DNA of 38,963 nucleotides from Xanthomonas sp. (GTDB taxonomy: Bacteria; Pseudomonadota; Gammaproteobacteria; Xanthomonadales; Xanthomonadaceae). The DNA lies in contig JADFDQ010000017.1 of the NCBI GenBank assembly GCA_018262705.1, positions 1 through 38,963 on the forward strand. Reading direction: 5' to 3'. Within the stretch, counting starts at the first letter, position 1, and each line of letters starts with the position of its first letter. Below are positions 1 to 38,963 of this stretch, piece by piece. The notes under the pieces were generated by a model. The model did not search any database, was not told where the DNA came from, and saw only the letters and a program-made list of their open reading frames with translations. The position numbers and the translations under genes are program-made.

Positions 1-104
1 GCGTGGCGCACGCTCGTTGGGTAGGAACCACGAACGTACCGCCATCGCCAGGAGGCGGCGATATGAGTTTTCAGATCTAACGTGACGTGGCCCGCTATTG
101 ACAC
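1..104. other. 5' edge, leader of the first gene
   Basis: No gene can be assigned here. One plus-strand frame is open from the window edge to a TAA at 78-80 and could be the last two dozen codons of an upstream gene, but the residues match no family I recognise. The rest is the leader of the ferric-reductase-like gene. No clear promoter or strong ribosome binding site is visible before its start. Confidence 0.3.
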
Positions 105-1382
105 ATGAGATTCGCCATGTACCTTCGCGCTTGGCATTTAATCGTTGTGACGGTGATCGCTTGCGCGGCACTGGTGGCGCCGGGGCTGCCAGCGGGCACG
201 TACCTGACGATGGGCGCGGCCAGTCTGGTCGGCGGAATCGTCGCGCTGTCGCTGATGGCGTTTTGTCCCGTGTTGGCGGCACGCTGGCCACCGGTCGAGA
301 GCGCATTCGGTGGGCTCGACCGCGTGTACCTGGCGCACAAGTGGTTCGGCGTCTGGGCGCTCGTCTTTGCCTCCTTCCACCTGCTGTTCAAGGCCGACGC
401 CAGCGGCTGGGAAACGGTGGCGATCATGGCGCTGCCTGGCGGCTGGGGCCGCTTCGTGCGGCAGCTGTCGTTTGTCGCCCTGATGTTGATCATCCTGCTG
501 GCCCTCAACCGCAACATTCCCTACCGCACGTGGCGCTGGTGGCACAAGCTCTCGGGGCCGATTTTCATCGTGGTGGTGCTGCACTGGCTGAGCATCAAGC
601 AGCCGCTGGCCCTGGCCAGCCCGGCCGGCATCTGGTTGGCCACTGTGTCGGCGCTGGGCATCGTGGCCGCGCTGTACAAGCTGCTGCTGTATCCGTTCCT
701 GGCCCGGCACGGCGAGTACCGCGTGGTGGCCATGCATCCGGGTGCGGCTGCCATGCACCTGCAACTGGAACCGGTTGGCAAGGGCATCGATTTCCACCCG
801 GGCCAGTTCGGCTTCCTGCGCATGAAGGAAGACGGTTTGCGTGAGCCGCACCCGTTCACCATCGCCTCGGGCGGTGGAGGCAAGGGCCGCGTCGATTTCG
901 TGATCCGCAACCTCGGCGACTTCACTGCCAAGCTCATTGCCGATACGCGCATCGGCATGGGTGCCGACATCTACGCCCCGTACGGTCGCTTCGCCCGCCG
1001 CGCCGATGCGGGACGTGAAGCGTGGATCGCCGGCGGCGTGGGCATTTCGCCCTTCATCGCGTGGCTGCAGGACGAGCACGCGCAAGGCCTGGATCGGGTC
1101 ACGCTGTTCTACTTCTATACGCCGGGACGCGAATTTCCCGCGGCCGACGTGCTGGAAACGCTGGCGCATACGCGCGGCGCGGAGTTTGTGGCCGTGCCAC
1201 ACGGCGCGGCAGATCCCACTTTCGTCGAGCGCTTCACCACCCTTTGCCACGAGGGCGATCCGGGCGCGTTCGACGTGGCCTTCTGCGGCCCCCGTGGCCT
1301 GCTGACTGCCGTACGCAAGCTGATGCAGGCCAACGACGTCCCGGACGACAACCTGCGCTACGAATTGTTCGAGTTCCGATAG
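105..1382 (+). CDS. ferric reductase-like transmembrane flavoprotein
   Basis: Membrane oxidoreductase expected to pass electrons from NAD(P)H through FAD and two hemes across the inner membrane, as in ferric reductase/NOX-type proteins. About six hydrophobic segments fill residues 10-200. Two histidine pairs with heme-ligand spacing are visible (His78/His92 and His147/His160). A ferredoxin-reductase-like half follows: FAD motif HPFTIAS at 249-255, NAD(P)-binding GGVGISPF near 310-317, and a terminal CGPRG motif. The length of 425 aa fits the family. The start is ambiguous: ATG at 105 has no Shine-Dalgarno, and ATG at 117 is an alternative four codons in. The physiological acceptor (ferric iron, oxygen or another) cannot be read from sequence. 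It stands alone in its transcription unit. The stop codon TAG lies at the head of a REP-like sequence. Confidence 0.85.
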   Translation: MRFAMYLRAWHLIVVTVIACAALVAPGLPAGTYLTMGAASLVGGIVALSLMAFCPVLAARWPPVESAFGGLDRVYLAHKWFGVWALVFASFHLLFKADASGWETVAIMALPGGWGRFVRQLSFVALMLIILLALNRNIPYRTWRWWHKLSGPIFIVVVLHWLSIKQPLALASPAGIWLATVSALGIVAALYKLLLYPFLARHGEYRVVAMHPGAAAMHLQLEPVGKGIDFHPGQFGFLRMKEDGLREPHPFTIASGGGGKGRVDFVIRNLGDFTAKLIADTRIGMGADIYAPYGRFARRADAGREAWIAGGVGISPFIAWLQDEHAQGLDRVTLFYFYTPGREFPAADVLETLAHTRGAEFVAVPHGAADPTFVERFTTLCHEGDPGAFDVAFCGPRGLLTAVRKLMQANDVPDDNLRYELFEFR

Positions 1383-1420
1383 GAGCGCCGACTCGCGATC
1401 GGCGAGTGCGCGAGCACGAG
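1380..1420 (+). repeat. REP-like palindromic sequence at a stop codon
   Basis: The sequence begins TAGGAGCGC, where TAG is the stop codon of the preceding gene. It continues into a small hairpin: ACTCGC at 1391-1396 pairs with GCGAGT at 1402-1407 around a five-base loop. The same TAGGAGCGC head occurs at the rdgB stop codon on the minus strand (see 36281-36355), so this is probably a degraded single-arm member of the same dispersed element. No T-run follows, so it is not a typical terminator. Confidence 0.45.
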
Positions 1421-1536
1421 GTCACGAGTTCCGGGTCAGGCTTGGCCTCCGATGGAATGCGGCCCTGCATTGTCTTGCGCAATCTCGCCTGGACTTGATG
1501 CAAAATGCCTGAACCTGCAGGCAAACGGCGAACGCC

Positions 1537-2136
1537 ATGGCCAGCGAAGATCCGCGTATTGGCGCATACATCGCACGACAGGCCGATTTCGCCCGGCCAA
1601 TCCTGGAGGAGCTGCGCCGCCGCGTGCACGCGGCCTGCCCAGCGGCGGTGGAGACGATCAAGTGGGGCGCGCCGGCGTTCACTTACAACGACAAGTTGTT
1701 GGGGGTGATGGCCGGGTTCAAGCAACACGCGGTATTCAACTTGTGGCACGGCAAGCAAGTGGTGGGCGCCGATGCCGCAGCCCGGGGCGGCATGGGCCAG
1801 TACGGGCGCATTGCCGCGCTCGAGGATCTGCCGGGAAGGCGCGAGACCACGGGACACATCCGTGCGGCGATGGCGTTGATTGATTCAGGTGTCGCCGGCG
1901 CCACCGGCCGCAAGCCCAGGCCGTCGCTGCCGCTTCCCGATGACCTGGCCAAGGCCATGCGCGGCAACCAGGCGGCGCGCAAGGTCTGGGACGACTTCAC
2001 GCCCGGAAAGCAGCGCGACTACGCCGAATGGATCACCAGCGCCAAGCGCCCCGAAACCCGCGCCCGGCGGGTGGAGCAAGCGGTGGAGTGGATCGGTGAA
2101 GGAAAGTCGCGGAACTGGAAGCACCAAGGCGGCTGA
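1537..2136 (+). CDS. YdeI/DUF1801-family protein
   Basis: A soluble protein of 199 aa with two recognisable parts. The N-terminal DUF1801/YdhG-like domain (about residues 5-115) carries the usual ETIKWGAPAF stretch at about 37-46 and the following hydrophobic strands. The C-terminal region (about 130-199) resembles the YdeI/OmpD-associated tail: LPDDLAKAM, then WDDFTPGKQRDYAEWI, then a final basic GKSRNWKHQ. The biochemical role is unknown in the family. The start ATG follows a weak purine stretch, with no better in-frame alternative giving the full DUF1801 domain. It is 48 bp upstream of the ADP-ribosylglycohydrolase gene on the same strand, so co-transcription is plausible. Confidence 0.8.
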   Translation: MASEDPRIGAYIARQADFARPILEELRRRVHAACPAAVETIKWGAPAFTYNDKLLGVMAGFKQHAVFNLWHGKQVVGADAAARGGMGQYGRIAALEDLPGRRETTGHIRAAMALIDSGVAGATGRKPRPSLPLPDDLAKAMRGNQAARKVWDDFTPGKQRDYAEWITSAKRPETRARRVEQAVEWIGEGKSRNWKHQGG

Positions 2137-2184
2137 CCGGGAATTCGGCCGGCAGCATCCGATCCATGCATCGAGAGGACAACC

Positions 2185-2970
2185 ATGCTGGGCGCGGTCA
2201 TTGGCGACATCGTCGGGTCGGTGTACGAATTCGACAACCATCGGGCAAAGGACTTCCAGCCGTTCTTTCACTCGCAGGCGTTCTTCACCGACGACACGGT
2301 GTGCACGATCGCGGTGGCCGACGCCTTGCTCAACGACAGGGATCCCGCCGCGGCCCTGCGCGAGTGGGGCCGGCGCTACTGGGACAACGGCGGCTGGGGC
2401 CAACGCTTCGCGCTGTGGCTGACGAGCGACGACATGGGGCCGTACGACAGCCTCGGCAACGGCGCGGCGATGCGGGTGTCTCCGGCCGGCCTGCTGGCAG
2501 GCAGCGTGGAAGAGGCGGTCGCGCTGTCTGATCGCGTCACCGAGGTGACCCACAACCACCCCGAGGGCATGCGCGGCGCAGCGGCCACCGCGGTGTCGAT
2601 CCATCTGGCGCGGGTCGGTCGTTCGCAACCTGAAATCCGCGCATGGATTGCACGACGGTTCGGCTATGACCTGTCGGCATCGGTCGATGCGATCCGTCCG
2701 AATTACGTTTACAACGAACTCAGCCGGGACACCGTGCCGCAGGCGCTGACCTGCGCGCTGGAAGCGCGCGATTACGAAGATGCGATCCGCAACGCGATTT
2801 CGATCGGCGGCGACAGCGACACCATCGCGGCGATTGCCGGCGGCGTGGCCGAAGCGCTGTTCGGGATCGATGATGCGACGGCGGCAGTCGGCTGGGCCTT
2901 TCTTCCGGACGATCTGGGTGCGGTTCTGAAGCAGCTGTACGCCGTGGCGGAACCGCTGCCTGGCGGATGA
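2185..2970 (+). CDS. ADP-ribosylglycohydrolase (DraG/ARH-like)
   Basis: Predicted Mg2+-dependent hydrolase removing ADP-ribose from proteins or other acceptors. The metal-site motifs of the family are present: GAVIGDIVGS at the N terminus, TDDT (residues 35-38) and GGDSDT (208-213), with GNGAAMRVSP at 91-100. The length of 261 aa is normal for a bare catalytic domain. A good ribosome binding site (GAGAGGA, near 2171-2177) fixes the start. There is no DraT-like ADP-ribosyltransferase or nitrogenase gene in the window, so a DraG role in nitrogen fixation is not supported. The substrate is unknown, and the enzyme could equally act on free or nucleic-acid ADP-ribose. The stop overlaps no downstream start once the next gene is placed at 3063. 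Confidence 0.9.
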   Translation: MLGAVIGDIVGSVYEFDNHRAKDFQPFFHSQAFFTDDTVCTIAVADALLNDRDPAAALREWGRRYWDNGGWGQRFALWLTSDDMGPYDSLGNGAAMRVSPAGLLAGSVEEAVALSDRVTEVTHNHPEGMRGAAATAVSIHLARVGRSQPEIRAWIARRFGYDLSASVDAIRPNYVYNELSRDTVPQALTCALEARDYEDAIRNAISIGGDSDTIAAIAGGVAEALFGIDDATAAVGWAFLPDDLGAVLKQLYAVAEPLPGG

Positions 2971-3062
2971 ACACGGTCAGCGGTCCTGCGGTTGTTAGGA
3001 TGCAACATGCTTCACTTGCAACGCCGTCAGGATCGCGGGCCGGGAAACGGGAGAGCCATGCA

Positions 3063-3662
3063 ATGCGTTATTCCTTGAAGTTCGCCGTTGCCACCGTGGG
3101 CCTGCTTCTGGTCACGGGAAGTTCAACGTTGCCGGTCGCCCATGCGGCAACCGCAGGCATCGCTGCTTGTCGAATCTCCGCCTGGTCCACCGATGTCGAC
3201 CCCAACGGATTGGCGGTTCGCTCCGGTCCCGGTACCGGTAACGCCGTCATCGGCCGACTGCCTCCACCGGATGGTGCCGCGGGTTACCACGAGGCCGCCG
3301 AAGTGGCGATTACCGGATCGCAAAACGGCTGGTTCCGCATCAGCGCTGCGACCATGATGGACTACGAAGGCGACAAGCCGGACAAGCTGCTCTTCAAGGG
3401 AGAGGGCTGGGTGTCGGGGCGTTACCTCGGCCTGTTGCTCAACGACTCGAACCTGCATCGCGAACCCGCACTCGAATCTCCCGTGGTCGCGAATCTCTCC
3501 TTCTCCGACCCGGACGGGAACAGTGTGGGACCGGATGCCTACGCGGTTCGCCTGCATGCCTGCAAAGACAACTGGGCCGAGGTTGATGCCTCTTTCGAGG
3601 GCAGGCATTTTCACGGGTGGGCGACGCACACCTGCTCCAACCAGGTGACAACCTGTCCCTGA
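3063..3662 (+). CDS. secreted SH3-like domain protein
   Basis: Predicted exported protein of 199 aa. I place the start at ATG 3063 because a Shine-Dalgarno (GGGAGAG) lies about 8 bases upstream and because the protein then opens with a classical signal peptide: MRYSLKF, a hydrophobic core, and cleavage after AHA. An earlier in-frame ATG at 2967 would put 32 polar residues before the signal. The mature part contains 'NGLAVRSGPGTGNAVIGRLP', typical of bacterial SH3b domains. A second SH3-like half may follow from GEGWVSGRYLGLLL. Four or more cysteines in the mature chain suggest disulfides. Role unknown; such proteins are usually periplasmic or wall-associated. It sits 92 bp after the glycohydrolase, perhaps in the same transcript. 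Confidence 0.75.
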   Translation: MRYSLKFAVATVGLLLVTGSSTLPVAHAATAGIAACRISAWSTDVDPNGLAVRSGPGTGNAVIGRLPPPDGAAGYHEAAEVAITGSQNGWFRISAATMMDYEGDKPDKLLFKGEGWVSGRYLGLLLNDSNLHREPALESPVVANLSFSDPDGNSVGPDAYAVRLHACKDNWAEVDASFEGRHFHGWATHTCSNQVTTCP

Positions 3663-3880
3663 TCCCGTACGGAACGCGCCTTGTTCGTGTTGCGGGGGGT
3701 ATCCGAATTACCTGATTTCTTGGCGCTTGGACGGCTCGGAAAGCCGTTGCCGCTTATCGCTTGACCCAGCAGGTTTGCGCCGCGCCGGGAAACATGGGCC
3801 GCCCGGACACATCGGGAATCCTGTGCAAGACTGTCGCCACAGACCGGGCGCGGTGTCCCGGCCCCGAGAACGCAGCGCGC

Positions 3881-5743
3881 ATGAACCACTTCCTTGCCGA
3901 ACTCAAGCGCCGCAACGTGATTCGCGTGGCGGGGCTGTATCTGGCCGGTGCGTGGCTGCTGCTGCAGGTGGCGGGCACGGTGCTGCCGATGCTGTCGGCG
4001 CCGGAGTGGCTGGGGCGCGCCATTCTTCTGGCGACCGCCATTGCTTTCGTGCCGGCGCTGGTGATCGCCTGGGTGTTCCAGTGGACGCCCGGTGGTTTGA
4101 AGCGCGAGCTGTCGCCCGAACAGGCGGCTTCCGTGCCGGCGGCGTCGAGCCGGAAAATCGACTACCTGATCATGCTGGTGCTGGCGCTGGCGCTCGGGTA
4201 TTTCGCGTTCGACAAGTTCGTGCTGGCGCCGCATCGGCAGGCGGAGCTGGCGGCGGAAGCGCGCATGGAAGGGCGCAGCGACGCGATTCGGGAGACCTTC
4301 GGGGAGCGCTCGATCGCGGTGCTGCCGTTTGCCGACATGAGCCAGGCGCACGACCAGCAGTACCTGTCGGACGGGATCGCCGAGGAACTGCTCAACCTGC
4401 TGGCGAAGGTGTCGGAGCTGCGGGTGATTTCGCGTTCGTCGGCGTTTTCCTTCCGCGACCGCAAAGAGGACATTCCGACCATCGCGCGCAAGCTGGACGT
4501 GGGCTACATCCTCGACGGTTCGATCCGCAAGGCCGGCAACCGCGTGCGGATCACCGTGCAGTTGATCGACGGACGCTCGGACACGCAGCTGTGGAACGAT
4601 AGCTACGACCGGCCGCTGGACGATATTTTCGCGGTCCAGGACGAGATCGGCGCGGCGGTGGTGGCGCAGCTGAAGGTGAAGCTGCTGGGCAAGGGCGCAC
4701 CGCGGGCGAACCGGACTGACCCGCGCAGCTTTACCTTGTACCTGCAGAGCCTGAACAGCTATCGCCAGCAGTCCACCGAAGGCTATGCGCAGGCATTGGC
4801 GCTGGCCAAGCAGGCGCTGGCGATCGATCCGCGCAATGTCGAGGCGTGGAACTTGTTGGCGGGTATCTACAACCGACAAGCCCGATACGGCCTGATCCCC
4901 CCGGACGAAGGCAACCGGCTGGCACGGGAGGCGGCCGACAAGGCGCTGGCAATCGACCCTGGTTCCGCCTCGGCCTACGCGGAGTTGGCCAGTATCTCGT
5001 TGACGTACAACGACGATGTTGCCGAAGCCGCGCGACAGATTCAACGGGCGCTGGAACTGGAGCCCGGCAATGCTGCCGTACTGGGGATGGCATCGACCGT
5101 GGCGCAAAGCCTGGGGCGGCTGGAACTGGCCGCGAGAATTGACAAGGCGCTGGCGGCACGCGATCCGCTGCGGCCCGACAGTCATCACAACCTGTGCCTG
5201 GGTGAGGCTTACCTCGGCAAGCTGGATGCTGCGATCAGCGCTTGTCGCGTCGCTTTGGCTTTGGAGCCGGAGCGAACCAACACCCACTACACCCTTGCCA
5301 CGATCTATCTGGCGAAGGGTGAGCCGCAAGCGGCCCTGCAGGAAGCCAGGCTGGAGCCGTTCGAGCCGTTCCGCCTGTTCGGCGAGGCGATGGCCTACCA
5401 TTCGCTCGGCCAGCACGCGCAATCGGACACCGTGCTTGCCGATATCAAGTCGAAGTACGGCAATGATGCTGCGTACAACATCGGCTACATCGAAGCGTGG
5501 CGCGGCAATGTCGACGATGCGTTTGCCTGGCTGGACAAGGCGGTGGAATACAAGGATGCAGGTTTGGCCACGATCACCGCAAACCCGTTGTTGGCAGGGC
5601 TCAGGGACGATCCGCGCTGGCTCCCGTTCCTGCGTAAATTAGGCAAAGCGCCCGAGCAGATGGGGCGGGTTGCGTTTGATGTTGAATTGCCGGGCGGAGC
5701 CGGTGCGATCCCTGCGGCGGGAGCGGTTCACCCCGATGAATGA
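3881..5743 (+). CDS. membrane-anchored TolB-like/TPR protein
   Basis: A 620-aa protein of a type common in xanthomonads, often labelled 'adenylate cyclase-like TPR protein'. Three hydrophobic segments (about 13-35, 47-67, 94-112) precede a TolB/FlgO-like N-terminal domain. That domain starts at SIAVLPFADMS (about 144), runs through YLSDGIAEELLNLLAKV and the GYILDGSIRKAGNRVRITVQ segment, and ends near 270. The C-terminal half is a run of tetratricopeptide repeats. No cyclase, kinase or DNA-binding domain is present, so catalytic function is unlikely; a protein-protein scaffold is the best inference. The start at ATG 3881 (MNHFLAELKRRNV) matches the conserved N terminus of this group, although the open frame extends 40 codons further upstream. 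The 3' end overlaps the next gene by 8 bp, indicating translational coupling. Confidence 0.8.
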   Translation: MNHFLAELKRRNVIRVAGLYLAGAWLLLQVAGTVLPMLSAPEWLGRAILLATAIAFVPALVIAWVFQWTPGGLKRELSPEQAASVPAASSRKIDYLIMLVLALALGYFAFDKFVLAPHRQAELAAEARMEGRSDAIRETFGERSIAVLPFADMSQAHDQQYLSDGIAEELLNLLAKVSELRVISRSSAFSFRDRKEDIPTIARKLDVGYILDGSIRKAGNRVRITVQLIDGRSDTQLWNDSYDRPLDDIFAVQDEIGAAVVAQLKVKLLGKGAPRANRTDPRSFTLYLQSLNSYRQQSTEGYAQALALAKQALAIDPRNVEAWNLLAGIYNRQARYGLIPPDEGNRLAREAADKALAIDPGSASAYAELASISLTYNDDVAEAARQIQRALELEPGNAAVLGMASTVAQSLGRLELAARIDKALAARDPLRPDSHHNLCLGEAYLGKLDAAISACRVALALEPERTNTHYTLATIYLAKGEPQAALQEARLEPFEPFRLFGEAMAYHSLGQHAQSDTVLADIKSKYGNDAAYNIGYIEAWRGNVDDAFAWLDKAVEYKDAGLATITANPLLAGLRDDPRWLPFLRKLGKAPEQMGRVAFDVELPGGAGAIPAAGAVHPDE

Positions 5744-7352
5744 CGGCGCCCTCATCCTCGGCGGCGGCCACAACGGCCTCGTGTGCGCGGCCTATCTGGC
5801 GGCGGCCGGGCTGAAGGTGCGGGTGCTGGAACGGCGCGCGATTGTAGGCGGCGCGGCGGTGACCGAGGAATTTTATCCGGGCTTTCGCAACTCGCTGGCC
5901 AGCTACACGGTGAGCCTGCTCAATCCGGACGTGATTCGCGAACTGAAGCTCCATGAACACGGCCTGCGGATTGTCGAACGGCCGTATTCCAATTTCCTGC
6001 CGCTGCCGGACCGGCGCAGCTTTCGGCTCGGCGGCGAGCACACCCAGCGCGACGTGGCCAAGTGGTCGAAGCGCGATGCGCAGCGCTTGCCGGAGTACAC
6101 CGCGATGCTCGAGCGCATCGTCGCGGTGCTGCGGGTGCTGATCCGGAACACGCCGCCGAACGTGTCCGAACACTTCGTGCTGTCCGACTGGATCCATTCG
6201 ACCACGGTCGCCCGCCAGCTGTGGGCGCTGGACATGCGCGGGCGCCGCGATCTGCTCGATCTGTTCGCCAAATCGGCCGGTGAATTGCTCGACGACTGGT
6301 TCGAAGGCGAGCCGCTCAAGGCCGCGCTGGGCTGGGATTCGGTGGTCGGCAATTTCGCCAGCCCCTACACGCCGGGCAGCGCCTATGTGCTGCTGCACCA
6401 CCTGTTCGGCGAGGTCAACGGCAAGCCCGGCACATGGGGCCATGCGATCGGCGGGATGGGCGCGATCACCCAGGCGATGCGCGCCGAGTGCGAGGCGCGC
6501 GGCGTTGTCATCGAAACCAACGCGGACGTGGCGCGATTGCTGGTCGAAAACGGCAAGGCGGTGGGTGCCGAATTGGCGGATGGGCGCACCTTCCGGGCCA
6601 GGATCGTGGCCAGCGGGGTGAACCCGAAGCTGCTGTACACGCAGTTGGTCGAACCCGGCGTACTGGATGTCGATACGGCTACGCGCATGCGCCGCTACCG
6701 CTGTGGTTCGGGCACCTTCCGCATGAACGTTGCGCTGTCGGAATTGCCGGATTTCACCGCCGCACCGGGCAGAAAGCTGCAGCCACACCACCAGAGCGGG
6801 ATCCTGATCGGGCCATCGCTGGCCTATTTCGAACAGGCCTATTTCGACGCCAAATCGCGGGCGCACAACCCCGGCTGGGCGCGCAAGCCGATCGTCGAGC
6901 TGGTGATTTCCTCGACGCTGGACGACACGCTGGCGCCGAAAGGCCGGCACGTGGCCAGCCTGTTCTGCCAGCAGGTCAATCCGGTGCTGCTGGATGCCGA
7001 TGGCGGCTGGCAGGCGCACCGCGAAACGGTCGCGAAATTGATGATCGACACCGTGACCGACTACGCGCCCAACTTCGCGCGCAGCGTGCTCGGCTACGAG
7101 GCGCTCTCGCCACTGGATCTTGAGCAGCGCCTCGGCCTGATTGGCGGCGACATCTTCCACGGCGCGCTGGGATTGGATCAGATGTTCAGCGCGCGCCCGC
7201 TGCTCGGCCAGGGCAGCTACCGCGGTGCCTTCAAGAACCTGTATCTGTGCGGTTCTGGCAGCCATCCCGGCGGCGGCGTGACCGGCTTGCCGGGCCGCAA
7301 TGCGGCGCGCGAAATCCTGCACGACCTGCGCCGGCGACCGCGACCGGATTGA
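5736..7352 (+). CDS. PYROXD2/phytoene-desaturase-like FAD oxidoreductase
   Basis: Predicted FAD-dependent amine-oxidase/phytoene-desaturase fold protein of 538 aa. The dinucleotide-binding motif GGGHNGLVCAAYLAAAG is at residues 8-24, with the acidic end of the second strand in RVLERR. The C-terminal FAD motif reads LYLCGSGSHPGGGVTGLPG. The subgroup signature GGAAVTEEFYPGF points to the PYROXD2-like branch rather than to carotenoid CrtI. No carotenoid genes are nearby. Substrate unknown. ATG 5736 has a GGCGGGAG stretch upstream and overlaps the stop of the TPR gene (ATGAATGA), so the pair is likely one operon. A terminator-like hairpin follows at 7435. Confidence 0.85.
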   Translation: MNDGALILGGGHNGLVCAAYLAAAGLKVRVLERRAIVGGAAVTEEFYPGFRNSLASYTVSLLNPDVIRELKLHEHGLRIVERPYSNFLPLPDRRSFRLGGEHTQRDVAKWSKRDAQRLPEYTAMLERIVAVLRVLIRNTPPNVSEHFVLSDWIHSTTVARQLWALDMRGRRDLLDLFAKSAGELLDDWFEGEPLKAALGWDSVVGNFASPYTPGSAYVLLHHLFGEVNGKPGTWGHAIGGMGAITQAMRAECEARGVVIETNADVARLLVENGKAVGAELADGRTFRARIVASGVNPKLLYTQLVEPGVLDVDTATRMRRYRCGSGTFRMNVALSELPDFTAAPGRKLQPHHQSGILIGPSLAYFEQAYFDAKSRAHNPGWARKPIVELVISSTLDDTLAPKGRHVASLFCQQVNPVLLDADGGWQAHRETVAKLMIDTVTDYAPNFARSVLGYEALSPLDLEQRLGLIGGDIFHGALGLDQMFSARPLLGQGSYRGAFKNLYLCGSGSHPGGGVTGLPGRNAAREILHDLRRRPRPD

Positions 7353-7434
7353 AGCGCGTTGTGCGCTGCAGCGTGCATCGGCCATAACGATTCCTTCACG
7401 ATAACCGCGCGTCCCGACGTGGGGGAGGGAGCAG

Positions 7435-7468
7435 GCCCGTGGAGACTTCGGTCGAAGCGGGCTTTTTT
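7435..7468 (+). terminator. Rho-independent terminator after the oxidoreductase
   Basis: GCCCG (7435-7439) pairs with CGGGC (7458-7462), and an inner CTTC/GAAG hairpin lies between them with an asymmetric bulge. Six T residues follow at 7463-7468. It sits 83 bp past the oxidoreductase stop and 24 bp before the end of the convergent ATPase gene, so it probably ends the plus-strand transcript. Confidence 0.65.
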
Positions 7469-7491
7469 ATGTTCGCGGTCTTGGGTCGGAC

Positions 7492-8979
7492 TCAGCCGGC
7501 CGGCACCGTGCGCGGCAGCGCCCACGCGCGCAGCGCCTGCACCTGTTCGGCCATCAGCACCGACAGCGGCCGGGTGCCCTGAATTTCCTGCAGCAGCAGC
7601 GCGGAGTCCAACTCGGCCTTGTTGGCATAGGCGGCATACAGCGCGCTGACGATGACCTGTTCGATCTCGGCGCCGGAAAAGCCCTCGGAGGCAGCGGCGA
7701 GCGCATCCAGATCGATGGTCTCGCGCGGCAGTTTCCGCTTGTCCAGATGCAGCGCGAAGATTTCAGCGCGGGTCGCAGCGTCGGGCAGATCGACGAAGAA
7801 AATCTCGTCGAAGCGGCCCTTGCGCAGCAGTTCCGCCGGCAACCGTTCAACCTGGTTGGCGGTGGCGACCAGGAACACCCGCGATTTGCGTTCGGCCATC
7901 CAGGTCAGCAGGTAGCCAAGCACGCGCTGCGACAGCCCGCCGTCGCCGTTGCCGGAATCCACCGCCAACCCTTTTTCGATTTCATCGACCCACAGCACGC
8001 AGGGCGCGAGCTGCTCCACCGAAGCCAGCGCCTGCCGCAGGTTCTTCTCGGTTTCACCGTGGTACTTGTCGTACAGGGTGCCGAAGTCCAGCCGCACCAG
8101 CGGCACCTCGAAACCGCCGGCCACCGCTTTGGCGACCAAAGATTTTCCGCAGCCCTGCACGCCCAGCAGCAGCATGCCTTTGGGCGGTTCCAGCCCTGCC
8201 GGCGGCGGATCCTGGAGGAATGGAATGCGCCGCTGCGCGACCCACTGTTTCAATCGCGCAGCGCCGGCGATGTCGGAAAAATGCGCGGTGTCGTATTCGT
8301 AATGCAGATGGCCGCTCTTGTTGAGCAGCTCAAACTTCAGCCGCGCCAGTTCCGGAAGATCGTGCGGGCCGAGCGCGCCGTCGCGCCAGATCAGGTGGCG
8401 GGCGATCCGGCGCGCATCGGTTGCGCTCATGCCCTGCAGGTTGCGCACGATCTGGCGCACCGCGTCGGGATCCACCTCGACCCGCCGGCCGCCGTTTTGC
8501 TTGGCGAACTCGACCGCTTCTTCCCTGACGATCTTCAGCAGCGCGTCGGGATCCGGAAGTTGCAGCGCAAAGCGCACTGCAAAAGGTTCCAGCGCATCGG
8601 GCAGCTCGATCTTGGCGCCGGCCAGCACGAGGACGTGGGGTTGGCAGCCGCGACGTTCGATCAAGTCGCGCAAGGCGCGCTGGTAACTGGCATAGCCGAG
8701 GTAGGGGGTGGCGTCGAGCAGCACATAGATGCCGCGCTGGGTGGCGGCGCGAATGTCCTGCAGGGTCGCGCTCAGGTCGGGGGCGATCCGGCTCTCGTCC
8801 TCGCTGTCCATGTCCATCCGGCGCAGGCCTTCGGTCACGCTCCAGCGCCACAGCGCACGCCAAGCGTGCATCAACGACTGCCGGAACAGCGCCATGACCC
8901 GCGCTTCATCGGGTGTTTCGATGACCAGCAACGGGGTTTCGGCGCGGATCAGCGCCACCAGATCCTGCAATTCGCTCAT
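7492..8979 (-). CDS. Ycf46-like AAA ATPase
   Basis: Predicted AAA+ ATPase of 495 aa in the uncharacterised Ycf46 group (plastid, cyanobacterial and proteobacterial members). The N-terminal part (about 1-220) has the family opening [27 protein letters not shown] and no known catalytic motif. The AAA module follows: Walker A GVQGCGKS at 273-280, Walker B CVLWVDEI at 327-334, sensor-1 VATAN, and an arginine-finger-like RKGRFDE. All ATPase residues look intact. Cellular function is unknown; roles in chaperone or carbon/stress regulation have been suggested for relatives. It is divergent from glnE across 44 bp, so they share a promoter region. I chose the ATG at 8979 over upstream starts because translation from it matches the conserved N terminus. 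Confidence 0.85.
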
Positions 8980-9023
8980 GGGCGGCAACGATAGCGGCCC
9001 GCGCGGGATGCCACAATCGGCGC

Positions 9024-11855
9024 ATGGCCGAGGCAAGCGAACCCGCACTGGACGCATTCGTCGCGCGCGCGCTGGAGCGCCTGCGCGGCGCCGGCTGCGC
9101 GGTCGATTCCGGCGCCGAAGCCGCGCTGGCGAAGCTGGCGATCGCCAGCGATTTTGCGATCGACGTGCTGGTGGCGCAGCCGTCGCTGCTGATCGGGCTG
9201 CAGGCCGATTCGCAAACGCCGCACCCTGCGCCTGCGCTGACGCCGGAGAATCGCGCCGACTGGCCGCGCCTGCTGCGCCGCTTCCGGCAGGCGGAATCGA
9301 TGCGGCTGGTCTGGCGCGACGTGATCGACGGCGCCGACGTCGAGGAGATTCTTGCCGGCAGCACGGCGCTGGCCGAAACCTGCCTGCAGCTGGCGCTGGC
9401 GGCACTGGAGGCGGAGTTCGTCCAGCGCTTCGGCAGCGTGCGCGACGGCGAAGGCAACGCGCAGCGGCTGGTAGTGTTTGGGCTGGGCAAGTTGGGCGGG
9501 CGCGAGCTCAACTTCAGCTCCGACATCGATCTGGTGTACGCCTACGAAAGCGAAGGAGAATCCGACGGCGCGCGCGCGCTGCCGGCCCAGGAGTATTTCG
9601 CGCGACTGGGCCAGCAGCTGGCCAAATTGCTCGATGAGGTGACGGCGGACGGCTTCTGCCATCGGGTCGACCTGCGCCTGCGCCCATTCGGCAGCGCCGG
9701 CCGCGTCGCGCTGTCGTTCGCGGCGATGGAGCAGTACTTCCAGCGCGAGGGCCGGGACTGGGAGCGCTATGCGTGGCAGAAGGCGCGCCCGGTGGCGGGC
9801 GACCTGGCTGCCGGTGTGCGGTTCCTGAAGCTCCTGCGGCCGTTCGTGTATCGACGCTATCTGGACTACGGCGCGCTCGACGGACTGCGCGCAATGAAGG
9901 CGCTGATCGTCGCGGAAGTCGCGCGTAGAGAGCTTGCCGAGGATATCAAACGCGGGCCGGGCGGCATCCGCGAGATCGAATTTCTGGTGCAGGCACTGCA
10001 GTTGATCCGCGGCGGACGTGAACCGGAACTGCGGCGACGGCGGCTGCTGACCGCGCTGCAGGCATTGCTGGAAGCCGGCCATATCGAGGTGCGCACCGGT
10101 GAAGCGCTGCGCGCGACCTATCGTTTCCTGCGCCGATTGGAGAATCGGCTGCAGATGTTGGCCGATGTGCAGACCTATGCGCTGCCGGCGGATTCGCTGC
10201 TGCGCGCGCGAATCGCATCGGGGCTCGGCTATGCGCAGTGGGATGGGCTGGAAGCGGAACTGGCGACCCATCGGGTCTTTGTTTCGAGCGAGTTTTCGAC
10301 GTTGCTGGCGCCGCGAGGGAAGACGGCATCGGCCTCCGACGGGCTGGCCAACTACTGGCGCGCCTTGCCGGAGGCTGCCGATGCAGCGACGCTTGAGGCG
10401 TCCGGATTTGCCCACTTCGGCCAGCTGCATGCGCTGCTGTGCGATTTCGCGCGCACGCCCGGCGTGCGCGAGCTGTCGGATGCGGCGCGCGCCCGGCTCG
10501 ATCGCGTCTTGCCCGCACTGCTGGCGCACGCTGCGGCAGGCGCGGAATCCGACGTTGTGCTGCGGCGCATGCTGCCGCTGCTGCACAACATCCTGCGTCG
10601 GAGCAGCTATCTGGCCCTGCTCGACGAACAGCCGGCGGCGCTGGCGCGGCTGGCCGACGCGCTATCGCGCAGTGCGCTGCTGGGCGACCGGCTGGCGGCC
10701 TATCCGCTGCTGCTGGACGAACTGCTCGACGTGCGGGTGAGCGGCGAATTGCCGGAGCGTGCGGCAATTGAAGCGCAGTGCCGCGTTGCCCTGCACGGCG
10801 ACGACGTCGAAGCTTCGCTGGATGCGCTGAACGAAGTGCGGCAGGCGCTGAGCTTCCGGTTTGCGCTGGCGCTGCTCGATGGACGAGTCGTGGCCGAAGA
10901 CTGCGCGCGTCGTCTGGCCTGGCTGGCCGAATCAGTCGTGGGCTGCGTGCTGATTCTGGCCGAAGGCGAACTGCGCGCCGCGCACGGCGATCTTCCCGGA
11001 TTGCGCTTTGCCGTGCTCGGCTACGGCTCGCTGGGAGGATTGGAACTGGGCTTTGGCTCCGATCTTGACCTGGTATTTCTGTTCGATGCGCCGCTGGACG
11101 CGCAGTCCGACGGCGGCAGGCCGCTGGAGGCGCCGCGCTGGGTGGCGCGCCTCGGGCAGAAGATCGTCTCGCTGCTGGGCGTGCGCACCAGCGCGGGTCG
11201 GTTGTTCGATGTCGACGTGCGCTTGCGTCCCGACGGAGCCAAAGGTCTGCTGGTGTCGAGCCTTGCCAGCTTCGCCGACTATCAGCGCATGCGCGCCTGG
11301 ATCTGGGAGCATCAGGCGCTGGTGCGCGCGCGCGGGATTGCCGGCGATGCCGGTTTGCTGGACGCCTTCGCCGACGTGCGCACCGAGGTGCTTGCTGCGG
11401 TACATGGCGCAGAAACGTTAGCCGAAAACGTGACCGCGATGCGCCGCAAGATGCGCGCCGAACTGGATCGCAGCGATGCCGAACAGTTCGACATCAAGCA
11501 GGGCGAAGGCGGGCTGGTCGATCTGGAGTTTCTGTTGCAGTTCCTCGTGCTGCGCGATGGCCATGCCGATCCGAAGTTGCTTGAACCACGCGCGACATCG
11601 GATTTGCTGGACGCAGCGCTGGCAGCAGGAAGTATCGATGCGGCGACGCACGCCGAACTGCTTGCGGCACATTCCCTGCTGCTTGATATCGGGCTGCGCT
11701 GCACGCTCGACCGCCGACCGCGGCGTGCGCCTTGCGATGGCCGGATCGAGCAGGCGCGAGCGGCGATTCGCTCGGCGGCGCAGGCGCAGGGGCTGCGGTT
11801 CGATGCGCCTGCGGGACTGTTTGTTGACGCGGATCAACGCGGAAAGAACGGGTAG
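9024..11855 (+). CDS. glnE: bifunctional glutamine synthetase adenylyltransferase/deadenylylase
   Basis: GlnE adenylylates glutamine synthetase when nitrogen is plentiful and removes AMP when it is scarce, under PII control. Both nucleotidyltransferase halves are visible. The first motif ([20 protein letters not shown], about residues 152-171) belongs to the deadenylylase half. The second ([20 protein letters not shown], about 663-682) belongs to the adenylylase half. Each is followed by the usual [17 protein letters not shown] strand and a helical GlnD-like regulatory region. The length of 943 aa is normal. The start ATG lies 44 bp from the divergent ATPase gene. Its stop is only four bases from the stop of the convergent ELM1-family gene, leaving no room for a separate terminator. 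Confidence 0.97.
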
Positions 11856-11859
11856 CTGC

Positions 11860-12822
11860 TCATCCGTCGTTCCGCAGGGAAGACATCCGTCGCCGCACGG
11901 CCGCGGCGATCCGCGCGGTTTCCCGCAGCGGCTGGACGTCGAACGCCTGCGGCGCGCCATCCCACGCCCGTGCGCGGCCGTTGGCGAGCAGGGAGTCGAC
12001 GAACGTACGTGGGCGCCCACGGATCACGTGCGTTGCCCACAGGTACATCGGTGCCCAGGTGGCCGCCGCTTCGCTGAGCATGTTCACCGAATCCGGGGTA
12101 CACACGATTCGATCCGCATAGGCCAACAGGCCGGCGTAGGGGTTGGCGCCGTCGCCGGTGTCGCGCCAGCGCAGGCCCGGGAGATCGGCGTCGACGCTCA
12201 GCAGCGCCTTGCGCCATGCCGGCGGCGTGCGCCTGGAGGCGATCACGCTCAGGCTGCCGGCTTCCGCGCGCGCCGTGGCGGCGACCTGCCGCAGCAGCGC
12301 GAGGAACGCCTCAAGTTCCAGCGTCGCGTGTTTGCTCGGGCCGCCCACCAGCACCACGTTGTGCGGCTCGGGCAGCAGGGCCAGCGCCGGAAAGGCCGAC
12401 AGCGCGCGCATCAGGTAGTCATCGTCGACCGGATGCAGGCTGCCGCCCAGGGTCAGCACGTTCTCGCCGCGCAGGCCGTCGTGTTCCGGTACGATCACTA
12501 GATCCCAGTGATTCGGATTGATCCGCGGATCGAGGATTTGCACCGCACGCGCGCCGCTCTCGCGCAGCAGCCGCGTCGCCAGCGCGGCCTGACGACCGCA
12601 GCCGATGGCGATTGGCGGCGGGCGGCTCAGGCGGGCGGCGAAGTCGGCGCCGAGCGATTGGGCGGCGCGTGGCCACAGGCGCGGTGAGAACGTGCGGGCG
12701 AGCCAGTCCGGCTGCAACACGCATTCCTGAGCGCGCCCGGGCAGCGCGTGCGCCAGCGCCAGCGCTTGACGCGCGTTGCCGGCGCGTCCGTCGTGGCAGG
12801 CTAGCAGCCAATCCCGGGTCAT
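11860..12822 (-). CDS. ELM1/DUF1022-family protein
   Basis: Protein of 320 aa in the 'mitochondrial fission ELM1' family, which is widespread in Gram-negative bacteria and has a glycosyltransferase-B-like outline. Recognisable segments are DGRAGNARQALALA near the N terminus, GCGRQAALATRLLRE, QILDPRINPNHWDLVIVPEHDGL, VLVGGPSKHATLE, and the C-terminal CTPDSVNMLSEAAATWAPMYLW. The bacterial function is unproven; several relatives sit with LPS or lipid A genes, which lie 3 kb away here. The start is set at ATG 12822 (MTRDWLLACHDGR); further upstream codons run into the AT-rich intergenic region. It is convergent with glnE and divergent from the nitroreductase gene. Confidence 0.8.
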   Translation of the reverse strand: MTRDWLLACHDGRAGNARQALALAHALPGRAQECVLQPDWLARTFSPRLWPRAAQSLGADFAARLSRPPPIAIGCGRQAALATRLLRESGARAVQILDPRINPNHWDLVIVPEHDGLRGENVLTLGGSLHPVDDDYLMRALSAFPALALLPEPHNVVLVGGPSKHATLELEAFLALLRQVAATARAEAGSLSVIASRRTPPAWRKALLSVDADLPGLRWRDTGDGANPYAGLLAYADRIVCTPDSVNMLSEAAATWAPMYLWATHVIRGRPRTFVDSLLANGRARAWDGAPQAFDVQPLRETARIAAAVRRRMSSLRNDG

Positions 12823-12857
12823 TGTTGCAAAAAAGACATGATGAGTTCTTAAAACGG

Positions 12858-12886
12858 TTGATTGATTTGCAAAATAGAACGATAAA
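12858..12886 (+). promoter_or_regulatory. sigma-70-like promoter for the nitroreductase gene
   Basis: TTGATT at 12858-12863 and GATAAA at 12881-12886 are separated by exactly 17 bp, each matching the -35/-10 consensus at four of six positions. The stretch is the most AT-rich part of the neighbourhood. A start site near 12893 would leave a leader of about 28 bases before the ATG at 12921. Confidence 0.55.
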
Positions 12887-12920
12887 CTACTGCCCACCCT
12901 GATTCCAAGACGATGATGCC

Positions 12921-13511
12921 ATGCACACACCTCTGAACGATCCGGCCCTTGATCAGTTGTTTCGCACCGCCCGCACTTACAACCGGTTTGATGGCGACGT
13001 GTCCGACGAGACGCTGCGCCAGCTGTATGGGCTGCTGAAGTTCGGCCCGACCGAGGCCAACACCACGCCGGCGCGCTTCGTGTTCGTCAAGTCGCCCGAA
13101 GCCAAGGCCAAACTGGGCCCCGCGCTGTCCGAAGGCAACTACAAAAAAACCATGGCCGCGCCCTGCGTGGTCATTGCCGGCTACGACATGCGGTTCTTCG
13201 AGAAACTGCCGGTGCTGTTCCCGCACACCGACGCCAAGGCCTGGTTCGAACACCGCGAGCCGGACAATCTGGCCTGGGTGGCGATGCGCAGCAGCGCGCT
13301 GCAGACGGCGTATCTGATCATGGCCGCGCGCTCGCTGGGGCTGGACTGCGGCCCGATGTCCGGCTTCGACAATGCCAAGGTCGATGCGGCGTTCTTCACC
13401 GGCACCTCGATCCGTTCCAATATCCTTGTCAACCTCGGCGCTGGCGATCCGGCCAGCATCTTCCCGCGCTCGCCGCGACTGGGCTTCGACGAAGCCTGCC
13501 GCATCGAGTAA
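12921..13511 (+). CDS. RutE-type nitroreductase (malonic semialdehyde reductase family)
   Basis: FMN-dependent nitroreductase-fold enzyme of 196 aa, the exact length of the RutE/HadB group. RutE reduces malonic semialdehyde to 3-hydroxypropionate in pyrimidine catabolism. Family features include [19 protein letters not shown], the FMN-contacting [16 protein letters not shown], and [16 protein letters not shown] near 139-154. No other rut genes are present, so a general quinone, aldehyde or nitro-compound reductase role is equally likely. A promoter is visible upstream (12858-12886). The YceI lipoprotein and pirin genes follow closely on the same strand, suggesting a small stress- or quinone-related operon. 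Confidence 0.88.
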
Positions 13512-13536
13512 TTCCCGTACTTTTTCGGAGATGACC

Positions 13537-14247
13537 ATGACCGCGATCCGCCTGATTCCGCTGGCCGCCGCCCTCGTTCTTGCTCTGGCCGCCTGCAGCC
13601 AGCCGGCCGCGCCTGCGGCCGAAGCACCTGCTGACGCAGCGGCTCCGGCGGCCTCGCCTGCGCAAGCCGCTGTGCCCGCCGCCGCCGAGATCAAGCCGGT
13701 CTCCGGCACCTATGTACTCGACTCCGACCACACCGGCGTGCTCGCACAGTGGACCCACTTTGGCCTGTCCCAGCCCAGCGCGCACTTTCGCATCGGCAAA
13801 GGCACGCTGGTCTGGAACGCTGACGATGTGACGCAGTCCAGCGTCGAGGTGACCCTGCCGATCGCCTCGATCGACACCTTCGTTCCCGCGCTTGACGAGC
13901 ATCTGAAGAAAGCCGACTTCTTCGATGCCGGCAAGTACCCGAACGCCACCTTCCGCAGTACCTCCGTCGCTGCCTCAGGCCCCAACCAGTTCACCGTCAC
14001 CGGCGATCTGACCATCCAGGACAAGACCCATCCGGTGACCTTGAACGTGACCTTGAACGGCGCCGGCAAGCATGCGATGAGCGGACTGGAATCGGTCGGC
14101 TTTTCCGCGACCGCGCAGATCAAACGCAGCGACTACGGCGTGGATGCGTTCACCCCGAACGTCAGCGACGAAGTGGATCTGCGCCTGACCGGCGAAGGCT
14201 CGATTGCCCAGGCGCCGGCTGCCGCGGATGCACCCAGGCAGGAGTAA
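13537..14247 (+). CDS. YceI-family lipoprotein
   Basis: Predicted lipoprotein of 236 aa carrying the YceI lipocalin-like beta-barrel, a fold that binds polyisoprenoid or amide lipids in relatives. The N terminus is a lipoprotein signal ending in the lipobox LAAC with Cys20. An Ala/Pro-rich linker runs to about residue 50, and the barrel begins at YVLDSDHTGVLAQWTHFGLS. ATG 13537 is preferred over ATG 13531 because GGAG (13527-13530) is then six bases upstream. It lies 25 bp after the nitroreductase gene and 6 bp before the pirin gene, so the three are probably co-transcribed. An Asp is absent at the second mature position, so sorting to the outer membrane is expected if it follows the E. coli rule. 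Confidence 0.88.
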   Translation: MTAIRLIPLAAALVLALAACSQPAAPAAEAPADAAAPAASPAQAAVPAAAEIKPVSGTYVLDSDHTGVLAQWTHFGLSQPSAHFRIGKGTLVWNADDVTQSSVEVTLPIASIDTFVPALDEHLKKADFFDAGKYPNATFRSTSVAASGPNQFTVTGDLTIQDKTHPVTLNVTLNGAGKHAMSGLESVGFSATAQIKRSDYGVDAFTPNVSDEVDLRLTGEGSIAQAPAAADAPRQE

Positions 14248-14253
14248 GTCGGC

Positions 14254-14961
14254 GTGATCATCGAACGACCGGCGTCCGCCCGCGGCGAGGTGCGGCTGGA
14301 CTGGCTGCACAGCCGGCACACGTTTTCCTTTGGCCACTATTACGATCCGGCGTGGATGGGATTTGGTTTGCTGCGGGTGATCAACGCTGACACCGTGGCG
14401 CCGGGCGGCGGCTTCGCACCGCACAACCACGCCAACATGGAAATCGTCAGCGTGGTGCTGGACGGCGCGCTGGCGCACCGCGACAGCGCCGGCCACGAAG
14501 GCGTGATCCGCGCCGGCGACGTGCAGTGGATGAGCGCCGGGCATGGCATCTCGCACAGCGAATACAACGGTTCCGACATCGAGCCGGTGCATTTCCTGCA
14601 GATCTGGATCCAGACAGAACGCCTGAACGCGGAGCCGGCCTACGCGCAGAAACACTTCGCGCCGGAGGATCGGCGCGGCCGCTGGGTTGTGCTGGTTTCC
14701 CCGGACGGCGCCGACGGTTCGATCGCGATTCGCCAGCAGGCGCGGATTTTTGCCGCGCGTCTGGATCGGGACGAAAGCGTGCAGGCGACGCTGGATCCGC
14801 AGCGGCGCTATTGGCTGCACGCGGCCACCGGCGAGGTCGCGGTGGGCGAGCGGACGCTGGTGGCGGGCGATGCGCTCGGATTTGTCGAGGAAAGCGGAGT
14901 CCTCACGCTGACCGGTCGCGCCGCCGGCGACGTGCTGCTGTTCGAGTTGCCCCACGCCTGA
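14254..14961 (+). CDS. pirin-family protein (YhhW-like)
   Basis: Bicupin of 235 aa in the pirin/YhhW family; E. coli YhhW acts as a quercetin dioxygenase in vitro. The metal-binding set is complete: His57 and His59 in PHNHANME, and His101 and Glu103 in GISHSEYN, the same numbering I recall for YhhW. The sequence opens with SRHTFSFGHYYDPAWMGFG, typical of the family. Translation starts at GTG 14254, nine bases after a GGAG that overlaps the YceI stop, so the two are probably translationally linked. The native substrate is unknown. The association with YceI and a nitroreductase suggests oxidative or quinone stress. Confidence 0.9.
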   Translation: MIIERPASARGEVRLDWLHSRHTFSFGHYYDPAWMGFGLLRVINADTVAPGGGFAPHNHANMEIVSVVLDGALAHRDSAGHEGVIRAGDVQWMSAGHGISHSEYNGSDIEPVHFLQIWIQTERLNAEPAYAQKHFAPEDRRGRWVVLVSPDGADGSIAIRQQARIFAARLDRDESVQATLDPQRRYWLHAATGEVAVGERTLVAGDALGFVEESGVLTLTGRAAGDVLLFELPHA

Positions 14962-15060
14962 ATTGCGGTAGGGTTGTCTTCAGGGGAAGGCTCTCAATTG
15001 CTCCGGGCGTCCCCGACCGGCTTCGCGCCGACTTGGATTGCATGACTCCGGAGACAAGCC

Positions 15061-15399
15061 ATGCTGTTTCGCCTGCTCGTACTCGCCTTGGGTTTGGCCG
15101 CGGCCGCGCCGGCTTCCGCGGTGCGCGTCTTCGTCGTCGACTATCCCTCGCAGGCCGACCTCAAGGTCTACAAGGTGCAATACCGCTCGGAAGCGGATCT
15201 GCGTGTGTACTGGGTCGAATATCGCAGCGAGGCCGACGGCGATGCCAAATGGTGGCGTTCGGAGTACGCCTCCGATGCCGAGTTGAAGGTGTACTTCGTG
15301 CGCTACCCGTCGGAAGCCGATCTGAAGATTTACGAGGTCAAGTACGCCAGCGAGGCCGGCTGGGATGGCGCGCCGCGCGGGCTGTCGATTCGCAAATAG
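15061..15399 (+). CDS. small secreted Tyr-periodic repeat protein (DUF6150/septoil-knot-like)
   Basis: An exported protein of 112 aa. Residues 1-20 are a signal peptide ending in ASA. The mature chain is almost entirely six units of 13-15 residues with the pattern (V/I)-Y-x-V-x-Y-x-S-E-A-D-L-K; the anchoring tyrosines fall at 28, 41, 54, 69, 82 and 95. The alternating V/Y pattern predicts short beta strands separated by the S-E/Q-A-D turn. No cysteines are present in the mature part. From memory the pattern matches the DUF6150 family, linked to a deeply knotted 7(1) fold, but I could not verify this. A strong Shine-Dalgarno (CCGGAGAC, near 15049) fixes the start, and a hairpin follows at 15421. 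Function unknown. Confidence 0.8.
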   Translation: MLFRLLVLALGLAAAAPASAVRVFVVDYPSQADLKVYKVQYRSEADLRVYWVEYRSEADGDAKWWRSEYASDAELKVYFVRYPSEADLKIYEVKYASEAGWDGAPRGLSIRK

Positions 15400-15420
15400 T
15401 CGGTTGCAGGTCTGAACAAG

Positions 15421-15439
15421 CCGGCCCATGGCCGGGTTT
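15421..15439 (+). terminator. hairpin terminator after the repeat protein
   Basis: CCGGCC (15421-15426) and GGCCGG (15430-15435) form a six-base stem around CAT, followed by GTTT. The short T-run makes it weak, but the place, 22 bp after the stop codon, fits a terminator. Confidence 0.5.
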
Positions 15440-15500
15440 CCCGTGCCGCGATATGGCCGCCTGAAGTAAACTTGCGGGGTTCCGCAGGACTGCAGTTTCC

Positions 15501-15704
15501 ATGGCCGACCAGAATCCAACCGCCCAGACGCCGCCGAACGCGGGAAAGCGCTACGAGGTGCGCCGCGCCGACCTGCCGCTGAGCTGTCCGCTGCCTTCGA
15601 TGTCGCTGTGGAATTCGCATCCGCGCGTGTACCTGCCGATCGAGACCAACGGCGGCAGCGCGCGCTGTCCGTACTGCAGCGCGCTGTACGTGCTGGTGGA
15701 TTGA
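15501..15704 (+). CDS. CHCC-type zinc-finger protein
   Basis: A 67-aa protein of the zf-CHCC family, the zinc module of the mitochondrial complex I subunit NDUFS6. Predicted ligands are Cys29, His40, Cys56 and Cys59, in the layout C-x10-H-x15-C-x2-C, with the family segment NSHPRVYLPIE followed by CPYCSALY. Bacterial relatives are free-standing and of uncertain role, and no nuo genes are in the window. The start ATG has only a weak purine tract upstream. It is followed 41 bp later by the glycosyltransferase gene on the same strand, so it may be the first gene of the LPS-related transcript. Confidence 0.85.
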   Translation: MADQNPTAQTPPNAGKRYEVRRADLPLSCPLPSMSLWNSHPRVYLPIETNGGSARCPYCSALYVLVD

Positions 15705-15745
15705 CGGATCGCGCGTCGCCTGCCCGTGCGGAGAGCGACGCAGGG

Positions 15746-16870
15746 ATGAAGACTGGGCAACGCCCGCTGCGGGTGGTGCAATTGCTGCCGGCGCTGGAGG
15801 CTGGCGGGGTCGAGCGTTCGACGCTTGAACTTGCCGCGGCGCTGGTGCAAGCAGGGCATCGCGCGATCGTGGTCAGCGCAGGCGGCCGGATGTTGCCGCA
15901 GTTGCTCGCAACCGGCGCGCAGCACGCGACGCTGGCGATCGGTCGCAAGTCGCCGCTGACGCTGTGCCATGCGCGCACCCTGCGCACGATTTTCGAACAG
16001 GCCGATATCGTGCACGCGCGTTCGCGGCTGCCGGCCTGGATCGGCTGGCTGGCGCTGCGCGGAATGCCGCAGGCGCTTCGGCCGCAGTTCGTGACCACGG
16101 TGCATGGCCTGAATTCGCCCTCGCGCTACAGCGCCATTATGATCCGCGGCGAGCGCGTGATCTGCGTGTCGGAGACGGTGCGTCGGCATGTCCTGAAGCA
16201 CTATCCCAAGGTCGATCCTGCGCGCCTGATCGTGATTCCCCGCGGCGTCGATCCGCAGGCTTTCCCGCGCACGGCGACCGTGGATCGCGCGGCGCGCGCC
16301 GAGCTGGCCCGGCGTGATCCGGTGCTGGGCGGCAGCGGCCCGCTGCTGCTGCTCCCCGGGCGCGGCACCCGGTTGAAAGGCCATGCCGATGCGATCGTCC
16401 TGTTGGCCGCACTGCGCCGCGACGGTCTGGATGCGCGGCTGTGGATGCCCGGCGTGGTGCAGTCCGGACGTGGGCGCTATCTGGCGGAACTGCAGGCACT
16501 GGCCGGCGCTACCGGCGTCACGGATGCGCTGGCAATGACCGCAGCGACGTCAGACATGGCGCGCGCCTATGCCGCCGGTGATCTTGTTCTGCAGCTGTCG
16601 CGCAAGCCGGAGGCATTCGGTCGCACCGTGGTCGAGGCGCTGTGCGTCGGCCGTCCGGTGCTGGGCTGGGCGCACGGCGGTGTCGGCGAACTGCTGGCGC
16701 AGCTGTCGCCGCAAGACGCGGTGCCCGCATTCGACGCCGACGCGCTGGCGGCGCGCGCGCTGACGCTGCTTGATAATCCACCGCCACCGCCGGCTACGAT
16801 GCCGTATACGCTGCAGGCGATGCAGGAGGCGACGTTGGCGTTGTATCGATCCGTGGTGGGCAACGCGTGA
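15746..16870 (+). CDS. GT4-family glycosyltransferase
   Basis: Glycosyltransferase of 374 aa with a GT-B fold and a retaining GT4 active site, probably adding a sugar to LPS core or another surface glycan on the cytoplasmic face. The N-terminal domain starts VVQLLPALEAGGVERSTLEL, the GT4 glycine loop with the 'GGVE' signature. VTTVHGLNS and CVSETVRRHV lie in the middle. The C-terminal E-x7-E motif is present in KPEAFGRTVVEA. ATG 15746 gives a full-length domain and has purine-rich GAGAG and CAGGG upstream. The stop overlaps the GTG start of the ligase-like gene by four bases (GTGA), indicating tight coupling. Confidence 0.88.
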   Translation: MKTGQRPLRVVQLLPALEAGGVERSTLELAAALVQAGHRAIVVSAGGRMLPQLLATGAQHATLAIGRKSPLTLCHARTLRTIFEQADIVHARSRLPAWIGWLALRGMPQALRPQFVTTVHGLNSPSRYSAIMIRGERVICVSETVRRHVLKHYPKVDPARLIVIPRGVDPQAFPRTATVDRAARAELARRDPVLGGSGPLLLLPGRGTRLKGHADAIVLLAALRRDGLDARLWMPGVVQSGRGRYLAELQALAGATGVTDALAMTAATSDMARAYAAGDLVLQLSRKPEAFGRTVVEALCVGRPVLGWAHGGVGELLAQLSPQDAVPAFDADALAARALTLLDNPPPPPATMPYTLQAMQEATLALYRSVVGNA

Positions 16871-18156
16871 ACGCAGCGCCGACGCTGCGCTGGACGTCGC
16901 TCTGGGTGGTGGCGCTGGTGGCGCTGTTGCCGCTGCCGGCTGCGACGCAGGCGGTGCTGGTGCTGGGCGTGCTGGCGGGGTCGGGCTGGCTGCTGCTGCG
17001 GCGATCCAGCGGCGGCGGCGCCCTGCTCAGCGGCCCGGCCTGGGCGCTGACCAGCGTGCTGTTTTGCGCCTACTGGCTGCCCGAGGCGATTGCCGCGCTG
17101 GACGCGGAAAGCGGCTGGCCGGCGTGGCGGCGGCTTGCAGAGGATCTTGTTTACCTTCCGCTGCTGTGGCTGGCGGCGGCGGCCGTGGCCGATGCGAAAG
17201 GGCGGCGCTGGGTCTATTCGGGACTGGCGCTGGTGGCACTGGCCTGGGCGCTGGACGGCTGGATCGAGGCTCTGGGCCGCGGCAGCGTGCTGCATGCGCT
17301 GTATGCGCAGATGGCGCAGGCAGTGTCCGCGCTTGGGCTGCGATCAGCGGAAGCGATCTCGGGCCGCGGAGGGGCCGGGGTGGCTGCAAGCAATCTGTGG
17401 CCTGGGTTGCTGCTGGCCGTCCTGTCGCCTTTCCTGCTGGATGGCTGCGAACGCAAAGGATGGATTCCGTGGCTGGTTGCCGCGCTGGTGCTCACGGCGG
17501 CGATCGCGCTGTCGGCGGCACCGGCAGTGTGGATCGCCTACGCCTGCGTACTGGTGCTGACCGGGCTGAAATGGCGCGATGGGCGCGATGGGCGCAAGTG
17601 GCTGGCGCTGGCCGGAGTCGTCTGCATCGGCCTTGCGATCGCATGGATGCTGGCGCAGGGGGCGGGGCGATTTGGCAGCGGGACGGCCGTTGATCGGAAT
17701 GCCGGCGTCGTTGCGCACGTGGCGGATGCTGCCGATCTGGGCCGCGATGCCGCCTGCGTCGTGCCTCGACACCCGCTCAACGGCGTCGGCGTTGGCGGAT
17801 TGCCGGCTGCGCTGGCCGTCTGCGCAGCGACGCGGCCCGATCAAGCGGCGGGCAACGTCGATGCGCAAACGCTGCCGCTGCTGATCCAGGTGATGGCGCA
17901 AACCGGATTGATCGGATTGCTGCTGTGGCTGGCCGGCGCGGCGCTGGCGTGGCGCGCCTGGCGTTTTGCCGACGCGTCGGCGCGCGCGCAGGCATGGCCG
18001 GCGATGCAGGCGCTGGTCGCGGCGCTGTTTCCGCTCAATGCCAGCCTGCCGGTCTATGGTGGCCTGTGGGGCGCGCTCCTGCTGCTGCTGGCCGGACTGT
18101 ATGCCGGCGCGCTGTGGGGCCGGATCGAACTGGACAACACACCGGCTCAGTCGTAA
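16867..18156 (+). CDS. O-antigen-ligase-like membrane protein
   Basis: Polytopic inner-membrane protein of 429 aa with roughly ten hydrophobic segments. A large hydrophilic loop (about 275-345) contains the R-HPLNGVGVGGLP segment that resembles the H/R-x3-G-x-G region of Wzy_C/WaaL proteins. WaaL-type enzymes join O-antigen to lipid A-core in the periplasm. The pairing with a GT4 transferase and the nearby lpxL-like and waaA genes supports an LPS role, but divergence in this family means polymerase and ligase activities cannot be separated by eye. Translation begins at GTG 16867 inside the stop of the preceding gene. The last 10 bp overlap the 3' end of the convergent acyltransferase gene. 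Confidence 0.75.
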   Translation: MNAAPTLRWTSLWVVALVALLPLPAATQAVLVLGVLAGSGWLLLRRSSGGGALLSGPAWALTSVLFCAYWLPEAIAALDAESGWPAWRRLAEDLVYLPLLWLAAAAVADAKGRRWVYSGLALVALAWALDGWIEALGRGSVLHALYAQMAQAVSALGLRSAEAISGRGGAGVAASNLWPGLLLAVLSPFLLDGCERKGWIPWLVAALVLTAAIALSAAPAVWIAYACVLVLTGLKWRDGRDGRKWLALAGVVCIGLAIAWMLAQGAGRFGSGTAVDRNAGVVAHVADAADLGRDAACVVPRHPLNGVGVGGLPAALAVCAATRPDQAAGNVDAQTLPLLIQVMAQTGLIGLLLWLAGAALAWRAWRFADASARAQAWPAMQALVAALFPLNASLPVYGGLWGALLLLLAGLYAGALWGRIELDNTPAQS

Positions 18157-19055
18157 CGCGATTTGTCGTCAGGCTGGCGCTTGAAGCGGCGATGCAGCCA
18201 GAGATACTGCGACGGCGCCTGCCGCACCATGATTTCGATGGCGGCGTTCACGGCCGCGCTGTCGGCTGCGGCATCGACGGTTGGAAACGGATCCAGCGGC
18301 TGACCGATGCGCAGAAAATAGCGTCCGCCTTCGCGGCGATGGTAGAACGGCACCACCGCGCAGCCGGTCAGTCGCGCGAACTGGTGGGTCGCGGTGATGG
18401 TGGCCGCGGGGATGCCGAAAAACGGCGCAAACACCGTGTCCTTGCCGAGCATGTCCTGATCGGGCGCGTACCAGAGCACGCCACCGCCCTTGAGATGGCG
18501 CATCGCGGCGCGGGTGTCGCGGTTGCCGAACATCGCGCAGGCGTAGCGCAGCCGTCCGCGCAGCACCGCCCATTCCAGCACCGGGTCGCTGTACCGGCGA
18601 TACATGCCGGCCAGCGGGATGTGGTCGCACAGCAGCCGACCGCAGATTTCCAGGGTCATGAAATGGCCGGACACCAGCAGCACGCCGCGGCCTTCGCGGC
18701 GCAGTTCTTGCAGGATCTCCAGACCTTCGATGGTGGCGGAGTTTCGCAGCGGCGCGATACGGCCCCACCAGGCGCGGGCGAATTCCAGCAGGCCGATGCC
18801 GACGTCGCGGAAGTTTTCGCGCAGGAGTGTTTCTCGCGCGGCGGCGTCCAGTTCCGGCAGGCACAATTCAAGGTTGATCTGCGCCGTGCTGCGTCGCGAT
18901 TTGGCCAGATGCAGCGCCAGCCAGCCGAGCGCTGCGCCCAACCCGCGCTGCAGCGGCCACCACAACTGCGCCAGCGCCACGCACAGGCCCACGCCCAGCC
19001 AGGCCGGCCAGTGGCGCGGGGCGAACGAAGGCCGGGGCGGAGGCGTTGCGGTCAT
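18147..19055 (-). CDS. lpxL: LpxL/HtrB-type lipid A acyltransferase
   Basis: Inner-membrane acyltransferase of 302 aa that adds a secondary acyl chain to Kdo-lipid A precursors. The catalytic H-x4-E dyad is His131/Glu136 in SGHFMTLE. Further family blocks are GMYRRYSDPVLEW, GGGVLWYAPDQDM and the ATITATHQFARLTGCAVVPF segment. One N-terminal membrane anchor (about 16-36) precedes the globular domain. It could also be an LpxM/LpxP paralogue, since chain position and length specificity are not readable. It is divergent from waaA across 41 bp, a functionally sensible pairing because Kdo transfer precedes late acylation. The 3' end overlaps that of the ligase-like gene by 10 bp. Confidence 0.9.
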   Translation of the reverse strand: MTATPPPRPSFAPRHWPAWLGVGLCVALAQLWWPLQRGLGAALGWLALHLAKSRRSTAQINLELCLPELDAAARETLLRENFRDVGIGLLEFARAWWGRIAPLRNSATIEGLEILQELRREGRGVLLVSGHFMTLEICGRLLCDHIPLAGMYRRYSDPVLEWAVLRGRLRYACAMFGNRDTRAAMRHLKGGGVLWYAPDQDMLGKDTVFAPFFGIPAATITATHQFARLTGCAVVPFYHRREGGRYFLRIGQPLDPFPTVDAAADSAAVNAAIEIMVRQAPSQYLWLHRRFKRQPDDKSRYD

Positions 19056-19096
19056 CGGATGGATTCTAACGGTCGCCGCTCCGCTATCCTTGGCGA

Positions 19097-20464
19097 ATGC
19101 GGGCCAATCTTCTCGAACGCATGCTGCGCGGCCTGTATTCGGCCACCCTGTACCTGCTGGTGCCGATCACGTTGTATCACTTGATCTGGCGCGGGTTCCG
19201 TCAGCGCGCCTATTTCCAGCGCTGGGACGAGCGCTATGCCAGCTACGCGCCGGCCGCCGCTGCCGCTCCGGTCTGGCTGCACGCGGTCTCGGTTGGCGAA
19301 GTGAACGCCGCGGCGCCGCTGGTCGATCGCCTGCGCGCGCTGCGCCCGGATCTGCAGGTGGTGGTGACGACCATCACCCCGACCGGTTCGGAGCGGGTGC
19401 GCAAGCTGTGGGGCGATGCCGTCACCCACGTCTATCTGCCCTACGATCTGCCCGGTGCGGTGGCGCGCTTTCTCGACCAGTTCAAGCCGGCGCTGGCGCT
19501 GATCGTGGAAACCGAGCTGTGGCCGAATCTCCTGTTCGGATGCCGCGATCGCGGCATCCCGACCCACATCCTCAACGCCCGGCTGTCGGCGCGCTCGCTG
19601 CGCGGGTATCGCGTGCTGGCGCCGCTGATCCGGCGCGCGCTGGCCAGCGTGCGACTGGTTGCCGCACAGTCGCAGGACGATGCGCGTCGGTTCGAACGGT
19701 TGGGCGCGGCGCCGGAGCGGGTACGGGTCACCGGCAATCTCAAGTTCGACATGCCACCGCTGGATACCGAAAGCTTCGTGCACGATTTCCGCATGGCCAG
19801 CGATCCGCGGCGGCCGGTGTGGATCGCCGCCAGTACCCACGAAGATGAGGAAGCGCCGGTGCTGGAAGCGCACCGGCGGGTGCGCGAGCGGCATCCGGAT
19901 GCGTTGCTGCTGTGGGCGCCGCGGCATCCGGAGCGCTTTCGCGCCGTTGCCCAGCGTGCGCGCGAGCTGGGTCTGCGGGTGGCAAGCCGAAGCACGGACG
20001 GCTGGCCGCATCCCGCAACCGATGTCTTTGTCATTGACACCCTCGGCGAGCTGACCCGGTTCTACGCTTGCGCGCGGGTGGCCTTCGTCGGCGGCAGCCT
20101 GCAGCCGATCGGCGGGCATAACCTGCTGGAACCGGCCGCGACCGGTACCGCGATCCTGAGCGGGCCGCAGTTGCACAATTTCGTCGATATCGCGCAGCGG
20201 TTGCGCGAGGCGCAGGCAATGCGGGTGGTCGAGGATGCCGCCGGGTTGGCGGCGGCACTGGCAGCGCTGTTCGAGGACGAAGCCGCTCGCTCGGCGATGG
20301 CGACCAATGCCGCACGGCTGCTGGAAGAGGGACGCGGCGCGCTGGATCGAACGCTGGCGCTGATCGCGCCGGTGCTGCCGGATTGCTTGGGGGTCAGAGG
20401 CCAGAGGTCAGGGGCCGGGGAGAGCGCCAAAGCGTCTCCTGCAGACAAGGCGCCTTGCCCGTAA
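19097..20464 (+). CDS. waaA: Kdo transferase (3-deoxy-D-manno-octulosonic acid transferase)
   Basis: WaaA transfers Kdo from CMP-Kdo to lipid IVA at the cytoplasmic membrane, starting the LPS inner core. An N-terminal membrane anchor is at about 13-30. The catalytic region HAVSVGEVNAAAPLV has Glu68 in the position of the catalytic base. TTITPTGSERV, ETELWPNLLF and the C-terminal GGSLQPIGGHNLLEPAA are the usual donor-site blocks. The length of 455 aa is about 25-30 residues above the common size. The excess is a low-complexity tail from about residue 432, encoded by G-rich heptad repeats (20392-20419) and following DNA, and not part of the conserved fold. It converges on tolC, with a shared hairpin terminator at 20506-20537. 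Confidence 0.95.
   Translation: MRANLLERMLRGLYSATLYLLVPITLYHLIWRGFRQRAYFQRWDERYASYAPAAAAAPVWLHAVSVGEVNAAAPLVDRLRALRPDLQVVVTTITPTGSERVRKLWGDAVTHVYLPYDLPGAVARFLDQFKPALALIVETELWPNLLFGCRDRGIPTHILNARLSARSLRGYRVLAPLIRRALASVRLVAAQSQDDARRFERLGAAPERVRVTGNLKFDMPPLDTESFVHDFRMASDPRRPVWIAASTHEDEEAPVLEAHRRVRERHPDALLLWAPRHPERFRAVAQRARELGLRVASRSTDGWPHPATDVFVIDTLGELTRFYACARVAFVGGSLQPIGGHNLLEPAATGTAILSGPQLHNFVDIAQRLREAQAMRVVEDAAGLAAALAALFEDEAARSAMATNAARLLEEGRGALDRTLALIAPVLPDCLGVRGQRSGAGESAKASPADKAPCP
20392..20419 (+). repeat. four G-rich heptad repeats inside the waaA 3' end
   Basis: Four consecutive seven-base units, GGTCAGA, GGCCAGA, GGTCAGG and GGCCGGG, lie within the reading frame of waaA and encode part of its extra C-terminal tail. 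The unit is related to the heptads that flank the end of the window (38783-38963). Because seven is not a multiple of three, gain or loss of a unit would shift the frame of the tail. Confidence 0.7.
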
Positions 20465-20505
20465 GGAGGCGGAGCGCTCTTGTCCGTCATTCCCGCTGAA
20501 ACAAG

Positions 20506-20537
20506 ATCGTCATCCCGCTTGCGTCCGGGGTGACGAT
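20506..20537. terminator. bidirectional hairpin between waaA and tolC
   Basis: ATCGTCATCCCG (20506-20517) pairs with CGGGGTGACGAT (20526-20537) over 12 positions with one G-T wobble and an eight-base loop. It lies between two convergent genes and resembles the 'gtcatcccg' repeat class seen at 37030. T-runs are short on both sides, so termination is inferred from position. Confidence 0.55.
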
Positions 20538-20554
20538 CCTTTCGCAGAAATCGC

Positions 20555-21883
20555 TCAGGGCGTGGCCAGGCTGGCTTCGATCGGCTTGTCGGAGGTCAGC
20601 AGCCGGTTGACGTCTTCGATGTCCGCGACATCCAGCGAGCCGGCGGCCTGTTCCAGCAGCAGCCTGCTTTGCAGGAAGTTGTACTTCGACTGCGCGTAGG
20701 ACTGTTGCGCGGAGAACAGCGTGCGCTGGTTGTTGAGCACGTCGAGCACGGTGCGGGTGCCCACTTCCAGACCGACCAGGGAGGCGTCGTAGGCGCTCTG
20801 CGCCGAAACCACTTCGAGCCGCCGCGCTTCGACTTCGCTGATGCCGGTGACCACGGCCTGATAGGCGCTGCGGGTACTGCGTTCGATCGAACGCTTGGTC
20901 TGCTCGACCGCATCGGCGGCGCTGTCGCGCTGCGCCAGCGCGCTGCGCACGTTCGACTGGGTGGCGAAACCGGAGAAAATCGGAATGTTCAGGCTCAGGC
21001 CGACGCTGGTCGAGGCGTGGTTCGGACCCGGGAAGGGCGGATCGTACAGGCCGGTGATTGCCTTTCCGTAGCTGGCCTGCAGCCCTAGGGTCGGATAGTG
21101 GCCAGCACGCGCGGTGGTCACGCCTGACTCAGCGGCCTCCAGCGAGGCTTCCTGTGCCTTGAGCGTGGGGTTGTTGGCCAGCGCCTCGGCCACCCAGTCG
21201 GTTGAGGCGCGATTGGAGGGCAGCTGCGGCTTGAAATCGTCGGGCAGGCCCTTGAGAACATTGACCGGCGCATTGGTGATTTCCAGCAGCGCCTGATAGG
21301 AATCTTGCACCGCGTTGCGGGCCAGCAGGGTGTTGGCGCGGGCACCGTCGTACTGGGCGCGCGCTTCGTGCACGTCGGTGATCGGCGCAAGGCCCACTTC
21401 CAGCCGCTTGCTGGCGTAGTCGAACTGCTTCTTGGCCGCCGCTTCCGCCGCTTCCGCCGCGGCCAGCGTTTCCATCTGCACCAGCACGTTGAAGTACGCC
21501 GCGGAGGTGCGGGTGATCAGGTTCTGGCCGGCCGCGTCGAGGCTGAAGCCGCCGGCGCGATCCTGCGCCCTGGCGCCGCGCAAAGCGCTGTAGTTGCCGT
21601 AGTCGAACAGGGTCTGCTGCAGGTTGACGCCCCACGAGCCGGTGCGGCTGCTGCCGGCGGCGTTGTTGTAGCGGGTGGTGCCAACCGAGCCGCCGATGCT
21701 GGGCAGCAACACCGAGCGCGCCATCACCGGACGTTCGGCCGCGATTGCGCGGGCGGATTCAGCAGAAGCGAACTGAGGATCGCTGTTGCGGGCGTTCTGG
21801 TAGGTCTGCAACAGATCGTCCGCCTGCGCTCCGAACGAAGCGAAGGCGAGGGCGAGTGCGAGGGCGAGTGGGCGACGCAACAT
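20555..21883 (-). CDS. tolC: TolC-family outer-membrane channel
   Basis: Trimeric outer-membrane efflux/secretion channel of the TolC family, 442 aa. A signal peptide (MLRRPLALALALAFASFGAQA) is followed by the two repeated halves of long helices and short beta strands. Recognisable blocks are LLQTYQNARNSDPQF, LPSIGGSVG, YEVGL-like LEVGLAPITDVHEARAQYD and, in the second half, GLEVGTRTVLDVLNNQRTLF. The paired 'EVG...D(V/L)' segments are the internal repeat signature. No resistance-nodulation pump or membrane fusion protein is encoded nearby, so it is probably a general partner. The ATG has AAGGAA upstream and lies 17 bp after the Pcm-like gene, so the two form an operon. Confidence 0.93.
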   Translation of the reverse strand: MLRRPLALALALAFASFGAQADDLLQTYQNARNSDPQFASAESARAIAAERPVMARSVLLPSIGGSVGTTRYNNAAGSSRTGSWGVNLQQTLFDYGNYSALRGARAQDRAGGFSLDAAGQNLITRTSAAYFNVLVQMETLAAAEAAEAAAKKQFDYASKRLEVGLAPITDVHEARAQYDGARANTLLARNAVQDSYQALLEITNAPVNVLKGLPDDFKPQLPSNRASTDWVAEALANNPTLKAQEASLEAAESGVTTARAGHYPTLGLQASYGKAITGLYDPPFPGPNHASTSVGLSLNIPIFSGFATQSNVRSALAQRDSAADAVEQTKRSIERSTRSAYQAVVTGISEVEARRLEVVSAQSAYDASLVGLEVGTRTVLDVLNNQRTLFSAQQSYAQSKYNFLQSRLLLEQAAGSLDVADIEDVNRLLTSDKPIEASLATP

Positions 21884-21900
21884 GGCGCGGTTCCTTGCGG

Positions 21901-22554
21901 TTACAGGGTGAACGTGGGTGCCGGTTCGGCGCCCACCAGATAGGGCAGATCGGTTTCGAACAAGGATTCGGTGCGCAGTCCGCCGGCGTCTTTGCGAACG
22001 ATCACCGCTTCCATCACCGGAGATGCGCCGTGGACGACGAACATGCGACCGCCCACGTCCAGCCAGTCGGTGAAACGTTCCGGAATACGGGCGACGGCGC
22101 CGCCGACGCAGATGACGTTAAAGCGGCGATCCGGCCCCCCCGCGAAGGCGTCGCCGGCATGGACGCTGGCGTTGGTGTGGCCGCCTTGAAGCAGTCGCGC
22201 ACGCGCCGCGTCGGCAAGATCCGGATGGCGCTCGATGCTGACGACTTCGCGGGCAAGGCGGGCGAGGCAGGCGGTCAGGTAGCCGCTGCCGGTGCCGATT
22301 TCCAGCACGCTGTCTTCCGGTGCGGGCAACAGCGCCTGCAGCAGGCGTCCTTCCAGCACCGGCTTGAACATGGTCTCGCCGTGGCCGATCGGCAGCTCGG
22401 TGTCGGCGTAGGCCAAACCGCGCAGGCTCGGATCGACAAAGGCTTCGCGCGGCAAAGTCGCAATCACGTCGAGCACGCGCACATCCAGAACATCCCAGGG
22501 GCGAACCTGCTGTTCCACCATGTTTTCGCGGGCGCGGGCGAGATCGATGCTCAT
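21901..22554 (-). CDS. Pcm-family methyltransferase with altered active site
   Basis: SAM-dependent methyltransferase-fold protein of 217 aa, related to protein-L-isoaspartate O-methyltransferase. The SAM motif VLEIGTGSGYLTA and the upstream LPREAFVD...ELPIGHGET region are clear. The segment that in E. coli Pcm reads TISQPYMVA, including a conserved active-site serine, reads TMFKPVLEG here. The motif II region is also changed (VGGAVARIP). It is therefore probably the Pcm-like paralogue found before tolC in xanthomonads and may not repair isoaspartate. ATG 22554 is chosen for its match to the family opening (MSIDLARARENMVEQQVRP). A possible -10 (TACAAT, minus strand, 22585-22590) lies upstream without a good -35. 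Confidence 0.85.
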   Translation of the reverse strand: MSIDLARARENMVEQQVRPWDVLDVRVLDVIATLPREAFVDPSLRGLAYADTELPIGHGETMFKPVLEGRLLQALLPAPEDSVLEIGTGSGYLTACLARLAREVVSIERHPDLADAARARLLQGGHTNASVHAGDAFAGGPDRRFNVICVGGAVARIPERFTDWLDVGGRMFVVHGASPVMEAVIVRKDAGGLRTESLFETDLPYLVGAEPAPTFTL

Positions 22555-22622
22555 GATGCTGGGATCCGTTTCGATGAACCGTGCATTGTAGTTCGGCGAT
22601 GTCGGTTGCCGCGCAGTGTGGC

Positions 22623-22642
22623 CGTGCTGGTACACCAGCACG
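22623..22642. repeat. perfect inverted repeat between TetR and Pcm-like genes
   Basis: CGTGCTGG (22623-22630) and CCAGCACG (22635-22642) form a perfect eight-base stem around TACA. It lies 45 bases beyond the end of the TetR gene in its reading direction and 69 bp before the Pcm-like start. No T-run follows on the minus strand, so it could be a weak terminator, an mRNA hairpin or a protein site. Confidence 0.5.
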
Positions 22643-22686
22643 CAGTGCCGGAAGTCACCGCAACCTGCGGCGGGTCTGGCTGGCGT

Positions 22687-23328
22687 TCAGGGTTTGCCAT
22701 ACGCGCGCAAGAACAGGTCGATCACGCTGGCGACGTGGGTGCGCGCCGAACGTGCGGACGCACCGCAACTGATTCCGAGCAATGCCTGCGTGTGGCATTC
22801 GCCCTTGATCAGGGTGAAGAATTGCGATGCAGCCTGTGCGGCGTCTTCGATGTTCAGTTCGCCGGCGGCGACACGCCGCTCAAGCAGCAGGGCAAATGCG
22901 CCCTGCACCCGCCTGTGGCCCGCCTCGAAGGCCAGTTGCGGCAGACCGCTGCTGACGGACTGCGGCGAACACAGGGTGCGAAAGCCGGCGATGGCCTCTG
23001 GGGTCATTACCATCCTGAAAAACGCGGTGCCGATGTCGGCCAGGCGCTTTCGCAGCGCGACGTCCGGACGTGGTTCGAACAAGCGGGTCGGCATGCCCTG
23101 TTCGCAATGCGCGCGCACCGCTTCGACGAACAATCCGTCCTTGTCGCCGAAGTGGCTGTACAAAGTGAGTTTGGACACGCCGGCGGCGGATGCCACCTGA
23201 TCCATGCTGACGCCCTCGAATCCGCCTTGCAGGAACAATTGGGTAGCTGCCGACAGGATCGCCGCACGTTTGGTCAAATCCTTGGGACGACCTGGCGTGG
23301 AGGATTTGCGGGGGGCGGGACGAGCCAT
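22687..23328 (-). CDS. TetR/AcrR-family regulator
   Basis: One-component transcriptional repressor of 213 aa. The N-terminal helix-turn-helix (about residues 25-62) reads VSMDQVASAAGVSKLTLYSHF, typical of TetR. The C-terminal ligand domain resembles the AefR/TetR_C group (FRMVMTPEAIAGFRTL, and a late cysteine-containing GISCGASARSART). The ATG at 23328 is preferred over an upstream GTG because the conserved basic lead-in (MARPAPRKSSTPGRPKD) begins there. A strong palindromic operator sits 34 bp upstream (23362-23382) over a likely -10, so it is probably autorepressed. The next genes on the same strand are the Pcm-like gene and tolC, plausible targets by read-through. Confidence 0.9.
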   Translation of the reverse strand: MARPAPRKSSTPGRPKDLTKRAAILSAATQLFLQGGFEGVSMDQVASAAGVSKLTLYSHFGDKDGLFVEAVRAHCEQGMPTRLFEPRPDVALRKRLADIGTAFFRMVMTPEAIAGFRTLCSPQSVSSGLPQLAFEAGHRRVQGAFALLLERRVAAGELNIEDAAQAASQFFTLIKGECHTQALLGISCGASARSARTHVASVIDLFLRAYGKP

Positions 23329-23361
23329 GCGTCTTGCACTGCCGATGACCAATGCCGCAAC

Positions 23362-23382
23362 TATACCATACTGTTCGGTTTA
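23362..23382. promoter_or_regulatory. TetR-type operator overlapping a -10 box
   Basis: The 21-bp site is centred on T23372: the left arm TATACCATAC and the inverse of the right arm, TAAACCGAAC, agree at seven of ten positions. ACC..AC-T-GT..GGT is a usual TetR-family operator core. On the minus strand TATAGT (23360-23365) overlaps the site and could be the -10 of the tetR promoter, giving simple autorepression. The -35 is poor. Confidence 0.65.
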
Positions 23383-23698
23383 TTAATAGACACAGGTGGC
23401 CGACACCGCACCGGCTGGCGGTCTTGATCGCGTGCAGGCGCGCGTCCGCCGCGGCGTGGCCCCAGGCAGGCCGCATCGCGTTCCGGCTCATTTCCAGACC
23501 CGAGGTGCGGCACTTGTTCGACTGATCGACGGTGCCAAAGCCGGTGGCCTCGGGCCGCATCAGGCAGCCGCCACAGGCGACGCCTTTGCCGGTGGACGCG
23601 CAGATTGCCGAGCTGCTTCGTCATGCCGACCAAAAACCGGCAATCCACGTGCGCTCAAGCCTCGCAGCGGGCTGTCGCAGCGCCGGTAGCCGCCGCCC
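23383..23698. other. gene-free interval between tetR and rpiA
   Basis: About 315 bp with no gene I can support. Frames open on both strands, but none has a family match, a good start or a ribosome binding site. A minus-strand frame containing GCLMRPEATGFGTVDQ, with several cysteines, could be a worn gene remnant, but this is speculative. Base composition is like that of the flanks, apart from the AT-rich operator end. Confidence 0.4.
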
Positions 23699-24346
23699 CT
23701 ACAGCACCTTCATCGGCTCGCCGCCGACGATCACCACGTCGGCCGGGCGGCGTGCGAACAGGCCGACGCAAACCACGCCGGGGATCTGGTTGAGATCGCG
23801 TTCCAACCCGACCGGATCGATGATGCGCAGGTTGTGGATGTCGAGAATCAAATTGCCGTTGTCGGTGCTGAAGCCTTCGCGCCAGACCGGCTGACCGCCG
23901 GTGGCGGCGAGGATTTCGCGGGCGACGAGGCTGCGCGCCATCGGGATCACTTCGACCGGCAGCGGGAAATTGCCGAGGATCGGCACCTGTTTGCTCGGAT
24001 CGACGATGCACACGAAGCGCTGGCTGGCCTGGGCGATGATCTTCTCGCGGGTCAGCGCGCCGCCGCCGCCCTTGATCAGGCGCTTGTACGGATCGCATTC
24101 GTCGGCGCCGTCCACGTACAGCGACAGCGGGCCGGCGGCGTTGAGATCGAGTACGTCGATGCCGACTGCCTTGAGTCGGGCGGTGCTCTGCTCGGAGCTG
24201 GACACCGCGCCGCGCAGGCGGTGCTTCCATTTCGCCAGCGCGTCGATGAAGTAGGCGACGGTCGAACCGGTGCCGACCCCGACGATCATGTCGTCTTCGA
24301 GATGGTCGAGGGCTTTTTCGGCGGCAAGGCGCTTGGCTTCGGTCAT
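23699..24346 (-). CDS. rpiA: ribose-5-phosphate isomerase A
   Basis: RpiA interconverts ribose-5-phosphate and ribulose-5-phosphate in the non-oxidative pentose phosphate pathway. All signature segments are present: [15 protein letters not shown] (phosphate loop, about 24-38), SSEQST, DGADECD with the catalytic aspartates, and [12 protein letters not shown] with the catalytic Glu. The length of 215 aa is typical. The ATG is 18 bp from the EVE-domain gene upstream on the same strand, so both are likely in one transcript that may begin further up at ygfA. The order ygfA-EVE-rpiA is seen in related xanthomonads. Confidence 0.97.
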
Positions 24347-24365
24347 GGCGAAAATGGATTCCTGA

Positions 24366-24835
<470 letters not shown>

Positions 24836-24836
<1 letters not shown>

Positions 24837-25426
24837 CAGGGGCTCTCCGCGAGACAGGTTGAATCTTCGGTGCACACCGCATCGAGGCGGATGTCCCACG
24901 GCTGCGCCTCGATCGCGTCGCTGCGCTGGGTCGAAAACGCGGCGCCGACCAGCCACGGCGGTGGGGCGTGGCCACGGCGAAAGGCAAGGCTGCGGTCGTA
25001 CCAGCCGCCACCCATGCCGAGTCGGTTGCAGCGGTCATCGAAACCGGTCAACGGCAGCACCAGCAGCGTCAATTCGGCGGCGGCAAGGGTCTGTTCGATC
25101 GCCACGTCGGGTTCGGGAATGCCGTAGCGGTTGGCGATAAGCGGTGCGCCGCTGCGCCACGGCGCAAAGCGCAGGCTGCGATCGTCGTGCAGCACCGGCA
25201 GGCAGTAGGCGATGCCCGGCGGCAGGCGCAGCTGGAAAGCGTGCAGGCCGATCTCTCCGTCCACCGCCCAGTAGCCCGACACATGACCGGATGTCGGAAA
25301 GAACGGCAGCGCCAGCAGGCGGTCGGCCAAGGCTTCGGCGGCGGCGATGCGCGCGGGCGCAGACAATGCGCGGCGGCGTTCGCGCAGCGCGGCGCGCAGC
25401 GGCGTGCGGTCGGAAGGTGTGTTCAC
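24836..25426 (-). CDS. ygfA: 5-formyltetrahydrofolate cyclo-ligase
   Basis: Converts 5-formyl-THF to 5,10-methenyl-THF with ATP, clearing a folate storage form. The conserved C-terminal loop GMGGGWYDR is present, as are the N-terminal basic helix TPLRAALRERRRALS and LLVLPLTGFDDRCNRLG. The start is a GTG at 25426, giving 196 aa, close to the family length. Starts further upstream would run through the 6S RNA gene and are excluded. Position directly behind zapA and 6S RNA is the standard gammaproteobacterial arrangement, in which 6S RNA and ygfA can be co-transcribed. Confidence 0.9.
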
Positions 25427-25456
25427 GCGGAGCGCGTTCGACGAATGTGGGAAAAA

Positions 25457-25643
25457 GAATGCCTCCGCCGTGTCGATGCGTGCGTAACGACCTTGAACCA
25501 GCGGTTCAAGTGGGAACGCGCGGCGGCCATCGGGCTTTCCGCTCGCGGGCGGACCTGCACGCCCGGCAACCGATGCATCCCCGGGGTCGTCATCTAGGGA
25601 CAAGGCAAATGTTGCACACGCTGTCGCGCACGGCAGAGGGCAA
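25457..25643 (-). ncRNA. ssrS: 6S RNA
   Basis: 6S RNA binds sigma-70 RNA polymerase by mimicking an open promoter. It sits in its conserved place, between zapA and ygfA on their strand. The closing stem is visible: TGCCCTCTGCCGTG at the 5' end (25642-25629) pairs with CACGGCGGAGGCA at the 3' end (25472-25460), with one bulged C and one G-T pair. Just inside the 3' end lies CTTGAACCGCTGGTTCAAGG, close to the E. coli 6S 3'-arm hairpin (CCTTGAACCAAGGGTTCAAGG). The length of about 187 nt matches E. coli (184). A T-run follows at 25452-25456. Ends are estimated from the stem and the -10 box. Confidence 0.9.
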
Positions 25644-25647
25644 CGCC

Positions 25648-25653
25648 AATATA
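25648..25653 (-). promoter_or_regulatory. -10 box of the 6S RNA promoter
   Basis: On the minus strand TATATT matches the -10 consensus at five of six positions and lies about six bases before the inferred 5' end of 6S RNA. No good -35 is seen at the proper distance in the GC-rich sequence upstream. Confidence 0.6.
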
Positions 25654-25704
25654 CCCCACGGCGCGGGGGATGGGGCGGATCCGGTTGCAACGCATGGGCC
25701 GCGT

Positions 25705-26004
25705 TCAGCCAGGCAGTGCCAGCAGCGCGTCGAGCTTGCGGTTGGCTTCGTCGATGAGAGCGAAGGCGGCATCTGCGGGCGGAGCCGCGCTCACCGCGGG
25801 CCTGGACTGCTGCAACTCGTGGGCGAGGTTGAGGGCGGTCAGCACGGCCAGGCGATCCGTCGCCACCAGCTTGTTGCCGCCGCGCAGTTCGCGCATCCGG
25901 GCGTCGAGCAGCTTGGCGGCCGCGGACAGGCTGACGCGTTCATCATCGCTGACGCCGACCGTGTATTCGCGATCCAGAATGTGGACGGTGACCGGCTCGC
26001 TCAC
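25705..26004 (-). CDS. zapA: cell division protein ZapA
   Basis: ZapA is a small Z-ring-associated protein that crosslinks FtsZ filaments. The 99-aa sequence has the ZapA pattern: an N-terminal beta strand VTVHILDREYTVGV, helix AAAKLLDARMRELR, the segment LVATDRLAVLTALNLAHEL, and a C-terminal coiled-coil helix. Its start overlaps the end of the upstream small coiled-coil gene by four bases, and 6S RNA begins 62 bp past its stop. Gene context (ZapB-like/zapA/6S/ygfA) strongly supports the call. Confidence 0.95.
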   Translation of the reverse strand: MSEPVTVHILDREYTVGVSDDERVSLSAAAKLLDARMRELRGGNKLVATDRLAVLTALNLAHELQQSRPAVSAAPPADAAFALIDEANRKLDALLALPG

Positions 26005-26222
26005 GTGTGCTGCTCCAGCGATTTCAGGCGTCCGATCATCGCCTCGACCCGGCTGCGGGCCTGCTCCTGCTTGGCGATCAGCTGTGCGCGTTCGCTCGCC
26101 ATCTGTTCGGCCTGGTCGCGCAGCCCGCGGTTTTCATCCTGCAGGCGCCGCATCCGCTCGGCGAGCAGGTCGAGTCGCGCCAGCAGTTTGTGCAGTTCGG
26201 TGTGCAGGTCGCGTGCGTCCAT
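26001..26222 (-). CDS. small coiled-coil protein (TIGR02449/ZapB-like)
   Basis: A 73-aa protein that is almost one continuous coiled coil, with leucine/methionine heptads from residue 6 to the end and a high content of Arg, Glu and Gln. Proteins of this type precede zapA in xanthomonads and pseudomonads and are thought to resemble ZapB, which bridges ZapA and the chromosome terminus through MatP. Such sequences are too simple to prove homology. It overlaps zapA by four bases, so the two are translationally coupled. Confidence 0.8.
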   Translation of the reverse strand: MDARDLHTELHKLLARLDLLAERMRRLQDENRGLRDQAEQMASERAQLIAKQEQARSRVEAMIGRLKSLEQHT

Positions 26223-26231
26223 CCGCTCACC

Positions 26232-28460
26232 TTAGGCAGCGGTTGGGCTGGGGTCAAGCGGCGCGGAAGACGCAATTTGTGCGGCTTGGGCGTTGAGCAG
26301 GAAGCGCAGGCAGTCCGCCTCCGGAAGCGGGCGGGAGATCCAGAACCCCTGCGCCAGATTGCAGTTGTGCTGCTGCAGGAAGGCGTACTGTTCCGGCGTT
26401 TCCACGCCTTCGGCCACGACCAGCAGACCCAGCGCGCGCGCCATCGCGATGATTGTCGTGGTGATGGCGGCGTCTTCGCTGTCTTCGTTCGAAGCCAGTC
26501 CGTCGATGAAGGCCTTGTCGATCTTGAGCGTGTTGATCGGCAGGCGGTGCAGGTAGGACAGCGAGGAATAGCCGGTGCCGAAGTCGTCGACCGCGATCGA
26601 AACGCCCATTTTCCGGAAAGCCCGCAGGCGCTGGCTGGCAAGTTCGGCGTTGCTCATCAGCACGCTTTCGGTCAATTCCAGTTCCAGCGCGCTGGCGGGC
26701 AGACCGTTGCTTTCCAGCGCCCTGCGCACGCTGCCCGATAGATCGCTGCGCAGCAGCTGCAGCGCCGAAACGTTGATCGCCATGACCAGACGCTCGTCGA
26801 CGCCGGCGCGCCGCCATGCCGCCAGCGTGCGGCAGGCTTCGGCAATGACCCAATCGCCGATCGGCACGATCAGGCCGCTCTCTTCGGCCAGCGGAATGAA
26901 CTGCTCTGGCGGGATGGCGCCGAACTCCGGGCTGTCCCAGCGCAGCAGCGCTTCCACCGCGCCGATCCGGCCGCTATCGAGGGTGATCTGCGGCTGGAAT
27001 TCCAGATGCAGCTGTCCGCGTTCGATCACCCGGCGCAGCGCGGCGATGAGATTGGCGCGGCGGCGGATGTCGCTGTCCATCGCCTCGGCGTAGCGCACGA
27101 AAGTGCGCCTGCCGGCGGCCTTGGCGCGGTACATCGCGGTGTCGGCGTGCTTGAGCAGGTCGCTCGGCACCTGTGCGTGGTCGGGAAACAGGCTGATGCC
27201 GACCGAGGGCGAGATCGTGAATTCGTAGTGGTCGTCCAGCCGCAACGGCGCATCGAAGGCTTCGACGATGCGCCGCGCGTAGTCGTCCGCTTCATCGTCA
27301 TCGCCGATGTTCTCGATCACCGCGGTGAATTCGTCGCCGCCGATGCGGGCCACGGTGCGCTCGGCGCCGACCACGTCGAGCAGGCGTTGCGCGGCGGCCT
27401 TGAGCACCCGATCGCCGATGGCGTGGCCGAGCGAGTCGTTGACGTCCTTGAAGTTGTCCAAATCCAGAAACAGCACCCCGATCCTGGTTCCGTGTCGGCG
27501 CGCTTCGATGATGGCGCGGGTCAGGCGTTCGGATAATTGGGTGCGGTTCGGAAGATTGGTCAGGGGGTCGTAATTGGCCAGAAAACGCAGTTCGTGCTCA
27601 AGCCGGCGCTGTTCGGTGATGTCGCTGGACACGATGACGTAACTGCGATCCATCGTGCCCGGATCGACGATGGTCGTGCATTTCATTTCGCACAGGAAAT
27701 CGATCCCGTCCTTGCGCTGCTGCCACATCTCGCCGGCCCAACTGTCGTTCGCGCGGATCGCCTTGCGCGCTTCGACGTAAAATTCCGGCTCGTGCTGCTG
27801 GCCGTTGATCAGGCCGGCATCCTTGCCGATGACCTCCTGCTCGCTGTAGCCGCTCATCTGGCAGAACGCCAGATTGACCGAGAGAAAGCGGAACCCGGCA
27901 TCGAGCACGGCCACCGATTCGGCCATGTTGCGCATGACTTCGTCGGCGATGCCGCGCTGGCTTTCCAGCTCGCGGATGGCGGCGATGTTGCGCGCGGTTC
28001 CGGCGATCTTGACGATGCGGCCGTCCGGCGCGCGTTCGATCGCGCGCCCGTGGGCGCGCATCCACTGCCAGTGACCGCCTTCGTCGGCAAAGCGCAGCTG
28101 GGTTTGCAGCATCGGCGTCTCGCCGCGCAGGTAGGCGCGCAGCTGCTCGAGCACGCGCGGCAGGTCGTCCGGGTGGATGCGGGTGTCGCCATCCACGGCC
28201 GACCGCACCTTGAGGTCGTTGTCGGCGTCTGCTTCGATCCGGGTGCGCTCAAGACGCCGGCTGGGCAGTTCGTATTGCCAGTACATTTCACCGGAAGCCC
28301 ACAGCGAAAGCCGCAGCCGTTCGTCGCGCGCGGTGAGCTCCCGCATGAACCGCCGCAGATCGCGATCGCGGCGTCGGTAGTTGACGATCGCAAGCCATGC
28401 CAGCGCCAGAACCAGCACCGACAACAGCAGGACCAGCGGTGAGTCGATGGGTGCGTTCAA
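26232..28460 (-). CDS. PAS-GGDEF-EAL cyclic-di-GMP enzyme
   Basis: Membrane-bound signalling protein of about 742 aa. An N-terminal membrane segment (about 8-26) is followed by two PAS domains (about 45-165 and 170-285), a GGDEF domain (motif GGDEF at 374-378) and an EAL domain (EALLRW at 503-508). The EAL catalytic set looks complete: INVSALQL, ELTESVL, DDFGTGYSSLSYL, KIDKAFI and AEGVET, so phosphodiesterase activity is likely. GGDEF is intact but has no RxxD inhibitory site. The start is uncertain: no ATG precedes the membrane segment, and TTG 28460 places it close to the N terminus, while TTG 28574 would add 38 Arg/Pro/Ala-rich residues. Its stop is 9 bp before the ZapB-like gene in the opposite reading sense of coordinates. 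Confidence 0.85.
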   Translation of the reverse strand: MNAPIDSPLVLLLSVLVLALAWLAIVNYRRRDRDLRRFMRELTARDERLRLSLWASGEMYWQYELPSRRLERTRIEADADNDLKVRSAVDGDTRIHPDDLPRVLEQLRAYLRGETPMLQTQLRFADEGGHWQWMRAHGRAIERAPDGRIVKIAGTARNIAAIRELESQRGIADEVMRNMAESVAVLDAGFRFLSVNLAFCQMSGYSEQEVIGKDAGLINGQQHEPEFYVEARKAIRANDSWAGEMWQQRKDGIDFLCEMKCTTIVDPGTMDRSYVIVSSDITEQRRLEHELRFLANYDPLTNLPNRTQLSERLTRAIIEARRHGTRIGVLFLDLDNFKDVNDSLGHAIGDRVLKAAAQRLLDVVGAERTVARIGGDEFTAVIENIGDDDEADDYARRIVEAFDAPLRLDDHYEFTISPSVGISLFPDHAQVPSDLLKHADTAMYRAKAAGRRTFVRYAEAMDSDIRRRANLIAALRRVIERGQLHLEFQPQITLDSGRIGAVEALLRWDSPEFGAIPPEQFIPLAEESGLIVPIGDWVIAEACRTLAAWRRAGVDERLVMAINVSALQLLRSDLSGSVRRALESNGLPASALELELTESVLMSNAELASQRLRAFRKMGVSIAVDDFGTGYSSLSYLHRLPINTLKIDKAFIDGLASNEDSEDAAITTTIIAMARALGLLVVAEGVETPEQYAFLQQHNCNLAQGFWISRPLPEADCLRFLLNAQAAQIASSAPLDPSPTAA

Positions 28461-28626
28461 CGGTGTGGACGGTATCGTCGAGAGTGCGGGCTGCCGAAGC
28501 CTCGCTGCAGCAGTGCGTGGTGTGCAGGATTGTCCCCTGCACCGAGTGTAGGCGCTGGCCGGCGCCCGCGACAAGCGGAAGGCTGCGCTTGCTACACTCG
28601 CATGGTCGAATGTCGGAGACGTTCAG

Positions 28627-29169
28627 GTGCGCGACTGCGCGATGCCAACGTGGATGGAGGTGGCCGCCGCCGGCGCCGATTTGCGGCTGGCCTGCACCCC
28701 GGCCGAGCTGCACGGCGCGCTGTGCGGCTGGCTCGCGGCCGGCGCCGACGATGCGCCGGACTGGCTGCAAACGGTCATGGTCGATCCGGATTTGCCGCTG
28801 CCCGCGCAAGGGGATGCGCTGGATCGGCTGCATGCGGCGGCCGTCGCGCAATTTGGCGACGCCCAATTCGGCTTCGCATTGCTGCTGCCCGACGACGACC
28901 GGGTTCCGATCTGCGCCGAGGCGATGTTCGATTGGTGCCGCGGATTCCTCGGGGGGTTCGGGCTGGTGCCGTGCCAGCAACCGCTGTCGGAGGAGGGCGA
29001 GGAAGCCCTGCGCGACATCGGCAATCTTGCCGCCGCTCAGGTGGAAGACGACAGCGATGGCGAGGACGAAGAAGCGCTTGCCGAAATCGAAGAGTACCTG
29101 CGGGTTGCCGTTTTGCTGCTGCATGCGGATCGCACGATGGCGGTGCGCCCGGATCGGCGACTGCACTGA
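28627..29169 (+). CDS. ygfB: YgfB/UPF0149-family protein
   Basis: Soluble acidic protein of 180 aa in the YgfB (UPF0149/YecA-like) family, found upstream of pepP in E. coli and relatives. In Pseudomonas, YgfB has been linked to expression of the peptidoglycan amidase AmpDh3 and beta-lactam resistance. Recognisable blocks are ELHGALCGWLAAG (about 27-39), the WCRGFLGGFGL helix, and the acidic C-terminal EEALAEIEEYLRVAVLLL segment. The start is GTG 28627, eight bases after GGAG; a downstream ATG at 28642 is possible. It ends 12 bp before pepP and is divergent from the cyclic-di-GMP enzyme. Confidence 0.9.
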   Translation: MRDCAMPTWMEVAAAGADLRLACTPAELHGALCGWLAAGADDAPDWLQTVMVDPDLPLPAQGDALDRLHAAAVAQFGDAQFGFALLLPDDDRVPICAEAMFDWCRGFLGGFGLVPCQQPLSEEGEEALRDIGNLAAAQVEDDSDGEDEEALAEIEEYLRVAVLLLHADRTMAVRPDRRLH

Positions 29170-29181
29170 AGGCTTGCTGCG

Positions 29182-30495
29182 ATGCTGACCGCGCAATGGC
29201 GAAAGCTCCATGCGGCACGCCGCAAGCGTCTGCTCGAAGCCGCCGGTGAGGACGCCATCGTGGTGCTGGCGGCCGCGCCGGAGCGGGTGCGCAGCCGCGA
29301 CACCCTGCATCCCTACCGACAGGATTCGGACTTCTGGTATCTGAGCGGATTCGGCGAACCCGAGGCCGTGCTGGTGCTGGTGCCAGGGCGCAGGCACGGC
29401 GAGGCGATCTTGTTCTGTCGCGAACGCGACAGCGCGCGCGAACGTTGGGATGGTCCGCGCTTGGGGCCGGAGCGCGCCGCCGCGGAACTGGGCGTGGACG
29501 ATGCCTATCCGATGTCGGACATCGACGACATCCTGCCGGGCCTGCTGGAAGGGCGCACGCGCGTCTATTACCCGCTGGGCCACGATGCCGGCTTCGATCT
29601 CAAGCTGATCGGCTGGGTCAACCGCCTGCGCGGCCGCGCGGATGGACGCGCGCCGCAGGAATTTCTCCAGCTTGGGCATCTGCTCGACGAGATGCGGCTG
29701 TTCAAGTCTGCCGAAGAAGTGCGTCTGATCCAGCGTGCGGTTGACATCACGGTCGAAGCCCACCGCGCGGCGATGCGCGCCGTGCGCCGCGGCGGGCACG
29801 AATACACGCTGCAGGCCGAGGTCGAATGCGTTTTTCGCCGCCACGATGCGCAACCGGCTTACGCCAGCATCGTCGGCGCCGGGAGCAACGGCTGCATCCT
29901 CCACTACGGCGCCAATGCCGGTCGCGTGCGCAGCGGCGATCTGGTGCTGATCGATGCCGGCGCGGAATACCGAGGCTATGCCGCCGATCTCACCCGCACG
30001 TTTCCCGCCAACGGGCGTTTCACGAAAGAGCAGCGCGCTCTGTACGATCTGGTGTGCAAGGCGCAGGATGCCGCGCTGGCGCAGGCGCGGCCGGGACAGC
30101 CGTTCGACGCCATGCATCGCGCGGCGGTGGACACGCTTTGCGCAGGCCTGCTTTCTCTCGGACTGCTGAAAGGAAAGCGGGATGCCGTGATCGAAAGCGG
30201 CGCCTATCGGCGTTTCTATCCGCACAAGACCGGGCACTGGCTCGGCCTCGACGTCCACGACGTGGGCGAATACCGGATCGACGGCGCATCGCGCCTGCTC
30301 GAGCCGGGCATGGTGTTCACCGTCGAGCCCGGGCTGTATGTCCGGCCCGATGCTGCGGAGGTGCCGGCCAGATGGCGCGGCGTCGGCATCCGCATCGAAG
30401 ACGACGTGCTGATCACCCGCAACGGCCACCGCGTGCTGAGCGCCGCGCTTGAACGCAGCGCGGACGCGATCGAAGCGTTGATGGCGGCGGGTTGA
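29182..30495 (+). CDS. pepP: Xaa-Pro aminopeptidase
   Basis: M24-family metallopeptidase of 437 aa that removes N-terminal residues before proline. The N-terminal AMP_N domain (HPYRQDSDFWYLSGF, about 44-58) is followed by the pita-bread domain. The dinuclear Mn2+ ligands are visible in DAGAEYRGYAADLTR (two Asp), HKTGHWLGLDVHD (His), TVEPGLY (Glu) and GIRIEDDVL (Glu). It follows ygfB by 12 bp, as in E. coli, but the ubiH/ubiI genes that usually come next are absent. Instead it converges on a DUF1304 gene. Confidence 0.96.
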   Translation: MLTAQWRKLHAARRKRLLEAAGEDAIVVLAAAPERVRSRDTLHPYRQDSDFWYLSGFGEPEAVLVLVPGRRHGEAILFCRERDSARERWDGPRLGPERAAAELGVDDAYPMSDIDDILPGLLEGRTRVYYPLGHDAGFDLKLIGWVNRLRGRADGRAPQEFLQLGHLLDEMRLFKSAEEVRLIQRAVDITVEAHRAAMRAVRRGGHEYTLQAEVECVFRRHDAQPAYASIVGAGSNGCILHYGANAGRVRSGDLVLIDAGAEYRGYAADLTRTFPANGRFTKEQRALYDLVCKAQDAALAQARPGQPFDAMHRAAVDTLCAGLLSLGLLKGKRDAVIESGAYRRFYPHKTGHWLGLDVHDVGEYRIDGASRLLEPGMVFTVEPGLYVRPDAAEVPARWRGVGIRIEDDVLITRNGHRVLSAALERSADAIEALMAAG

Positions 30496-30507
30496 GCCGC
30501 GTCCGGT

Positions 30508-30870
30508 TCAGCGGTTGGCGAGCATCACCAGCAGCAAGGCGACGGCGCCCGGCAAGGCCTGCACGAACAGGATTTTCCGACTGGCGGTGATCGCGCCATA
30601 GATGCCGGCAAGCGTGACGCAGGCAAGAAAAAACAGCTTGAAGCCGAAGCCCGCCGCTCCCTGCACCAGGCCCAGCAGCAGACCGGCGGCGAGGAAGCCG
30701 TTGTACAAGCCTTGATTGGCCGCCAGCACTTTGGTGGCGGCTGCCTGCTCCCGCGAATGGCCGAACACCTTGCGGCCGACGGGTTTTTCCCAGAGGAACA
30801 TTTCAAGCACCAGAATGCCGGCGTGCAGAAGGGCGACCAGCGCCACGGCAACGGCCGCAATCATTTCCAT
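30508..30870 (-). CDS. DUF1304-family membrane protein
   Basis: Small inner-membrane protein of 120 aa with four hydrophobic helices and the family signature MFLWEKPVGRKVFGHS followed by LAANQGLYNGFLAAGL. DUF1304 members are of unknown function. Start codons at 30870 and 30864 are both possible; the first has AGAAG upstream at a suitable distance. It ends 12 bp from the convergent pepP gene and lies 73 bp downstream of the pepQ start region on the same strand order, with no clear terminator between. Confidence 0.85.
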   Translation of the reverse strand: MEMIAAVAVALVALLHAGILVLEMFLWEKPVGRKVFGHSREQAAATKVLAANQGLYNGFLAAGLLLGLVQGAAGFGFKLFFLACVTLAGIYGAITASRKILFVQALPGAVALLLVMLANR

Positions 30871-30943
30871 GGGCTGCGCTTCTGTTGCGAGCCGTGAAGC
30901 TGCCGGCATAACGCCGCGCTAGGGTTCGAGGCTTGGGCTGGGA

Positions 30944-32263
30944 TCATTGCGCGAACGCCTCGCGGGTCAGGTTGATCGGCGCATCCTCGGTGCAGACCAC
31001 GTCGTCCTCGATGCGGATGCCGCCACAGGGTTTGAACGCCTCGATCCGATCCCAGTTCACCGTCGCTTCGAGACCGTTGGCCTTGAGTTCGTCGAGCAGC
31101 ATGTCGATGAAGTAGATGCCGGGCTCGATGGTGACCGCCATGCCGGGCGCAAGCGTCCGGGTCAGCCTCAGGAACGGATGGCCGTCGGGCTTGGCGATCG
31201 TGCCGCCGGAATCCGAGGCGGCGAATCCGGCAACGTCGTGAACCTGCAGGCCGATGCCGTGGCCGAGCCCGTGCGGGAAGAAGGCGCGCGAGACGCCGCG
31301 TTCAACGGCTTCCTCGGCGCCCACGCGCAGCACGCCGGCTTCGCGCAGCACGCCGGCCAGCGCCAGATGCGCGTCCAGATGCAACTGGCGGTAGTCGCAG
31401 CCTGCGCGCACCTTGCCGGCCAGCGTTTGCTGGGCCGCGTCGACGGCGTGGATCAACGCCGCAAAATCGTCTTCCTGCGCCGAATAGGTGCGGGTGACGT
31501 CGGCCGCGTAGCCGCCGTGGTCGGCGCCGGCGTCGATCAGGAAGCCGTGCAGCGGGCGCGGCGGCAGCCGGTCGCGAATCATGTAGTGCAGGATGGCAGC
31601 GTGCTCGTTGAGCGCGACGATGTTGCCGTAGGGCAGTTCGTCGGCGTCCTGCCCGGTGGCCTGACAGTAGGCGAGGTGGATGCCGAATTCGCTGGAGCCG
31701 GCGCGAAATGCGCGCAGCGCGGCGCGGTGGCCACGCACGGCGATCCGGTTGGCCGTGCGCATCATCGCGATTTCGTAAGGCGTCTTGAAGGCGCGGTGGT
31801 ATTCCAGATAGGTGATTGCAGCGGGCGGGTTGTCGGGAACAAACGCGCCCAGCGCGCTCTGTGGCTCACCGAGAATCGCGCAGCGCGAGGCATCGCCTGG
31901 CAACTGCGCCAGCGCCTGCTCCGGCGTGCGGATGATGGCGATGTCGAAGTGCTCGGCCCAGTAGCCGGCCGGCGCGCTCGGCACCGCGTGCCAGTAATCG
32001 TGCGGCTGCAGGAACACCAGTTTCGGCCGCTGTCCCGGCGTGACCTGCAGCCAACTGCCCGGTGCGCGGGTCAGCGGCAGCCACGCCTTGAACTGTGGGT
32101 TGACGCTGTAGGGATATTCGAGATCGTCGAACGCGCGCAGGTGCAGCGTGCCGCTGGGGATGACCAGATGTTCGCGCTGGCAGCGGCGCAGCGCTTCGGC
32201 GGCGCGTGCTTCGAGGGCGGACAGATGGTTGGGATAGAGTGCGGCGAGGGCGGTTTGAGTCAT
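30944..32263 (-). CDS. pepQ: Xaa-Pro dipeptidase
   Basis: M24B metallopeptidase of 439 aa that splits X-Pro dipeptides, closely matching the PepQ layout (E. coli 443 aa). The N-terminal domain has YPNHLSALE and the typical YPYSVNPQFKAWLPL. The metal site is intact: DAGADHGGYAADVTRTYS, HGLGHGIGLQVHD, TIEPGIYFI and GIRIEDDVV. This is the second proline-specific M24 peptidase within 3 kb. In E. coli pepP and pepQ are far apart, so the closeness here is unusual. PepQ relatives can also act on organophosphate triesters. Confidence 0.95.
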   Translation of the reverse strand: MTQTALAALYPNHLSALEARAAEALRRCQREHLVIPSGTLHLRAFDDLEYPYSVNPQFKAWLPLTRAPGSWLQVTPGQRPKLVFLQPHDYWHAVPSAPAGYWAEHFDIAIIRTPEQALAQLPGDASRCAILGEPQSALGAFVPDNPPAAITYLEYHRAFKTPYEIAMMRTANRIAVRGHRAALRAFRAGSSEFGIHLAYCQATGQDADELPYGNIVALNEHAAILHYMIRDRLPPRPLHGFLIDAGADHGGYAADVTRTYSAQEDDFAALIHAVDAAQQTLAGKVRAGCDYRQLHLDAHLALAGVLREAGVLRVGAEEAVERGVSRAFFPHGLGHGIGLQVHDVAGFAASDSGGTIAKPDGHPFLRLTRTLAPGMAVTIEPGIYFIDMLLDELKANGLEATVNWDRIEAFKPCGGIRIEDDVVCTEDAPINLTREAFAQ

Positions 32264-32329
32264 GTGGCGTCGTTCGCATGGAAAAGTCGGAGTCTGAACC
32301 GTTCACCGTTAGGGCGTTTTGACAGGCTT

Positions 32330-32351
32330 GCCTCCTGCGGAAGCGGGAGGC
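32330..32351. terminator. hairpin between pepQ and PilZ genes
   Basis: GCCTCCTGC (32330-32338) pairs with GCGGGAGGC (32343-32351) across a GGAA tetraloop, nine base pairs including one wobble. On the minus strand it comes right after the PilZ stop at 32358. No T-run follows, so it may end the DUF1631-PilZ transcript only weakly or protect its 3' end. Confidence 0.5.
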
Positions 32352-32357
32352 GGGGAC

Positions 32358-32699
32358 TCAGCGCCCTTCCTCCGCTGCCCATTGGGCAAGCAATTTCGCG
32401 ACGTTGGGCGCCAACCCGATGAAGCGCATGCCGATGTAGTGCTGCCCCGGCGCACCGGCAGGCGCCTGCCAGAGGACATGGGCGCCGACTTCGGTCGTTG
32501 GCAGCATGCGGCCGCTATCCGGCAGTGCGAAGCGGAGCTGGAACAAAGCGTCGTCCGGCAGCGGGCTGCTGGCGATCAGCAGCATGCCGCCGGCGGAGAC
32601 ATCGCCCAGCGTTCCCACCACTTCTTCGGCGATGGTGTCGAAGACTTCGACCCTGCCGTGGACCTCGCGGCGGGGGTGGCGGCGTTGCTCAGCGCCCAT
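32358..32699 (-). CDS. PilZ-domain cyclic-di-GMP receptor
   Basis: A 113-aa protein made of one PilZ domain. The cyclic-di-GMP-binding signature is complete: the N-terminal RRHPRR (RxxxR type) and DVSAGGM (DxSxxG). The remainder is the usual six-stranded barrel, ending YIGMRFIGL. It overlaps the 3' end of the DUF1631 gene by 11 bp on the same strand, implying coupled translation and perhaps a shared task, such as motility or type IV pilus control. The ATG at 32699 is chosen over the ATG at 32717 because the domain begins immediately after it. Confidence 0.9.
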   Translation of the reverse strand: MGAEQRRHPRREVHGRVEVFDTIAEEVVGTLGDVSAGGMLLIASSPLPDDALFQLRFALPDSGRMLPTTEVGAHVLWQAPAGAPGQHYIGMRFIGLAPNVAKLLAQWAAEEGR

Positions 32700-34914
32700 C
32701 GGCCTTGTCCTTGTCATCGCCCGGCGCCAGCGGCAGCAGGCTGTCGAGGGTGGCCTCCCAGGCCGACTTCGCCGGCGAGGCATCGCTGTCGAGCAGCTGG
32801 ACGTTGCCCGCAGCCAGCTTGCGTGCGAGGCCGGTGAGGGATTCCTCTTCCGCCTGCAGTCCGCGCCGGTTGACAAGGAGCGCCTGTCCCGAGGATTCAC
32901 CAATCCATGCCAGCCGCCGACGCAGCGGATGCTCGGGATCGCCGGTGTATTCGATCCAGGAGGGAATGGAGGCATTGCGCAACTGCTCGTAGGCCTGCTT
33001 TTCCTCCGGTCGACTCAAGTCGTGCCTGCCGTCGCCGCGGGCGAGCGCGTCTTCGCCCAGCCGCGCGCGGCTGCCGAGTTTGTCGAGCAGGCGCGCACGT
33101 TGCGCTTCAATCGCTGAACCGGGCGGTTGCGGAACCAGTGCATCGGCAATCGCAGCTGCGTCTTCGGTGTGGTAACCCACCTGCTCAAGCGTTTCGCAGA
33201 TCCGGTTGAGGCTTGTGGTCGAAAGCGCGGCAGGATCGCCGTGGAGTCCGGCGTCGATGACGTGCCGGGTTGCGTCCATCAATCCACGCCAGGCATCGGA
33301 GTCGTCGCCGCCGCGCAGGTAGGCCAGCGACAGCACATCGATCCAGGCGTGATGCAGGAAGACATCGTGGTACTGCGGCAGCGTGCGTCCGGCTTGCAGC
33401 GCAGTGATCGCCTCGTTGGCGCGCAGGCGGGCGACCGCAAGCCGTTCGCGTCCGCGCGCGGCTTCCACCTGCCGGCGTTCGGCCATTTCGGCTTTGCGGA
33501 TCAGGGACTGCAGTCCGGATTGCAGGGTCTGGTTGGCCTCGGCAAAGGTTTCCGGGCTGCCGTCGCCATCGCGATGCACGGATCCGACTGCGCGCTGCAG
33601 CAGGCCGAGCCACTGCGTATCGAGGTCGTCTTCGGCAAGCCAGCGCGCGCCGGAAAGCGAGACCGCGTCAAGCAACTCGCGCGCGGGATGGTTGGCGTCG
33701 GTGAAAAAAACCGGGTCGCGCATGGCCGCTAAAACCATCGGCAGGAACAGCTTGTCCATCAGCGAATGGCCGGGGCTGGAGCGGCGCAGCGCGCGCTGGA
33801 TCTGGGCGAGGAATAAAGCCAACAGATCGAACGTGTCCTCGTCGGCTTCCGACAGCGCCACGCCGCGACCGTGCTGCTGGCGTGCCTGCGCCAGCAGGAT
33901 TTGACGATATTCCTGGACGCTTTCCGCGCGGGTGTTGTTGGCGCGCAGCCGCTTCAGCGCCTCAAGCACTTCGTCGTGGTCGAGCGTGGGTCTGTTTTTT
34001 TCCTGATCGGCGTTGATTCGCGAGGCCGGGCGCAGTTTGGCCAGCACAGCGCGCCGTCGCTGCAGCAGCGTCTGCAGGGTGGAGAAGCTGGCGTCGATCG
34101 GCGCACGCTGTTTGCTGCGCATCCTTGCACTGGCCAATGCTTCAGGCGTCGGCTGGGCGTCGTCAGCGTTGCCGGGATAGTCGCTGCCTTCGCCGTGCTT
34201 GCCGACCGCCCCCGGCAGTCTGCGCACCGGGACATAGCTCAGGAACGGCAGGATTCCGGCGCGTGCCAGACTGTCGTTGGCGCCGTCCAGCAGCGTCGGA
34301 TAAACATCGACCAAGGCCTTTTCGAATTGCAGGAACAGCTGCAGCCGGGCGTGGGGGGACAGATCCAGCGCATCGACGGCGCCGGCCAGTCCCGCGCACA
34401 AAACCTGCGGCCCGACCGGCAGCGCTTCAGGTTCAAAAGCAGGCGCCCGCGCCAGCACGCCGAAGCGCTGGCCCAGCAGTTGCAGCGCAAGGCTGTTGCG
34501 CGAACCGAGCCGGTTCGCCGTGGTTTCCAGCAGCATTTCATCACTGTCGCCGGCGCCATCGTCGACCAGAGCCAGCATCTGTGCCGGCGGATCGTCCGTC
34601 GCCGTGGCGGGTGTGGCAGCGTTGACCGGGGACTGGAAAGCGGCTTCCACATGGGCAAGAAAGCGCTGGACGAAGAATTTGTTGTCGCTGCCGAGACTGC
34701 GCAGCGAATTGATCCGCGCCGCTTCCAGCGCGGGTTTGCCGGAAGCCAGCGGCTCGCTCAGCGCCAGCTCGGTGGCTTCGATGACGTGCGGCAGCTGGGT
34801 CTCGAGTTCGCTGCGGACATCGGCAAACAAGCGTTCCAGGACGCTGCGCGCACGGCGCGACAAGGGAGGCGCAGCTGCGCCACCATCCCTGGTTCCGGTT
34901 CCTGCCTCGGCCAT
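32689..34914 (-). CDS. DUF1631-family protein
   Basis: Large soluble protein of 741 aa, the usual size of the DUF1631 family, which is largely restricted to Gammaproteobacteria and has no known activity. It is mainly helical and rich in Arg, Leu and Glu. Recognisable segments are VLERLFADVRSELE, RLGSRNSLALQLLGQRFGVLA, FEKALVDVYPTLLDGANDSLARAGILP, and FLAQIQRALRRSSPGHSLMDKLFLPM. The C-terminal part (about 640-741) may form a small domain. No enzyme motif is seen. The start at ATG 34914 is supported by AGGGGGG eight bases upstream. A possible -10 (TACACT, minus strand, 34988-34993) lies 70 bp before it. Confidence 0.85.
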   Translation of the reverse strand: MAEAGTGTRDGGAAAPPLSRRARSVLERLFADVRSELETQLPHVIEATELALSEPLASGKPALEAARINSLRSLGSDNKFFVQRFLAHVEAAFQSPVNAATPATATDDPPAQMLALVDDGAGDSDEMLLETTANRLGSRNSLALQLLGQRFGVLARAPAFEPEALPVGPQVLCAGLAGAVDALDLSPHARLQLFLQFEKALVDVYPTLLDGANDSLARAGILPFLSYVPVRRLPGAVGKHGEGSDYPGNADDAQPTPEALASARMRSKQRAPIDASFSTLQTLLQRRRAVLAKLRPASRINADQEKNRPTLDHDEVLEALKRLRANNTRAESVQEYRQILLAQARQQHGRGVALSEADEDTFDLLALFLAQIQRALRRSSPGHSLMDKLFLPMVLAAMRDPVFFTDANHPARELLDAVSLSGARWLAEDDLDTQWLGLLQRAVGSVHRDGDGSPETFAEANQTLQSGLQSLIRKAEMAERRQVEAARGRERLAVARLRANEAITALQAGRTLPQYHDVFLHHAWIDVLSLAYLRGGDDSDAWRGLMDATRHVIDAGLHGDPAALSTTSLNRICETLEQVGYHTEDAAAIADALVPQPPGSAIEAQRARLLDKLGSRARLGEDALARGDGRHDLSRPEEKQAYEQLRNASIPSWIEYTGDPEHPLRRRLAWIGESSGQALLVNRRGLQAEEESLTGLARKLAAGNVQLLDSDASPAKSAWEATLDSLLPLAPGDDKDKADGR

Positions 34915-35032
34915 CAACGCCCCCCTGGCGTCCTGCCACACCCGGCGATAATAAGCATGAATCCGGTGTCCCTCAATTCGGCCTTGCAGTGTAGTCCGAA
35001 TGCGCCCGCCCAGCGTTGCGCGCTCCGCGGCC

Positions 35033-35048
35033 AATTCAGGCCTGAATT
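35033..35048. repeat. perfect 16-bp palindrome
   Basis: AATTCAGG followed directly by CCTGAATT is a perfect palindrome with no spacer. It lies in the 205-bp interval between hemW and DUF1631, about 119 bp upstream of the DUF1631 start and upstream of its possible -10. It could be an operator for a dimeric regulator or a chance event. Confidence 0.5.
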
Positions 35049-35119
35049 CGTGCTCGAGGGTCGGCTGAATCTGCGGCTGCCTTGGTTTTGGCTTCCCGGG
35101 CAACCGAGCTGCGTTCAAC

Positions 35120-36280
35120 TCAGGCAAGGAACAGCGCGATCGCGTCGTTGGCGAAACGCAGCCCGAGCGGGGTCGGTCGCAGCCAGTCCGGATCCCCGTC
35201 CAGCCAGCCGTTGGCACGGGCCACAGCCAAGCGTTCTTCGATGGCGGCACGCGGCAGCCCGGTGACTGCTTCGAAGCTGGCCATCGACACGCCCGCGTTC
35301 AGGCGCAGCGCGTTGAGCATGAAGTCGAACGGCAGGCGCTTGGGGTCGAGCGTCTCTTCGCCCTCGATCGCCTCTGCGTTGCCCGCCTTGGCCATGTAGG
35401 CGTTGGGCAGCTTGGTTTTCCAGCGCCGCAGCACCCGATTCTCCGAAGGCAGGGTCAGTTTGCCGTGGGCACCGGCGCCGATGCCGAGGTAGTCGCCGAA
35501 AGTCCAGTAATTCAGGTTGTGGGCGCACTGGCGACCTTCGCGGGCGTAAGCGCTGACCTCGTACTGCGCGAAACCCGCCTGCGCCAGCCGCGCCTGGCAG
35601 GCGTCCTGAATGTCCCAGGCGCTGTCGATGTCGGGAATGCCGGCCGGTGGTCGCGCACCGAATTTCGTCCCTTCCTCGAGCGTGAGCTGGTAGTGGCTGA
35701 TGTGGGCCGGCTGCAGGGCAGTGGCGCGTTCGACGTCGTCGATGGCCTTCGCCAACGTCTGCTTCGGCAACGCATACATCAGGTCGAGATTGATGTTGTC
35801 GAAACCGGCGTCCTGCGCGGACTTGACCGCGCGCTGGGCATCGCCGCTGGAATGGATTCGGCCGAGCTGTTGCAGGCTGGCGTCGTCGAAGCTCTGCACG
35901 CCGATGCTCAGGCGGTTGACGCCGGCCTTGCGGTAGCCGGGAAACGGGCCGTGTTCGAGCGTGCCGGGATTGGCTTCGAGGCTGATTTCCGCATTCGGCG
36001 CGATGCGCAGCCGCGCGCTGGCCTGCTGCAGAAAGCGGTCGATCGCCGCCGGCGGAAACAGCGAGGGCGTGCCGCCGCCGAAAAAGACGCTATGGACGAC
36101 GCGGCCCCAGACCAGCGGCAGGTCGTATTCCAGATCGGCGATCAGGGCATCGACGTAGGCATCGAACGGCAGCGCGTCGCGCTGCTGGTGTGAATTGAAA
36201 TCGCAGTACGGGCATTTGCGCACGCACCACGGAAGGTGGACGTACAGGGACAGCGGCGGGGCGGTGAGCATGGCGTTCAT
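35120..36280 (-). CDS. hemW: HemW heme chaperone (radical SAM)
   Basis: HemW, formerly called oxygen-independent coproporphyrinogen oxidase-like, binds heme and a 4Fe-4S cluster and is thought to deliver heme to respiratory enzymes. The radical SAM motif CVRKCPYC (C-x3-C-x2-C, about residues 19-26) is followed by FFGGGTPSLF, EANPGTLE and NLDLMYALPKQT. GIGAGAHGKL and the C-terminal HemN_C-like domain complete a protein of 386 aa. Extra cysteine ligands of true HemN are absent, supporting HemW. The start at 36280 directly abuts a hairpin element with no separate ribosome binding site. ATG 36271 is an alternative. rph-rdgB-hemW is the operon order. Confidence 0.95.
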   Translation of the reverse strand: MNAMLTAPPLSLYVHLPWCVRKCPYCDFNSHQQRDALPFDAYVDALIADLEYDLPLVWGRVVHSVFFGGGTPSLFPPAAIDRFLQQASARLRIAPNAEISLEANPGTLEHGPFPGYRKAGVNRLSIGVQSFDDASLQQLGRIHSSGDAQRAVKSAQDAGFDNINLDLMYALPKQTLAKAIDDVERATALQPAHISHYQLTLEEGTKFGARPPAGIPDIDSAWDIQDACQARLAQAGFAQYEVSAYAREGRQCAHNLNYWTFGDYLGIGAGAHGKLTLPSENRVLRRWKTKLPNAYMAKAGNAEAIEGEETLDPKRLPFDFMLNALRLNAGVSMASFEAVTGLPRAAIEERLAVARANGWLDGDPDWLRPTPLGLRFANDAIALFLA

Positions 36281-36355
36281 TGTAGGAGCGCATCGAGGCC
36301 ACAGGCCGAGAGGCGCGAAATGACGCTAATCGCGCCCCTGCGGTGCGCTCCTACA
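36281..36355. repeat. REP-like hairpin filling the rdgB-hemW junction
   Basis: TGTAGGAGCGCA (36281-36292) and TGCGCTCCTACA (36344-36355) are perfect 12-bp inverted arms enclosing 51 bp of GC-rich, partly self-complementary DNA. On the minus strand the element supplies the rdgB stop codon (TAG, 36353-36351) and ends exactly at the hemW ATG. The arm sequence is typical of dispersed palindromes in xanthomonad genomes; a related head occurs at 1380. Confidence 0.8.
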
Positions 36356-36932
36356 GGAGCTTCTCGCGCAGCGTTGCCAGCGCAATGCCGCGGTGGCTGT
36401 CGCGGTTTTTGACTTCGGGCGTGAGTTCGGCGGAACTGCAGCCGTGCGTGGGCGAAAAGAACACCGGGTCGTAGCCGAAGCCGCGCTGGCCGCGGCGTTC
36501 GCGCAGGATGCGGCCTTCCCACACGCCTTCGGCGATCAGCGGCAGCGGATCGTCGGGGTGGCGCAGCAGCACCAGCACGCAGACAAAGCGCGCGCTGCGC
36601 TGCGCGTCGGGAACATCCGCGAGTTCGCGCAGCAGGCGGTCGTTGTTGGCTTCGTTGTCGCCGTGCGCGCCGGCATAGCGCGCCGAGTGCAACCCCGGCG
36701 CACCGTCGAGAGCGTCCACGCACAGACCGGAATCGTCGGCCAGCGCCGGCAGCCCGGCGGCTGTGGCGGCGTGGCGTGCCTTGATCAGCGCGTTTTCGAC
36801 AAAGCTCAGCCCGGTTTCCTTTGCATCGCCGACGCCGAATTCCGACTGCGCGTGCAGCTCGAATCCATCGCCCAGCAACGCGCGCAATTCGGCGAGTTTG
36901 CCGGGGTTGGAGGAGGCGAGAACGAGTTTCAT
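36351..36932 (-). CDS. rdgB: RdgB/HAM1 non-canonical purine NTP pyrophosphatase
   Basis: Hydrolyses dITP, XTP and related rogue nucleotides to keep them out of DNA and RNA. Family motifs are [15 protein letters not shown] at the N terminus, [14 protein letters not shown] (about 43-56), the catalytic [24 protein letters not shown] split over 65-88, and GFGYDPVFF (about 151-159). The length of 193 aa is normal. Its stop codon is the TAG within the TGTAGGAGCGC arm of the junction hairpin. The last residues EKLL precede it, as expected for the family, so the element did not remove conserved sequence. It lies downstream of rph, with a 181-bp gap. Confidence 0.96.
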
Positions 36933-37029
36933 CGAGCGGATCCCTGCGCGGCGTGGTACTCAGGCACCTTCGCATTATCGCGTGCGGGCGCCGCATTGGC
37001 GCCGATGGGAACGGGGATAGAACCCCGTC

Positions 37030-37049
37030 ATCCCGGCGAAAGCCGGGAT
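37030..37049. repeat. GAAA-loop palindrome of the 'gtcatcccgg' class
   Basis: ATCCCGGC (37030-37037) and GCCGGGAT (37042-37049) form a perfect eight-base stem with a GAAA tetraloop, preceded by CGTC and followed by CCAG. This dispersed intergenic hairpin is common in several proteobacteria. It lies in the 181-bp space between rph and rdgB. The remaining space holds no gene. Confidence 0.65.
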
Positions 37050-37113
37050 CCAGCATTTCGATGGCTCAGCAGCATGGTTGGTTTGACAAATCCTGACCCG
37101 CGTCAAGACCGCT

Positions 37114-37854
37114 TCATGCCCCCAGCGCCGCCCTTTGCGCCGCGAACAATTGCGCGCAGCCCTGCTGTGCCAGCGCCAGCAGGGCGTCGAGTTCGTCGCG
37201 ACGGAAGGCGTGGCCCTCGGCGGTGCCCTGCAATTCGATGAAGCCGCCGCCGTCGTTCATCACCACGTTCATGTCGGTGTCGCAGGCGCTGTCCTCGGCG
37301 TAGTCGAGATCGAGCACCGGCACGCCGCCGACGATCCCGACCGAGACCGCCGCCACCGCACCGACAATTGGCGAGCGGCGCTGCTGGCGCGGCTTAATTG
37401 CGCCGGAGGCGATCAAGCCTTCGACCGCATCGACCAGCGCCACGTAGGCGCCGGTGATCGCCGCGGTGCGGGTGCCGCCGTCGGCCTGCAGCACGTCGCA
37501 GTCGAGGGTGATGCTGCGTTCGCCGAGCAGTTTGCGGTCGACGCAGGCGCGCAGCGAACGTCCGATCAGGCGCTGGATTTCAAGCGTGCGCCCGCCCTGC
37601 TTGCCGCGCGCGGCCTCGCGGTCGCTGCGGGTGTGGGTGGAGCGCGGGAGCATGCCGTATTCGGCGGTCAGCCAGCCTTCTTCCTTGCCGCGCAGGAACG
37701 CTGGCACCCGGTTTTCGACGCTGGCGGTGCACAACACGCGGGTGTCGCCGAAGCTCACCAGCACCGAACCTTCGGCGTGGCGGGTGTAGCCACGGACGAT
37801 TTCGACGGTGCGCAATGCGTCGGGGGAACGGCCACTGGGACGGGGCGAAGTCAT
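37114..37854 (-). CDS. rph: ribonuclease PH
   Basis: Phosphate-dependent 3'-exoribonuclease that trims tRNA 3' ends; works as a hexamer. The N terminus [15 protein letters not shown] is the family opening. [30 protein letters not shown], the tRNA-binding [18 protein letters not shown] and the phosphate/metal region [18 protein letters not shown] follow. The length of 246 aa is slightly longer than the E. coli enzyme at the C terminus. It is divergent from yicC across 67 bp, as in E. coli, and followed on its strand by rdgB. Confidence 0.97.
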
Positions 37855-37921
37855 CGAGACAACCAGAAATCAACGGGCCGGTAGATTACCATTCGCGTTT
37901 CCTCCGACCTTGGCTCACACG

Positions 37922-38782
37922 ATGCCGATCCGCAGCATGACCGCCAGCGCCACCGCCGAGCGCACGACCGCGTGGGGCATGCTCGGCTGCGAGCTGCGTG
38001 CGGTCAACCACCGTTTCCTCGAGTTCGGCGTGCGCCTGCCCGAGGAACTGCGCGCGTTCGAAGCGGCGCTGCGCGAGCGAGTGTCGGCGCGGGTGTCGCG
38101 CGGGAAACTGGATCTTGTTTTACGTTTTCGCGCGACGGCTGGTGCCCAGCTTGCGCTGGATGAAGCGGTCGTGGCGCGACTGGGGGAACTGGCGCGCAGC
38201 CTCGACGCGCATTTCCCGCAGCTGCACGTCGAGTTCACCGAGTTGTTGGAGTTTCCGGGCGTGCTGCAGATCGCCGGCATCGACGCCGAAGCCCTGCAGG
38301 GGGAGGCGCTGGCGCTGCTGGATGCGGCGCTCGATGCCTTCGTCGCGGCGCGTGAGCGCGAGGGCGAAAAGCTGGCAATGGCGATCCGCGAGCGCGCGCT
38401 GCGCGTCGCCCAGATCGTGACCGAAGTGCGCACGCTGGTGCCGCAGATCCGCGCCGGCCAGCGCCAAAAACTGGAGGCGCGGCTGGCCGATCTCGCGCAG
38501 CCGGTCGATCCCGGCCGGCTCGAACAGGAACTGGTGCTGTGGCTGCAAAAGCTCGACGTGGACGAGGAACTTGACCGGCTGTCCAGTCACGTCGACGAAC
38601 TGCAGCGGGTGCTGGGGCAGACCGGCCCGGTCGGACGCCGGCTGGATTTTCTGCTGCAGGAGTTCAACCGCGAGGCCAACACGCTGGGCAGCAAGTCGGT
38701 GGACGCACGCACCAGCAATGCTTCGGTCGAACTGAAGGTGTTGATCGACCAGATTCGCGAGCAGATCCAGAATATCGAGTGA
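37922..38782 (+). CDS. yicC: YicC-family endoribonuclease
   Basis: YicC-type endoribonuclease, 286 aa. In E. coli it helps degrade small RNAs such as RyhB. The protein opens IRSMTASATAERTTAWG and carries NHRFLEFGVRLPEELRAFE. It ends with the signature RRLDFLLQEFNREANTLGSKS and the C-terminal RNA-binding-like VELKVLIDQIREQIQNIE. The start at 37922 matches the family; the frame extends upstream into rph's leader and is discarded. It is divergent from rph. The stop codon is directly followed by G-rich heptad repeats, so its transcript 3' end lies in repetitive DNA. Confidence 0.95.
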   Translation: MPIRSMTASATAERTTAWGMLGCELRAVNHRFLEFGVRLPEELRAFEAALRERVSARVSRGKLDLVLRFRATAGAQLALDEAVVARLGELARSLDAHFPQLHVEFTELLEFPGVLQIAGIDAEALQGEALALLDAALDAFVAAREREGEKLAMAIRERALRVAQIVTEVRTLVPQIRAGQRQKLEARLADLAQPVDPGRLEQELVLWLQKLDVDEELDRLSSHVDELQRVLGQTGPVGRRLDFLLQEFNREANTLGSKSVDARTSNASVELKVLIDQIREQIQNIE

Positions 38783-38824
38783 GGGCAGGGGGCAGGGACC
38801 GGGGACTAGGGACCGGGGACCGGG
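38783..38824 (+). repeat. six degenerate G-rich heptads after yicC
   Basis: Starting on the base after the yicC stop, six seven-base units follow without gaps: GGGCAGG twice, GACCGGG, GACTAGG, then GACCGGG twice. They read in the opposite sense to the pure heptads at 38887-38963, with a 62-bp spacer between, giving an inverted arrangement. Confidence 0.75.
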
Positions 38825-38886
38825 AAAACGGGGTTCGCGGATTGAGTTGGAAACCGATACATCCAAAGAAAGTGCGAGAAAATCCT

Positions 38887-38963
38887 CCCTGTCCCCTGTC
38901 CCCTGTCCCCTGTCCCCTGTCCCCTGTCCCCTGTCCCCTGTCCCCTGTCCCCTGTCCCCTGTC
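38887..38963 (+). repeat. pure CCCTGTC tandem repeat at the window end
   Basis: Eleven perfect copies of CCCTGTC occupy the last 77 bases and run off the window, so the true length is unknown. On the minus strand the array is (GACAGGG)n with repeated runs of four G, a sequence able to form G-quadruplexes. No gene is present here. Confidence 0.95.

Follow-up and report, generated by a model that had tools for sequence, protein, structure and literature searches.

The DUF6150 gene and its repeats

The window analysed here is a 38,963-nucleotide stretch of Xanthomonas sp. (contig JADFDQ010000017.1). Within it, a single gene for a small protein of the Pfam family DUF6150 lies between a pirin gene and a zf-CHCC gene. 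The coordinates of these genes, of the repeat units of the encoded protein (hereafter the window protein) and of the other features of the locus are given in Table 1.

Table 1. Features of the DUF6150 locus, in positions of the window
Feature	Position	Strand	Basis or remark
Pirin gene, upstream neighbour	14254..14961	+	PF02678 and PF17954
Interval from pirin stop to conserved zf-CHCC leader, contains DUF6150 gene	14962..15461		Outer limits of insertion, ends not mapped
DUF6150 gene, 112 aa, ATG start	15061..15399	+	PF19647.4 match, residues 17-102
Signal-peptide-like segment, residues 1-20	15061..15120	+	Hydrophobicity rule; putative cleavage after A20
Repeat unit 1, Y28, 13 residues	15142..15180	+	Repeat analysis
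Repeat unit 2, Y41, 13 residues	15181..15219	+	Repeat analysis
Repeat unit 3, Y54, 15 residues, contains W64-W65	15220..15264	+	Repeat analysis
Repeat unit 4, Y69, 13 residues	15265..15303	+	Repeat analysis
Repeat unit 5, Y82, 13 residues	15304..15342	+	Repeat analysis
Repeat unit 6, truncated, Y95 to G100-W101	15343..15363	+	Repeat analysis and 31-row alignment
Weak terminator-like hairpin, 6-bp stem 15421-15426/15430-15435, then three T	15421..15435	+	-12.7 kcal/mol, z -0.93 against shuffles
zf-CHCC gene, downstream neighbour	15501..15704	+	PF10276

A preliminary description of the locus, made from the letters of the sequence, had proposed six tyrosine-periodic units with a single 15-residue exception, and both elements of this architecture were confirmed. 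Units of the form Y-x-S-x-A start at residues 28, 41, 54, 69, 82 and 95, giving spacings of 13, 13, 15, 13 and 13 residues, and the 15-residue step contains W64-W65-R. The complete set of tyrosines in the protein is 28, 37, 41, 50, 54, 69, 78, 82, 91 and 95. Identity at lag 13 was 0.385 over residues 22-112, a value reached by none of 20,000 composition-preserving shuffles; the maximum taken over lags 1-29 was likewise reached by 0/20,000. A search of the window protein against its own genome returned itself as the single match. The gene had also been credited with its own terminator. The evidence for this terminator is weak: the hairpin listed in Table 1 was found, and a terminator scan of 14900-15600 reported no plus-strand site.

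Family membership and distribution

The window protein was compared with Pfam DUF6150 (PF19647) by HMM search and scored 61.1 bits (E 1.1e-16) against a curated cut-off of 27, with residues 17-102 covering profile positions 5-90 of 98. The assignment to DUF6150 is therefore right. At all four loci retrieved by the window protein alone, the genome's one PF19647 match exceeded the cut-off. Alignments retrieved three further candidates; L022 and L053 had PF19647 matches over the cut-off, and L054 was rejected as a family member because its record held no PF19647 match. All 31 rows of the alignment described below match DUF6150, although 24 of them were retrieved with the PF19647 model itself, so that this count is circular and independent support comes from the four loci that the window protein itself retrieved.

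Of the genomes sampled, 5 of 25 in the genus, 11 of 296 in the taxonomic family and 4 of 398 in the phylum had a DUF6150 match, the window's genome being included each time. In a further sampling, of the phylum to which the Cytophagaceae MAG L007 belongs, 18 of 345 genomes had such a match (L007 among them), 17 of the 18 over the cut-off. None of 14 control genomes had DUF6150, in the genus, family, phylum and L007-phylum samplings alike. Some homologues lie on contigs filed as viral.

Searches of other model collections were also performed. NCBIfam held nothing near its cut-off for the window protein (best E 0.059) or for five relatives (best E 0.013). The best PHROG match of the window protein was unconvincing (E 0.17), and no convincing PADLOC family was obtained for it (best E 0.031). 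One DUF6150 relative, L064, matched the uncharacterised phage protein family phrog_6462 at E 5.5e-5; no match was found when L064 was searched by tblastn against phage records.

Pfam states no function for the family, and neither DUF6150 nor PF19647 was named in any of the open-licence papers searched, in keeping with the earlier remark that the function appeared to be undescribed. The window protein resembles other members in its score, well over the cut-off, and in the position of its tryptophan, and no trait was found to distinguish it. Within this known family, which has no assigned function, it is an ordinary member.

Conserved positions and divergent members

The 31-row alignment was assembled without L014, L015 and L017 (near-copies lacking a signal-like segment), without loci L073-L079 (seven, all divergent or partial) and without the final residues of L010. 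Repeats of places already covered (L001, L005, L055-L060, L081, L083) were also left out. The W unit is a trait of the family: W64 was invariant in all 31 rows, and the unit comprised 14 residues in 3 rows, 15 in 14 rows and 16 in the remaining 14. Near-invariant positions were A32, A45, L47, V49, A58, A99, G100 and W101. No column of this alignment had a cysteine majority.

A divergent DUF6150 protein was observed in genome G743 (L076:985-1701, minus strand; 38.7 bits). Its five YEAD units are all plain, the W unit being absent. Beyond them lie a linker rich in serine, a probable membrane segment and, at the C-terminus, a stretch whose match to Bacterial SH3 falls below the cut-off (24.1 versus 27 bits). 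In genome G852, two DUF6150 matches (L074 and L078) lie approximately 1 kb or less apart and may represent a tandem pair.

Export

N-termini were assessed with a simple hydrophobicity rule in 34 rows, comprising the 31 aligned rows plus L090, L091 and L094. The 10-residue hydrophobicity mean for residues 1-20 of the window protein was 2.82, which supports the signal-like segment initially proposed. A signal-like N-terminus was present in 29 of the 34 rows including the window's, a share that depends on sampling since the near-copies L014, L015 and L017 had been omitted. Because so many rows are signal-like by the same rule, the predicted secretion of the window protein is not special, and its earlier presentation as a distinguishing trait is not supported. 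Among loci outside the 34 rows, L073 and L074 looked exported by eye and L076 did not.

The five rows with no signal-like segment (L013, L016, L018, L021 and L072) share the Pfam family and the W position with the window protein but form one separate clade with support of 100/100. Their proteins are 91-93 residues long and have fewer repeat tyrosines than the window protein. Judged from the N-termini, export looks to be the common state of DUF6150 and not a peculiarity of the window gene.

Chromosomal sites and neighbouring genes

A zf-CHCC match was obtained in 24 of the 25 genus genomes, and these 24 loci were compared. Pirin adjoins zf-CHCC in 23 of them, the window's included (the pirin match of L034 is only 43% identical); L033 has no pirin in the flank of zf-CHCC. 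DUF6150 lies between the two genes solely in the window's locus, and 22 of the 23 other loci have pirin beside zf-CHCC without it. A zf-CHCC leader starting at approximately 15462 was recognised by eye as common to the window, L030, L031 and L032, and sets the downstream limit of the insertion.

In the other four carriers of the genus, the DUF6150 gene adjoins dapB. carA is on its far side in the three carriers whose contigs reach that far, and the names of the neighbours were confirmed with Pfam at L023. Both dapB and carA are present in 21 of 25 genus dapB loci, with a gap between them of 115-194 bp in the 18 loci without DUF6150 versus 606-647 bp in the 3 with it. carA was not found in the remaining four dapB loci, one of which belongs to the window's genome; at this locus (L115, contig C1), no carA occurs within approximately 6.9 kb after dapB.

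The DUF6150 gene is thus a one-gene insertion, patchily present, at two chromosomal sites of one genus. The two sites would follow from relocation or from two entries, between which the data do not discriminate. A search of 14900-15560, around the gene in the window, revealed no flanking repeat.

A comparison of homologue neighbourhoods had been envisaged in the preliminary description. It was carried out on 30 chosen neighbour proteins from other loci and on 33 loci, and yielded no recurrent partner. Pfam scans of the 30 proteins showed none that recurred as a partner at distant loci; pirin appeared once (L098). Comparison of the 33 loci by BLAST revealed no common neighbour beyond close relatives, save pirin in two. 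L090 and L094, on contigs filed as viral, have a common gene order around the DUF6150 gene, whose start is overlapped by a same-strand ORF of 123 residues. Two neighbour proteins of L090 were searched against Pfam and gave no match.

Selection and descent

Substitution rates were estimated for the ten pairs among the five genus members (the window's and four congeners). dN/dS was 0.07-0.33 in nine pairs, values that are rough since dS in these pairs was 0.68-2.26; the tenth pair was not estimable, as dS was saturated. The DUF6150 gene of the genus is judged from these ratios to be under purifying selection, and so conserved as a protein. All five copies from the genus group in a single clade (98/89), in which the window's copy is sister to the other four (93/86); the bootstrap of this tree was not fully settled.

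Discussion

The new observation is a one-gene DUF6150 insertion, under purifying selection, in 5 of 25 genomes of one genus, which occupies the pirin/zf-CHCC site in the window and the dapB site in the four other carriers. This gene is probably a single-gene accessory unit encoding an exported DUF6150 domain, whose export, fold and role are predicted here from the protein sequence. The chain would pass through Sec in an unfolded state, be cleaved behind residue 20 and adopt a compact all-beta fold once outside the cytoplasm. Within each 13-residue unit, S-E-A-D would form a turn and L-K-V-Y-x-V a strand, with the one long crossing supplied by the W64 unit. Conservation appears to fall on structural positions and includes no cysteine, and the loci showed no partner gene; the domain is therefore more likely a highly stable element for binding or scaffolding than an enzyme.

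The preliminary description had given the family a 7_1 knotted fold. DUF6150 may be the family of the knotted protein Q9PR55 (7_1) and of P73136 (predicted 5_1), presumably the family now called '7(1) septoil knot'. Literature searches with 'septoil' gave no related paper, and searches on knotted proteins with periplasm or signal peptide gave no title on exported knots. A 7_1 knot was predicted for Q9PR55 of Ureaplasma urealyticum (PMC9278004), for which the crystal structure PDB 8IWA is described (PMC13352647, PMC11223836). P73136, a homologue of Q9PR55, is given a predicted 5_1 knot with a core of 45-94 (PMC9278004). Q9PR55 is, as described, a small single-domain protein of unknown function like the window protein, with 89 residues against 112 including a signal-like segment; P73136 has 112 residues, as does the window protein (PMC9278004). 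The knot type would therefore vary even if DUF6150 is the published family.

AlphaFold returned a pLDDT of 37.6 both for the precursor (5 rows) and for residues 22-112 (10 rows), the alignments being shallow. PDB sequence searches with four single sequences and six profiles (7 to 31 rows) produced chance-level matches only, with a best E of 0.08. 8IWA was not among the entries returned, which is evidence against a link between DUF6150 and the knot, softened by the presence of 8IWA in the PDB copy searched being uncontrolled. The lack of an 8IWA match to the 31-row profile also counts against the link, provided that 8IWA is in that copy and in the family. Knottedness of the window protein's fold, whether 7_1 or 5_1, rests on the presumed family equivalence, and the data neither support nor refute it.

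The strongest alternative, which we regard as rather unlikely, is that the domain is an unknotted beta-solenoid or beta-roll of the ordinary kind, built of 13-residue turns, and that the 7_1 link is mistaken. Strict 13-residue periodicity such as that of the window protein is typical of solenoids. The outcome of the PDB sequence searches, in which the published knotted protein was not matched, and the five plain units of the divergent L076, which has no W unit, are also in its favour. A plain solenoid would, however, not need an invariant W64 and a W unit of 14-16 residues in 31 of 31 rows. The similar size of the published knotted proteins, 112 and 89 residues (PMC9278004), counts in the same direction, and both of these arguments carry little weight.

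The gene could also be mobile-element cargo of a toxin, antitoxin or immunity-like kind, and its patchy occurrence as a one-gene insertion would then be explained. Its scattered occurrence in the genus, family and phylum samplings, the two sites within one genus and the homologues on contigs filed as viral agree with this, but we consider it improbable. No integrase or known partner was detected among seven neighbouring ORFs scanned, and four queries against 50,697 phage records and six against 72,556 plasmid records gave no match. The want of a flanking repeat at 14900-15560 and of a convincing PADLOC family speaks against it as well, and the single clade formed by the genus copies is more in line with descent, or with a single entry, than with frequent exchange.

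A shared pathway with pirin would fit the position of pirin immediately before the gene in the window and immediately after it, in the same orientation, in L098 (L007 phylum sample). It is very improbable, given that the four other genus carriers have the gene beside dapB, that pirin was 1 of the 30 neighbour proteins scanned from other loci, and that genus genomes lacking DUF6150 usually have pirin next to zf-CHCC, for which reason the adjacency was not read as a pathway.

The exported single-gene unit is the preferred reading, and a more specific proposal is attached to it tentatively. Chains pass through Sec unfolded, and an exported knotted DUF6150 protein would therefore have to tie outside the cytoplasm. 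It is quite possible, at slightly short of even confidence, that the exported DUF6150 proteins carry deep knots (5_1 or 7_1) and tie themselves outside the cytoplasm without ATP-driven chaperones. The one-gene unit occurs at two sites in a single genus, and its natural variants (exported, signal-less and W-less) would allow tests of what produces the knot. Pfam gives DUF6150 no function in either case. Should DUF6150 prove to be unknotted, the presumed DUF6150-7_1 link needs correction. Should it prove to be knotted, the family would supply small, natural and related test proteins for knotting, and, as most rows look exported, knot-tying outside the cytoplasm would be normal for it and not a curiosity.
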